From contig JAGCVJ010000004.1 in NCBI GenBank assembly GCA_017962375.1, positions 1 through 51,700 on the forward strand: a stretch of DNA of 51,700 nucleotides. The letters are read 5' to 3'. The translations under genes were made by a program, and so were the position numbers. This stretch comes from Bacteroidales bacterium (GTDB lineage: Bacteria > Bacteroidota > Bacteroidia > Bacteroidales > UBA932). Positions 1 through 51,700 of the stretch are shown here, piece after piece; the stretch's first letter is position 1; each line of letters opens with the position of its first letter. The notes below the pieces were generated by a model. It made no database searches, was not told where the DNA came from, and saw only the letters and a list, made by a program, of their open reading frames with translations.

Positions 1-32
1 AGGGCGATAATAAATACAAATAACTTTTTCAT
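1..32 (-). CDS. Start of a secreted or lipoprotein gene (partial)
   Basis: Only the first ten codons lie in the window; they read MKKLFVFIIA, the start of a typical signal peptide. A strong Shine-Dalgarno AGGAGG (complement of 40-45) sits 7 bases upstream of the ATG, and the stop codon of a 48-residue acidic peptide gene lies just before it. This copies the layout at 3230-3397, where the next gene is a large surface lipoprotein, so a second fimbrillin-like or FISUMP lipoprotein is a reasonable guess. The rest of the gene lies outside the window, so no function can be read. Confidence 0.6.
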   Translation of the reverse strand, partial: MKKLFVFIIA

Positions 33-47
33 AACTCTTCCTCCTGA

Positions 48-194
48 TTAAGCATTGAAATCTCCTTCTCCATAATCATCTCCATCGCCGAAATCCTCAT
101 TATCTCCGCTGGTGATGCAAATTGCTCCCTCCTGTTCCAGATCCTGGATTTCTGTTAGGGGAGCTTCATAAAGCTGTTTTTCCGCCTTTTTCAT
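48..194 (-). CDS. Small acidic peptide (48 aa) preceding a lipoprotein gene
   Basis: This short frame runs from an ATG at 194 to a TAA at 48-50 and was found by reading the gap between two larger genes. The product begins MKKAEKQLYEAPLTEIQDLE, then has a central EGAICITSGD and an acidic Gly/Asp/Tyr-rich tail with DGDDYGEGDF. It has no signal peptide. The same order (EG-I-I/C-C-T-SGD-x-ED then DG-x-x-YG-x-x-DF) is seen in the 51-residue peptide at 3242-3397, which shows that both are real genes. Each ends just before the Shine-Dalgarno of a lipoprotein gene, so translation of the pair is probably coupled. Short peptides of this style precede surface proteins in many Bacteroidales. I know no established function, and none is claimed. 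Confidence 0.72.
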   Translation of the reverse strand: MKKAEKQLYEAPLTEIQDLEQEGAICITSGDNEDFGDGDDYGEGDFNA

Positions 195-230
195 CGATAT
201 AATCTTTTTATAATAATTCATTGAAAGAAA

Positions 231-3230
231 CTATTCCCTTACGCAGCGTACACTGCCGCCTCTAGTCTTATACAAGTTACGGACTCTTCCAAAATCTGAA
301 TAGTTGTAAACTCCAGTAGGGTTGGAGGTCAGGCCATACGTACCATCATCCTCGAAATAGAATTTCTCTTTTAACAAGACTCCGTTTTGAGCCCATACGA
401 GAACGTGATAATCACTCGTTCTTTCAAGGGCTCCCTCTCCATTCATAAGCTTATAGCTTGTACCCGAATGAGAACCATAGACAACTTGTGGCATACGGGC
501 GGCAATACCAGGGAAGCGGCATTTAATTCCACCTTCGTCAATATAAAAACCGTCTTGATAGAAACTATGCCCATTCAGCCAAACGACGAATTGATCGTTC
601 CAGGCGCTCTTGTCAGGTACTTTCCATCCGGAAGGACAAGGGTCAAAGATGGTTTTGCTTTCCTGCCACAGATCTTCGGTAATGTCTGAAGCCCAGTTGT
701 CGCGGTCTAAAGAACTGTTAAAGTAAGATCCGTTACTGAATGTAGTTGGATAAGCAACCATTGAGGCAACTGTAGGGTTTGACACAACGGCACGGGATTC
801 CGCCGTTCCAAGAGTAGCCGGAATGTAACAGGTAGCCCAGTCGCTTGAAGATACGTAACCGCTGGTAAAACCAGGAGAAACGGAGTTCTGGAACGGATCT
901 TTTCTTCCCCACTGATACATAAGACCGTAATCGAAGGTGTTGGAGTTGCTATGGGTTCTAGTCAACGCTCCCAGGTTGCGGTCCATGAATACGGCGCCGC
1001 TATTGTAAGTCTGGGCAAGAGGGGCAAGGTCTGTTGCGGTAAACCACAGATGCCAGCTCCAGAGAATCGTTCCGCTGGAATTCTTGATGGCAATTACCGC
1101 ATTGCCTTCATGGAAGGTTTCAGGAACGCGGAAATATACATAACCGTCCTCATAGCGTACGCCGTACAGCATTTCACCCTCTGCCGGGGCGGTAGTGGTT
1201 CCGTAACTTGCCCAAAGAAGGTTAGCCGAAGCGATTTCAGAAGCGCTTATGGTTTTGCTGACGCCTGCAAGCGTAGCAGCTCCGTTACCTCTTACGGTAG
1301 CCTTGAACTTATAGTCTCCAGAACTGGAAATTATGTAGCAGTTGGCTGTTTCCTCTGCACTCAGGTCTGCGTATGTCAAAGAAGCCTCATCCCGAACCGG
1401 ACGGATAGGCATTCCGGACATCATATATACGTCAGGCCAGTCTCCATATTGTTTATACATTGAGCCATAAGCGTTAGCCCAGGCTCCAATGAAACCGTCA
1501 CTGTTGTCACAGGTGCTGCTCCACAGCAAAACGGAGCCTGGATTTCCATATCCGAAATCTGAATTGCTGCCAGGGCCGATAAAACCGGATCCATAGAAGG
1601 ATATTGCAGATGTTATTCCGGTCAGTTGGGCCTTTGAAGGAACTTTCCAGCCTATTGGGGACGGGTCATAAATGGTTTTGACGTTATCTGACCAAAGGGT
1701 CATGCAAGTAGCATTATCCGGCATCCAGTTGCTTCTTCTGCCATGGTAGAAGAATGTGACTGGATGTGAAGTGGCGTGGTCTACGGTAGTTCCGTTTCCT
1801 ATGTTCTCAAATGAGAAGACAGAGGTTCTTGGCGGGACGTAATTGAAAGGAGTATAAGCCTGCCCTAATGAAGACGCGAACGGGGCAGGTCTTCCCCACT
1901 GATAGCTGAAACCTGCGGTGTAGCTTCCGTCGTCGAAAGTTCCCGTGGTTACGGAACCGATGTTGCGGTCCAGGAACTGATTGCCGTTGTAAACCACGGT
2001 GCCCGGGTTGGTTGCCCATATGAGCCAGCTCCAGAGAATCTCGTCTACATCCTTGTCGTAAACCCCGTCAGTTCCACCTTCCTTGTCTTTGAAAATGGCT
2101 ACATAAGAGTTTCCTTCAAGGTTGTAATTTTTATAGAAATATATGTAGCCGTCGTGATAATAAATATCTTGGGCCTGCATTTTTCCGTCATGGTATACGA
2201 CATTGCCTCTCTGCTTGAGATCCCACAGTACGGTAACTCCGCTGATGTCGTTCTTGTTTATCTCCGTGGCCGTTGTTCCGGTGACAGGGTCGAGCCCGCC
2301 GTTACCCTTTACGGTAGCCTTGAACTTGTAATAGCCTCTCTGCATTGCTATATAGGTGTTGGCTGTACCGTTTTCGCTGAGGTCGATGATTTCCGGATTC
2401 TTGTTGAAAGTAAGGGTAATGTCTGCTATGGAACTTCTCTCAACCACTATGCTCTTGTCTGAGTTCAGGGTGTATGTCTGCTTTATGCCTTCTACGGTTA
2501 TTACACCAATCGTGAGATCGGTATATGTGTTTGCCGGAACCGCTATATAGAATGGTGTCGGGTCTGAACCTATCTCCACTCCGTTATTGCCACAATCCAG
2601 AACCACAGGATGCTGGGCCGGACTGTTTTTGTCAACAGTTGCGGTGGGATTGCTGTTAAGCGAGGTTATGTTTGTAATGGTGCCGCTCAAGCTCTGGGCT
2701 GTGGAATAGAGATAGATTTTCTTGATCTTCTTTCCCGTCAAAGGCGTCTTGAGGTTTATTCTGATCAAACCGCCGATATTCTTGAACTGAAGATTTGTGG
2801 TAGTACTGTATGCAAACATAGGAGCCTTAATAACTCCAGGGGTGTAATTCTGGGTGATAGGATATGCTGCATTTTGTTCACTCCAGTATTCTGCAGGATA
2901 AAAAGCATAGAAAGACCCGGTTGTCAACTCGGTTCCACTGTGGTAGGTGAAATCACCATGGGACGTGTTGCTGGTCGTAGTGTAGAATCCTACAGGTGGA
3001 GTTCCAAAAACGTAATTTCTTACGGCAATCATGTCTCCGCTGCGCCATAAGACGTTGTAGGTGTCGCCTTCCTTTTCAAGAGCTATTTTTGTGGCGGGTT
3101 CTATGGTAGCCGAAAATACCAGTCCCTTGGAGGCTTCAACTTCTGGTTTTGTCTCGATTTTGTCTTCCTGGGTGCAGGAAACAAACAATCCCGCGCTAAT
3201 CGCGATTATAATTGCAAGTGTCTTTTTCAT
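231..3230 (-). CDS. Large surface lipoprotein, fimbrillin-like N-terminus with two FISUMP-type domains
   Basis: The 999-residue product starts with a lipoprotein signal ending in GLFVSC (Cys19) and should be exported and lipidated. Residues about 30-275 resemble the Mfa-like/fimbrillin fold of Bacteroidales surface adhesins (VLWRSGDMIAVRN, FKNIGGLIRINL). After this the protein is internally duplicated. Each copy begins with an ANxYI...G-YKFKATV-GNG segment (near residues 287 and 622) and ends in a FISUMP-like domain with GWKVP and RPVR or RCVR motifs (ends near 612 and 999). FISUMP stands for Fibrobacter succinogenes major paralogous domain, which is common on surface proteins of gut Bacteroidota. 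The start is set by an AGGAGG that overlaps the stop of the small upstream peptide gene. The ligand or polymer it binds is unknown. Confidence 0.8.
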   Translation of the reverse strand: MKKTLAIIIAISAGLFVSCTQEDKIETKPEVEASKGLVFSATIEPATKIALEKEGDTYNVLWRSGDMIAVRNYVFGTPPVGFYTTTSNTSHGDFTYHSGTELTTGSFYAFYPAEYWSEQNAAYPITQNYTPGVIKAPMFAYSTTTNLQFKNIGGLIRINLKTPLTGKKIKKIYLYSTAQSLSGTITNITSLNSNPTATVDKNSPAQHPVVLDCGNNGVEIGSDPTPFYIAVPANTYTDLTIGVITVEGIKQTYTLNSDKSIVVERSSIADITLTFNKNPEIIDLSENGTANTYIAMQRGYYKFKATVKGNGGLDPVTGTTATEINKNDISGVTVLWDLKQRGNVVYHDGKMQAQDIYYHDGYIYFYKNYNLEGNSYVAIFKDKEGGTDGVYDKDVDEILWSWLIWATNPGTVVYNGNQFLDRNIGSVTTGTFDDGSYTAGFSYQWGRPAPFASSLGQAYTPFNYVPPRTSVFSFENIGNGTTVDHATSHPVTFFYHGRRSNWMPDNATCMTLWSDNVKTIYDPSPIGWKVPSKAQLTGITSAISFYGSGFIGPGSNSDFGYGNPGSVLLWSSTCDNSDGFIGAWANAYGSMYKQYGDWPDVYMMSGMPIRPVRDEASLTYADLSAEETANCYIISSSGDYKFKATVRGNGAATLAGVSKTISASEIASANLLWASYGTTTAPAEGEMLYGVRYEDGYVYFRVPETFHEGNAVIAIKNSSGTILWSWHLWFTATDLAPLAQTYNSGAVFMDRNLGALTRTHSNSNTFDYGLMYQWGRKDPFQNSVSPGFTSGYVSSSDWATCYIPATLGTAESRAVVSNPTVASMVAYPTTFSNGSYFNSSLDRDNWASDITEDLWQESKTIFDPCPSGWKVPDKSAWNDQFVVWLNGHSFYQDGFYIDEGGIKCRFPGIAARMPQVVYGSHSGTSYKLMNGEGALERTSDYHVLVWAQNGVLLKEKFYFEDDGTYGLTSNPTGVYNYSDFGRVRNLYKTRGGSVRCVRE

Positions 3231-3241
3231 GTCTGTTCCTC

Positions 3242-3397
3242 CTAGTTTGAAGTGAAATCATCGTCACCATATTCTTCACCGTCGTGGTAATCCTCTGTAT
3301 CGCCACTGGTGCATATGATCCCTTCCGGGTTACATACGTAGATTTTGATTGTAGGAGCAAGATAGAAAAGGCGCTCCTTGTCGAAAATAGATCGCAT
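3242..3397 (-). CDS. Small acidic peptide (51 aa), second copy of the module
   Basis: The frame runs from ATG at 3397 to TAG at 3242-3244 and encodes 51 residues. It starts MRSIFDKERLFYLAPTIKIY, has a central PEGIICTSGD and an acidic tail with YHDGEEYGDDDF. It shares the core and tail with the 48-residue peptide at 48-194 while the N-termini differ. Its stop codon overlaps the AGGAGG ribosome-binding site of the 999-residue lipoprotein gene, an arrangement that favours translational coupling. A TAAATTTG -7 box lies 30 bases upstream. It could be a chaperone-like or regulatory partner of the lipoprotein, or a processed secreted peptide; the sequence does not decide this. Confidence 0.75.
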   Translation of the reverse strand: MRSIFDKERLFYLAPTIKIYVCNPEGIICTSGDTEDYHDGEEYGDDDFTSN

Positions 3398-3407
3398 AAG
3401 CCTATGT

Positions 3408-3433
3408 TTTGAATTAATTTTAATTCAAATTTA
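3408..3433 (-). promoter_or_regulatory. -7 box with overlapping 22-bp palindrome
   Basis: Positions 3426-3433 read TAAATTTG on the minus strand, matching the Bacteroidota -7 consensus TAnnTTTG, about 30 bases before the start of the small peptide gene. A perfect palindrome with 10-base arms (TTTGAATTAA and its complement, spacer TT) covers 3408-3429 and overlaps this box. Its placement just downstream of the -7 box is that of an operator, but no regulator is known here. No convincing -33 box was seen. Confidence 0.5.
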
Positions 3434-3526
3434 GGCTCAAGCCGTCTTTTGGACCGCTACAATACACATAAATAGGTGTTACAAATCGTAAAATAATCCG
3501 TTACACCGGTGTCTGTAAAGGCTTTT

Positions 3527-5398
3527 TTATTGAAAATGGGTGGACACCTTTTTTGCGGCGGATTTGCCGATAACAGCGGCAAGATCCTCCTCGGAAGCCT
3601 TTTTTATCCTTGCCACGCTCTTGAAATGCTGCAGGAGCTTCTTTGCGGTGGCTTCACCGATGCCTTTTATGGAGGTCAGTTCTGATTTTGTCTGGCGTTT
3701 GCTCCTTAGGCTGCGGTGGAAGGTGATGCCGAAGCGGTGGGCCTCGTCTCTGAGCTGCATGATTATCTTCAGGCTCGGGGAGTTCTTGTCCAGGAAGAGT
3801 GGGTTAGGGTCACCTGGTTTTATGAGCTCCTCCAGACGCTTGGCGATGCCGATTATAGGCATGGTCTTTTCCAGTCCAAGGTCTGTCAGGGCCTGATAGG
3901 CGAAGTCCAGCTGGCCTCTACCTCCATCCACAACCACCAGCTGCGGCAAGTCTTCCGGGTTTTCCTCCATCAGTCTGGAGTACCGGCGGTAGACTACCTC
4001 GTACATCGAGGCGAAGTCATTTGCTCCCACCACTGTCTTGATGTTGAACTTGCGGTAGTCCTTCTTGGAAGGCTTTCCGTTTCTGAACACCACGCAAGAT
4101 GCTACCGGATCGGTTCCCTGGATGTTGGAGTTGTCGAAGCACTCTATATGGTTTGGATACTCTTTCAGGTGAAGGTCCCGTTTGAGCATCTCCACGCCAA
4201 TGTTTTTCTTCTCTTCAGGATTTTTGAGGGCTTCCTGCTTGAGAGCCTGGAGCATGAACTCCTTGGCGTTCTTTGTGGAAAGCTCCAGCAGGGAAAGCTT
4301 GTCTCCTTTCAGGGGAACGTGGATGTTGTGCTCCTGGGAAAGGATGCCTTCTGTCGGGAGGAACGGCACCAGGATTTCCTTGCTCGGCTTTTCGGAGGCA
4401 TCGCTGAGGATATTGTATACACTCAGCATAAACTGGGTCAGTATGGACTTTCTTCCTTCCGGGGCGTCTTCTTCTATGGACAGGTCTCCCTGTGTCTTGA
4501 GTTCCAGGTTCAGGACCCTTGTTATGCATCCGTTTGTAACCCGGAAGAAGTTTCCGAAGGCGGAACCTTTGCTGCCGTTTCCGATACTGTCCGTAAACAC
4601 TATGGAGAAAACGTCCAGATTGGTCAGGTCCGGCTGGACGATCAGAGACTTGTTGTAATGGGTGGAGAGGGTCTGCATCCTTTCCTTGTAAACCTGGGCA
4701 AGCTCGAACTCCATCCTGGATGCGGCCTCGGTCATCTTTTCCTTGAAAAGCCTTATCATCTGCGATGAGTTGCCCTTGAGGATGTTCTTAATGGCCTCGA
4801 TACTCTCCGAATATGCTTCTTCGGTGATTTTTCCTATGCAAGGAGCGTCGCATTTTCCGATGTGGAAATTCAGGCATTCCTTGAATTTGCCTTTTGCGAT
4901 ATCCTCCTTGTTGAGCTTCAGGGAACAGGTTCTCAGACGGAACATCGAGTGGAACATATCCACCAGGCTGTGGGCGTACATCGCCGAGCTGTAAGGACCG
5001 AAGTAAAGCGATCCGTCCCTGGTCAGCGTCCTGGTGATGAATACCCTTGGGAACGGCTCCTTCTTAATGCATATCCACGGATAGGTCTTGCTGTCTTTAA
5101 GAAGGATGTTGTAGCGTGGCTGGTTTTCCTTTATCAGGTTGTTTTCCAGAAGGAAAGCGTCCTGTTCGTTTTCCACGACAGTGAATTTTACATCGGCGAT
5201 CTTGCTGACAAGGACCTGTGTCTTGGCATTCAGCCTGTTTTCAGAGACGAAATAGGAACTGACCCTGTTCTTGAGGTTTTTGGCCTTGCCCACATAGATA
5301 ATCTTTCCGTCCTTGTCCAGAAACCTGTAAACTCCGGGTTGATGGGGAAGGATGGAGATTATCTCTTTTTTTATTTTATCTTTGTCTTTGATAGGCAT
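3527..5398 (-). CDS. uvrC: Excinuclease ABC subunit C
   Basis: UvrC makes both incisions around bulky DNA lesions after UvrA and UvrB have located them. The 623-residue protein has the full domain order: an N-terminal GIY-YIG nuclease (GVYRFLDKDGKIIYVGKAKN, near residue 20), a UVR helical hairpin for UvrB contact (around 213-243), the RNase H-like C-terminal nuclease (HIECFDNSNIQGTDPVAS and VVVDGGRGQ) and a helix-hairpin-helix pair (SIKGIGEATAKKL, from about 572). Length is normal. Its start lies only 11 bases from the start of a divergent lipid acyltransferase gene, so the two promoters must overlap the ends of the coding regions. Confidence 0.97.
   Translation of the reverse strand: MPIKDKDKIKKEIISILPHQPGVYRFLDKDGKIIYVGKAKNLKNRVSSYFVSENRLNAKTQVLVSKIADVKFTVVENEQDAFLLENNLIKENQPRYNILLKDSKTYPWICIKKEPFPRVFITRTLTRDGSLYFGPYSSAMYAHSLVDMFHSMFRLRTCSLKLNKEDIAKGKFKECLNFHIGKCDAPCIGKITEEAYSESIEAIKNILKGNSSQMIRLFKEKMTEAASRMEFELAQVYKERMQTLSTHYNKSLIVQPDLTNLDVFSIVFTDSIGNGSKGSAFGNFFRVTNGCITRVLNLELKTQGDLSIEEDAPEGRKSILTQFMLSVYNILSDASEKPSKEILVPFLPTEGILSQEHNIHVPLKGDKLSLLELSTKNAKEFMLQALKQEALKNPEEKKNIGVEMLKRDLHLKEYPNHIECFDNSNIQGTDPVASCVVFRNGKPSKKDYRKFNIKTVVGANDFASMYEVVYRRYSRLMEENPEDLPQLVVVDGGRGQLDFAYQALTDLGLEKTMPIIGIAKRLEELIKPGDPNPLFLDKNSPSLKIIMQLRDEAHRFGITFHRSLRSKRQTKSELTSIKGIGEATAKKLLQHFKSVARIKKASEEDLAAVIGKSAAKKVSTHFQ
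5377..5384 (+). promoter_or_regulatory. Possible -7 box TATCTTTG inside the 5' end of uvrC
   Basis: TATCTTTG matches the TAnnTTTG consensus and ends 25 bases before the ATG at 5410. Because the intergenic gap is only 11 bases, the promoter of the acyltransferase gene must lie within uvrC. No matching -33 element was found, so support is modest. Confidence 0.4.
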
Positions 5399-5409
5399 AG
5401 GTCATCGGT

Positions 5410-7191
5410 ATGAGCGCAAAAGTAATCAATAAAAGCGAAGTTAAGAAGTCAATGAAGATTCCGGGGATTCCCGGCAGTCTTCTCGCCGCCATGACAATGA
5501 AGATCGCCGGCCTTGACAAGCTCAACGAGCTTTATGACCGCCTGGCTGATTACAAAGGAGTAGAGTTTGCGGACAAGGTGCTGGAGCATCTGGAGATAAC
5601 CCTGAATGTCAACACGTCCGCTCTCGAGAACATTCCTAAGGAAGGTGGCTTGGTCATAACTTCCAACCACCCGTTCGGCGGGCTGGACGGACTGGCCGCC
5701 CTGAGCATTCTGGGAAAGGTGCGAAAAGACGTGAAGATCCTCACGAACTTCATCCTTTCAAAGGTCCCTAACGTTTCCGATCACTTTATTCCGATCAACA
5801 CCACTTACGCTTTCGGCAAATTCACCGCCCCGACGATTTCCGGTCTCAGGCAGGCCGAAGAACATCTGCTTAAAGGTGGTCTCCTGGTGATATTCCCGGC
5901 CGGAGAGGTTTCTTCCTGGAACAATCAGGGAAAGGTTGTTGAAGATGCCGAATGGATGACCTATATCAGCCGTCAGGTCCGCCGCTCAAAATGCCCGGTA
6001 ATCCCGATGTATTTCCACGGCAAGAACTCCAAGTATTTCCAGTGGCTGGGAAGGATATCCACAAAGCTCAGCGACCTTCGCTTCACGGGAGAGATATTTG
6101 ACAAGAAGGGCAAGGAAATAAAGGTGAGGATAGGATCGGTGATCCAGCATGCTGAACTTGAGAAGTTCCAGGAAGACAAGATAGTGGCCAAATTCCTCAG
6201 AAGCCGTTCCTATATGCTGGAGGCTGACACCATAGAAAAGGACGAGAGCGTTTACACCACCAAGCTTGGAGAATTTGTTCCGACAGACGTCCTCTTGAGG
6301 GAACTGGAAGAAAACAAGGACGCCCATTTGTTTGACGTGGGAACCCTTTCCTGCTACCTGTTCGACTACAACCGCATACCGAACATTATGCGCGAGATTG
6401 CTGTAAGAAGGGAGGAAGCTTTCCGCGCCGTAGTGGAAGGCACCAACACTCCTGCGGATACGGACGCATACGATGTTTACTACAAGCATCTTGTTCTATG
6501 GGACAATGCCGCAAAAGATCTTGTGGGGGCCTACAGGCTTGGCTTGGGTGCAGATATTCTCCGTGAGAGAGGAATCCACGGATTCTATGCGGATACGCTC
6601 TTCCGCTATTCCGACAAATTCGCTCCCGTTCTGGAAAAGTGCGTTGAACTCGGCCGCAGTTTCGTGTGTGTAAGCCACCAGAAGGACACGCTGGCGCTTA
6701 TGCTTTTGCTCAAGGGTCTTTTCTATACGCTGATGAAGTATCCGGAATACAAATACCTCATCGGCCCTGTAAGTATAAGTTCTTGGTATCCTATGCTTTA
6801 CCGCAGCGTGATGATTCACTATCTGAGGCAGCACCACAGTAATCCGGAGTATGACAAGATGACAAACCCAAAGACTCCGTTTATTCCTGATTTCGGAAGG
6901 GTGGATCCGGATGCGCTTCTTTTCGGCAAAACCGCCAATCTGGAAATGTTCGACCGCTATCTTCTGAGAATGAGCGGAGGGCAGTACCGTCTTCCGCCGC
7001 TGCTGAAGAAATACATAAAGATGGGATCCAAGATCATCGACTACAACGTGGATCCGGATTTCAACTATTGTGTGGACGGACTGATAATGCTGGCCCTTGA
7101 GGATATTCCTACGGACGACCTGGATTCTCTCTCAAGAGAGTTCGAAGACAGGGAACCTATCTACCGCCGCTTCTACGGCTCCAGCTTCTAA
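5410..7191 (+). CDS. Fused PlsC-like O-acyltransferase and GNAT N-acyltransferase (amino-lipid synthesis)
   Basis: The 593-residue protein joins two acyltransferases. The N-terminal half is a PlsC/lysophospholipid acyltransferase with NHPFGGLDG near residues 86-94 and FPAGEVSSW further on. The C-terminal half (about 300-500) is an OlsB-like GNAT domain of the ornithine/glycine-lipid type (LFDYNRIPNIMREIAVRREE, DLVGAYRLG). In characterised bifunctional enzymes of this order (the OlsF type), the C-terminal domain N-acylates an amino acid and the N-terminal domain adds the second acyl chain. This gene may therefore make ornithine- or glycine-type aminolipids alone; the amino acid cannot be read from sequence. 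In Bacteroides the two activities (GlsB and GlsA) are separate genes. A later in-frame ATG at 5452 is an alternative start. Confidence 0.85.
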   Translation: MSAKVINKSEVKKSMKIPGIPGSLLAAMTMKIAGLDKLNELYDRLADYKGVEFADKVLEHLEITLNVNTSALENIPKEGGLVITSNHPFGGLDGLAALSILGKVRKDVKILTNFILSKVPNVSDHFIPINTTYAFGKFTAPTISGLRQAEEHLLKGGLLVIFPAGEVSSWNNQGKVVEDAEWMTYISRQVRRSKCPVIPMYFHGKNSKYFQWLGRISTKLSDLRFTGEIFDKKGKEIKVRIGSVIQHAELEKFQEDKIVAKFLRSRSYMLEADTIEKDESVYTTKLGEFVPTDVLLRELEENKDAHLFDVGTLSCYLFDYNRIPNIMREIAVRREEAFRAVVEGTNTPADTDAYDVYYKHLVLWDNAAKDLVGAYRLGLGADILRERGIHGFYADTLFRYSDKFAPVLEKCVELGRSFVCVSHQKDTLALMLLLKGLFYTLMKYPEYKYLIGPVSISSWYPMLYRSVMIHYLRQHHSNPEYDKMTNPKTPFIPDFGRVDPDALLFGKTANLEMFDRYLLRMSGGQYRLPPLLKKYIKMGSKIIDYNVDPDFNYCVDGLIMLALEDIPTDDLDSLSREFEDREPIYRRFYGSSF

Positions 7192-7196
7192 AACAT

Positions 7197-7868
7197 TTAC
7201 GGTACCGGATCGTAGCCGCTGCCGCCCCACGGGTGGCATCTCAGGATACGTTTTGCAGCTAGGTAGAAACCTTTGAAAGGCCCGTATTTGCGGAACGCCT
7301 CAATAGCGTACTGCGAACAGGTGGGAGTGAATCTGCAGGTGGCGGGCTTGAGCGGCGAAATGCACACCTGGTAAAACTTTATCAGAATGACAAAAGGAAA
7401 AATCGCGACACTCTTGACAACAGACAGGAAAGTTCGCCGAGGCTTTTCTCCAGAAGAACTGTCTTCTTTGGAGCCTTCCTCTTTTGGCTCTTCCGGCTTG
7501 TTCTCGGCGATGGTTGAGAGTATGGCCTTCACCGCCTCTTCAATCTTTGAGTAGGGCAGCTTTTCCTTTGCAATGTAATTGAAGCTGATGCTGGCCCTGC
7601 AAGGCGGAAGTATCTCCTTGTTCAGACGATAAGCCTCTCTCATCCTGCGCTTCAGAAGATTGCGGTCGACGGCTTTCTTGAACAGTTTCTTGGGCACCAC
7701 AACCATGATCCGGTTCTGGTTTCCGTCTTCAGAAGAGGAATTGAAAAGATACTTTGCGGCCAGAGGAAAACTCTCTGCACGCCGCCCCCTGGACATAAGC
7801 CGCAGGATTTGATTTCTGGACTTAAGCCTCTCGTTCTTTTTGAATGTCTTTGGAGCGGTGGATGGCAT
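7197..7868 (-). CDS. rnpA-yidD: Fusion of RNase P protein and membrane-insertion factor YidD
   Basis: Residues 1 to about 115 are RnpA, the protein subunit of RNase P that processes tRNA 5' ends ([15 protein letters not shown], and the RNR-box region [15 protein letters not shown]). After an acidic Glu/Ser-rich linker (about 115-140) the chain continues into YidD, a small amphipathic membrane-associated factor that helps YidC insert proteins ([36 protein letters not shown]). The two are neighbouring genes in most bacteria; here one uninterrupted 223-codon frame encodes both. It lies directly downstream of hemD with 3 bases between them. The single chain may be cleaved or may tether RNase P protein to the membrane; neither can be seen from sequence. 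Confidence 0.92.
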
Positions 7869-7871
7869 CAG

Positions 7872-8798
7872 TTATTTCTTTGCCGCTTTCTTTGGAGCGG
7901 TTTTCTTTGCGGGTGCTTTTGCAGCAGGCTTGGCGGCAGCCTTCTTTGCAGGAGCCTTGGCAGCAGTCTTTTTTGCCGCAGGCTTTGCAGCGGCCTTCTT
8001 CTTGGCCGAAGCCTTCTTTTCTTCCGGCTCTTCAGGCAGGCTGGTCTGTTTGAAATCAGGATCCTGAATGAGTTTCTCCAGGGCGTTTGCCAGAGCCGGG
8101 AACTCAGGAGTAGGGCCTCCGATAGCGTATTTGAGTCCGGCTTCTCTCATGGCTTTGCGGATACCGGCTCCGAAAGCCACAAACTTTGTGTCTTTCTGCT
8201 TGAAGCCCGGGAAGTTGTTTTTCAGCGATGTTACGTCCAGAGCATTGTAGAATGCAATTATCTGGTAATCGTCCAGTTTCAGGTCTTTCAGGTCATTGTC
8301 CACGAACTTGGCAACAACTGCAGGAGCGAAATTCAGCTTAGCTTCTTTGAACATCTGAATCCATTCAGGATAGATATGGTCAGGAGAAGCAATCAGTATG
8401 CTCTCGTTCTTGTGCTTGTCTGCCTTTGCAAGCTTGACAACAGAGGCAAAAGTTCCGTCGCCGAAGGAAATCTTTCTCTTTCTGTAAATTATATGCTTCT
8501 GCAGATAATATGAAAGGCTTTCAGATGTGCAGAAGTACTTCTGTGAATCCGGAACTTTGATTCTCAGCTCAGAGCAGAGTTTGAAAAAGGCGTCTATGGT
8601 TCCCTTGGAGGTGAACACAATGGCCGAATAGTCTGGTATGTTGATCTTTTGGGTGCGGAATTCCCTTACAGTAAGAGGTACCAGGCTGAAGAACGGCCTG
8701 AAGTCAATCTGCACATTAAACCTATTCATCAGGTTGATGTAGTGCGGATTGGCGCTAGCCGCGCTAGGCTGTGCTATAAGTATCTTGTTTATCTTCAT
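7872..8798 (-). CDS. hemD: Uroporphyrinogen-III synthase-like protein with histone-H1-like tail
   Basis: The first 240 or so residues resemble uroporphyrinogen-III synthase, which closes and rearranges the linear tetrapyrrole hydroxymethylbilane in haem synthesis (DYSAIVFTSKGTIDAFF, YQIIAFYNALDVTSL, FVAFGAGIRKAMREAGL). The position between a DUF4271 gene and rnpA is the usual place for hemD in Bacteroidota. From about residue 258 onward there is a 48-residue tail made almost only of Lys, Ala and Pro ([13 protein letters not shown]-type repeats), like histone H1 or bacterial Hc1 tails. It could bind nucleic acid or polyphosphate. The start overlaps the upstream stop as TAATG, so the pair is translationally coupled. 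Confidence 0.82.
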   Translation of the reverse strand: MKINKILIAQPSAASANPHYINLMNRFNVQIDFRPFFSLVPLTVREFRTQKINIPDYSAIVFTSKGTIDAFFKLCSELRIKVPDSQKYFCTSESLSYYLQKHIIYRKRKISFGDGTFASVVKLAKADKHKNESILIASPDHIYPEWIQMFKEAKLNFAPAVVAKFVDNDLKDLKLDDYQIIAFYNALDVTSLKNNFPGFKQKDTKFVAFGAGIRKAMREAGLKYAIGGPTPEFPALANALEKLIQDPDFKQTSLPEEPEEKKASAKKKAAAKPAAKKTAAKAPAKKAAAKPAAKAPAKKTAPKKAAKK

Positions 8799-9565
8799 TA
8801 CACAAACAATCTAATCAGAACGGCTGCAGGCAGCAATTCGAGGGTGCAAATGTACAAAATGTAGAAATAAACAGAAAAATTGTTTTTAAGTATTATTCTC
8901 GACACCATTACCAGATACAAGACGGCTGGTATTATGCAAAGCAAAGAAAGATAGGGGCTTATCTTGTACAAAAGCAAGAATGGAGAGGCCATTATCAGAT
9001 AATTTGCCCCAACCCTTCCGGCAAACTTGAAAACAGATGTGCGGTTCACATAGTCCAGCACGGAGAGTATCCCGTACTTTAGGGCAAGGCCCAGGGCAAT
9101 CAGGCCTAATGCCAGAACGAAATATTCCGGAGCGGGTGACAGGGCGAACACTACAGTGGGGAAAAAGAAGAAAAACGCGATGTCTCTGGATGAGCTCCAG
9201 GACAGGTCGTCATCCACTTCTATCTGTCTTTTAACCAGAAGCGATGCCCAGAAAGCTCTGCCCAGCCCCTCTATGATTCTCTCCGTTGCCACCAGGAAAA
9301 AAATCACCAGCACCAGCACAATCCCCAGATCCACATACCTTTCCGACATCATCTTCACCTTGGGAATTTCAACAGTTGCGCCCGTAGAAAGCTTTGTGCC
9401 ATTCCAGGCTTTGGCTATGTTCACCGATGAATCTGAAGCCACGGCAGAAGAGTCGCGATCGAGATAAAAAGTATTGCATGCGGCATTGCCCTGGTCCGGG
9501 AATTCAGGCTTGAGCGCCGGGGCCAGAGAGTCATAAGGATTATATATCACCGTATGCTGGAGCAT
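8798..9565 (-). CDS. DUF4271 family membrane protein
   Basis: The 255-residue protein has a soluble N-terminal stretch of about 70 residues followed by several hydrophobic helices (YVDLGIVLVLVIFFLVATER, DIAFFFFFPTVVFAL, YLIMASPFLLLYKI, and a C-terminal pair). This pattern and its place immediately before hemD fit DUF4271, a Bacteroidota family of unknown function. It sits 4 bases after the SUI1-like gene and overlaps hemD by one base, so SUI1-like, DUF4271, hemD and rnpA-yidD form one operon. Confidence 0.75.
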   Translation of the reverse strand: MLQHTVIYNPYDSLAPALKPEFPDQGNAACNTFYLDRDSSAVASDSSVNIAKAWNGTKLSTGATVEIPKVKMMSERYVDLGIVLVLVIFFLVATERIIEGLGRAFWASLLVKRQIEVDDDLSWSSSRDIAFFFFFPTVVFALSPAPEYFVLALGLIALGLALKYGILSVLDYVNRTSVFKFAGRVGANYLIMASPFLLLYKISPYLSLLCIIPAVLYLVMVSRIILKNNFSVYFYILYICTLELLPAAVLIRLFV

Positions 9566-9569
9566 GTTG

Positions 9570-9917
9570 TCAGTTGCCTCGTTTTGCCTTGTAGCCGTCC
9601 TGAGTGAGAAGGGCCACTATCTTGTCTCTGAAATCTCCCTGGATGATGATTTCTCCGTCCTTTACGCTTCCGCCTACGCCGCACTTGGTCTTGAGCTTTT
9701 TGCCCAGGGCAGACAGGTCATCGTCGCTCCCCACAAAACCCTTGACCAGAGTCACCTGCTTTCCGGCTCTTCCGCTGCGGTCTATTGCAACAATCAGTTT
9801 CTGCTTTTCTGCCGGCAGCGTAGCGGCTTGCTCTTCAGACTCTTGCGTCTCGTATTTAAAATTGGGGTTGGTGGAGAAAACCACTCCGTCCCTCTTTTTC
9901 CAGTCGTTCTTTCCCAT
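9570..9917 (-). CDS. SUI1/eIF1-like translation factor (YciH type)
   Basis: The protein is read from ATG at 9917 (MGKNDWKKRDG, 115 aa); a longer reading to 9950 would run into its own -7 box and is not preferred. The C-terminal 75 residues form a SUI1 domain (KLIVAIDRSGRAGKQVTLVK, LKTKCGVGGSVKDGEIIIQG, VALLTQDGYKAKR), the fold of eukaryotic eIF1. Bacterial members are thought to influence start-site fidelity, especially under stress. A TATCTTTG box lies 20 bases upstream and would drive the four-gene operon. Confidence 0.88.
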   Translation of the reverse strand: MGKNDWKKRDGVVFSTNPNFKYETQESEEQAATLPAEKQKLIVAIDRSGRAGKQVTLVKGFVGSDDDLSALGKKLKTKCGVGGSVKDGEIIIQGDFRDKIVALLTQDGYKAKRGN

Positions 9918-9936
9918 AATCGTAGAAATAGAGCTA

Positions 9937-9965
9937 CAAAGATAGTGCAAGTTTTCTTATCTTTG
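9937..9965. promoter_or_regulatory. Divergent -7 boxes between SUI1-like and DUF2723 genes
   Basis: TATCTTTG is present on the minus strand at 9937-9944 (for the SUI1-like operon) and on the plus strand at 9958-9965 (for the DUF2723 gene). The two identical boxes are 13 bases apart, so RNA polymerase can probably bind only one at a time. Confidence 0.6.
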
Positions 9966-9999
9966 CTTGTTACACAAAAGACACGAAAAACAAGAAAGA

Positions 10000-12900
10000 A
10001 TGGAATACAGAAAATTCAGCCGGATTAACAATATTGTGGCAGTTGTGGTTTTGGCGATAGCGTCTTTCACATACCTGTCCACGATTGAACCGACAGCCAG
10101 TTTCTGGGATTGCGGAGAATTCATAGCATCATCATACAAGCTGGAGGTGGGACACCCTCCGGGAAACCCTACGTTCCAGGTGATTGCCCGCTTCTTCACC
10201 ATGTTTGCAGACAAGGAGCATGCGGCAATGATGGTAAACGCCATGAGCGCCATCTGCTCTGCGCTTACAATAATGCTGCTTTATCTGACCATAGTGCATC
10301 TGGCACGCCGCCTGATGGAAAAGAAAGGAAGTGAATTCACATCCGCCAATGCAATCAAGATAATCGGGGCCGGAATAGTTGGATCGCTGGCATACTGCTG
10401 GTCTGACACATTCTGGTTCTCGGCTGTGGAGGGCGAGGTTTATGCAATGAGCTCCCTTGCCACGGCTCTGGTGTTCTGGGCTATGCTCAGGTGGGAAGAG
10501 AGGGCCGACGAGCCTTACGCCAACCGCTGGCTGGTGCTGATAGCTTTCATTATGGGCTTTTCAATCGGAGTGCATCTGCTGAACCTGCTGACCATTCCGG
10601 CACTGGGAATGATTTACTACTACCGCAAGTTCAAGGTTACAACCTGGGGCGCGTGGAAGGCGTTCTTCGTTTCCTGCTTCATTCTCATCGTGATAAACTG
10701 GATAATCATACCTTATCTGCCGGCTTTGTCCGCGTTTGTAGACAGGATCTTCGTAAACGGATTCTCCATGCCTAAAAACAGCGGAGCGGCATTCTTTGTT
10801 CTGTTGATCATAGGCCTTTGCTTCTGGGGCGCCTACAGGTCTTACAAGAAGGGCAAGGCGCTGTGGAACAATGTGTTCCTTTGCACACTGGCCATCATCA
10901 TCGGCTACTCGATATTTGCCGTAACGGTTATCAGGTCATCGGTGAACACTCCTACAAACGAGTATCAGCCGGACAACCCTTACACCCTGGTAAGGTATCT
11001 GAACAGAGAGCAGTACGGTTCGGCGCCGCTGCTTTACGGCCAGACTTTCAAGTCTCAGATGACAGCCGTAGAAACTCCGGAATACTACAACTACGACAAC
11101 TCTGCAAAGAAATATGTGAAGCTCGACGGTCCCGCACAGCCGGTTTACGGAGGCAAGATGCTCTTCCCGAGAATGTGGTCCAATGCAGACGCTTCATACG
11201 ACAGGTTCTACCAGATCTACACGGAAGGCGTAGGAACGGGGCCTAACGGAGCTCCTTCTTTCGGGGCCAACCTCAAGTATTTCTTCGGCTACCAGCTGAA
11301 CTTCATGTACTGGAGATATTTCCTGTGGAACTTTGCCGGAAGGCAGAACGACCTCCACGCCCAGGTTCCTGGAGACATCTACAAGGGCAACTGGGAGAGC
11401 GGCATAGGCTTCATAGACAGGGCCCGTCTGGGCGACCAGTCCGAAGGTCCTGACTACATTGTGAACAGTCGGGCCAAGAATCACTTCTACCTTCTGCCTC
11501 TGATTCTGGGAATTATAGGGCTTTTGTACCAGCTGCGTCACGACAAGCGCAACGCTCTGGTCACCTTCTTGCTGTTCTTCCTGACGGGAATTGCCGTAGT
11601 GCTTTATCTGAACCAGCCGCCTTACCAGCCGAGAGAGAGGGATTACGCATACGCGGGATCTTTCTACGCTTTCACAATCTGGATTGGCTTTGCCGTGCTT
11701 TGGCTCGGCGACAAATTTGAAAAGCTGTTCAAGTCAAAGAAAGCGGCTCCTGCAGTTGTGGCCGGCGTCCTCTGCCTGCTGGTTCCGATTCAGATGGTGT
11801 CCCAGACCTGGGACGACCACGACCGCAGCGGAAGATACACCTGCCGCGACATGGCCTACAACTATCTGGCGGCCCTGGGGCCTAATGCCATTCTGGTAAC
11901 TCACGGCGACAACGACACTTTCCCTCTATGGTACATCCAGGAGGTTGAGGGCGTGAGGACGGACGTGAGGATAATGAACACCTCACTGCTCGGAACAGAC
12001 TGGTACATAGACCAGATGAAGTGCAAGCAGTACGACAGCGATCCGGTTCCGTTCTCTTTGGAGAAGAAAGACTACTACTACGGCAAGAACGATTTTGTTC
12101 CGGTTGCCGACTACATAGAGGAACCGGTTCTGGCATCCGACCTGATCAAGGTTCTGAAAGACCCTTCTGTAAAAGTGAGGATGGGGGACAACAAGGATCA
12201 CAACATCATAGCCGGAAGGCATTACATTATTCCTGTGAACAAGGAGAGCGCCATCAAGAACGGAATTATTTCTCCTCGCGATTATGACAGGATTCCGGAA
12301 TATATCCAGCTCGACATTCCTGCCGGAGTGAGCAGCATAGACAAGACATCGCTGATGACTTTGGATTTGCTTGCAAACTACAAGTGGGACCGTCCGCTTT
12401 ACTTCCTCCAGAGGGCCGGAGACATCAACATCGGCCTCAAGGAATACCTGCAGTGGGAAGGCTTCGGGTTCAAGTTTGTTCCTTTCAAGAGCCAGACCGG
12501 AGTAAGGAACGACAACTTCGACCAGACAGCCGATGCCGACACACTCTACCACAGGATTATGGATGTTTACAGGTTCGAGTCCCTTGCCGGCAAGTTCAAT
12601 GTGGACTACCAGAACCTGCTTACTTTCAACTCCCTGATTTCCACTCGCGACCTGATAGTAAACACCGCCAAGATGTATGTTGAGGAAGACAATGCAGAAA
12701 AGGCCGTAGAGCTTCTGGACAAGATGCAGAGCGTTATGCCTGAGAGCAACTTCCCTCTGAACAACTCGCTGATTTCAACCATCAACGACCTGGCCGTCCT
12801 GGATGCCATAAACATTTATTTCGCTTGCGGAGAAAATGAGAAGGGAGAGTCTCTCTCCGACAGGTTCGTGACAGAAACCTTAAATCACATAAAGCTGCTG

Positions 12901-13113
12901 AGCAAGCCTTACAAGGGAGAAATCTTCTCTATGGAGAAACTTCAGAACAACCTCTACTATCTGATCTGGATATCAGACTCATACAAGAAGGCCGGGCTGA
13001 AGGACAAAGCCGCTTCGCTGCGCAATACCATCAACACTTATCTTCAGGCAACGCTGGGACAGACGCTTCCAGATGACGAACCTGAAGAAAAGCCGGAAGA
13101 GGCAGCCGCATAG
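10000..13113 (+). CDS. DUF2723 membrane protein, probable GT-C glycosyltransferase
   Basis: The protein (1037 aa from ATG at 10000) has an N-terminal DUF2723 region with the hallmark ASFWDCGEFI (near residue 31) and PPGNPTF, followed by about a dozen membrane helices to residue 600 and a large soluble C-terminal region with TPR-like helices. DUF2723 is shared with human TMEM260, which was shown to be an O-mannosyltransferase (GT117), so a lipid-linked-sugar-dependent transferase working on exported proteins is likely by homology. The acceptor is unknown. An upstream TTG at 9967 is in frame, but it overlaps the promoter, so ATG is chosen. It ends 2 bases from the convergent LuxE-like gene. Confidence 0.8.
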   Translation: MEYRKFSRINNIVAVVVLAIASFTYLSTIEPTASFWDCGEFIASSYKLEVGHPPGNPTFQVIARFFTMFADKEHAAMMVNAMSAICSALTIMLLYLTIVHLARRLMEKKGSEFTSANAIKIIGAGIVGSLAYCWSDTFWFSAVEGEVYAMSSLATALVFWAMLRWEERADEPYANRWLVLIAFIMGFSIGVHLLNLLTIPALGMIYYYRKFKVTTWGAWKAFFVSCFILIVINWIIIPYLPALSAFVDRIFVNGFSMPKNSGAAFFVLLIIGLCFWGAYRSYKKGKALWNNVFLCTLAIIIGYSIFAVTVIRSSVNTPTNEYQPDNPYTLVRYLNREQYGSAPLLYGQTFKSQMTAVETPEYYNYDNSAKKYVKLDGPAQPVYGGKMLFPRMWSNADASYDRFYQIYTEGVGTGPNGAPSFGANLKYFFGYQLNFMYWRYFLWNFAGRQNDLHAQVPGDIYKGNWESGIGFIDRARLGDQSEGPDYIVNSRAKNHFYLLPLILGIIGLLYQLRHDKRNALVTFLLFFLTGIAVVLYLNQPPYQPRERDYAYAGSFYAFTIWIGFAVLWLGDKFEKLFKSKKAAPAVVAGVLCLLVPIQMVSQTWDDHDRSGRYTCRDMAYNYLAALGPNAILVTHGDNDTFPLWYIQEVEGVRTDVRIMNTSLLGTDWYIDQMKCKQYDSDPVPFSLEKKDYYYGKNDFVPVADYIEEPVLASDLIKVLKDPSVKVRMGDNKDHNIIAGRHYIIPVNKESAIKNGIISPRDYDRIPEYIQLDIPAGVSSIDKTSLMTLDLLANYKWDRPLYFLQRAGDINIGLKEYLQWEGFGFKFVPFKSQTGVRNDNFDQTADADTLYHRIMDVYRFESLAGKFNVDYQNLLTFNSLISTRDLIVNTAKMYVEEDNAEKAVELLDKMQSVMPESNFPLNNSLISTINDLAVLDAINIYFACGENEKGESLSDRFVTETLNHIKLLSKPYKGEIFSMEKLQNNLYYLIWISDSYKKAGLKDKAASLRNTINTYLQATLGQTLPDDEPEEKPEEAAA

Positions 13114-13115
13114 AA

Positions 13116-14171
13116 TTATTCTACAAGCATGTTGCAGCCGCGGCGCTCAGAGTTTTTTATGCGTCCATCAACTGTAAAAGGAGGGTGGACGCTTCTTTTT
13201 GCCTCATCTGTCCCTGTCGAGAAAACTTTGCCGCTGTCTTCCGTTTCTATGAAGCAGCAGGAATTGATATTGGCCAGGTCTATGATGTTCAGCCCGCCAA
13301 GGGCATAAGGCTCTCTGCTGAGGATTCTGAACGGATCCTGGATGTCTCTTGCCAAAGCCCTCATCCACGGTGGGGTGAAGAATACGCCTTCCTCGTCAAA
13401 GGAATAAGCCTGGCTAAGAAGCTCGCACATCCCGTATTCGGAGTGGATAGGGCTTGAGATGAAAGCATCGCTGAGACGGGAGTGGAGTTCCTTTCTTGAA
13501 AGCTCTTCTCCCCGGCCTTTCATTCCGCCAGTTTCCATTATTATGACATCGCTGAAGATGCTTTTTCTTTCCTGAGGATCTGGAATCTGCCCTTTGGCAT
13601 ACTTGGCAAAATCCAGCAGGGCGAAGCTCACTCCAAGCAGGATGGTCTTGCGGCCTTTGAGCTTTTTGAGATTGTCCAGAAGATTGAGGTGGTCATAGAG
13701 GAAAAAACCGCCTTCAGCTCCGTTGGCTTTTGTCTCGGCGATGAGTTTTTCCGCCATATACACCAGCGATGAGCCTTCTCTTTCCAGATAGGACGGCAGC
13801 AGGGCCAGAAGGTTGTAAGATTCGCTTTCTCCGTAGAAATTCCTGAAGCCTTCCCTGAAGCTTCTCTCATAAACGGAAATATCCTTCACTATATGATGGG
13901 ACGGAACCATTCCGGTAGTGGCGCTGGACGTGAAAACAACTCCGCTCTCTGCGGCCGGGCCCGTCAAAACATCGCGGCTCTTGAAAAACCTTATCGGAAG
14001 AAACGGAATCTGTTCAACCGATTTTGGATGAAACTCTCCCTTTTCAATCAGGTTCAAGTATTCGCGATAAACAGGACAGTTCTCCCTCTGGAACTCGTAC
14101 GCTTCCAGAGCCAGGGCGTTAAATTGTTCGGGGCTTTGTATGCTGAATATCTTGTCTATGAAGCTGTTCAT
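13116..14171 (-). CDS. LuxE-like acyl-protein synthetase family protein
   Basis: The 351-residue product (start MNSFIDKIFSIQ at 14171, just past the stop of the GH3 gene) matches the LuxE/acyl-protein synthetase family. The motifs are FLPIRFFKSRDVL, the phosphate-binding-like TSSATTGMVPSHH and SEYGMCELLSQAY. LuxE forms an acyl-adenylate and passes the acyl group to its own cysteine; relatives outside luminous bacteria are of unknown substrate. A longer in-frame start at 14288 would lie within the GH3 gene and is rejected. It is the last gene of an S41 protease, GH3, LuxE-like operon. Confidence 0.75.
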   Translation of the reverse strand: MNSFIDKIFSIQSPEQFNALALEAYEFQRENCPVYREYLNLIEKGEFHPKSVEQIPFLPIRFFKSRDVLTGPAAESGVVFTSSATTGMVPSHHIVKDISVYERSFREGFRNFYGESESYNLLALLPSYLEREGSSLVYMAEKLIAETKANGAEGGFFLYDHLNLLDNLKKLKGRKTILLGVSFALLDFAKYAKGQIPDPQERKSIFSDVIIMETGGMKGRGEELSRKELHSRLSDAFISSPIHSEYGMCELLSQAYSFDEEGVFFTPPWMRALARDIQDPFRILSREPYALGGLNIIDLANINSCCFIETEDSGKVFSTGTDEAKRSVHPPFTVDGRIKNSERRGCNMLVE

Positions 14172-14179
14172 AGATGCTG

Positions 14180-15775
14180 TTATTTTTGGGCTGAGGCTAA
14201 TTGCTTGAGCTGGTTTATGTACTTCTGGTCTTTCCACAGGCGAGGAATCTTGTTCTGGCCGCCGGTCTTGCCGCGGGAGTCCATCCACTTGTAGAATGTT
14301 CCGGGAGAGAGCGGCAATATCTTCAGGTTGCTCATAGTGGAGCCTGGGGAGCGTTTGGCCTCGTAGTCTGAATTCACTTTCTGGATTTCCTTGTCCAGAA
14401 TCTCGGCGAATTCGTCCACGGCCTTCTGGCTGAATTCAGGGCTTTCCGGATTGCGGAGAGAATCGCTGAACTCTATTGCCCACACGTGGCAGCCTTGAGC
14501 CATTGCTGAGCCTTCTACATTCATAAACTCCGGAGCGGCGGTGTAGTCCGTGATTTCCAGACCGCATTTGGCTGAAGCGGCGGCTATTGCCTGCTCAGCG
14601 TTGTTAATCATCAGCTCTTCCCCGAAGGCGTTGATGAACATCTTTGTCCTTCCAGTGACAATCAGCTTGTAAGGGTTTACGGAGGTGAATCTCACAAGGT
14701 CTTCCGGCATATATCTCCAAAGTCCGCCGACGGTTGAAATAACTATGGCGTAGTCTATGCCCGTCTGCACTCCTTCAAGCGGAACTATGCAGGAATTGTC
14801 TCCGTCCAGAGCCTCGCCGAATTTGCTGAACGGAATAAACTCGTAGAAGATGCCGTTGTTTACTGTAAGAAGCATTCCGTCTCCTCCTTCGAGAGTGTCC
14901 TGGAAAGCAAAGTATCCTTCGGAAGCGTTGTAGTTTTCCAGATAGTGCATCTGGTCAGACGGAATCAGTTTCTTGTATATCTCTCTGTACGGCTCAAAGC
15001 TGATGCCTCCGTGCATGAAAAGCTCCATATCCGGCCATACCTCCAGAAGGTTGCTCTTGCCGGTGTACTCCAGTATCTTGTTCATCAGCACCAGGTTCCA
15101 GCTGGGAACGCCGGAAAAGTTGCTCACGTTCTTCTTTGTGCTCTCCTTGCAGATCAAGTCAACTTTTGTTGCGAAATCGGCGACAAGGGCGGTCTTTCTG
15201 CAAGGTGTTCTGAGCAGCTCCACCGCCACTGGAGAATTGCGGAGCATCACGGCCGAAAGGTCTCCGTCAAACACATTTCCTCCGGAGAGCTGGTCGGGAG
15301 CGACGCTTCCTCCAAGAGTAAGGGCGTATGAAGAAAAAATTCGGCTGTCCGGATTAAGATGCGCATAGTTGAAGAGCATCATCTTCATTCCCTTGAAATG
15401 CGTGCCGTAAAGGGAGTCTTTGGTTATCGGGATGTACTTGCTCTTGTCCGAAGACGTGCCGCTTGATTTTGCAAACCATCGGACTTTCTGGTTCCACAGC
15501 ACATAGTCTTCTCCGCTGCGGATGCGGGTTATGTAAGGAGCAATGTCGTCGTATTTGGAAAGCTTCACTCTGCTCTGGAAATCGCTGAGGCTGTTTATGC
15601 TGTCAAAGCCTCTCTCCTTCCCGAAAAGAGTCTGCCGTCCGCCTTCCATCAGTCTCTTGAATACCGACTGCTGCAGCTCGGGAGCATGGGTGCGGCTTTT
15701 CTCAACCTCTTTCAAAAAACCTTTGCCCCAGGCTAGGACGGCTTTGTTGATTATCCTTGCAGTTTTCTTTCCCAT
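14180..15775 (-). CDS. GH3-family acyl-acid-amido synthetase-like protein
   Basis: The 531-residue protein follows the GH3 pattern: an ATP-binding motif WFAKSSGTSSDKSKYIPIT (near residue 103), the middle motif FAFQDTLEGGDGMLL and the hinge region YRLIVTG-like YKLIVTGRTKMFINAFGEE. Plant GH3 enzymes adenylate carboxylic acids and join them to amino acids. Bacteroidota members are common and uncharacterised. It starts 2 bases before the stop region of the S41 protease gene and is followed 8 bases later by the LuxE-like gene, so two carboxyl-activating proteins are made from one transcript. Confidence 0.88.
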   Translation of the reverse strand: MGKKTARIINKAVLAWGKGFLKEVEKSRTHAPELQQSVFKRLMEGGRQTLFGKERGFDSINSLSDFQSRVKLSKYDDIAPYITRIRSGEDYVLWNQKVRWFAKSSGTSSDKSKYIPITKDSLYGTHFKGMKMMLFNYAHLNPDSRIFSSYALTLGGSVAPDQLSGGNVFDGDLSAVMLRNSPVAVELLRTPCRKTALVADFATKVDLICKESTKKNVSNFSGVPSWNLVLMNKILEYTGKSNLLEVWPDMELFMHGGISFEPYREIYKKLIPSDQMHYLENYNASEGYFAFQDTLEGGDGMLLTVNNGIFYEFIPFSKFGEALDGDNSCIVPLEGVQTGIDYAIVISTVGGLWRYMPEDLVRFTSVNPYKLIVTGRTKMFINAFGEELMINNAEQAIAAASAKCGLEITDYTAAPEFMNVEGSAMAQGCHVWAIEFSDSLRNPESPEFSQKAVDEFAEILDKEIQKVNSDYEAKRSPGSTMSNLKILPLSPGTFYKWMDSRGKTGGQNKIPRLWKDQKYINQLKQLASAQK

Positions 15776-15777
15776 AG

Positions 15778-17586
15778 TTATTTCCAGGCGGCAACGGCTC
15801 TCCAGAGCTGGACGTCATAGTCGAGCATGTGGCGGATCCGCGGAGCCGTGAAAGCGTACTTATGTATGATTTCCTCTTCCATAAGAGGCTGGATTTCATC
15901 GCGATAAAGATTCAGCACTTCTTCCTTTGAGAGCTTTACCTTTGAAGCCAGAAGATCGTAGGCTTCCTTGTCCTTCTCGTACAGGCCTTCCGCCTTGGCT
16001 TCTCTTATCATCTGGTCAAAGACCACCTCCGCAGAAGAACGGTGGTCGAACTTCTTCTGGGCTGCGAATTTCACGAAATCTTCCCACTGCGCGTCTGTCA
16101 TCCTGAAAGATCCGGAAGTTTCCGGATCCAAGTTTTTCCTGGTCTCGACATTTAACAGCTCGAAATCGTCCAACCCGTCTTTGTTTTCTCCTAATTGAGG
16201 CATCGTTGATGATGTGGAAAGGAAACTTTCGGGCTCTATATGTTTCTTGTAGAACTCAACCGCGTATTCTTCCATTATTCCGCTCAGGCTTAAAGCCAGA
16301 ACCGGGCGGCTGTAATACTGGCCTTTGATTTCCACGTCTGGAGTAATTCCGCCGCCGTCGTAAACGGTTCTGCCGCCTTTGGTCTTGAAGGCTTTCTTCA
16401 GCGAATCAGGCACGGCTCCAACGCTTCCGTCCGGGTTTCGGTGAGCATAGTCCAGAATCTGGATGCAACGCCCGCTAGGGGTGTAGTACTTGGCGATTGT
16501 GAGCTTCAGCTTTCCGCTGTAACCTACCGGACGGAAACTCTGAACAAGGCCCTTGCCGTATGTGCGGGTTCCCATAATCACGGCCCTGTCCAGATCCTGC
16601 AGCGCTCCGGCTACAATCTCTGAAGAAGAAGCGGATGAAGAACTCGTGAGAACCATCAGCGGAATGAGAGTGTCAACCGGCTCCTTGTCCGTTACGCACT
16701 CGAAGTTGGCTCCGGGGCCTCTGCCTTTGGCTGTTGCCACCAGCGTGCCCTTTGGAACGAAAAGAGAAACAATGTCTGTTGCCTCGTCCATAAGTCCTCC
16801 GCCATTGCCCCTAAGATCCAGAACTATGCGGTTTGCGCCCCATTCTTTCAGCTGTATCAGGGCCTTGCGCACGTCTTCCGAGCCGTTGAGGGTGAAGCTG
16901 TTCACCTTTATGTATCCAGTTGCGTTTTTGCTATTATCAAAAACAACATTGCTGTCTTTCATCAGCTTGCTTTCTTCCGGGAATTCCAGAAAGCCCCAGT
17001 ACGGAACATCCGACGTGTGGACTTTGTCTCTCGTGACAAACCTTTCCACAACATTTCCCGTACGGCCTTTCTTTATCGTGAACTTGACCTGCGTTCCCGG
17101 GTTTCCCCTCATCCTTTTGCTGCACTCGTCTACGGAGAGCTTGCTGATATCCTGCCCGTCTATTTTCATTATGATGTCTCCAGGCTCAATGTTGTAGCGG
17201 ACGGCAGGGGAGTTCTCGTATGTCTGCATGATCATCACTCCAAGAGAGTCTTTGCGGATGGTGGCTCCAATGCCGCCGTAGGAGGCGGTGGTCATCATCT
17301 CGATAGTCTCCTCGTTTTCCGCCGGCACATATTCGGTGTAAGGGTCTATGGACTCCAGCATTGAGTTGATGCCGTAGTTAATCAGCTTTGAGAAATCTAC
17401 CGTGTCTACATATTCGGTAGCCAGCGTCTTGAGTATGTTGTAATGAATTTCAAGGCCTTGCGTGAGCTTGAAGTTGCGGCTCTGGGCTGAAGTCCGCGTT
17501 GAGAGGAAGGCCAGTGCCAGAACAAGGAATCCGCCGGCAAAGGCCGTTCTGAAGAATCGTTTTGTATGATGAATAGACATTGACAT
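15778..17586 (-). CDS. S41 C-terminal processing protease with PDZ domain
   Basis: The protein (602 aa from ATG at 17586) carries an N-terminal signal or anchor helix (FAGGFLVLALAFLS), a PDZ domain (EPGDIIMKIDGQDISKLS) and the S41 catalytic core. The nucleophile Ser lies in LTSSSSASSSEIVAGAL and the general base Lys in TRTYGKGLVQSF. A long C-terminal extension follows, as in Bacteroidota tail-specific proteases. It acts in the periplasm on protein C-termini. The codon at 17607 that would give a longer product is TTG and overlaps the -7 box, so ATG 17586 (or 17580) is preferred. Confidence 0.9.
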   Translation of the reverse strand: MSMSIHHTKRFFRTAFAGGFLVLALAFLSTRTSAQSRNFKLTQGLEIHYNILKTLATEYVDTVDFSKLINYGINSMLESIDPYTEYVPAENEETIEMMTTASYGGIGATIRKDSLGVMIMQTYENSPAVRYNIEPGDIIMKIDGQDISKLSVDECSKRMRGNPGTQVKFTIKKGRTGNVVERFVTRDKVHTSDVPYWGFLEFPEESKLMKDSNVVFDNSKNATGYIKVNSFTLNGSEDVRKALIQLKEWGANRIVLDLRGNGGGLMDEATDIVSLFVPKGTLVATAKGRGPGANFECVTDKEPVDTLIPLMVLTSSSSASSSEIVAGALQDLDRAVIMGTRTYGKGLVQSFRPVGYSGKLKLTIAKYYTPSGRCIQILDYAHRNPDGSVGAVPDSLKKAFKTKGGRTVYDGGGITPDVEIKGQYYSRPVLALSLSGIMEEYAVEFYKKHIEPESFLSTSSTMPQLGENKDGLDDFELLNVETRKNLDPETSGSFRMTDAQWEDFVKFAAQKKFDHRSSAEVVFDQMIREAKAEGLYEKDKEAYDLLASKVKLSKEEVLNLYRDEIQPLMEEEIIHKYAFTAPRIRHMLDYDVQLWRAVAAWK

Positions 17587-17604
17587 ATCTTTTTTCAGAC
17601 ATTT

Positions 17605-17633
17605 CAAAAATAGTAAAACTTTTGCTAACTTTG
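17605..17633. promoter_or_regulatory. Divergent -7 boxes between S41 protease and rdgB
   Basis: The minus strand reads TATTTTTG at 17605-17612, before the protease gene. The plus strand reads TAACTTTG at 17626-17633, before rdgB. Both match TAnnTTTG and are 13 bases apart, the same spacing as at 9937-9965. Confidence 0.55.
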
Positions 17634-17654
17634 GGTAAGTAATAATATGAAGCT

Positions 17655-18248
17655 ATGGAACTGGTATTCGCAACTGGCAATTCTCACAAACTCAAAGAAG
17701 CATCTGACATCCTGGGCAAGAATGTTACACTAATCATGCCGAAAAAGCTCGGCTACAAGGGAGACATTCCGGAAACGGGAGCCACCATAGAGGCCAATTC
17801 AAAAATGAAATGCCAGTTTGTGTGGAACAAGTTCGGCAAGACCTGCTTCGCCGATGACACAGCTCTTGAAGTTCCGTCTCTGGGCGGGGCTCCGGGCGTG
17901 CATTCCGCCAGATATGCCGGCGAGGGCCACGACGATACCGCCAACCGCGCCAAGCTTCTGGACGAGCTGACAAAGGTTGACCGCCGCAAGAAGAACATCC
18001 GCGCCGCCAGATTCCGCACGGTTGTCACCCTCATCCACAAGGGCACTCTCTACACCTTCGAGGGAACGATGAACGGCACCATTGCCGAGAAAGAAAGTGG
18101 CGAAGGAGGCTTCGGGTATGACTCCATCTTCATCCCCGACGGCTGCAGCTGCACTTTCGCCGAGATGAGCGAAAACCAGAAAAACGCAATCTCCCACCGC
18201 GGCATCGCGATGAGAAAACTTGCCAACTTCCTCTCCCGCCTTCAGTGA
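17655..18248 (+). CDS. rdgB: Non-canonical purine NTP pyrophosphatase (RdgB/HAM1)
   Basis: RdgB removes ITP, dITP and XTP from the nucleotide pool. The 197-residue protein opens with the family motif VFATGNSHKLKEA, has the metal-site segment TCFADDTALEVPSLGGAPG and SARYAGEGHDD, then GGFGYDSIFIPDG, and ends with the substrate-binding SHRG. Length is normal. The next gene, recO, starts 2 bases after the stop (or overlaps it if a GTG start is used), so genome-maintenance functions are paired. Confidence 0.96.
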   Translation: MELVFATGNSHKLKEASDILGKNVTLIMPKKLGYKGDIPETGATIEANSKMKCQFVWNKFGKTCFADDTALEVPSLGGAPGVHSARYAGEGHDDTANRAKLLDELTKVDRRKKNIRAARFRTVVTLIHKGTLYTFEGTMNGTIAEKESGEGGFGYDSIFIPDGCSCTFAEMSENQKNAISHRGIAMRKLANFLSRLQ

Positions 18249-18250
18249 TT

Positions 18251-18970
18251 ATGCTCACAAAAAGCCGCATCATAGTCTTGCATACAATCAAGCATTCCGA
18301 CAAAGGGATGGTGGTCCAGTGCTATTCGGACGCGAAGGGCCGCACCGCCTGCTACTTTTTTGCCGGCAGCAAGAATTCCCGTTCGGCTATGATGTTTCCG
18401 CTTAGCATCCTGGATGTAGTCCTGTTTTCACGCCATCAGAATGATACATCCATGCCCGTGATCAAGGAAGTTTCGCCGGTTTGTCCGCTGGGCAACCTGA
18501 AGACCGATGTCCGCAAGGGCGCCATATCGCTGTTCATGTGCGAGCTGCTGCTCAAGACTGTGCGTGAAAGCAGCCCGGACCCTTCCATGTTCTCGTTTCT
18601 TACAAACTCGGTGATGCTTCTGGATGCCGAAGAGGACGGCTTTGAGAACTTCCATCTGCACTTTGCGGTAAACCTTTGCAAAGTCCTGGGATACATGCCT
18701 GAAGACAACTACTCAGAGGCCAGTCCTCACTTCAACTTCGCCAACGGAAAGTTCTCCGGAGACTACACCGAATCGTTCTGCTTTCTGCCCGAAGAGTCAA
18801 GGCTTTTGCACCAGATACTCTCAACTCCGCTTACCGGCCTGCAGGAAATCCGATGCAGCGGCGAAACCCGCAACCGTTTTCTGGGAAAGATTATAGATTA
18901 CCTCTCGTTCCACTCCTCCTTCCGCACGGAACTCAAGTCCCTGCCCGTCCTCCGCGAACTTTTTGCCTAG
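18251..18970 (+). CDS. recO: DNA repair protein RecO
   Basis: RecO works with RecR to load RecA onto SSB-covered single strands. The 239-residue product matches the Bacteroidota type: an N-terminal OB-like part (KSRIIVLHTIKHSDKGMVVQ) and a helical C-terminal part. No Cys4 zinc finger is visible, as is usual in this phylum. A GTG at 18245 overlapping the rdgB stop is an alternative start. The 3' end overlaps the convergent U32 gene by 3 bases (shared CTAG). Confidence 0.85.
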   Translation: MLTKSRIIVLHTIKHSDKGMVVQCYSDAKGRTACYFFAGSKNSRSAMMFPLSILDVVLFSRHQNDTSMPVIKEVSPVCPLGNLKTDVRKGAISLFMCELLLKTVRESSPDPSMFSFLTNSVMLLDAEEDGFENFHLHFAVNLCKVLGYMPEDNYSEASPHFNFANGKFSGDYTESFCFLPEESRLLHQILSTPLTGLQEIRCSGETRNRFLGKIIDYLSFHSSFRTELKSLPVLRELFA

Positions 18971-20211
18971 GCGGGTTGCCAGATGTAGAGCTTGTCGGAG
19001 CGGCGGAGCTTCTCGGCTACAGGGATGGAGCAAAGATCTCCCTTGACGGCCTTCTTGACTGGTTTCAAATCCACTCTTATCTCTTCAACGGTATGCTCTA
19101 TGCAGCCGGTAGAAGGGCCGATTATGAGGATTTCGTCTCCGACGTTTATTTCGCCGGCTTCAACTAGAATTTCAGCCACGCCCAGCTTGGAGAAGTAGTT
19201 GGTGACTTTTGCGGCATAGACTTTCTTGCGGCTGGCCTTGTTGCCGTAGACCTCGCTCCACTGGCCGAGTCTTGCGCCCTGGTAGTAGCCGTCCCAGAAG
19301 CCGCGGTTGAAGACTCCGGAAAGCTTGTCTTTCAGCGCCTGCTTCATCTCATCGGTGTATTTGCCCTCGACAACGGCATCGGCGGCCTGGCGGTAGGCGG
19401 CGGTCACGATCTTGACGTACTCGGCGCTGCGGGCGCGTCCTTCGATCTTGAAGACCGTGATGCCGGATGCTATGATCTTGTCTATGAACTCTATGGTGCA
19501 AAGGTCCTTAGGGCTCATGATGTACTTGTTCTCTATGTTGAGTTCCTGTCCGGTTTCAAGGTCGGTGACACGGTAGCCGCGGCGGCATAGCTGGTAGCAG
19601 CTTCCGCGGTTTGCGGAGGCTCCGTATTCCTGCAGGCTGAGGTAGCACTTGCCGGAGATGGACATGCATAGAGCTCCGTGGACGAAAAGCTCAAGGCGGA
19701 GCAGTTCCCCGCTTGGACCGCAGATATGCTCTTCCTCAATCTTCCGGCTGATTTCCTCGATTTGCGGCAGGGTAAGCTCACGAGCCAGGACAATCACGTC
19801 CGCAAACCGGGCGTAGAACTTGGCGGCCTCAAAGTTGGAGATGTTCATCTGGGTGGAGATGTGAATCTCTATGCCCATGCTTCTGGCCATCTGGATAACG
19901 GCCATGTCTGAAGCTATGACGGCTGAAATGCCGGCGTCCTTGGCGGCCTGGAGAGCTTTCTTAACGTCCTCCATCTCCGTCTGGTAGACCACTATGTTTA
20001 GCGTAAGGTATGTCTTCACGCCGTGCTCGCGGCAGATGCGGACCACTTCCGGAAGGTCTTCGTTGGTGAAGTTGTTGGCCGAGTGGCTTCTCATGTTCAG
20101 GTTGCCCACGCCAAAGTACACGGAATTAGCTCCGCCCTGGATGGCCGCCATCAGGCACTCGAAGTTGCCGGCCGGTGCCATTATCTCTATTTGTTTTGCC
20201 GTTTTGTTCAT
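18967..20211 (-). CDS. U32 peptidase-family protein (TrhP/YegQ-like)
   Basis: The 414-residue protein has the U32 signature [19 protein letters not shown] (near 172-190) and further cysteines in [13 protein letters not shown], which in relatives bind an Fe-S cluster. The N-terminal TIM-barrel part ([20 protein letters not shown]) and a C-terminal beta domain are present. Several members, such as E. coli TrhP, are tRNA uridine-hydroxylation enzymes rather than proteases, and that is the likelier role here. A TATTTTTG -7 box is at 20232-20239 on the minus strand. Confidence 0.85.
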
Positions 20212-20222
20212 CGCGATAAAGA

Positions 20223-20257
20223 TTTGCTACGCAAAAATAAGAAAAACGCTACATTTG
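20223..20257. promoter_or_regulatory. Divergent promoters of the U32 and YbjQ-like genes
   Basis: On the plus strand TTTG at 20223-20226 and TACATTTG at 20250-20257 form a -33/-7 pair with a long 23-base spacer. On the minus strand TATTTTTG lies at 20232-20239, within that spacer. The two promoters are therefore interleaved. Confidence 0.5.
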
Positions 20258-20281
20258 CAAAGACATCAAACACTTCAGACT

Positions 20282-20602
20282 ATGCTTATAACAACCACAC
20301 CAACAATTGAAGGCCGCAAGATTCTCGAGTACAAGGGCATTGTTACCGGAGAAACCATTATCGGCGCTAACTTCTGGAAAGACATCAAGGCCAGCATCCG
20401 CGACATAGTGGGCGGCAGGAGCGGCTCCTACGAGAGAGTTCTCATAGAGGCGAGAGAAACATCGATGAACGAAATGGCCCAGAGGGCGATGGCTATGGGC
20501 GCCAATGCTATAATAGGCGTTGACATAGACTATGAAACGGTAGGGGAAAAGGGCTCAATGCTGATGGTTTCCACCAGCGGCACTGCGGTAGTGCTTGTAT
20601 AG
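20282..20602 (+). CDS. YbjQ/UPF0145 family protein
   Basis: The 106-residue product from ATG at 20282 shows the UPF0145 pattern: [28 protein letters not shown], and the conserved [12 protein letters not shown] near residue 74. The family was named heavy-metal-binding on structural grounds, but its role is not settled; it forms a pentameric ring in solved members. The much longer upstream reading from 19994 would cross the U32 gene and both promoters, so it is rejected. Confidence 0.9.
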
Positions 20603-20623
20603 GTCTTCGCCAAGAAGCAAAAA

Positions 20624-20655
20624 AAGAAAGCCCCGTCAAATGACGAGGCTTTCTT
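20624..20655. terminator. Bidirectional terminator
   Basis: Two 14-base arms (20624-20637 and 20642-20655) pair with one C-A mismatch around an AAAT loop. They are flanked by A-rich sequence on the left and T-rich on the right, so the hairpin can end both the YbjQ-like transcript and the convergent small membrane protein transcript. Confidence 0.8.
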
Positions 20656-20672
20656 GCAATTATTGAAAGATG

Positions 20673-21014
20673 TTATTCCTCTGCAGGAACAGCCTCTTTA
20701 ACAGCGTCTCCAAGCTCCTCGAGAGCGTCGTTGAGTTTGTTTACGTTGTCCTCAGTGAAGAGCTCAACAGCTGCCTTCTGGATCTTTGGAACATAGTAGA
20801 ACTTCCAAACGCAGATAGCTGCTACAGCCAGGATAACACCGATGAGAGCAAGACCTTTGAGTCTGTTGGTGAACAGACCGATAAGACCGAAGATCACAGC
20901 CAAAATGGCGAGAATCCAGTTAAGGATAGGGCACCAGCAGAATACTGCTGCAAGGATACCGAGAACAAAACCCGTAATTGCGAGTCCTGAACCTTTCTTT
21001 GTAGTTTCAGTCAT
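20673..21014 (-). CDS. Small DUF4190-like membrane protein
   Basis: The 113-residue protein begins MTETTKKGSGLAITGFVLGI, then has a Cys-Pro interruption (FCWCPILNWILAILAVIFG) and another helix (LALIGVILAVAAICVW). This hairpin-plus-helix layout with GSGLAI..GFVLGI is typical of DUF4190-type proteins. The last 40 residues are an acidic amphipathic tail that likely faces the cytoplasm. Function is unknown. A 5' leader of about 80 bases separates the gene from its promoter. Confidence 0.7.
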   Translation of the reverse strand: MTETTKKGSGLAITGFVLGILAAVFCWCPILNWILAILAVIFGLIGLFTNRLKGLALIGVILAVAAICVWKFYYVPKIQKAAVELFTEDNVNKLNDALEELGDAVKEAVPAEE

Positions 21015-21095
21015 AGTTTTTCAAGCACTGGTTTGTGTCGTGCGCAACATTATGTTAATAATAGTTTGAATAGTCATTTTTTGTCGCAGACATTG

Positions 21096-21126
21096 CAAAT
21101 ATAACAAATTGTAAGTTTGTTTGCAA
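21096..21126 (-). promoter_or_regulatory. Promoter of the DUF4190-like gene
   Basis: The minus strand carries TATATTTG at 21096-21103 and a TTG core at 21124-21126, with 20 bases between, close to the Bacteroidota -33/-7 spacing. Confidence 0.5.
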
Positions 21127-21162
21127 CTGGTATCGTATGTTTTGTGTGTTGTTTTTCCCGAT

Positions 21163-22161
21163 TTACCTGTTTCGTTTGACAAGAGAAGTGGCTATGGTTT
21201 CCATCTGCCGGATTTGATCTTCTTTCAGCCCCGAATTTTTAAGGGATTGCATAGCCTCTGTATAATAGGCGTTTACGGCTTCTTCTGCCAGGCGGTCAAT
21301 TTCCAGGCTGCAGTAAAATTCTTTTACGGCTTTGATTTTTTCTTCTCCAGAAGTTTCTGCCATCGCGAGAAGCTCTTTCAGCCGGGATGAAGTCTGCGAT
21401 CCGTTTTGGCGGTCTTTTTCCTGAGCCATCTCCCTGCATTTTATCAGCAGCCAGGTCTGCTTGTTGTTGAGGATGTCGCCGCCTATTTTCTTCCCGAAAG
21501 TCTTTTCGTCACCGAAGCTGTCGAGCCAGTCGTCCTGGATCTGGAAGGCGATGCCCAGCTTGTAGCCGAAGCTGTAGAGGCCTTCGCAGATTTTGTCGGG
21601 CGCTCCGGCAATTACAGCCCCCATGGCTGAGGAGCAAGCCAGCAGCACGCTGGTTTTCAGGCCGATCATCTTTATGTATTCATCAAGGCTCACGTCGTTT
21701 CTGGTCTCAAAATCCATATCCATCTGCTGCCCTTCGCACACCTCTATGGTAGTTTTCGTGAATAGATTCAGAGCCTTGTCCAGGGTTTGTTTCGGAGCTT
21801 TGCCGATCATCTTGAAAGCCCACAGGCACATTGTGTCTCCGGAGAGAATGGCTATGTTGTCGTTCCACTTGCGGTAAACCGTAGGAACACCCCTTCGGAT
21901 ATCGGCGTTGTCCATAATGTCATCGTGGATGAGGGTGAAATTGTGGAACACCTCCAGCGCCAGGGCGGGTGATAGAATGTGCTCGCCAATGTCGTCTTTG
22001 AAAAGGTTGTAGGACGTAAGGCAGAGCCTCGGCCTGAGCCTCTTTCCTCCCATGTCCATCATGTATCGAAGCGGGTCGTAGAGCAGTTTGGGCTCTTCCG
22101 GCCATTTCAAGCGTGACGCTTCCTGGTCTATCAGACTGTATAGCTGTTCGAGTTTTAGCAT
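21163..22161 (-). CDS. Trans-polyprenyl diphosphate synthase
   Basis: The 332-residue enzyme (start MLKLEQLYSLID at 22161; the codon opening the longer reading at 22221 is TTG) elongates allylic diphosphates with isopentenyl diphosphate. Both Asp-rich motifs are present: LIHDDIMDNADIRRG, and QIQDDWLDSFGDE. GGKRLRPRL at the N-terminal side binds diphosphate. Residues before the first motif suggest a medium-chain product such as geranylgeranyl or longer for quinones; the chain length cannot be fixed by eye. Confidence 0.93.
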   Translation of the reverse strand: MLKLEQLYSLIDQEASRLKWPEEPKLLYDPLRYMMDMGGKRLRPRLCLTSYNLFKDDIGEHILSPALALEVFHNFTLIHDDIMDNADIRRGVPTVYRKWNDNIAILSGDTMCLWAFKMIGKAPKQTLDKALNLFTKTTIEVCEGQQMDMDFETRNDVSLDEYIKMIGLKTSVLLACSSAMGAVIAGAPDKICEGLYSFGYKLGIAFQIQDDWLDSFGDEKTFGKKIGGDILNNKQTWLLIKCREMAQEKDRQNGSQTSSRLKELLAMAETSGEEKIKAVKEFYCSLEIDRLAEEAVNAYYTEAMQSLKNSGLKEDQIRQMETIATSLVKRNR

Positions 22162-22212
22162 ATCGCGATTATTGTCAAATCCAGCCTCTAAGATACGAAA
22201 GATGAGGGAATC

Positions 22213-22245
22213 TTTGCTCAAATCAAAATCAGATTCTTAACTTTG
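22213..22245 (+). promoter_or_regulatory. Promoter of rsgA
   Basis: TTTG at 22213-22216 and TAACTTTG at 22238-22245 are separated by 21 bases, and the ATG follows 12 bases later, giving a very short leader. Confidence 0.6.
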
Positions 22246-22257
22246 GCACTCTGATTT

Positions 22258-23250
22258 ATGAAAACAGAAGCCAAGGACACGGACAATTCAGCTGTTGTGG
22301 TAAAACACACGGGCAGCCACTATCTGCTTTCGAGACTTCCTGAGTGGGAGCCTTTTACAGCAGTGGTCAGGGGGAAGCTGCGCCTCAAGGGCTCGTCTTC
22401 CACCAACCCGATAGCCGTGGGCGATGTTGTGGACTTTGTTGGAGATGAGTTCAACGGCTTCAACATCACCAAGATACACGACCGCAAAAACTGCATAGTA
22501 AGGCGCTCCACCAATCTTTCCAGGCAGAACCACGTGATTGCAGCCAACATAGACAGGGTTTTCCTCACGGTCACTCTCCGCGATCCCGAGGTGAAGCTCC
22601 AGTTTGTGGACCGCTTCCTTGTGACTTGCGAGGCTTACGGAGTGCCTGTCACAATTCTTCTGAACAAGGCGGATCTGTACCGCGGAGATGAATCTGACGG
22701 AGAGAACCTGGCGGACGAAGACCTGGCGCAGATGGCGGCCGGCTTCATACAGATCTATGAGGGCGCCGGCTACCAGGTGCTGGAGACATCGGTCAAGACA
22801 GGTTTCAACATAGACGTTCTCAAGCAGATGTGCAAAGACAAGGTGGTGCTGTTCAGCGGCCAGAGCGGTGTTGGCAAGAGTTCTCTGGTCAACGCCCTGG
22901 ACCCATCGCTGAACCTCAAGACTGCTGAAATCTCCCAGGCGCATCTTCAGGGCAAGCACACCACCACATTCTACCAGATGCACCCGCTTTCCTGTGGAGG
23001 CTTTGTTGTTGACACTCCGGGCATCAGGGGTTTCGGGCTGGTGGATTTCAAGAAGGAAGAGCTCAGCAATTTCTTCCCCGAGATGCTCCGCATAGAAGAC
23101 AACTGCCGGTTTGTCCCTTGCACTCACACTCACGAGCCGGGCTGCGCCGTAAAACAAGCCGTGGAAAACGGGGAGATTTCTCCTTTGCGATATTCTTCCT
23201 ATCTGGCGATGCTGGAAGATGACGGCAAGTACCGCGAAGGCGATGAATAA
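22258..23250 (+). CDS. rsgA: Ribosome small subunit-dependent GTPase A
   Basis: RsgA is a circularly permuted GTPase that checks late 30S maturation and releases RbfA. The 330-residue protein has an N-terminal OB fold (VVRGKLRLKG, NPIAVGDVVDF), then G4 (LLNKADLY) before G1 (FSGQSGVGKSSLVNAL, near residue 200) and G3 (DTPGIRGFGL), which is the permuted order. The C-terminal zinc site is C...CTHTHEPGC near 276-290. The start of the MATE transporter gene overlaps its stop by 8 bases. Confidence 0.97.
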   Translation: MKTEAKDTDNSAVVVKHTGSHYLLSRLPEWEPFTAVVRGKLRLKGSSSTNPIAVGDVVDFVGDEFNGFNITKIHDRKNCIVRRSTNLSRQNHVIAANIDRVFLTVTLRDPEVKLQFVDRFLVTCEAYGVPVTILLNKADLYRGDESDGENLADEDLAQMAAGFIQIYEGAGYQVLETSVKTGFNIDVLKQMCKDKVVLFSGQSGVGKSSLVNALDPSLNLKTAEISQAHLQGKHTTTFYQMHPLSCGGFVVDTPGIRGFGLVDFKKEELSNFFPEMLRIEDNCRFVPCTHTHEPGCAVKQAVENGEISPLRYSSYLAMLEDDGKYREGDE

Positions 23251-24547
23251 GATGAACAAAAGTGTGCTCAGGCTCGCCCTGCCGAGTATCCTGGCCAACA
23301 TCACCGTTCCGCTTGTGGGAATGGTGGACGTGGGCGTTAGCGGCCACATAGGAGACGCTGTTGCCATTGGCGGAATGGCCATTTCCACAATGCTTTTCGA
23401 CCTGCTTTACTGGAACATGGGCTTCCTGAGAGTGGGAACGGGCGGAATGACAGCCCAGGCCTACGGCCGCAGAGACTTTGGCGAGGTGATGAAAATCTTC
23501 ACCCAGGGGCTGGGCACGGCTATAGGAATTGCCCTGATAATCTTCGCGATACAATATCTGTACATAGACATAGCCCTCGGGTTCATCAACTGCTCTGAAG
23601 CGGTTGCCGGTTATGCCCGCCAGTATTACTTCATCAGAATATGGGCCGCTCCTGCAACTTTGTCGCTTTTCGTTTTCAAGGGCTTTTTCATCGGGATGCA
23701 AAATGCTATCAGCCCTATGGCGGCTGACATTACGGTGAATGTTGCCAACCTTGGCCTTAGCCTGCTGTTTGCCGTTAAGATGGGGATGGGCTTCAGGGGC
23801 ATAGCCTGGGCCGTGCTCACAGCTCAGTACACAGGACTTGTTCTCTGCACCGCGATATTCCTGATTTATTACAGAAGGCTCCTCAAATACATCAACCTGA
23901 AACAGTCGCTGAGGCTGAAAGATCTTGGCAGATTCTTCTCGGTGAACGGCAACCTTTTCATCCGCAGCGTCTGCTTCCTTTTCATATATGTGGGCTTTAC
24001 CTCATTGTCCGCCAACTACGGAGACACTCAGCTGGCCGTTGGCACCATCATAATGAAGCTGCTGATGCTCTACTCCTTCTTCATAGACGGCTTTGCCTAT
24101 GCCGGGGAGGCTCTTGCAGGAAAATATATCGGTGCCAGAGACAAAAACGGCTTGAGGCTTTCCGTGAAAGTCATTTTCCGCTGGTGCCTTTGGATAGCTG
24201 TTGCTTCCACAATTATTTATGTTCTGGGCGGAAAGCAGATGTTCTCTCTGATGACAGACAAGGCGGATGTGATAGAAGCTTCTATTCCGTTCTTGGTATG
24301 GCTCTGGGTAATGCCCGCTCTCAGCACGGCTGCTTTTGTCTGGGACGGCATCTACATAGGCGCCACTTCCACCAAGAGCATTATGTGGGGAATGATTTGC
24401 GCCGCCCTGGCCTTCTTCGGCTTCTACTATGCGCTCAGGCCTCTCTGGGGCATCCAGGCTCTATATGCTGCGTATATGGCCCACATCATCGTCCGCAGCG
24501 CCTGGATGTATGCTTTCCGCCAAAAAGCGGTTTTTTCAAAAGTCTGA
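23243..24547 (+). CDS. MATE family efflux transporter (DinF-like)
   Basis: The 434-residue membrane protein has about twelve hydrophobic helices and the family opening LRLALPSILANITVPLVGMVDVGVSGHIG, read here in part. Asp in MVDVGVSG fits the cation-coupling region of DinF-type members, which export organic cations using H+ or Na+. ATG 23243 has a GAAGG ribosome-binding site and overlaps the rsgA stop, so translation is coupled. ATGs at 23219 and 23252 are alternatives. Confidence 0.93.
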   Translation: MNKMNKSVLRLALPSILANITVPLVGMVDVGVSGHIGDAVAIGGMAISTMLFDLLYWNMGFLRVGTGGMTAQAYGRRDFGEVMKIFTQGLGTAIGIALIIFAIQYLYIDIALGFINCSEAVAGYARQYYFIRIWAAPATLSLFVFKGFFIGMQNAISPMAADITVNVANLGLSLLFAVKMGMGFRGIAWAVLTAQYTGLVLCTAIFLIYYRRLLKYINLKQSLRLKDLGRFFSVNGNLFIRSVCFLFIYVGFTSLSANYGDTQLAVGTIIMKLLMLYSFFIDGFAYAGEALAGKYIGARDKNGLRLSVKVIFRWCLWIAVASTIIYVLGGKQMFSLMTDKADVIEASIPFLVWLWVMPALSTAAFVWDGIYIGATSTKSIMWGMICAALAFFGFYYALRPLWGIQALYAAYMAHIIVRSAWMYAFRQKAVFSKV

Positions 24548-24600
24548 AAAAATCTTTCAGATTCTGCTAAATTTATCTTCAGCGATAACGATTCTTTGAT

Positions 24601-24608
24601 TATATTTG
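24601..24608 (+). promoter_or_regulatory. -7 box TATATTTG for pyrBI
   Basis: TATATTTG matches TAnnTTTG and lies 22 bases before the pyrB ATG. No attenuator-like pyrimidine-rich leader is visible between it and the start, so the leader is too short for E. coli-style attenuation. Confidence 0.55.
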
Positions 24609-24630
24609 TGGGCGGAAAATTCATAGCTAT

Positions 24631-25539
24631 ATGCAAAAACGCAACTTATTATCGATCTCCGACTTGAGCAAGGAAGAGATTCTGGCACTTCTCAAGCGTG
24701 CCAAGGAATTTGAAAAGAACCCCAACCAGCATCTGTTAGACGGAAAAGTTGTGGGTTCTTTGTTTTTTGAACCGTCAACCCGTACTCGTCTCAGCTTTGA
24801 GACAGCCGTGAACCGCCTCGGCGGGCGAGTGATCGGCTTCAGCGATGCCCGCACCAGCAGCCAGAGCAAGGGAGAAACCCTGAAAGACACTATTATGATG
24901 GTTGCAAACTATGCGGACCTGATTGTGATGCGCCATCCGTTGGAGGGAGCTGCACGCTATGCCAGCGAGATTTCAAAGGTTCCTATTGTAAATGCCGGAG
25001 ACGGAAGCAACCAGCACCCGAGTCAGACGATGCTGGACCTGTACACCATCTACCAGACTCAGGGAACACTGGAGAACCTTACGATTACAATGGTGGGAGA
25101 CCTCAAGTACGGCCGTACCGTTCACTCTCTGCTGGAGGCGATGAGGTTCTTCAATCCTCATTTCATCTTTGTTGCATGTGATGAGTTGCGTATGCCTAAG
25201 CAGTACAAGGAGTATTGCAAGAACCTGGGCATTGAGTATGAGGAAACCAAGAACTTCTCCCCGGAGGTTATCAACAAGACAGACATTCTCTACATGACTC
25301 GAGTTCAGAGGGAGCGTTTCAGCGACCTTATGGAATACGAGAGGGTCAAGAACGTTTACACCCTGACTGCATCGATGCTCAAGACCTGCAAGCCGAACCT
25401 CAGGGTTCTGCATCCGCTGCCAAGGGTGACCGAGATTACCCAGGACGTGGACGACACTCCTCAGGCATATTACTTCGAGCAGGCCCTCAACGGCCTTTAC
25501 ACCCGCGAGGCCATCATCTGCCGAGCACTTGGATTGTAA
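24631..25539 (+). CDS. pyrB: Aspartate carbamoyltransferase catalytic subunit
   Basis: PyrB joins carbamoyl phosphate and aspartate in the first committed step of pyrimidine synthesis. The 302-residue protein has [21 protein letters not shown] for carbamoyl phosphate binding, the flexible [12 protein letters not shown] loop, [18 protein letters not shown], and [17 protein letters not shown] in the aspartate domain. The regulatory-subunit gene pyrI starts 20 bases downstream, so the enzyme is the allosteric type. Confidence 0.98.
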
Positions 25540-25559
25540 AACTGTTAAAACGGAACATT

Positions 25560-26024
25560 ATGAGTATTCAAGGAAAGAAAGAACTGGCCGTAGCTGCTCT
25601 GCAGAACGGCATCGTTATAGACCATATCCCGTGCGATTCCCTTTTCAAGGTTGTTAACATACTGGGCATCCAGAACCTGGAAAACGGAGTTTTCATCGGC
25701 AACAACCTCTCCAGCCGCAGCATGGGAAGGAAGGGCCTGATCAAGATAGCGGACATAGACCTTCCTAAGGCAACTCTCAACCGCATAGCAGTCATCGCCC
25801 CGAGCGCCGTGATCAACATCATCAAGGACTATGAGGTGGTGGAAAAGCACAAGGTAGAGCTTCCGGAAGACTTGTTCGACGTTGTAAAGTGCAACAATCC
25901 TAAGTGCATCTCCAACAACGAGCCAATGAAGACCCACTTCCACGTGGTGGATGAAAAGAACATCACCCTCCGCTGCCATTACTGCGAGAGAATCGTGAAA
26001 CACGAGGAAGTTGTTTTAAAGTAA
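25560..26024 (+). CDS. pyrI: Aspartate carbamoyltransferase regulatory subunit
   Basis: PyrI binds CTP and ATP and holds catalytic trimers together. The 154-residue product has the N-terminal nucleotide-binding domain (IVIDHIPCDSLFKVVNILGI, GRKGLIKIADIDL) and the C-terminal zinc domain with four Cys in VVKCNNPKCIS and RCHYCER. It is the last gene before a strong terminator. Confidence 0.97.
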   Translation: MSIQGKKELAVAALQNGIVIDHIPCDSLFKVVNILGIQNLENGVFIGNNLSSRSMGRKGLIKIADIDLPKATLNRIAVIAPSAVINIIKDYEVVEKHKVELPEDLFDVVKCNNPKCISNNEPMKTHFHVVDEKNITLRCHYCERIVKHEEVVLK

Positions 26025-26050
26025 TCCTCCGCGACTGCAATCTGTCTATG

Positions 26051-26095
26051 CAAGGCGTGCCTTAAGCGGTGCGCCTTGTTTTTGTTTCTTTTTTT
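26051..26095 (+). terminator. Terminator of pyrBI
   Basis: An 11-base stem (CAAGGCGTGCC with GGTGCGCCTTG, two wobble pairs) encloses TTAAGC and is followed by a long T-rich tract. This is a classic intrinsic terminator 27 bases after pyrI. Confidence 0.9.
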
Positions 26096-26127
26096 ATGAA
26101 ATATCGCGAATCTCATTAAAAATATTA

Positions 26128-26135
26128 TATCTTTG
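26128..26135 (+). promoter_or_regulatory. -7 box TATCTTTG for ornithine carbamoyltransferase
   Basis: TATCTTTG lies 29 bases before the ATG at 26165. No convincing -33 box was seen. Confidence 0.55.
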
Positions 26136-26164
26136 TGGCCTGTTTAACAAATAAATAGTTATTT

Positions 26165-27157
26165 ATGCCAAGAAGTTTATCTGGTAGAAGTTTTCTGAAA
26201 CTGCTGGACTTCACCACCGAAGAAATTCAATATTTGCTGAAACTGAGTGAGGATTTCAAGAACCTCAAGCGTACAAACACTCCACACAAATACCTTCAGG
26301 GAAAGAATATCGTGCTGCTGTTTGAAAAGACATCTACACGTACCCGCTGCTCTTTTGAAGTGGCCGGAAACGACCTGGGCATGGGAGTTACCTACCTGGA
26401 CCCGAACTCTTCCCAGATGGGCAAGAAGGAGTCTCTGGAAGATACCGCAAAGGTTCTCGGAAGAATGTATGACGGAATCGAATACCGCGGCTTTGACCAG
26501 AAGATCGTTGAGGATCTTGCAAGATATGCAGGAGTTCCTGTATGGAATGGCCTTACCACAGACTTCCATCCAACTCAGATGCTGGCAGACGTGCTGACAA
26601 TCAAGGAAAACTTCGGATACTACAAGGGCCTGACAATGGTGTTTATGGGCGATGCCCGCAACAACGTTGCCAACTCCCTTATGGTGGTTTCTGCAAAGCT
26701 CGGAATCAACTTCGTGGCTTGCGGCCCTAAGGCCAATATGCCTGCCAAGGAGCTGGTTGACACCTGCAAGAAGATTGCAAAGGAGAACGGCTGCACCATC
26801 ACCCTCACAGACGATGTGAAGAAGGGAACCAAGAACGCAGACGTTATCTACACAGACATCTGGGTTTCCATGGGCGAGCCGGCAGAGCTCTGGGAGAAGA
26901 GAATCAAGCTCCTGAAGCCTTATCAGGTCAACGACGCCGTTATGAAGAACGCTTCTCCAAACGCCATCTTCCTGCACTGCCTTCCTTCTTTCCACGACCT
27001 GGAGACAACGATCGGAAGAGACATCTACGAGAAGTTCGGCCTGAAGGAGATGGAGGTTACCGACAAAGTCTTCCGCAGCAAGCAGTCAAAGGTATTTGAC
27101 GAGGCAGAGAACCGTATGCACACCATTAAGGCCGTGATGTACGCAACTCTCAAGTAA
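26165..27157 (+). CDS. argF: Ornithine carbamoyltransferase
   Basis: The enzyme interconverts ornithine plus carbamoyl phosphate and citrulline. The 330-residue protein has [16 protein letters not shown] and [12 protein letters not shown] for carbamoyl phosphate, the SMG loop motif in [13 protein letters not shown] for ornithine, and [10 protein letters not shown] (the usual form is HCLPAFHD). The SMG motif argues against the acetyl- or succinylornithine enzyme known from Bacteroides. Carbamate kinase follows and ornithine aminotransferase is near, which suggests the catabolic direction (arcB-like), though direction cannot be proved from sequence. No arginine deiminase gene lies in the window. 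Confidence 0.94.
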
Positions 27158-27185
27158 TTAACTGAAACACACAAGATTATCTGAG

Positions 27186-27230
27186 CTCCCACTCCTTATG
27201 GAATGGGAGTTTGGTTTTCTTTTTTTTCTG
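27186..27230 (+). terminator. Terminator after ornithine carbamoyltransferase
   Basis: A 10-base stem (27186-27195 with 27200-27209, one C-A mismatch) around TTAT is followed by a T-rich run. arcC begins only about 20 bases later, so this may be a partial terminator allowing read-through. Confidence 0.75.
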
Positions 27231-27247
27231 AATTTGGACAAAGATTT

Positions 27248-28195
27248 ATGGGAAAGAGATTAGTATTGGCGCTGGGAGGAAACGCTCTGGGAAACACTCC
27301 CGAGGAGCAGCTTAAACTGGTAGAGACCACAGCCTCTGCGATAGTGGACCTGGAGGAAGACGGATACGACGTGGTCGTTGGCCACGGCAACGGTCCGCAG
27401 GTGGGAATGGTTAACCTGGCACTGGAATATTCGGCCACTCACGGAGGAAAGACTCCGCTGATGCCGTTCCCGGAGTGCGGAGCCATGACTCAGGGCTACA
27501 TAGGATATCATCTGCAGCAGGCTATCCAGAGGGAGCACGGAAGAAGGCACATGCCAAGGCCTTGCGCCGCTGTCCTGACTCAGGTGGTGGTTGACGAGAA
27601 CGACCCTGCCTTCCAGAACCCGACCAAGCCGATCGGTGCTTTCTACGGCAAGAACGAGGCTGAGGCCATTGCCAGAAAGACAGGCTATATTTTCGTTGAG
27701 GATGCAGGCAGGGGCTGGAGGAGAGTTGTTCCTTCTCCAAAGCCTGTGAAGATTGTCGAGCTTCCGGTTGTAAGGCGTCTTATTGAGGCCCATACTACTG
27801 TCATCACCGTTGGCGGTGGCGGCATACCTGTTGTCCAGAAGGGCTGGGACGACTTCCGCGGAGTGGCTGCCGTGATAGACAAGGACCGCGCCTGCGCCAA
27901 GCTTGCCATAGACCTCAAGGCCGATATGCTGGTCATCCTTACCGCTGTGGATAAGGTTTCCATCAACTTCAACCAGCCTAACCAGTACGATCTGGATTCA
28001 ATGTCAGTGGAAGAGGCCAAACAGTTCATGGCCGAGGGGCAGTTTGCTCCTGGCAGCATGCTTCCTAAGATTGAGTCTTGCGTGAACTTCCTGGAGAAAC
28101 GTCCTTCCGGCATGGCATTGATCACTTCTCTGGAAAAAGCCCGTGAAGCCCTCTGGGGCAAGACCGGAACGATAATCGTTTCCAAGAAAAAGTAG
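27248..28195 (+). CDS. arcC: Carbamate kinase
   Basis: Carbamate kinase makes ATP from carbamoyl phosphate and ADP. The 315-residue protein (start MGKRLVLALGGNALG; the upstream ATG at 27203 lies in the terminator stem and is rejected) has VVVGHGNGPQVG, TVGGGGIPV and the C-terminal IDKDRACAKLA and LILTAVD-like LVILTAVDKV segments. Its last twelve codons are repeated at 30487-30522 on the far side of a protease cassette, so the 3' end seems to have been replaced by an insertion that kept the frame intact (the end is now SKKK instead of SKKR). Confidence 0.96.
   Translation: MGKRLVLALGGNALGNTPEEQLKLVETTASAIVDLEEDGYDVVVGHGNGPQVGMVNLALEYSATHGGKTPLMPFPECGAMTQGYIGYHLQQAIQREHGRRHMPRPCAAVLTQVVVDENDPAFQNPTKPIGAFYGKNEAEAIARKTGYIFVEDAGRGWRRVVPSPKPVKIVELPVVRRLIEAHTTVITVGGGGIPVVQKGWDDFRGVAAVIDKDRACAKLAIDLKADMLVILTAVDKVSINFNQPNQYDLDSMSVEEAKQFMAEGQFAPGSMLPKIESCVNFLEKRPSGMALITSLEKAREALWGKTGTIIVSKKK
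28160..28188 (+). repeat. 29-bp direct repeat, left copy (3' end of arcC)
   Basis: This 29-base stretch inside the last codons of arcC is identical to 30488-30516. The two copies are 2328 bases apart and bracket the C10 protease and its neighbour. Confidence 0.9.
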
Positions 28196-28244
28196 TCTCG
28201 TTTCAAAGAACATACATAGGTTCAGACAACAAATAATCAAATAT

Positions 28245-29720
28245 ATGAACACAAGAGTCACATCAAGTTATTCTGTAACTTTACTCACTATATTATTAGT
28301 TGCGATAGTAACTTCTTGTAGTAAAGACGACAGTGTAGTTAACAAACAAGAAAAATATATTAATTCTCACAGGATACCTCAAGAAATTGCTATTAAAGAA
28401 CTAGAATCCTTTCTCATCGATGATGATGTTCTTACTAAAGGAGGTAATGGACATAGAGTTATTAAAAGTATTGAATGTTTAACTGAGCGTGTGCCATCTA
28501 CCAAAATCGGGAGCGATTACAACGGTTTGGATACCCTTATCTACATTGTTAATTTTGATAATCAAGAGGGTTTTGCTGTTCTCAGCGCTGATGACAGAAT
28601 TTCATCAATGATAATAGCCGTTACAGAAAAGGGAGAGCTGCATCCTGATGATTTCCTCTCTGCTCAAAATATGCAGGAAGATTCCTTGATACACTATACA
28701 GACACTCTTGGGATAGAGAGAACGCTTAATCGTTACAATTCGGAAGAAGACGACTATTATGTTGCAAGACGAGATTCTTCTGATATGATACCTGAACTTA
28801 TATGGGATTACATAGACGGTGAAAGATCAGGACGTGGTGGTAGTGATTATAATCCGGGAGAGAATGAGGGTGGCGGTAATAATGGAGGGTCCAATAGCGG
28901 AAGTAATCTACCCGGCAGCAATGGAGACGGCAACGGAAACAACTGGGCCTCTCAGTCAGTCTGGGTAACAAGACAAAACGTCCCAATGATGTTGCAGACT
29001 CTTTGGAATCAAGAAGATGATGTCATAGAATATAATAGATATTGTCCTCGAACCTTGTTTGGTAAAACTCCTGTAGGTTGTGTTCCTGTTGCTGTTGGTC
29101 AAATAATGGCATATCATGAATATCCCTCCATTTTTCCTTGTGATAATTACACAATTAATTGGGGTGCTATCAAAACAGTACACCCATACGGTGTTGATTC
29201 TACATATATTGAAGATGATGATGCTATTGATATGTTGGCTCATTATTTAAAGAAAGTTGGAAGAGCTTGCAACACACTGTATTTAGGACCAGGTTTTTCT
29301 TTCTCCTTGTCAAGCTGGGCTAGAAGAGCTCTTGAAGGATATGGTTATAGAAATGTAGAAAACAACTGGCATTTTAGAAAGAGCGATATTATTAATATGC
29401 TAGATAATGATAACCCAGTATTTATGTTAGCCGTATCTGGTTTGTTTAATGGACACGCTTGGGTGGTTGATGGCTATCGATATCAAGAAAGAGTTGTGCC
29501 TGAGTCTGGAGACATAACTGGGAATAGAACTCTTCTTCACTGTAATTGGGGGTGGGGTGGTTATGCAAATGGTTACTATGCATACAAGATTTTTAAACCA
29601 AAGAACGGAGCTTATGAGTATGAGGATGATTGGGAAGAAGAATATTACGGAAACACTACGGAACCATACAATTTCAAGTGGCATTTCAGAATAATTACAT
29701 ATAGCAATCCAAGTCTCTGA
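28245..29720 (+). CDS. C10 family (streptopain-like) cysteine protease, lipoprotein
   Basis: The 491-residue protein has a lipoprotein signal (VAIVTSC, Cys25), a Spi/propeptide-like N-terminal domain (DTLIYIVNFDNQEGFAVLSA, which keeps the enzyme inactive in the family), a Gly/Asn/Ser-rich linker (about 198-232) and a C10 catalytic domain. The catalytic Cys279 is in TPVGCVPVAVGQIMAYHEYP and His404 in NGHAWVVDGYRYQ; a later LHCNWGWGGYANGYY is typical too. Relatives include streptococcal SpeB, the Bacteroides fragilis Bfp proteases and Prevotella interpain. It is expected to be anchored at the cell surface. Base composition is far more AT-rich than that of arcC. Confidence 0.92.
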   Translation: MNTRVTSSYSVTLLTILLVAIVTSCSKDDSVVNKQEKYINSHRIPQEIAIKELESFLIDDDVLTKGGNGHRVIKSIECLTERVPSTKIGSDYNGLDTLIYIVNFDNQEGFAVLSADDRISSMIIAVTEKGELHPDDFLSAQNMQEDSLIHYTDTLGIERTLNRYNSEEDDYYVARRDSSDMIPELIWDYIDGERSGRGGSDYNPGENEGGGNNGGSNSGSNLPGSNGDGNGNNWASQSVWVTRQNVPMMLQTLWNQEDDVIEYNRYCPRTLFGKTPVGCVPVAVGQIMAYHEYPSIFPCDNYTINWGAIKTVHPYGVDSTYIEDDDAIDMLAHYLKKVGRACNTLYLGPGFSFSLSSWARRALEGYGYRNVENNWHFRKSDIINMLDNDNPVFMLAVSGLFNGHAWVVDGYRYQERVVPESGDITGNRTLLHCNWGWGGYANGYYAYKIFKPKNGAYEYEDDWEEEYYGNTTEPYNFKWHFRIITYSNPSL

Positions 29721-29725
29721 TCGAA

Positions 29726-30478
29726 ATGAGAAGATTTTTATTTCTGTTATTTGTGGTTTCTTTTTCATGCGTTTTTATTGGTTGTCCAGCAAAACACCAT
29801 TGGGAAAAAGAAACATTTTTCATATCCAAATATTTTGAGCCAACTTTATTTGTTTCTCAGATAGAGGGAGCAGATACGCTTTTTGTGGTCAAATATAAGG
29901 TGGGGAACAAGGATATGAAAGGAGAGGAATGGAATAAGTACAAATCTTTGTGTGTTAAACATAATGATTTAGGTTTATCAAAGCCTTACAAATATAGTTA
30001 TGAGTACGGTGCTAAGGTTGTAGCTTGGGATTTTGAGAAAGTGGAAATCAAATGTCTTTCCGATTATGACAAAGAACACCTGAAAGGCTCTTCTTTGAAT
30101 GATATAACAACCTTTTATACGACTACTTTATATCCTTTTCTTAAAAGCGGATATGAAAAACTAGCAGATCCTAAGAGCTTTGGCATACCGGAAACTATTT
30201 TAAAGCTCTTGTATCCGGCTCAATGGTTGCACTCTCCTGATTTCAAGTTTTCATTGTCTTCTTTTTTCCCGAACATACCGGTTGTAAGGCGTACATCTGA
30301 ACTTAAGAAAGATGATCTAATGGTAATAGGAGGGGGGTATCCTAATACAGTACCTCATTTGGCTGTAATCAGATTAGATAAGAGGCCAGATAAACCTGGT
30401 GATTATATGATAGATGTGATATTTACCACAGACGAAGGTGGAACTATTACAGCTGGAGGAATCGTTCATTTCGATTAG
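29726..30478 (+). CDS. Lipoprotein of unknown function, partner of the C10 protease
   Basis: The 250-residue product has a lipoprotein signal ending in CVFIGC (Cys20). It starts 5 bases after the protease stop, so the two are co-translated. No known domain is recognised; the mature part is Lys/Tyr-rich in its first half and ends in a beta-rich stretch (LMVIGGGYPNTVPHLAVIRL). C10 proteases of Bacteroides are often encoded beside small Spi-like inhibitors; this protein is larger than those and shows no visible similarity, so an inhibitor or substrate-presenting role is only a guess. Confidence 0.75.
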   Translation: MRRFLFLLFVVSFSCVFIGCPAKHHWEKETFFISKYFEPTLFVSQIEGADTLFVVKYKVGNKDMKGEEWNKYKSLCVKHNDLGLSKPYKYSYEYGAKVVAWDFEKVEIKCLSDYDKEHLKGSSLNDITTFYTTTLYPFLKSGYEKLADPKSFGIPETILKLLYPAQWLHSPDFKFSLSSFFPNIPVVRRTSELKKDDLMVIGGGYPNTVPHLAVIRLDKRPDKPGDYMIDVIFTTDEGGTITAGGIVHFD

Positions 30479-30487
30479 TTCAAGGGA

Positions 30488-30516
30488 AAGACCGGAACGA
30501 TAATCGTTTCCAAGAA
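30488..30516 (+). repeat. 29-bp direct repeat, right copy
   Basis: Identical to 28160-28188. The preceding 12 bases match the arcC sequence at 8 positions, so homology fades leftward instead of stopping sharply. It does not encode a whole gene here. Confidence 0.9.
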
Positions 30517-30522
30517 GAGATA

Positions 30523-30554
30523 AAAAAAAGAGCGGCAGCCGCCGCTCTTTTTTT
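30523..30554. terminator. Bidirectional terminator between the arcC group and rocD
   Basis: Perfect 14-base arms (30523-30536 and 30541-30554) around AGCC, with A-rich and T-rich outer ends that are part of the stem. The right arm overlaps the rocD stop codon. It would originally have ended the arcC transcript. Confidence 0.88.
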
Positions 30555-31863
30555 ACTTGGACATTTCCTCGAATGTCTTCTTGATGATGCCCACTGCCTG
30601 TTTGATTTCCTTTTCGTTGATGCACAATGGCGGCGCGAAGCGGATGATGTGGTCGTGGGTTGGCTTAGCCAGCAGGCCGTTGTCGCGGAGCTTCAGGCAG
30701 ATGTCCCAGGCGGTTTTCTTGCCGATAGGCTTGGTTACGATGGCATTCAGAAGGCCGCGTCCTCTTACCTGCACGATGAACGGAGAGTGGATCTTGTTGA
30801 TTTCGTCGCGGAAGATCTTTCCCATCTTCTCTGCGTTCTCGGTAAGCTTCTCTTCCTTTATTACAGTAAGGGCCGCTACTGCAACCTTTGCTGCCAGAGG
30901 GAATCCTCCGAAGGTTGAGCCGTGTTCGCCTGGCTTCACGTTCAGCATGATGTCGTCGTCTGCAAGGCAGGCTGAAACTGGAAGCACACCTCCTCCGAGG
31001 GCCTTGCCCAGGATAACGATGTCCGGACGGATGCCGTCGTGCATTGAGCAGAGCATCTTTCCTGTCCTTGCTATACCTGTCTGAACCTCATCGGCGATGA
31101 AGAGCACATTGTGCTTGTGGCACAGGTCGAAGCATTTCTTCAGGTAGCCGTCATCCGGAACAAACACTCCTGCCTCTCCCTGGATTGGCTCGGCGATGAA
31201 AGCGCACACTTCCTTGCCATATCTGTTGAGAGCTTTCTCCAGCGCCTTAGGATCGTTGTAAGGGATGCGGATGAAGCCAGGGGTCAGAGGACCGTACTGG
31301 GCGAATGAAGAAGGATCGTCGCTCATGGTGATGATGGTGACGGTTCTTCCGTGGAAGTTTCCGCTGCAGCAGATGATCTTGATCTTGTCGTTAGGAATGC
31401 CCTTCTTTACTGCTCCCCAGCGGCGAGCCAGTTTCAAAGCTGTCTCCACTCCTTCCGCTCCGGTGTTCATAGGCAGAACCTTGTCATATCCGAAGTATCC
31501 GTGCATGAATTTCTCGTACTCGCACAGGCAGTTGTTGTAGAATGCCCTTGAAGTCAGGCAAAGCTTGTCTGCCTGGTCTTTGAGGGCCTTCACGATCTTT
31601 GGATGGCAGTGGCCCTGGTTTACTGCCGAATAAGATGAGAGGAAGTCGAAGTACTTGTTGCCCTCAACATCCCATACATAGATTCCCTTTCCTCTTTCGA
31701 GTACTACAGGAAGCGGATGGTAGTTGTGCGCTCCATACTTTTCCTCCATTGCCATATAACGTTTGCTAACGGCGGTTATCTTTGCCTTAGGCTGCACCTT
31801 CTTTGCTGCTGGCTTTGCAGCTTTCTTTGCCGGTGCTTTTGCTGTTTTGGTTTTTGTTGCCAT
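30553..31863 (-). CDS. rocD: Ornithine aminotransferase with Lys/Ala-rich N-terminal extension
   Basis: RocD converts ornithine and 2-oxoglutarate to glutamate semialdehyde and glutamate. The 436-residue protein has the class-III transaminase pattern: [19 protein letters not shown], the Asp in [16 protein letters not shown] and the PLP-binding Lys in [16 protein letters not shown]. The first 28 residues ([20 protein letters not shown] and onward) are an extra basic Lys/Ala/Pro tail with no role in the fold. A similar tail is seen at the C-terminus of HemD in this window. The gene converges on the arcC group. Confidence 0.95.
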
Positions 31864-31931
31864 ATAGTTGTTTTAAAAGGATTCGCGGGAAAAATGCAAC
31901 CGTATTAAAGGTATTCAATTGCAAATCTTTA

Positions 31932-31939
31932 CAAATGTA
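31932..31939 (-). promoter_or_regulatory. -7 box of rocD next to an IS end
   Basis: The minus strand reads TACATTTG 69 bases before the rocD ATG. The -33 region would fall at about 31957-31965, which is the terminal inverted repeat of the IS982 element, so the insertion may have replaced the original upstream half of this promoter. Confidence 0.5.
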
Positions 31940-31953
31940 GTGTATTTCTTTGA

Positions 31954-32977
31954 AATGTGAAACTGTTTATTTACCTATATTACTCGTTGGTTGAATTAAT
32001 TTGATTAAAAATATATGATAAAAAAGTTGCGCATATTATTGATATTTAGTAATTTAATAGTACCCAATCTATTAAATACTATAACATCGTTTATGCACAA
32101 CTTCATTATAAAATTCGCAAAATTCTTGAAATAGTCAAAGAATTTGCAGGCAATCGTGTTACAGAACAGGGAAACATACCACGGAGAGGAGTTGTTCCCA
32201 AGTTCTCGGATTTTGAAGTTATCGCTCTTTCTATTGCCGCGGAATCTTGCGGTTTTGACAGCGAAAACTATCTGTTTAAACTTCTTGAGAAAGAGGCGAC
32301 AAGCTTCAAAATCTTATATCCAGAAGGCCGTTTAATCAGCGCAGAAAACTTACAAGCAAGCATGCCGAGGAAATCCGCAAAGATATCGCCTGTGCCGTTG
32401 ACGGCAAGGATGATGTCTTTTGTATAGACTCCAAGCCCGTCAAAGTCTGTCAGAACGCAAGGGCTGCCAGGTGTGTTATGGGCCGAGATGACATAACGCC
32501 GCACCGGCATAGGGATATTGCTCATCGCAGAGCATGTACTTCTATGGAGATAAATTACACGCAGTCTGCGGAATAAGCGGTGTTTTCCATTCCTATGATA
32601 TAATGGCTGCCGATGTTCATGACTTAAAGTTTACTGATGATTTGAAATGGGAATACAGTTATTGTACGATGCTTGGAGACAAGGCATATTTGAGCGCTGA
32701 GATTCAGCAAACACTCTTCGACACCGCCAAAATCACGCTTGAAGTTCCGTATCGCCTTAACCAGAAAAACTGGAAGCCAGCAAGCTGGACTTACAGAAGG
32801 TTCAGAAAAAGAATCGAGACTTGCTTTTCTCAGCTCAACGACCAGTTGTTGAAAATGATAAGTACAGTTGATTATCAATCCGTTAAGTATTTTTTACATG
32901 TATTTTATACAAACAAACTTTAATCTCTGAGGAACTCAAATGAGAGGTTTGTATGACTGGTCCGCTAGTTTCACATT
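31954..32977 (+). mobile_element. Degraded IS982-family insertion sequence
   Basis: The ends carry an 11-base inverted repeat, AATGTGAAACT at 31954-31964 and its complement at 32967-32977. The 1024-base length fits the IS982 family. The interior encodes an IS982-type transposase in three broken frames. No clear target-site duplication flanks it, which fits an old insertion. Confidence 0.8.
32101..32923 (+). pseudogene. IS982-family transposase, frameshifted
   Basis: Three consecutive fragments in different frames add up to one transposase: FAGNRVTEQGNIPRRGVVPK (from about 32101), then SRRPFNQRRKL and DDVFCIDSKPVKVCQNARAA (about 32305-32500), then GYCSSQSMYFYGDKLHAVCG to RRFRKRIETCFSQLNDQL (to 32923). 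There are two frameshifts and an internal stop. The IDSKPV and catalytic-region motifs are those of IS982 DDE transposases. It cannot make active enzyme. Confidence 0.85.
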
Positions 32978-33052
32978 AAGTCTAAAAAACGAATCATGAT
33001 TCTTTATAAACTCTCTTTAAAATGTCTATTCTCGAATAATATACACTGCACA

Positions 33053-34444
33053 CTATGGGTTGATTCTTGGTGTATTTGTAAGTATTTCTCTCATCAATTC
33101 AGTAGAGGTTTTTAGATCCTCTTCGGAATAGGTGTAAGGGCTATCAGCAGGGTGGTCAATCTTGTTTCTAATAAGAGTTGTAAGTGAAGAATAGGTTGTA
33201 CTGCCATTGTATGTTATCCTTTCATGTACAGCCCTGTTATATTGAGGCGTTGAAACTATAAAGTCATCGCATGTCTTAATGTGTTGATTTGAACAGTATC
33301 TTGCTTGAATTTCTCCATACAGAGCAATGTGATAATCAACCGAATAGATTCCGAAAGCTTTATAATTGATTTCTGCAGCTGTAATAGTCGGAAGAAGGAA
33401 AGGTTGCCTTATCTCATTAGATTCAATCTTGCCATTATTGTCGTGAAGAACGATAACGAGTGTGTTTTCAGCATCACTAAGTGCGGATTCCAGAAGGAAA
33501 TCTGAATGCGAAGCAAAAAACAATTGGACACGAAGGGAGCCATCCCCATTTCGAAACAAATCTTGATAATAATTAAGTATTTTCTTTTGCCATTTTGGGT
33601 GCATGCTAAGTTCCGGTTCGTCAATATATACTGTCGCACCATCCAATTGGTTAACATTCCTTAGAAGATAGATTCCCCTGAAAACTATTTGTTTTTCTCC
33701 AGTACTAAGCGAATCGATAGATATTTCTTTATTGTGTTTTTTAAAAATAATCCTCTTCTCACCATCTACTGTTTTGACCTGATCATATTCAAGTTCATCA
33801 AAGAAGCCATTAATAGCCTCTTTAAAACGATACATCCTTGATGATGGGTAGAAGGTAGTCCATGGATTTGCAGCACCGTCATTTTGAATACCTCTTTGCA
33901 TATAATCTTCAGCATCCATTATATCAACATCAACAATAAGTTGCTTTAGATCAGTAAAGTCGTTATTTTCGTCAACTTGATATTTGCTATCATCCAGCAC
34001 GGATGTTGAAGAAGATTTGATAGGTTTTGCAATAAAGTCAGAACGAGCTTTTGATAAAACACAGCCATAGTGACGCAGATCGTCCTTGTCCTTCTCGGCA
34101 TCCTGTGGATTATTGCTTCGGTCACGGGCGAGATTCGTCCCCTCTCCAGTAGATAAATTGGTTCTTTTATACCAACTGCTCGGAGGATTGGAATATCCAG
34201 TACCGTCAAATTTTGAAGCAACATAATTGTGCCCATCTACCGAATATTCTATACATTCAAAAGGAGCCAGACTCCCTCCATTAAGAAAGCTAGATAACTG
34301 ATGTAAGATAGTAGATTTTCCAGTTCCGTTCTCTCCAGCGAAAACGATAGTTGAATATGCCTTATCTGTATGATGATTAACAAAATCCAATGATAAATTG
34401 CCCATTATCTGGTCGTCTTTCCAAGTTATCTTTCTAATTAGCAT
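33053..34444 (-). CDS. AAA ATPase with C-terminal HEPN-like R-x4-H motif
   Basis: The 463-residue protein has an SMC/ABC-like ATPase: Walker A GENGTGKST (37-45), signature SLSTGEKQIVF, Walker B TVYIDEPELSMHP and a following ASHSDFLL histidine switch. After the ATPase the last 60 residues contain TLIRNKIDHP (R426, N427, H431), the R-N-x3-H pattern of HEPN ribonucleases, followed by a helical EEDLKTSTELMREIL. Such ATPase-HEPN pairings occur in phage-defence toxins such as PrrC and relatives. The neighbour upstream is a second ATPase, and a CBASS operon is divergent. Codon use is AT-rich compared with core genes. A defence role is likely but unproved. Confidence 0.72.
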   Translation of the reverse strand: MLIRKITWKDDQIMGNLSLDFVNHHTDKAYSTIVFAGENGTGKSTILHQLSSFLNGGSLAPFECIEYSVDGHNYVASKFDGTGYSNPPSSWYKRTNLSTGEGTNLARDRSNNPQDAEKDKDDLRHYGCVLSKARSDFIAKPIKSSSTSVLDDSKYQVDENNDFTDLKQLIVDVDIMDAEDYMQRGIQNDGAANPWTTFYPSSRMYRFKEAINGFFDELEYDQVKTVDGEKRIIFKKHNKEISIDSLSTGEKQIVFRGIYLLRNVNQLDGATVYIDEPELSMHPKWQKKILNYYQDLFRNGDGSLRVQLFFASHSDFLLESALSDAENTLVIVLHDNNGKIESNEIRQPFLLPTITAAEINYKAFGIYSVDYHIALYGEIQARYCSNQHIKTCDDFIVSTPQYNRAVHERITYNGSTTYSSLTTLIRNKIDHPADSPYTYSEEDLKTSTELMREILTNTPRINP

Positions 34445-34576
34445 ACTCTTATATTTTTATGTGTTTGCCTCCTTAGTCTCCCATCCTTCATTAAAATAAT
34501 GGGGAATAAGTTTGATTATCGGCCAGTTACATTATTTCATTGATTGTTGATTTCGCCAATGGAATGAGTGTTTTCC

Positions 34577-35857
34577 CTATTGTATTGGATCATTAACCAT
34601 AAAAGGAATGGCACCATAAAGGCCATTGACATAATTCTTTTGATAATTGGAATCACTCCGTGGGGCATGACCCAATTTATCAGTTGCCCTCATCATAGGA
34701 TAGAGCACGCTGCATTCACTGTGGTTTTTTTCTACAAACCAAATCTGATCTCGACGGAAAAGACGGTTGGAGAGAAGATGGGTATTATGTGTGGTGAATA
34801 TCAACTGCGCTCCATGAGGGTTTTGGGAAGAATTGTTAAAAATCTGAATTAGCCGCCACGATAGAAGAGGGTGCATTTGCGAATCAAGTTCATCAATAAC
34901 GAGAACACGTCCATTTTGGAGCGCCTCTAAAATTGGACCTGTCAGATTAAAAATCTTGTTCGTCCCGGCTGATTCATTCTCATCAAGATCAAGAGAACGA
35001 TTTCCAACGGCGTGTCCATCTTTTTCATACACAATATGCATTGATGAGACCTCAATGATACTTCGCCCCCTGAACTGCTCTATCAGTTCTGAAGGGAAGC
35101 CCTGAGGAAAAGCGATTTTTTCGAACTCCACTTTCTTGGTTTCAAACTCATCAAACCCCAAATTCATATTCCGAAGGAACTCTTTGGCAAGTATTCTATA
35201 TTGCTCATTCTCGTGAACCAGACGCCTTGTGTAACCAGCATAATCAGAGCCTTCAATGCCAGAGAGAACTCGAATCTCGTTTTGAAACAAAGCGATTACG
35301 CTATTTGATAGCGTACCACCTAATTGCCCAACCAGAGAAAGGAATAGCCTATTCTTGTTCAGGTTAACTGTAATACCGAACCCTTCTTGAAAACCTACGG
35401 GACTGATTTCCAACTGATCACCATCACGCGAAAAGAGTGTCTTCCCTGATTTCCTGGGAGACTTCAAATGCAGCCATTCCTTTGTTATAGATGAACGTAG
35501 ATACTCAAATCCATACGTGTAGGTTGTCTTATCTAGAATACTATATAATACAGCCTCGAGTTTTGTGGGGCGTGGCTTTTCATTGGTCAGTAGGAAAGGA
35601 TCGTAAGGAAGATCCTCATTTTCGTTGAGCTTAACTGACTGGACAATAATACGCCTCATTGTGCTGATGGCTCGGAGAAAGTTTGTTTTACCGCTAGAAT
35701 TGGCGCCATAGAAAGATACGACGTTCAATACTTTACTGTTTCCAATATCTGTAAATGCACCTTCAATGTTATCGCGAAGGCCATTGGATGCGGAAAGGTC
35801 GAGCGTCATTTCCCGCCCAAAAGAACGGTAGTTATCTACGGTAAATCTCAAAAGCAT
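34577..35857 (-). CDS. RloA/AbiLi-like AAA ATPase
   Basis: The 426-residue protein has Walker A GANSSGKTN (51-59), a recognisable start LLRFTVDNYRSFGREMTLDL, Walker B VLVIDELDSQMHP and THNTHLLS, and ends with RSDSNYQKNYVNGLYGAIPF. This is the AAA_15/RloA-AbiLi type found in restriction and abortive-infection loci. RloA is usually followed by RloB; here the next gene is instead the ATPase-HEPN-like gene, 132 bases on. That gap shows no TAnnTTTG promoter, so the two are probably one transcript, driven by the box at 35880-35887. Confidence 0.75.
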   Translation of the reverse strand: MLLRFTVDNYRSFGREMTLDLSASNGLRDNIEGAFTDIGNSKVLNVVSFYGANSSGKTNFLRAISTMRRIIVQSVKLNENEDLPYDPFLLTNEKPRPTKLEAVLYSILDKTTYTYGFEYLRSSITKEWLHLKSPRKSGKTLFSRDGDQLEISPVGFQEGFGITVNLNKNRLFLSLVGQLGGTLSNSVIALFQNEIRVLSGIEGSDYAGYTRRLVHENEQYRILAKEFLRNMNLGFDEFETKKVEFEKIAFPQGFPSELIEQFRGRSIIEVSSMHIVYEKDGHAVGNRSLDLDENESAGTNKIFNLTGPILEALQNGRVLVIDELDSQMHPLLSWRLIQIFNNSSQNPHGAQLIFTTHNTHLLSNRLFRRDQIWFVEKNHSECSVLYPMMRATDKLGHAPRSDSNYQKNYVNGLYGAIPFMVNDPIQ

Positions 35858-35879
35858 GCTTGTGTCCTAGTTTAGATAG

Positions 35880-36013
35880 CAAATATAGTAATTATAACGA
35901 CACGTTGTAACACTATTGAGGTTTTTGCTCAAAAAATGACAATTTGTCAGGAATGCTCAATTTTCAACAAGACAATAGTGCAACAATGTCAGGGTTGTTG
36001 TGCAAAATTGAGC
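35880..36013. promoter_or_regulatory. Divergent control region between the ATPase pair and CBASS
   Basis: A TATATTTG box on the minus strand (35880-35887) drives the ATPase pair. Beyond it are nested dyads: a 13-base palindrome TGACAATTTGTCA (35937-35949), and a long inverted repeat whose arms are GCTCAATTTT...AACAA at 35955-35970 and its complement at 35996-36013, enclosing a smaller GACA/TGTC pair. A further GCTCAA copy is at 35926. No clear -7 box was found for the CBASS side, so it may be controlled through these dyads. Confidence 0.5.
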
Positions 36014-36063
36014 AATATCAACCAGTGGAACAGTATTTGACATTTTTATCATAAACTAAAAAT

Positions 36064-36879
36064 ATGAATAGTGTTAAAAATAACAATCATCCGATTGATT
36101 CGGACACCCGGTCTTTAATATCGACAAGATATAAGACCATCACGAAAGCCGTGAATGGAGATTTTTGGGATACTAACTCAGAGACAGCCCATAGTAGGTA
36201 TGTGGGATCATACGGGCGCGGCACTGCTATCGATGTTAGTGACCTTGATGTGCTCATCGAACTTCCAAATGAAGAGTATGACCATTTTGCCTCTCTGACC
36301 AGAAATGGACCATCAAGGCTATTGCAAGCAGTAAAAAGGGCGATTCAAGATACTTATCCGAGAACAGATGTGCGCGGAGATGGACAGATTGTGGTTGTTC
36401 AGTTTTCGGATGGTATGAAGTTCGAAATCCTTCCGGCTTTTCGACATTTGAATTATTGGGGGGAATGGGATGGCACATATATCTACCCTGATTCCAACAT
36501 GGGAGGTAATTGGCTTTCAACCAATCCCAAGGCAGAGCAGGATGCTATGGCTCAGAAAAACGGATATTATTATAGCAATGGATTGCTATTTGACACATGT
36601 AAACATATGCGAGCCCTACGTGCAGAGTATTATTCGAGTTATCATCTGTCGGGCATTTTGATTGATTCGTTCGTTTTTTCAGCAATTGGCGGTTGGCACT
36701 GGCTGAAAGAAGGAGAGCAAGGGAGCGGCAACAATGGAATTTCATTTGAGCAGTCTTTACTTGATAAGTATGAACGCACCTGTAGTTGGATGATATCAGC
36801 TCCTGGCAGCGGAATGAAAGTCGACACTTCAAAAGACTGGGATGTTTTGGGTAAGGTTCTTAAAACTATGGCAGAGTAA
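36064..36879 (+). CDS. CBASS CD-NTase (cyclic-oligonucleotide synthase)
   Basis: The 271-residue protein has the nucleotidyltransferase core GSYGRGTAIDVSDLDVLIEL with the catalytic GS (48-49) and D60 and D62, and a third acidic position at E121 in KFEILPAF. The PDSNMGGNW and TNPKAEQDAM segment is the sort found in SLATT-associated CD-NTases. In CBASS the enzyme makes a cyclic nucleotide upon phage infection that opens or activates the effector. The stop overlaps the effector start as TAATG, so the two are coupled. The product nucleotide cannot be told by eye. Confidence 0.88.
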   Translation: MNSVKNNNHPIDSDTRSLISTRYKTITKAVNGDFWDTNSETAHSRYVGSYGRGTAIDVSDLDVLIELPNEEYDHFASLTRNGPSRLLQAVKRAIQDTYPRTDVRGDGQIVVVQFSDGMKFEILPAFRHLNYWGEWDGTYIYPDSNMGGNWLSTNPKAEQDAMAQKNGYYYSNGLLFDTCKHMRALRAEYYSSYHLSGILIDSFVFSAIGGWHWLKEGEQGSGNNGISFEQSLLDKYERTCSWMISAPGSGMKVDTSKDWDVLGKVLKTMAE

Positions 36880-37460
36880 TGGACCAGACGACGAAGAAAT
36901 TGATGCGTCAGATAATGGATGCAGCTGGGAATGTCCTGTACACATATGATGCTCACTGGATAATTGTGAACAGACTAAAAGCCAGGTATACACGTATTAA
37001 AATAACGCAAATCGTATTAACTGCGTTATCGACCGGAGGATTCTTGGCATCATTAATAGCAGGTATTCCTTGGCTTAGCTGGGTTGGAGGTTTTACCTCG
37101 GCAACGGCACTTGGTTTGAACCTATACTCGCTCAATTTCAATATTCCTGCAGACATCAAGAATCACACAGATGCCGCCAATGCTTTATGGGATGTAAGAG
37201 AAGCATACAGAGACCTTATTTCTGATTATAATGATTTGACCAATGATCAGATTCGACAGAGACGGAATAAAATCACTCAGGAAGTCAGTAAAATTAATAA
37301 AATGTATCCAGGAACAGATGAAAAGGCCTTTACGAAAGCACAAAAGATTATCAATAATTATATGTTTACTGACGGTGAGGCTGCAAGAGTCTTTAACGTC
37401 GAGGAAGTAGGCGATAGTGTTGATGACAATAAAAGAACAGGGTGTATTTCCCCTGAATAA
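36879..37460 (+). CDS. SLATT-domain two-TM effector
   Basis: The 193-residue product has two membrane helices (about 41-61 and 64-84), then a helical cytoplasmic domain with HTDAANALWDVREAYRDLI and a final acid-rich tail. This is the SLATT layout (SMODS and SLOG associating two-TM effectors), which acts as a pore or membrane-disrupting effector when bound to the signal. Together with the upstream enzyme it makes a two-gene, type-I-style CBASS; no Cap2/Cap3 or HORMA/TRIP13 genes are present. Confidence 0.88.
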   Translation: MDQTTKKLMRQIMDAAGNVLYTYDAHWIIVNRLKARYTRIKITQIVLTALSTGGFLASLIAGIPWLSWVGGFTSATALGLNLYSLNFNIPADIKNHTDAANALWDVREAYRDLISDYNDLTNDQIRQRRNKITQEVSKINKMYPGTDEKAFTKAQKIINNYMFTDGEAARVFNVEEVGDSVDDNKRTGCISPE

Positions 37461-37523
37461 TCTCTAGATTATGCCTGACTGGCTCCAGAATCCAGTATTG
37501 TTTAACTCAAAATCTTTGAAATC

Positions 37524-37655
37524 ATGGGTGTTAAACCTGGACCGAAAAGAATCGCAAAATCAACAGGGAAACCGGACAGGCGTCAGCGTGACAACAAACT
37601 GACACCAGGGAACACTCCTACGTTGAAACCGCACATCCACAAAAAGGGCGATTAG
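37524..37655 (+). CDS. Small basic protein (43 aa) downstream of CBASS
   Basis: This frame, too short for the usual ORF cut-off, runs from ATG at 37524 to TAG at 37653-37655. It encodes MGVKPGPKRIAKSTGKPDRR followed by QRDNKLTPGNTPTLKPHIHK and KGD. A quarter or more of the residues are Lys/Arg, with several Pro, and it has no hydrophobic segment. No Shine-Dalgarno is visible, which is common in Bacteroidota. It sits between the SLATT gene and the terminator, so it would be co-transcribed. No function is known; a nucleic-acid-binding or regulatory role is only a guess. Confidence 0.5.
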   Translation: MGVKPGPKRIAKSTGKPDRRQRDNKLTPGNTPTLKPHIHKKGD

Positions 37656-37699
37656 AAGATGTCATCCAAGTTTAGGTCATATGGCGGTTAAGAATCATT

Positions 37700-37736
37700 C
37701 AAACATGGCCCTCAATATGGGGTCATGTTTGTTTTA
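37700..37736 (+). terminator. Terminator after the CBASS operon
   Basis: A 12-base stem (37700-37711 with 37720-37731, one G-T pair) followed by TTTTAT ends the CD-NTase/SLATT/small-protein transcript. Confidence 0.75.
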
Positions 37737-37789
37737 TACTCTGTGTATGCTAAATAAAAAATAACCCACTCTGTGTTATCCTGATTTAA

Positions 37790-37921
37790 GTTGACTCCAG
37801 TAGAGCCTGTCCCTGATAGAAGTTGACTCTGGTTTTACATTATTATTGTTATAGGTTGACTTTCGTTGTTATTCATATTTTTGGTTGTCTTCCCAGGTCT
37901 TATCCCGTTCATGGGTTGACT
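37790..37921. repeat. Four GTTGACT motifs at the IS3 left end
   Basis: GTTGACT occurs at 37790, 37822, 37855 and 37915, giving steps of 32, 33 and 60 bases. The copy at 37822 is inside the terminal inverted repeat of the IS3 element, and the one at 37790 lies outside it. They may be transposase sites or a remnant of a second IS end. Confidence 0.55.
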
Positions 37922-38870
37922 GAAAGCAGTAGGCCTGAGGGAGGCCCATAAACGACAAACAAAGTAAAGTATTTTCAGTGATTTCTGAAGCATGCTTTTC
38001 CCTGATAGCTCTCTCCCGATAACCTATCCGGCGCTTTTTTATTTCACTCTCACAGAATGAAGCCATAGCCGGCGTCATCAAGTCTATGCTCATATGAGAC
38101 CGCTCATTATTGTAGAAGTCCACAGCACGAGCCATGGCCGCAATAACTTCCTCAATGCAGGTGAAGCGCATATCCTTTAGAAGTTCGTTCTTCATCGTAT
38201 TGTTGATACGCTCTGCTTGAGGATTGTCTTTAGGATCTCCCGACTCTGTCATGCTGATAAGGATATGGTAGTCTTTCAACTCCTTTACATACTCCGAGCT
38301 GGCATATTGGCAGCCGCGGTCGAAGTGATGTATAAGATTAATGGCCTGCATTCCATCTATTCGTTTCAGAGCCATTTTCAAAGCCTCTAACGGGTAAGCG
38401 GCATCCAAGGTCTGGCCGACACTCCAGCCGATGAAATCCTCGGTATAGGCTGTCTAGGATTAAAGACAGGTAGCAGAACACGTAGTGGCTTTCATCCACC
38501 CAGATGATGATGTATGTAATATCGCTCACCCATAGCTGGTTCGGGGCTGTGGGAATAAAGTCTTTGATGAGGTTGGGATATATAGGGAGCCCATGCGAGG
38601 AGTCCGTTGTGCGTGGTTTGCGTACCTTCATACGCACCTTCAGCTTATGCTTGTTGATGATATCCGCAAACCAGTCGCGGCCTATCGGTTTATTCCCGTT
38701 AAAGTCACGACGGTACATATGCCATAGCTTGATTCCGCCTATTCCCGGATCTTTAGTCCGGATTCCCCTGATGTACTCCAAAGCGAAAGCTTCCCTGACC
38801 GCGCGGGCCAGAACCTTTGATTCATCGTGTTTGTAATAGGCCTGCTACGCCAAACAGTCCGCAAAGATGT
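37869..38870 (-). pseudogene. IS3 OrfB integrase-type transposase, frameshifted
   Basis: Two pieces add up to an IS3 OrfB. The 5' part (38350-38870 region) has GIGGIKLWHMYRRDF, GRDWFADIINKHKLKVRMK and the first Asp in NQLWVSDITYI. The 3' part (37869-38408) has HHFDRGCQYAS with the second Asp and GDPKDNPQAERINNTMKNEL with the Glu of the DDE triad. The frame changes near 38450, so no complete transposase can be made. Confidence 0.85.
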
Positions 38871-38926
38871 TGAACCTCATATCGTTTAGGATCCTTTGCG
38901 TGCAGGTTTTCTAAAGCTTGGCGCCA

Positions 38927-39306
38927 GTTTTTTTTCTGATTGGGATTTTGAACTTGGCTTCGGCTACATTAATGAGTTCTTCATATGCCTCCGCCTTGAT
39001 CTCAGCCTTCGTCAGCTGAGCCCGCAGTTCCTTGAGTTCAGCTTGTAGTTCCTGAATAACCTTTGAAAGTTCAGTATCTGGAACTTCCACCGATAGTTAA
39101 GGAGACGGTTTTAATGTTTTGACTCGTTTCATGGATGCTGCTTGTGGATTCTCTGACACAAAGTTAGCGATCCACTTGCGAATAGTGCTCGAACCTACCT
39201 CCGGAATCAGTTTTGAAAGACGTTTTTTCCCGAAACCGGTCTGCTGATACAGTGTAATCACACGGTTATAGTAGAGTTCCCTTTTTTTTGTTTGATAGAT
39301 AAACAT
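38927..39306 (-). pseudogene. IS3 OrfA, interrupted
   Basis: The first part (39097-39306, 69 aa) has a helix-turn-helix (VITLYQQTGFGKKRLSKLIP and STIRKWIANF). A stop codon cuts it, and the following stretch to about 38927 reads as a coiled coil (VIQELQAELKELRAQLTKAE) that normally continues OrfA. The interruption shows decay. Confidence 0.72.
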
Positions 39307-39348
39307 TGTTACTCGTGTTTATGAGTCAACTTTTTTCAGGGAAAGACA

Positions 39349-39521
39349 AATGGGTCTATTTTTGGTTAGCAGATACAGAACTATGCTACGCAGACAAGAG
39401 GATTCTTCATTAGAATTGCGGCTAAAATTTCTGCTTTTATAGTGCTCCAACATGTCAATTACCAATCGTCAAATCAGTCAAGTCAAATATGCATTATTTT
39501 AATTCAACCAACAGGTCTTTA
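39349..39521. other. Gap without a gene after the IS3 element
   Basis: No open frame or structured element of note was seen between the IS3 end and the promoter at 39522. The stretch is AT-rich and may be remnant island sequence. Confidence 0.5.
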
Positions 39522-39552
39522 TTGTATTTTTTACTCAAGATTTGTATATTTG
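39522..39552 (+). promoter_or_regulatory. Promoter of the barrel-protein operon
   Basis: TTG at 39522-39524 and TATATTTG at 39545-39552 with 20 bases between match the Bacteroidota consensus; the first ATG follows 29 bases later. Confidence 0.65.
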
Positions 39553-39581
39553 CAAAACAAACTTAGTAAACAATAAAATCT

Positions 39582-39854
39582 ATGAAAAAAGTATTTGCCG
39601 TTTTAGCCGTGTTTTTATTAGTAATCGTCATTTCATCTTCTTTCAAATTAAAAGTTGAAGAGCTTGTTCGTTTTTGTCCGAGGTGTGCAAATCCATATGA
39701 TTATGACGATCTAGAGATAGAAACAGATAGCACTCATTTTTACTTTGTTTATACATGCAAGATTTGTGGCTCTGAAGAAACTGTAAAAGCTGATATTTCG
39801 GCTGATTCAAATTCGGTCAAGACACCAGTTTTGAATGAAGATATGGCAAAATAA
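39582..39854 (+). CDS. Small secreted or anchored CxxC protein
   Basis: The 90-residue product starts with a hydrophobic segment (MKKVFAVLAVFLLVIVISSS) that could be a signal peptide or anchor. Two CxxC pairs, FCPRCANPY and YTCKICGSEE, lie 27 residues apart and look like a small zinc ribbon. Its end overlaps the start of the barrel gene by 20 bases, so they are translationally coupled. Function is unknown. Confidence 0.75.
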   Translation: MKKVFAVLAVFLLVIVISSSFKLKVEELVRFCPRCANPYDYDDLEIETDSTHFYFVYTCKICGSEETVKADISADSNSVKTPVLNEDMAK

Positions 39855-41907
39855 GCGGTTGTTGTTAATAACTGCTTTATTGGTTTTTCAATACGCTTAC
39901 AGCCAGGATGTTAAATACACCCTAGACTCTTTGGTTGTGTCTTCAAAACGCACGGGTCTGAATGTTAGAGACAATGTTATAACATACAATATTTCCCAAG
40001 ATCCTTCTGCCGCACTTAAGACGATGAGAGTTTTGGTAAGTTCAATGCCTTTGGTTAAATACGATCAAATTGAAGGAAAGCTAAAGATTAATGGAGCTGA
40101 AAATGTTATCATTCTTCTTAATGGACGTAAAAGTTTGGTGGTTAATAATTCAAATTTCAATTATATCTCAGAGTTTCTGCGAGGAAGAGATATAGAGTCT
40201 ATAAGCATTGACATATCTCCAACAGGTATATATTCAGATTATTCGGCCGTTATAAACATCACTTCAAAGGAGATTCTTTCAAATTTTTATTCCGGCTCTC
40301 TTTCTGGTACTGCCTCTACTGAATACAAAATCAATCCCTCTGCTGCAATAACCGTGTCATTGGGCAAACTGACAACAAATGCAAAATATAATTACGGATG
40401 GTCAGACATCAGGCCTTCTTGGAATAATACGGAAAGCCGGAATGCAGACGGGTCTGCTTCTGGACATTATGTAACATCCGACACAACAAAAAGAAGACTG
40501 AATAGTCATGATTTGGGATTGTCTTTGAGCTATGACTTGACGCCGTCAGATATTTTTTTCATTACCTCAACAGGCAGTTTCTCTGATGGCAGCAGCAAAA
40601 TTAATTCTTTAAGCGAAATAGACGGAATACGGAATTCATTCAGGAACACCAACAAGAATAACGATAACAAGGGCACCGGTAGTATAGCCTATCAGCATTT
40701 GTTTGACAATAAAAATCAGAAGATGCTGACATTGCAATATTCCTTGGACAGCAGGATGAGCAACAACCAGTATGGTGTTGCGTTTAGTGAAAACAAGTTT
40801 ACAAATAGACAACAAATTGTTTCTGCGGATTATCTTCACACAGTTGATAAATCTGCAAATTGGAATGCAAACCTTACTTGGTTTTCCCGTAAATACAAAA
40901 GTAAACAATCTGATTTTGTGTTTTTAGACCAAAATCAGGATGTGCTGCAAACAACCCTGAATGCCTCTAAACGGTTGGGAAAATTTCTTTTGGCTGCCCA
41001 AACCGCATACGATTTTACGTCGGATCGTGCAGATTTCAACAATACGGCCTCTCATCTAAATGACAGTTATGGATGTTTTCGCTACAACATTAGAATTCAA
41101 TGGTTTCCACGTGCCGGGCATAACGTGAGATTCCATTTTGGCAGAAGAATCTACAGGCCGGATATTAATGTGCGTAATCCATATAGAGATGAGTCTATTC
41201 CGGGAGTTGTAAGTCAGGGAAACCCTCAACTGAGCAACGAAAAGATCAACAATCTGCTCCTGTCTTATATGTATATGAAGGGCTCAAAGTATTCAGTTAA
41301 TATCATGGCGTCCTATATGAATTCATCAAACGGGGTTTTTGCGGTAACAAAAATTCTGGAAGACGGGCGTTTGCTCAATACCTACGAAAACGGAATAAAA
41401 ATAAACAAGTTTTTTGTGAGCCCTTCCTTTATGTGGCGTCCGAACACAAAATTAATGATTGACGTGGCATATCGTATTGGGTGGAATGAGTTCAAGAGTT
41501 CCAATGTAACACATTCATATTTTGATCATTTTGCCAATATCGATCTTACATATAAAGCTTGGGGGGGGGGGGAGTTAGAGCTGGCCGCTCAATTGATGAA
41601 TCCTTCTATTATGTCCAAAGTGTATTCTCAATCTACTAAGATACATTACGTTGTCAATGGTTTTGTTTTGTTGACTCAGCACTTTGGCAAATCTTGGGTA
41701 GTTGGGATAGTTGTCAGTCAGCCTTGGAACAGGCGTCGTGATATAATCTTGGATTATGAAATAAACGGAAGCCGTTATTATTCCAGAAACAGCGAGCCGG
41801 GAGTAATTTTCAGAGCTTCGGTTCGCTATAATTTTGGACGTTTCAGATATAGAGTAAAACGCAATTCTAGAGAGGTTGCTGATACCGACCGCAATAAATC
41901 TAATTAA
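39835..41907 (+). CDS. TonB-receptor-like outer-membrane barrel protein with poly-G tract
   Basis: The 690-residue protein has a short signal (ITALLVFQYAYS), a plug-like part (LNVRDNVITYNISQDPSAAL, ENVIILLNGRKSLVV) and a long C-terminal region of alternating amphipathic strands, as in the OMP beta-barrel (TonB-dependent receptor-like) family of Bacteroidota. It lacks the N-terminal carboxypeptidase-like domain of SusC proteins. A run of 12 G at 41561-41572 reads in frame as WGGGE. Gain or loss of one G would shift the frame before the final roughly 110 residues, which include the last barrel strands. The ligand is unknown. Confidence 0.82.
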   Translation: MKIWQNKRLLLITALLVFQYAYSQDVKYTLDSLVVSSKRTGLNVRDNVITYNISQDPSAALKTMRVLVSSMPLVKYDQIEGKLKINGAENVIILLNGRKSLVVNNSNFNYISEFLRGRDIESISIDISPTGIYSDYSAVINITSKEILSNFYSGSLSGTASTEYKINPSAAITVSLGKLTTNAKYNYGWSDIRPSWNNTESRNADGSASGHYVTSDTTKRRLNSHDLGLSLSYDLTPSDIFFITSTGSFSDGSSKINSLSEIDGIRNSFRNTNKNNDNKGTGSIAYQHLFDNKNQKMLTLQYSLDSRMSNNQYGVAFSENKFTNRQQIVSADYLHTVDKSANWNANLTWFSRKYKSKQSDFVFLDQNQDVLQTTLNASKRLGKFLLAAQTAYDFTSDRADFNNTASHLNDSYGCFRYNIRIQWFPRAGHNVRFHFGRRIYRPDINVRNPYRDESIPGVVSQGNPQLSNEKINNLLLSYMYMKGSKYSVNIMASYMNSSNGVFAVTKILEDGRLLNTYENGIKINKFFVSPSFMWRPNTKLMIDVAYRIGWNEFKSSNVTHSYFDHFANIDLTYKAWGGGELELAAQLMNPSIMSKVYSQSTKIHYVVNGFVLLTQHFGKSWVVGIVVSQPWNRRRDIILDYEINGSRYYSRNSEPGVIFRASVRYNFGRFRYRVKRNSREVADTDRNKSN
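41561..41572 (+). repeat. Homopolymer run of 12 G inside the barrel gene
   Basis: Twelve G residues in a row lie in codons of AWGGGE. Such tracts change length by slipped-strand replication and are known phase-variation switches. The current length keeps the frame open. Confidence 0.8.
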
Positions 41908-41926
41908 ACACTTTCTGCCACAATCT

Positions 41927-41957
41927 TTTGGAGGTAAAGAAACTTTTACTATCTTTG
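41927..41957 (+). promoter_or_regulatory. Promoter of the str operon
   Basis: TTTG at 41927-41930, 19 bases, then TATCTTTG at 41950-41957 is a textbook Bacteroidota promoter. The leader that follows contains a small hairpin (CCGCC, AAAAAC, GGCGG at about 41962-41977) before rpsL. Confidence 0.8.
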
Positions 41958-42012
41958 CAACCCGCCAAAAACGGCGGTAAGTAAATTAAATTAAAGATTA
42001 ACAGTATTTTAA

Positions 42013-42393
<381 letters not shown>

Positions 42394-42420
42394 GTCATCA
42401 ACTATTAAAACATTTCCAAA

Positions 42421-42897
42421 ATGAGAAAAGCAAAGCCTAAAAAGAGGATTCTACTTCCAGATCCTAAGTATCACGATGTAATGGTTACCCGTTTCGTGAA
42501 CAACCTTATGTTGCAGGGGAAGAAGAGTATCGCTTACGCTATTTTTTACGATTCTATCGACATGATCGGCGAGAAGATGAAAGATTCTGGCAAGGCTCCT
42601 ATGGAAATTTGGAAGAAAGCGCTTGAAAACGTTACCCCGCAGATCGAGGTAAAGAGCCGCAGAGTCGGTGGCGCCAATTTCCAGGTTCCTACGGAAGTGC
42701 GTCCGGAGAGAAAGATTTCGCTGAGTATGAAGAACATGATTTCATACGCTCGCAAACGTCCGGGCAAGTCGATGGCTGAAAAGTTAGCGGCGGAGATAAT
42801 GGCAGCATACAATAACGAAGGTGGTGCCTTCAAGAGAAAGGAGGATATGCACAAGATGGCTGAGGCCAACAAGGCATTCGCTCATTTCCGTTTTTAG
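42421..42897 (+). CDS. rpsG: Ribosomal protein S7
   Basis: The 158-residue S7 nucleates the 3' domain of 16S rRNA. It shows [19 protein letters not shown], the [17 protein letters not shown] helix, [20 protein letters not shown] and [13 protein letters not shown]. fusA starts 20 bases downstream. Confidence 0.98.
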
Positions 42898-42917
42898 TGT
42901 TTAGGGAGAAAAGCTAA

Positions 42918-45032
42918 ATGGCAAGAGACCTTAAATACACTAGAAACATCGGCATCATGGCCCACATAGATGCCGGCAAGACAACCACATCTGAAAGAAT
43001 CCTTTACTACACTGGTAAGACTCACAAGATTGGTGAGGTTCACGACGGTGCCGCAACAATGGATTTCATGGTGCAGGAGCAGGAGAGAGGTATTACCATC
43101 ACTTCTGCCGCCACCACTGCGTTCTGGCACTACAACGGTGAAAAATACCAGATTAACCTTATCGACACTCCGGGCCACGTGGACTTTACCGTTGAGGTAG
43201 AGCGTTCACTTCGTGTCCTGGACGGTACGGTTGCTACTTTCTGCGCTGTGGGACGCGTCCAGCCTCAGAGCGAGACCGTCTGGAGACAGGCAGACAAGTA
43301 CAATGTTCCAAAGATCGCCTATGTAAACAAGATGGACCGTGTAGGTGCAGACTTCATGGGCGTGGTAGATGATATCAAGAACAAGCTCGGAGCACACCCT
43401 GTTCCTATTTGCCTCCCGATCGGGTCGGAAGAGAAGTTCCAGGGCATTGTTGACCTTATCGACATGAAGGCTTACTTCTACGATACGGACAACAAGGAGC
43501 TTGTTAATTTTGAGATAAAGGATATTCCTGCAGAGCTTCTGGACGATGCCGCAGAGTGGAGGAACAACCTCCTCGAGACAGCAGCTGAGTTCGACGAGGC
43601 TCTGATGCAGAAATATTTCGACGATCCGGAAACCATAACCAAGGAAGAGATTGTTGCGGCAATCCGCAAGGGAACCATCGCTATGCAGGTTGTTCCTATT
43701 TGCTGCGGATCTTCATTCAAGAATAAGGGCGTTCAATTCCTCTTGGATGCAGTGGTAAGATACCTGCCTAGTCCTCTGGACAAGGGCAACGTTGTCGGTA
43801 CCAATCCTAAGAACAACGAGGAGGCTGAGAGGAAACCTTCAGCTTCAGAGCCGTTCTGCGGACTCGTGTTCAAGATTGCCACAGACCCGTTCGTTGGAAG
43901 ACTGGCCTATATGCGTGCATACTCAGGCCGTCTGGATTCCGGTTCATACGTACTCAACACAAGAAGCGGCAAGAAGGAGAGAGTTGCAAGACTCTACCAG
44001 ATGCATTCCAACAAGCAGAATCCTATAGATTTTGTAGAAGCCGGAGACATCTGCGCAGTTGTAGGATTCAAGGATCTTCGCACCGGAGACACCGTATGCG
44101 AGGAGAACCATCCTATTGTACTGGAGTCTATGGTATTCCCTGATCCGGTTATCGGACTGGCAGTGGAGCCTAAGACTCAGGGAGACCTTGACAAACTCGG
44201 CATCGCTCTCGGCAAATTGGCTGAGGAAGATCCTACCTTCACCGTCAAGTCAGACACGGAGACCGGCCAGACCGTGATCAGCGGAATGGGCGAGCTCCAT
44301 CTGGAGATTCTTGTAGACCGCCTCAAGAGAGAGTTCGGCGTAGAGATCAACCAGGGTGCACCTCAGGTGAACTATAAGGAGGCTCTTATGCAGACTGTCC
44401 AGCACAGGGAGGTCTTCAAGAAGCAGACGGGAGGCCGCGGAAAGTTTGCGGATATAATTGTGGAGCTTGGCCCGGCAGACGAGGGAGTTACCGGACTGCA
44501 GTTTGTGGATGAAGTCAAGGGTGGAAATATTCCTAGAGAGTTCATTCCTGCAGTTGAGAAGGGCTTCAAGGCTGCCATGCAGAACGGACCGCTCGCCGGA
44601 TACGAGGTTACCTCTATGAAGGTTGTCCTCAAGGATGGTTCTTTCCACCCTGTAGATTCCGACCAGCTGTCATTCGAGATCTGCGCCCGCCAGGCATTCC
44701 GCAAGGCCGCAAGAAAAGCCGCTCCGGTAATTATGGAGCCTATCATGGCACTCGAGGTTGTAACCCCTGAGGACTATATGGGTGACGTTATCGGAGACCT
44801 GAACAAGAGAAGAGGACAGATCACCAACATGGACTCAAGAGGCGGCGCTCGCATAATCAAGGCGAAAGTTCCGCTCAGCGAGCAGTTCGGTTACGTGACC
44901 GTCCTCAGAACCTTGTCCTCGGGCCGCGCTACAAGTACAATGGAATTCTCTCATTATGCAGAGCTTCCTTCTAACCTGGCCAAGGAGATCATCGACAAGG
45001 CCGGCATGAGGATGCTGGATGATGAAGACTAA
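42918..45032 (+). CDS. fusA: Elongation factor G
   Basis: EF-G drives translocation on the ribosome. The 704-residue protein has the GTPase motifs [29 protein letters not shown] and [30 protein letters not shown], and domains IV-V with [17 protein letters not shown] and [12 protein letters not shown]. Length is normal for the housekeeping form. Confidence 0.98.
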
Positions 45033-45068
45033 TCGTCGATAAATGATAATATTTTAAAAAAGATAAAA

Positions 45069-45374
45069 ATGAGCCAAAAGATTAGAATTAAACTGAAGTC
45101 ATACGATCATGCACTGGTTGACAAGTCAGCTGCACGTATCGTTGAGACAGTAAAGTCTACAGGTGCTATCGTTAGTGGTCCTATTCCACTTCCGACACAC
45201 AAGAAGATCTTTACCGTAAACCGCTCAACCTTCGTTAACAAGAAGGCCAGAGAGCAGTTCGAGCTCAATTCTTTCTGCCGTCTTCTGGACATCTATTCAT
45301 CTTCAGCCAAGACTGTTGACGCCTTGATGAAGCTGGAGCTTCCGAGCGGTGTGGAAGTGGAGATCAAAGTCTGA
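45069..45374 (+). CDS. rpsJ: Ribosomal protein S10
   Basis: The 101-residue S10 binds 16S rRNA and also takes part in antitermination with NusB. It has [36 protein letters not shown] and the ending [11 protein letters not shown]. In most Bacteroidota it is followed by rplC, rplD and the rest of the S10 operon. Here the next gene is a tRNA, so the operon is broken after rpsJ. Confidence 0.98.
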
Positions 45375-45386
45375 TAGCATCAGACT
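45368..45386 (+). terminator. Hairpin over the rpsJ stop codon
   Basis: A perfect 8-base stem with a three-base loop (AGTCTGAT, AGC, ATCAGACT) spans the stop codon and is followed by CTTGTCTT. The T-tract is poor, so it may be a weak terminator or a processing site. Confidence 0.45.
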
Positions 45387-45420
45387 CTTGTCTTAAAGAA
45401 TGCAGATAAAGAAAAATCTT

Positions 45421-45428
45421 TATCTTTG
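45421..45428 (+). promoter_or_regulatory. -7 box TATCTTTG of the tRNA gene
   Basis: It lies 33 bases before the tRNA and so gives the tRNA a promoter of its own. A -33 box is not clear. Confidence 0.5.
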
Positions 45429-45461
45429 CGTTTGAAATAGCGGAACCTGTCCGCTGGATTG

Positions 45462-45535
45462 GGGCTCATAGCTCAGTTGGTTAGAGCACCTGACTCATAA
45501 TCAGGGGGTCGGAGGATCATGCCCTTCTGGGCCCA
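45462..45535 (+). tRNA. tRNA with CAT anticodon (Met or Ile2)
   Basis: The cloverleaf is complete: acceptor GGGCTCA pairs with TGGGCCC, D-arm GCTC...GAGC, anticodon stem CCTGA/TCAGG around CTCATAA (anticodon at 45496-45498), T-stem GGAGG/CCTTC, discriminator A and no encoded CCA. CAT may be elongator methionine or, after C34 modification to lysidine, isoleucine. The T-loop reads ATCATGC instead of the usual TTCRANY form, so T54 and A58 are exchanged. Confidence 0.9.
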
Positions 45536-45539
45536 CAAC

Positions 45540-45587
45540 AAGGGATTGTCAAGCAGTTTAACACCTGACCTGGCAATCCCTTTTCTT
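45540..45587 (+). terminator. Terminator after the tRNA
   Basis: AAGGGATTGTCA pairs with TGGCAATCCCTT (one wobble) around a 19-base loop, followed by TTCTTTT. It lies 5 bases after the tRNA. Confidence 0.7.
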
Positions 45588-45606
45588 TTATAAATATCCG
45601 CTTACA

Positions 45607-45723
45607 GACACTTCTAACAGGGATTTTGACAAGTAACCTATCTTCTCTCCCTTCTCTTGATAGAAACCCCAGAAACCCTTAAAAATGGAGTAAAATTGCC
45701 CAATCCGTCGCCTATGTGTCGCC
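45607..45723. repeat. Dispersed repeat type B, copy 1
   Basis: This region, with the core CTTGATAGAAACCCC at 45656 and GTCGCCTATGTGTCGCC at its right end, aligns with 49713-49816 over about 100 bases with small gaps. It starts about 70 bases after the tRNA and is not coding. Confidence 0.65.
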
Positions 45724-45818
45724 AAAAATTCTGCCCTTTTAAAACAAAACACTACCTTTGATAGAAACTAATGTGCTATAAAATATCAGAAGAAAGAAGA
45801 GGCAAAAAGTGAACGATT

Positions 45819-46298
45819 ATGGGAAAGAAACAGAGAAGAAAGAAAAATAGCAGCAAAAAAACCAAGAAACAAAATGCCGCTAATAACCAAATATCCCATA
45901 AACTACATTCTTTTTTCAGAAGAAAGGATTGTATCGCAATTATTCTAATAGTCATCTTTTTACCTTTTTTCACTATTCATTTTTTTCTTTTAAAAAAGGA
46001 AATGCGTGATGATTCTGTTTTGTTGAAAGCTGAAGTTGTGGGTTTGTTTTATCACAACCCCAGCATTCGTTACAAACCAGAATGGAGCATTCGTTTCAAG
46101 TATGAATTAGATGGACAGGTATTCTCAAAAACTAATAAGATTTCTGAAAAACAGTATGACTCAATGAATATTGGTGATACTATTGATGTTCTTGTTAGCG
46201 TTAAACATCCAAATAGGCATGCTTTCTGGATAGAAGCCAAAGGTTATTTAGCGCTCCCTTCTCAAACCGAACTTAACAGCATCCCCAGAAAACCTTAA
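45819..46298 (+). CDS. DUF3592-like membrane protein with Lys-rich N-terminus
   Basis: The 159-residue protein starts with 30 or so residues rich in Lys, Arg and Asn, then has one membrane helix (CIAIILIVIFLPFFTIHFFL) and a beta-rich extracytoplasmic domain (WSIRFKYELDGQVFSKTNKI and GDTIDVLVSVKHPNRH) like DUF3592. A TACCTTTG box lies at 45753-45760. Function is unknown. Confidence 0.7.
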   Translation: MGKKQRRKKNSSKKTKKQNAANNQISHKLHSFFRRKDCIAIILIVIFLPFFTIHFFLLKKEMRDDSVLLKAEVVGLFYHNPSIRYKPEWSIRFKYELDGQVFSKTNKISEKQYDSMNIGDTIDVLVSVKHPNRHAFWIEAKGYLALPSQTELNSIPRKP

Positions 46299-46331
46299 TT
46301 GAGAGTATAATACCACAAAATCTTCCCCATC

Positions 46332-46430
46332 CATTCCGTATTCTTCCCCCAAGCGCGTTCGGAAAAGTGTTATAGAGCTTAATACAGGTTGATAGAATAG
46401 GGGTGGTGTGGTTGGATCAGCCGCCGATAG
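46332..46430. repeat. Dispersed repeat type A, copy 1
   Basis: This stretch aligns with 48310-48410 at roughly 80-85 percent identity. The longest shared blocks are GCGCGTTCGGAAAAGTGTT and ACAGGTTGATAGAATAGGGG. Both copies lie downstream of minus-strand genes in the same orientation. Confidence 0.75.
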
Positions 46431-46502
46431 CATCTTTGATATAATTGAATACAGGATAGCCTTGCCGATGGTGGAGTTTTCAGAAAAGTTCAACTATCCT
46501 CA

Positions 46503-47507
46503 TTAATCATCGAGAGAATATGGTTTCTTCCCAAATTTATATATAAGGGGCTTGAAACGTGGCTTTTCTTCTTTTTTGAAAGATCGGTATAAGCACTCTG
46601 AAAAGGCAGATTTTTGGAATTCTTTCAAATTAAGGAACATTTCATTAGTGAACATATCATCAATGAAGTTATAAGCCCAGTCATTATCATACGCCATAAT
46701 TGCTTCGAACAGTGCTAATGGTACACCGTAGCTGAACCCTTTTCTTGCCAGTTCTTCATCACGTATTCTCTCTAATTCAGGAATAAAATCTTTATCTGGC
46801 CAGACCTTAATGGCCTCAAGAGCGAGTAACTTCGAGCCTTTAAACCATAATTGTTCTCGCAAAGCCGATATGATTAAAGATTTATCCTCTGGGTGCTTGT
46901 AAGAAGCCAGTAACGGGAAAAGTTCATAGTGCCCTTCATAGAATAATTCTTTCACCCGGTTATGAATATCCTGAAGAAGAGATACTCTAGAAGCATAAGG
47001 AACCATCCAAATGTGTTTAAGGCCTGGAGTGAAAACAACGATACTATCAAGAGTAATCATCTGTTTATCAGAAAAGACACTCAAACCTTCATCGAATCTG
47101 CCATTGACTACATCTAGATAGAATGAAGCCACGTCTATTATCCTTCCCATGTCGAAAGAAAAGACACAAAATAATGAAGTGTCTTTCAGCGATGAAATGG
47201 CAATCTCATAGCATCTGTCGCTTTGTTTTTGAGAAAGAGTGCGAAAAGCCAAAGCCCTTACGGCCGGGATGGTGCAATACCGGGCAAGAGAATCCAAATC
47301 ATCATCAGTTGCAATGCTTTTTATTGCTTCCTGGGCTTCCCAACATTTGGATTTTGCACCCCATCCTGCGCTGCTAGTAAAAGAATACTCATTCTCGGAC
47401 ATTTTTGATATCGCCTTGGCCAGCCTTTTCTCGTGCCTTTGGGAGAATCCTTCGACACAAGACAGCACCATCACGATAACTAAAAATATTCTTACAACAT
47501 TTCTCAT
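46503..47507 (-). CDS. Secreted helical-repeat protein of unknown function
   Basis: The 334-residue product (ATG at 47507; the first codon of the longer reading at 47537 is TTG) has a signal peptide (VRIFLVIVMVLSCVEGFS). The rest looks all-helical, with units such as IPAVRALAFRTLSQKQ and DKSLIISALREQLWFKGSKL that resemble HEAT-like repeats. No family was recognised. A TATCTTTG box is at 47556-47563 on the minus strand. Confidence 0.7.
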   Translation of the reverse strand: MRNVVRIFLVIVMVLSCVEGFSQRHEKRLAKAISKMSENEYSFTSSAGWGAKSKCWEAQEAIKSIATDDDLDSLARYCTIPAVRALAFRTLSQKQSDRCYEIAISSLKDTSLFCVFSFDMGRIIDVASFYLDVVNGRFDEGLSVFSDKQMITLDSIVVFTPGLKHIWMVPYASRVSLLQDIHNRVKELFYEGHYELFPLLASYKHPEDKSLIISALREQLWFKGSKLLALEAIKVWPDKDFIPELERIRDEELARKGFSYGVPLALFEAIMAYDNDWAYNFIDDMFTNEMFLNLKEFQKSAFSECLYRSFKKEEKPRFKPLIYKFGKKPYSLDD

Positions 47508-47555
47508 AGATAAAACAGTCAAGTCTGTTTTGTTCAAATCATATCAATCTGCTCT

Positions 47556-47563
47556 CAAAGATA
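47556..47563 (-). promoter_or_regulatory. -7 box TATCTTTG of the helical-repeat gene
   Basis: It lies 48 bases before the ATG at 47507 and would exclude the longer TTG start. Confidence 0.5.
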
Positions 47564-47629
47564 AATAAAAGAATAAGGGTTTTGTCCATTTTTATCGCCT
47601 CCGGATTGAATGGTTTTCAATTTTGTTTT

Positions 47630-47657
47630 GTCGCCTATGTGTCGCCTATGTGTCGCC
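47630..47657. repeat. 11-bp tandem repeat GTCGCCTATGT
   Basis: Two full units and the start of a third lie in tandem. A shorter form (one and a half units) ends the type B repeat at 45707-45723. The sequence is non-coding and appears only in this region of the window. Confidence 0.75.
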
Positions 47658-47716
47658 AAATTTCTATCTATCTCGGAAGGGGAAAACAGAAGTCGAACCT
47701 TGCATTCTTTCTCAAC

Positions 47717-48208
47717 TTAAATGGACATATTTATAGCCATCTGAAATAGACCGAGAAAAAAGAGGAAAAGCGGAACAAATATCGAGCAGTAGAATAAACC
47801 CCAAGTGAAGTTACTGGTTTTCCTGGTTTCTTTGGGAAACAATTCTTTAAGTTTCACAGAAATACATACGAATACAAACAGGAAAATAGTCAGAATCAAA
47901 GGGATTAGTTCATACGGTTTAAGTAACGGATTTATCAGGACCACAAGGAATCTGTATACTAAAGCGTATATCATAAAATGCATTACATTGAATATCGTAT
48001 CGCGTTTCTTCTTTACAAAAGCATATATAGAGTATAACCCTAGGGAAATAATGAATAAATGATAAACAATAACAAATAGAAGAATGAGGTAAAAGTCTTT
48101 CCAACTATCTGCAACATCCTCATCTAAAAAGAAAGAAACTCCAGCTATAATATCATATATGAGATAAGCCGGTATCAGGATATAGAAAAAGACTTTAAGT
48201 AATTTCAT
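47717..48208 (-). CDS. Small integral membrane protein
   Basis: The 163-residue product from ATG 48208 (MKLLKVFFYILIPAYLIYDI) has four or five hydrophobic helices and few charged loops (KKKRDTIFNVMHF). A longer reading to 48328 would run into the type A repeat and is doubtful. No family was recognised. Confidence 0.6.
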   Translation of the reverse strand: MKLLKVFFYILIPAYLIYDIIAGVSFFLDEDVADSWKDFYLILLFVIVYHLFIISLGLYSIYAFVKKKRDTIFNVMHFMIYALVYRFLVVLINPLLKPYELIPLILTIFLFVFVCISVKLKELFPKETRKTSNFTWGLFYCSIFVPLFLFFLGLFQMAINMSI

Positions 48209-48309
48209 ACAGTCCTTATTATCTGTGCTAAATTGAATAGTAGAACCAGTTAGCACAAAGATAGGATAATCATTGGAAAGGGAGCAAATATCCTTTCCAT
48301 TTCCCACCA

Positions 48310-48410
48310 TTTCCGTATTCGCATTCAAAGCGCGTTCGGAAAAGTGTTCTAGAGTTTAGTACAGGTTGATAGAATAGGGGTGCTTTGGTAGGATCAGCTG
48401 TCGGTAGTTT
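48310..48410. repeat. Dispersed repeat type A, copy 2
   Basis: It aligns with 46332-46430. On the minus strand both copies can be read as PLFYQPVL..S.TLFRTR..EYG, so they may be remains of a coding sequence. Confidence 0.75.
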
Positions 48411-48413
48411 TGA

Positions 48414-49544
48414 CTAGTATTCCAGAGCAAGATATCTCAGCAGGAAAACATCATAGACACGGTAAGAGGTTCGGTCTTTGGTTGTTTCCTTGAGAACAAG
48501 CTCTTTTTCGACCAGCGTGTCTAGCATCCGGCGGGCGTTGGTGGCCCCTCCAAGGTTATACTTTGAGAGAAACCTGGCAGAAGTGGGCTGTGTGAGTGTC
48601 TCTTCCTTTGCTATTGCTATCAGCATCTTCCACTGCTGCGGTGTAAGGAACTCGCGGAACTGGGCATAGTTGGCGCTCTCCCCATTCAGGATTTCTCTGC
48701 AAGAAGCCTTTACGTCATCTATAGTTATATCTTTCTGGCGGCGGAAAAGGTGGTTGCAAAGACATTGGGTGTAAAAGGTATGGAGCTTTGTCCAGTCAAG
48801 TACAAAGTCTATTGCTTCCGATGAAATGGACAACCCGTTCTCTTTGAATTTTTCTTTGATGAAGCCGAAATAATTGTCTCGGTCGATCTTGTCTATAGAC
48901 AACGTGGATGTTGAGGAAAAGAACGGACGGTTTGGGCTATGGAACATCTCAGACATCAGTCTCCGCTTGCTGCCACAATATATGAATATGATGTTGTGCA
49001 GATTCTGGATTATGGTCCGGAGCAAAGCCTCCATGTTTTTTTCAGGATATTGGGCGATTTGCTGGAACTCGTCGATGGCAAGAACAATTGGTTTGTTTTG
49101 GGCGTTGAGATAATTCAACAAGTCCTTTAAGGTTGAAACCTTATCATTGTCTGAAGAATAGGCAAAAGAGACCTGAGGTGACCCACTAAGGCCATCGTAA
49201 GAGAATACAGGACGGAGGCTCTTCAGGAAATTGAGGAATTTCTTACCGGCAGATGATTTTTCCGGAAATGTTTCAAGTATGGAAGAAGAAAGTTCTTTGA
49301 CAAAATCCTCTAGAGACAGAGTGGAATAAATATCAACATACAGAGTGTAGTACGGCAAGGATTTCTTTCTGATTTGATCAAATAAATGAAGAATCAACCC
49401 TGTCTTGCCATATTTTCTCGGCGATATAAGAGTGGTGTCCACACCATTGGCAACATTGGACAGAAGATCCTGTGTTTCCGCAAACCTGTCGCAGAAGAAT
49501 TTCTCTGATTTATAACCTTTAATTATGAATGGATTTTCTTTCAT
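48414..49544 (-). CDS. Archaeal-type AAA ATPase with C-terminal winged helix
   Basis: The 376-residue protein has Walker A SPRKYGKTG (41-49), Walker B IVLAIDEFQQIAQYPEKN, an IYCGSKRRLM sensor segment and a C-terminal part that reads as a winged helix (ARFLSKYNLGGATNARRMLD, YRVYDVFLLRYL). This is the archaeal ATPase (MNS-type STAND-like) family that is widespread and often duplicated in Bacteroidota. Function is unknown; it may be a regulator or defence switch. Upstream is TATATTTG at 49562-49569. Confidence 0.85.
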   Translation of the reverse strand: MKENPFIIKGYKSEKFFCDRFAETQDLLSNVANGVDTTLISPRKYGKTGLILHLFDQIRKKSLPYYTLYVDIYSTLSLEDFVKELSSSILETFPEKSSAGKKFLNFLKSLRPVFSYDGLSGSPQVSFAYSSDNDKVSTLKDLLNYLNAQNKPIVLAIDEFQQIAQYPEKNMEALLRTIIQNLHNIIFIYCGSKRRLMSEMFHSPNRPFFSSTSTLSIDKIDRDNYFGFIKEKFKENGLSISSEAIDFVLDWTKLHTFYTQCLCNHLFRRQKDITIDDVKASCREILNGESANYAQFREFLTPQQWKMLIAIAKEETLTQPTSARFLSKYNLGGATNARRMLDTLVEKELVLKETTKDRTSYRVYDVFLLRYLALEY

Positions 49545-49561
49545 AAAACTCTATATTTATG

Positions 49562-49569
49562 CAAATATA
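49562..49569 (-). promoter_or_regulatory. -7 box TATATTTG of the ATPase gene
   Basis: It lies only 17 bases before the ATG, giving an almost leaderless transcript. Confidence 0.5.
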
Positions 49570-49712
49570 CAATTATTTACACAATTATCAAAATTGGGTT
49601 ACCTATTTTAGGTTACCTAATTTAGGCAATGCGGTGGTTTGGGAATGTGGTCTGCCTTCCGCCTATCTGTCGCAAAAACTGAAGCACAGAAGTCTATCAA
49701 CTGTCCTTTCCA

Positions 49713-49816
49713 GACACCTAGGAGAAGGATTTTGCAGTTTTCTCTATCATTTCTTACAGTCTTGATAGAATCCCCAAAACTCCTGAAAAATGGGGGAAAA
49801 CTCCTAATATGTCGCC
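49713..49816. repeat. Dispersed repeat type B, copy 2
   Basis: It aligns with 45607-45723, including CTTGATAGAA at 49761 and a terminal GTCGCC. It lies in the gap between the ATPase gene and the TonB-C-like gene; apart from it and the -7 box at 49562, nothing was seen in 49545-49840. Confidence 0.65.
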
Positions 49817-49840
49817 TGGGTCACCAGTTTTTTCTTATTC

Positions 49841-50812
49841 TTACTCTATCGGGATGTACATTGAAAACCTTCCGGTAGCTTTATAAAGGATGTTATTGCC
49901 ATTTTTGTCCTTGGCAGGAAGGATTCTTGGGAAGTCTTTTATCTTTTGTGTCAGATAACTATCTAGTTCTTCATCCAATCCACGGATTATACTGAATGTG
50001 TTAAGGTATCCGTACATATTGATATAGAACTCAACGTGGAAATAGCCTTTTACAATGTTTCCGGAATAGCCTTCCGGTATTTTAACATTGTCTTTGCACC
50101 ATTCCATAAAGCGTACGCAGAATGCTCTTTCTTGGAATGATAGAACATTGCTAATCGCTTGTAAGAAAATCGTGTCTCTGTTAAGAGAATCCTGAGGGAA
50201 ACACGGCATTAATTTCACCTCGCTGTTAGTCATATCAATTCCTCCTTTGCACTTGAACCTATCTTCCACATCCACGGTGGAGTTCTTTATTGCGAAAAGG
50301 AAATCAGACCGCTTTTTCTCAGGAATCAGGTTTTTATACCTAAAAGCATATTCTCCATCTTTACAGGTTACAATGTCATATTGGTCTGCTATTGTGAGTA
50401 AGCTATCGTTGAGCCTAATGTATCTATAACTGGATTTGAAGTCGTAGAAATTATTAGTGTATGCTATAGGTGTGTCAGCTCTTAACTCTTTCCTTGAATA
50501 ACTACCCCTGAAGACAGGAATAAAAGAAAAGAAAACCTTATCTATATCTTTTCCTCTATAACTATGATAGCAGGTAGAAATGGAGTCTTTGGTTATTCTA
50601 TAAACGATGCAGCTGAAATTGTTGTCCTGTTCCGGATTCTCGGTGTAAAAGTTAAAATGGCTCAAATACCAAGTGCCTTCGACTTTCTCTGCGTCAATGT
50701 TTTCCACCTTGACAGGAGGCAGTTTCCCCCTTTCAGAAAGCTGGGCGTATATGTTTTGCCCTGAAAGAAGCAGAGCACAAACAAGAGTCAGAATAATATA
50801 GATTCGTTTCAT
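49841..50812 (-). CDS. Secreted protein with TonB C-terminal-like domain
   Basis: The 323-residue product has a signal peptide (IILTLVCALLLSGQNIYAQ). Its C-terminal 80 residues follow the TonB-C pattern (GNIVKGYFHVEFYINMYGYL, then SIIRGLDEELDSYLTQKI and FSMYIPIE). The N-terminal 200 residues are unlike known families. It lacks the TM anchor and Pro-rich linker of true TonB, so it may be an energy-transducer-like or scaffold protein. TAAATTTG at 50839-50846 is a likely -7 box. Confidence 0.75.
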   Translation of the reverse strand: MKRIYIILTLVCALLLSGQNIYAQLSERGKLPPVKVENIDAEKVEGTWYLSHFNFYTENPEQDNNFSCIVYRITKDSISTCYHSYRGKDIDKVFFSFIPVFRGSYSRKELRADTPIAYTNNFYDFKSSYRYIRLNDSLLTIADQYDIVTCKDGEYAFRYKNLIPEKKRSDFLFAIKNSTVDVEDRFKCKGGIDMTNSEVKLMPCFPQDSLNRDTIFLQAISNVLSFQERAFCVRFMEWCKDNVKIPEGYSGNIVKGYFHVEFYINMYGYLNTFSIIRGLDEELDSYLTQKIKDFPRILPAKDKNGNNILYKATGRFSMYIPIE

Positions 50813-50838
50813 AATTAACGACTTCTCAAATTTGTTGG

Positions 50839-50864
50839 CAAATTTATGTTTTTTTTTATTTTTG
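50839..50864. promoter_or_regulatory. Divergent -7 boxes of the TonB-C-like and last genes
   Basis: Minus strand TAAATTTG at 50839-50846 and plus strand TATTTTTG at 50857-50864 are 10 bases apart. Confidence 0.5.
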
Positions 50865-50907
50865 CAAATGAAAGGGTCATCTAAACATTAAAATTATAAT
50901 TAGAATT

Positions 50908-51700
50908 ATGAAACGATCATACAAATACTTTTTATCATTGCTGTTTATAATGACGGCCATACCTTTTCTCTGCATTGCCCAGACTCCAAAGAAACTGAAG
51001 AAAGCAGATGTTCTTGTTCGCTCGGACAAGGAGTTTTCAGTATCGGGGAAGAAGGTTTTTATAGTAGCGTATTCACCTTCTAATCTTTCTGAAGAAGAAT
51101 TGTCATACAGAGATGCTCTACTTTCCGGATTCCTGACAAATCAAGGTGCAATTGTAGTTGATAAAGAGAGTGACGCTGAATGCATTGCAATCAGCGTCTT
51201 TAAAGATACTACCTGGACGAATTCCTGGGTGGATATGGATAAGAGCAATAGACTGGTTCTTTCAGAAAACAACAGTTTATACAAAGGCCAGTATTCTGGT
51301 CAAATGATTATCAATGGGGAGAGAGTATCCCCATACCAAACTGTTGAAAAGAAACATGTTTATTCCACCAAGACTTCCAAAGAAGACAGGTTCCGCTATG
51401 ACCACGGCCTCTATATCATTAATCGCGACAGAACGGACGATTCATATCTTTACTATTTCCAGAGTACTATTTTGCAGTCAAAGCCTTGTAGATTCGAGGA
51501 TGTCTTGTCTTTAATGATGTCCGCATCTAAAGACAACTTTGGGAACAATATCGGAGACAAATTCAAGCAGATTAAGGTTAAGAACAGTGACAGCCATTAC
51601 AATTACTATAGCGATGATGTAAGGCAGGAACAACGATGGTTGAGACTTAAGGAAAAGGGAAGGGGCTGGAATCCTGATATGAACAGAAATAATATTCCAG
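50908..51700 (+). CDS. Secreted protein of unknown function (partial, runs off the window)
   Basis: The frame opens at ATG 50908 and stays open to the window edge (264 codons). It begins MKRSYKYFLSLLFIMTAIPF, a signal peptide ending near CIAQ. The mature part has a KKVFIVAYSPSNLSEEELSY segment and a DAECIAISVFKDTTWTNSWV stretch. No domain is recognised. It is divergent from the TonB-C-like gene. Confidence 0.7.
   Translation, partial: MKRSYKYFLSLLFIMTAIPFLCIAQTPKKLKKADVLVRSDKEFSVSGKKVFIVAYSPSNLSEEELSYRDALLSGFLTNQGAIVVDKESDAECIAISVFKDTTWTNSWVDMDKSNRLVLSENNSLYKGQYSGQMIINGERVSPYQTVEKKHVYSTKTSKEDRFRYDHGLYIINRDRTDDSYLYYFQSTILQSKPCRFEDVLSLMMSASKDNFGNNIGDKFKQIKVKNSDSHYNYYSDDVRQEQRWLRLKEKGRGWNPDMNRNNIP

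Follow-up and report, generated by a model that had tools for sequence, protein, structure and literature searches.

A protease-lipoprotein cassette behind the carbamate kinase gene arcC of a rumen Bacteroidales bacterium, probably imported together with a related-lineage arcC end

Here, we describe a small cassette, composed of a C10 cysteine protease gene and a lipoprotein gene, which lies directly behind the carbamate kinase gene arcC and is followed by a second copy of the arcC end. We hold it somewhat more probable than otherwise (roughly 0.6) that the cassette was imported on DNA of a related lineage in which the two genes stood behind that lineage's own arcC end. Four parts of this reading were observed directly: the insertion, an arcC end unlike that of relatives with an empty site, a relatives-like tail downstream of the cassette, and a point in the upstream gene argF at which the nearest relative changes. 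Judged on sequence, the second copy looks like a remnant of the resident arcC. Four other species have the same scar, which suggests that genes are gained here repeatedly without a visible mobility enzyme.

Layout of the locus and the cassette genes

The window, that is, the whole stretch of DNA analysed (51,700 nt), covers positions 1 to 51,700 of the forward strand of contig JAGCVJ010000004.1 from a rumen Bacteroidales bacterium (GCA_017962375.1; assembly 87% complete, 18 contigs). The preliminary description had stated that the arcC end recurs 2328 bases downstream in front of a strong terminator, which proved correct: the direct repeat spans 33 nt with one mismatch (32/33; longest identical run 29 nt), the copies are 2328 nt apart from start to start, and the second one (30484-30516) begins 5 nt behind the lipoprotein stop codon (Table 1). 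The repeat is not a chance similarity, because the best ungapped score was 30 here and at most 14 at arcC loci lacking a tail copy. When the arcC end was compared with its own genome (161-nt query, E 0.001), matches were restricted to itself and the right copy. By eye, the shared repeat core in the window, GGAACGATAATCGTTTCC, is an imperfect palindrome.

Table 1. Features of the arcC locus in the window
Feature	Position	Strand	Basis or remark
argF/OTC (ornithine carbamoyltransferase)	26165..27157	+	TIGR00658; conserved upstream neighbour; breakpoint at 26972-27018
arcC (carbamate kinase), intact, coding for ...GTIIVSKKK*; 3' part probably imported	27248..28195	+	TIGR00746 above cut-off
Left repeat copy, functional arcC end	28156..28188	+	direct-repeat comparison
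Remainder of the putatively new arcC end and 49-nt leader	28189..28244	+	without terminator or TAnnTTTG motif
C10 (streptopain-type) cysteine protease, 491 aa	28245..29720	+	Peptidase_C10 PF01640, 2e-25; Inhibitor_I69 PF13734, 1e-6
Lipoprotein, 250 aa, lipobox by eye	29726..30478	+	no Pfam, NCBIfam or PDB match
Right repeat copy, candidate resident arcC tail remnant (...GKTGTIIVSKKR*)	30484..30523	+	similar tail and terminator in five empty-site relatives
Native arcC/rocD terminator, now behind the cassette	30523..30554	.	terminator scan; empty sites of relatives
rocD (ornithine aminotransferase), right flank conserved in the genus	30553..31863	-	TIGR01885

As had also been proposed, arcC is left intact; going by homologues, it probably starts at 27248 (315 aa) rather than at 27203. 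The strong terminator was called on the minus strand, although both sides of its symmetric stem are T-rich. The G+C content of 500-base windows was 0.35-0.43 wholly inside the insert and 0.51-0.57 over arcC. TAnnTTTG is a promoter element of Bacteroidetes; no such motif was found in the stretches preceding either cassette gene, in agreement with the earlier statement that they have no promoter of their own. No terminator-like site was found by the terminator scan on the plus strand from arcC to the C10 gene, so the cassette would plausibly share a transcript with arcC.

Pfam matches, reading frames and base composition bore out the description of the insert as an AT-rich pair of C10 protease and lipoprotein genes. 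The protease belongs to the C10 family, with a C10 domain and a Spi/I69-like prodomain that both match Pfam over the cut-off; it also has a lipoprotein-type signal, with a lipobox seen by eye, and what we take, by eye against the SpeB residues, to be the catalytic Cys and His motifs. Its PDB matches, interpain A and streptopain, were both weak. The lipoprotein is possibly an immunity or inhibitor protein. Searches with the C10 protein against viruses, plasmids, phages and other genomes did not find the cassette, and the repeat-core pattern had no match in viral contigs. C10-lipoprotein operon pairs are present at other loci in the genus; among 17 that were scanned, repeats of at least 20 nt occurred at three (L083, L087 and L091). 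Those at L083 resemble a dispersed intergenic repeat. At L087 a 97-bp repeat lies on either side of a lipoprotein gene, and at L091 there are two pairs of repeats, both shorter and imperfect.

Empty sites, the two arcC ends and the argF breakpoint

Comparison of the arcC-rocD interval across relatives showed that the site is empty in five congeneric species, which confirmed an insertion behind arcC. In nine of the 13 other congeners with a full arcC, rocD follows without an intervening gene, and in one genome (G020) the interval is occupied by another, repeat-free insert (S1 protease plus 168 aa). In the empty-site species, the end of arcC and its terminator are like the right copy of the window and not like the left one (ending AAAAAGTAG in the left arcC of the window, AAGAGATAA in the empty-site relatives and AAAAGATAA in G010). 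Thus, the left end is taken to be the new one. A donor in which arcC is followed directly by the C10 pair was not found in the relatives and other genomes searched; a search for close arcC relatives (E 1e-120) in 393 genomes across the order matched the own genome alone.

Over the five cases with a detached tail (the window and four loci of a sister genus, see below), left and right tails differ by 30.5 synonymous and 11.5 non-synonymous changes, against a neutral expectation of 75% non-synonymous (P 3e-10); at L269, 150 codons contain only two amino acid changes. Since the differences are mostly synonymous, each tail appears to come from a functional arcC allele, the two belonging to different lineages. 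This bears on the possibility that the arcC end was duplicated locally and unrelated genes were later inserted between the copies, which then drifted apart. Both copies are indeed arcC ends in direct order, but their divergence is that of genes under selection in separate lineages, not of a gene and a dead copy, and only the right end is like that of the close empty-site relatives. Such a duplication is therefore very improbable.

The nearest relative of the window changes inside argF (~27.0 kb), ~1.2 kb upstream, where the ratio of L114-like to L117-like informative sites shifts from 93:256 to 65:17; this breakpoint is the best over all breakpoints, and its significance is uncorrected for that choice. 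The ratio is 6:6 in the block 27701-27921, and the right flank has 33 L114-like versus 24 L117-like sites, with no clean return to the other lineage. We infer that the breakpoint is tied to the import of the cassette. On the other hand, it may be a separate exchange, because in L114, the lineage that the arcC body of the window resembles, the site is empty and arcC has the other end, and over its final 110 bases the window arcC is only 89% like L114.

The flanks also allow a double homologous exchange from argF-arcC to rocD, as in a classic minimal mobile element, with the tail already present in the donor cassette. This would suit the conserved rocD on the right, the mosaic right flank of no clear lineage and the repeat-free insert of G020; we regard it as unlikely, since the origin of the tail is merely pushed to an earlier event and left unexplained.

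In the import on related-lineage DNA that we favor, incoming DNA would pair on the left with the resident argF-arcC through housekeeping (RecA-type) homology, and its other end would be joined inside the resident arcC without extended homology. The route would be homology-facilitated illegitimate recombination if the DNA was linear, or a single crossover if the fragment had been circularized. The newcomer arcC would take over, and the last 33-40 bp of the resident gene and its terminator would persist as a scar. With the gene restored and the old terminator standing behind the cassette, such an event should cost little and could recur, with arcC as a landing pad on which cassettes turn over or stack. 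The allele patterns of L269 and L247 do not discriminate between linear and circular integration. ComEC- and DprA-family matches were present in all five genomes searched; competence of the host stays putative, because ComEC of its own genome reads with a stop.

Recurrence in a sister genus and the attachment-site reading

In a sister rumen genus, four of the 77 arcC loci that could be tested have a detached second arcC tail (36-453 bp) behind other, unrelated cassettes; this genus was selected after three of its four cases were already known, so that 4/77 is not a blind count. Other cassettes at the same arcC end, which the preliminary description had suggested looking for, therefore exist, and one of the four also holds a C10 protease. 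Under the identical rule, a score of at least 20 was reached at three of 637 other gene ends (Fisher P 0.0034), in each case with the second copy inside a full-length paralogous ORF, leaving 0/637 detached copies (Fisher P 1.3e-4). A seeded gene-end search, which is less sensitive than the arcC rule, gave 1/637. For 20 of the 80 places the search was extended by up to 20 kb and gave no tail copies, the best score on the same strand being 14. The upstream neighbor of arcC belongs to one family in 74 of 76 loci, and the downstream neighbors represent 41 families in 78 loci. The right flank of L279 aligns with the sequence immediately behind arcC of L292 (68% over 384 nt). Papers on arcC as an insertion hotspot were not found in the open-licence literature with the terms used.

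Since the relatives are metagenome assemblies and the window genome is incomplete and fragmented, strains with different regions downstream of arcC could have been merged during assembly. However, the five cases come from five genomes, three of them from different series (RGIG, UBA and SRR), and a chimera would hardly place the junction between cassette and arcC tail 5 nt past a stop codon, nor the right tail 5-46 nt behind the last ORF, as seen in three cases. We consider such an artefact highly unlikely.

The preliminary description had likened the repeats to a duplicated attachment site and suggested that this may be an unknown mobile cassette. Under site-specific integration, a circle with an arcC-end attP would have been inserted by an integrase acting in trans or since lost, leaving the repeats as attL and attR. 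The insert does restore the gene end, which is the pattern of 3'-end integrations; the right copies start 36-40 nt before the gene end in three of five cases, the shared core appears imperfectly palindromic, and the own genome has three PF00589 matches (tyrosine recombinases), all on other contigs. Against this, the right copies of the other two cases start 140 and ~452 nt before the gene end, so that tail lengths range over 33-453 bp (the two long ones 140 and 453 bp), the copies diverge like alleles, the insert ends of the five cases have no common sequence above shuffles, and the argF breakpoint lies upstream. A longer arcC pseudogene copy, named beforehand as an observation that would speak against a mobile cassette, is absent from the window but does occur in the two sister-genus cases with long tails.

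The earlier statement that no integrase is present held for all five inserts, in which none was found by tblastn with 10 ORFs from PF00589 loci (one of these, taken from L215, turned out to encode an ATPase, and two were partial) or by Pfam searches of the main ORFs. Within the stretches analysed downstream of arcC, which reach 9 kb at most, only one locus (L141, the same as L290) has a clear recombinase, and in L116 a weak match lies 5.5 kb past the gene; no tail copy occurs in the remainder of the L290 contig. A 13-bp match behind arcC of L290 was rejected as an att remnant, as it falls inside coding sequence. Taken together, site-specific integration appears rather unlikely. It is quite unlikely that rumen Bacteroidales possess an integron-like system in which an unseen recombinase, acting in trans, delivers small cassettes without integrases to the end of a housekeeping gene, the last ~40 bp of arcC being the dedicated attachment site. 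The start of three of five right tails at 36-40 nt is more regular than random joining suggests and counts against the import model. The best reading is still that cassettes ride on argF-arcC DNA and that the resident tail is their scar; the data do not separate entry as linear DNA from entry as a circle or from the action of a recombinase that escaped notice.

Comparison with known systems

Integrative elements at gene 3' ends (IMEs and genomic islands) have a recombinase in or near the element, whereas none was found in the inserts described here. An att core would be bounded at one constant place; the right copies start 36-40 nt before the gene end in three of five cases and at 140 and ~452 nt in the others. 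Integron cassettes are marked by an IntI integrase and attC sites, and the window insert gave no tyrosine recombinase match. In Bacteroides fragilis, the C10 gene bfp3 is part of Bfgi2, an excisable element with a 16-bp repeat at its flanks, and putative staphostatin-like inhibitors of 116-138 aa are described beside C10 genes (PMC2873492). Lipoprotein signals, an adjacent small partner gene in some cases and a link to horizontal transfer are common to both; in contrast, the present cassette has 2.3 kb, no integrase and a 250-aa partner without a detected family.

Minimal mobile elements are described as varied cassettes between conserved genes that need no mobility genes or integrase (Saunders and Snyder, 2002, via PMC4269198). 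Similarly, different cassettes occupy one place here (the C10 pair in the window, the S1 protease in G020, none in five congeners), downstream families are many at the arcC loci, no integrases or transposases were found in the five inserts, and homologous recombination is indicated at the flank by the argF breakpoint, if that is linked to the import. The difference is that the flanking gene arcC itself would be replaced, with its old tail kept as a xenologous repeat; instead of a clean exchange, arcC tail copies of 33-453 bp remain and the event appears one-sided.

Hotspots of gene gain often lack integrases, and for these double recombination at both flanking core genes has been proposed, gene entry being inferred mainly from statistics (Oliveira et al., 2017; PMC5635113). 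Downstream turnover beside a conserved gene, no recognizable mobile element and flank recombination are shared with the arcC locus, but the scar here suggests that one side was joined inside the anchor gene. Import scars, in the form of a replaced anchor-gene tail, are directly readable in five species, which makes it possible to test and date a one-sided mechanism; arcC could also serve as a counter of gene gain for those rumen microbes of which only metagenome assemblies exist.

Homology-facilitated illegitimate recombination, as well as circularization followed by a single crossover, has been described in competent species and in E. coli conjugation experiments (PMC3240628). The likeness lies in homologous pairing at one end with non-homologous joining at the other, or in the crossover of a circle, and either route could leave part of the anchor gene in duplicate. 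The locus has a candidate anchor in argF, and the right junctions of the five cases share no common sequence. In contrast to those settings, the pattern seen here is natural and recurs at a single gene, in rumen Bacteroidales that are uncultured.

The arcC-rocD interval and its counterpart in congeners

In the window, which is one contig of its genome, argF, arcC, a C10 cysteine protease gene and the gene for a 250-aa lipoprotein are followed by rocD on the opposite strand. The preliminary description had claimed that the end of arcC recurs behind an AT-rich C10 protease gene and a lipoprotein gene. The repeat was borne out: the two copies share 33 nt with one mismatch at a spacing of 2328. 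The insert is AT-rich, with a G+C content of 0.35-0.43 vs 0.51-0.57 in arcC. Neither a plus-strand terminator-like site nor a TAnnTTTG motif was found before the C10 gene; it is therefore plausible that the cassette is transcribed from arcC.

Searching 39 genomes of the genus, including the window's own (87% complete), gave 15 arcC matches at E 1e-20 or better, one of them a fragment at a contig edge, which left 13 full genes besides that of the window. Those congeners that share the locus are metagenome assemblies of Bacteroidales labelled as from rumen and neighbouring stomachs (we take RUG in the labels to be a rumen series). Among these relatives, 9 of the 13 have rocD directly after arcC with no gene between. 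The proposed insertion was supported by five of the nine (G016, G026, G032, G027 and G010), whose arcC end and terminator are the same as the right copy of the window or a few bases off; the other four have different short gene-free spacers. The left arcC of the window closes with other codons (AAAAAGTAG; AAGAGATAA in the relatives and AAAAGATAA in G010). Thus, the window's arcC gained a new end through the insertion, and it is the right copy that resembles the old one. In another congener, G020, the arcC-rocD interval is occupied by another insert, with genes for a trypsin-like protease and a 168-aa protein, in which no arcC tail copy was found, and no rocD was present within the flank examined in G023, G012 and G013. 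A DNA search of 60 other genomes did not find the window's cassette in any of them.

Coordinates of features in the window and in other genomes
Feature	Sequence	Position	Strand
Left copy of arcC end	window	28156-28188	
Right copy of arcC end	window	30484-30516	
DDE transposase remnant (PF01609)	window	32134-32923	
Two AAA_21 ATPase genes	window	33053-35857	minus
Insert of G020 (L073)	G020:C5	about 9270-11210	
Repeats around C10 fragment and lipoprotein gene (L083)	G036:C21	3996-6880	
97-bp repeats (L087)	G012:C4	6246-6342 and 7374-7470	
ComEC- and tyrosine-recombinase-family matches, window's genome	G000:C3; G000:C2	15745-16479; 95311-95889	

Second arcC tails behind other inserts

A scan for second tails downstream of arcC covered 80 arcC loci of named genomes and the window (79 testable). 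Scores of at least 27 were obtained for the window and three loci of a sister rumen genus (L151, L132 and L150), and all remaining testable loci scored at most 13. In this sister genus, arcC is present in 79 of 101 genomes, at 80 places. Other cassettes at the same arcC end, which the preliminary description had proposed to look for, were found here: second tails lie behind other inserts in 4 of 77 testable places (the three loci and L269), a count that was not blind because three of the four were already known. This gives five tail-copy cases, window included. The insert at L269 holds an AraC/TPR regulator and a second, different C10 protease, with 453 bp of arcC behind it. The order at L151 is arcC, an FGE-sulfatase/dockerin gene, an arcC fragment and a second gene from the same cluster, which suggests stacking of cassettes. 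When tails were paired randomly with other loci, 1 of 77 exceeded a score of 13, presumably because the partner locus itself had a tail copy.

As a control, the identical rule was applied to the ends of 638 ORFs; these came from roughly 850 kb of sequence (the window's own genome, G445, G010 and the window). Four scored at least 20, namely the window's arcC and three G445 genes, whose second copies lie within full-length paralogous ORFs (312, 971 and 1154 aa), unlike the detached arcC tails. The comparison, rough because the control genes are of mixed families, gave 4/77 arcC places vs 3/637 control ends by raw score (P 0.0034) and 4/77 vs 0/637 for detached tails (P 1.3e-4). A previous survey with a seeded search covered 813 ORF ends in 104 stretches that mostly surround arcC. 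It had found three arcC cases (L132 was missed) and two further ones resembling the tails of neighbouring paralogues.

Origin of the two tails and possible routes of import

Across the five cases, roughly 30.5 synonymous and 11.5 non-synonymous changes (path-averaged) separate the left from the right tails; in the absence of selection, 75% of the changes should be non-synonymous (P 3e-10). In the protein, L269 shows two changes over 150 codons, L296 and the window show one apiece, and L247 and L279 show none. Since the differences are mostly synonymous, both tails resemble arcC genes that were functional, each in its own lineage. In L279, the sequence after the right tail aligns with that directly after arcC of L292 (68% over 384 nt), and here too the right tail is thereby marked as resident.

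The simplest account would be that an arcC end and its downstream cassette were imported together, the incoming DNA joining through homologous pairing on the left and inside the resident arcC on the right. Sites that distinguish two relatives, L114 and L117, favour L117 upstream of 26972 (L114:L117, 93:256) and L114 downstream of 27018 (65:17), although the P value of this breakpoint is optimistic because the best one was picked from the data. In agreement, identity to L114 is 98% over 26991-27157 and 27248-27700 vs 82% in pyrB; block 27701-27921 is divided 6:6, and right of the insert neither lineage is clearly favoured. However, the site is empty in L114 itself, which also carries the other arcC end, and over its final 110 bases the window's arcC matches L114 at only 89%; exchange in argF and import of the cassette may therefore have been separate events.

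Because three of the five right tails begin 36-40 nt ahead of the gene end, site-specific recombination by an enzyme provided in trans is also possible. However, the other right tails of 140 and 453 bp, the argF breakpoint, the lack of a common sequence at the insert ends and the absence of recombinase matches in the five inserts argue against it. For joint import of arcC end and cassette, two known routes could yield the product observed (PMC3240628): linear DNA may enter by homology-facilitated illegitimate recombination, or a fragment may circularise and integrate by a single crossover. ComEC- and DprA-family genes occur in all five genomes searched and also in most control genomes, and the ComEC-family match of the window's genome has one in-frame stop, so these genes do not establish competence. 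Its tyrosine-recombinase-family match also has one; either real decay or sequencing error may account for these stops.

Cargo genes and the arcC hotspot

The C10 protein has a Peptidase_C10 domain and a Spi-like prodomain and weakly resembles interpain A and streptopain. No match to the lipoprotein was found in Pfam, NCBIfam or PDB. Six other places in the genus have one of its relatives immediately after a C10 gene or a piece of one (L077, L089, L084, L083, L088 and L091, the last judged by eye), and relatives also occur at further places without a recognised C10 gene. From this pairing, we would guess at a putative immunity protein or inhibitor. Small putative inhibitors, different in size from the 250-aa lipoprotein, adjoin C10 genes of B. 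fragilis (PMC2873492). At L083, the repeat CTTTTCGATAAGCCAAATGAGCAAAG... occurs several times intergenically around a C10 fragment and a lipoprotein gene. At L087, 97-bp repeats with 3 mismatches, 1128 bp apart, flank a lipoprotein gene of the same family.

The gene preceding arcC comes from a single family, carbamoyltransferase, at 74 of 76 loci, whereas 41 families, 28 of them singletons, occur downstream in 78 loci. This spread may partly be due to the whole argF-arcC unit sitting at different places; yet among 11 loci that agree in all three upstream families, 7 different first downstream families still occur. At L141/L290 (G482:C51), an integrase gene lies from 2.4 kb behind arcC, after which comes a small set of genes that looks mobilisable, and no arcC tail copy was found down to the contig end. 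Assembly G458 has two full arcC genes (L274, L276), each on a small contig of its own and followed by different genes, reflecting either a strain mixture or two loci. Behind the window's rocD, the transposase remnant, whose upstream part is in another frame (by eye), is an insertion sequence beside the hotspot. The two ATPase genes, of which one matches AbiLi (3e-87) and the other a PtuA-type model (1e-30) in PADLOC, are a possible defence pair.

Integrase-less hotspots (PMC5635113) and minimal mobile elements (PMC4269198) are already known. As far as our literature searches show, what is new is that one-sided import has left a scar at arcC of uncultured Bacteroidales from the rumen, one that recurs and can be read.
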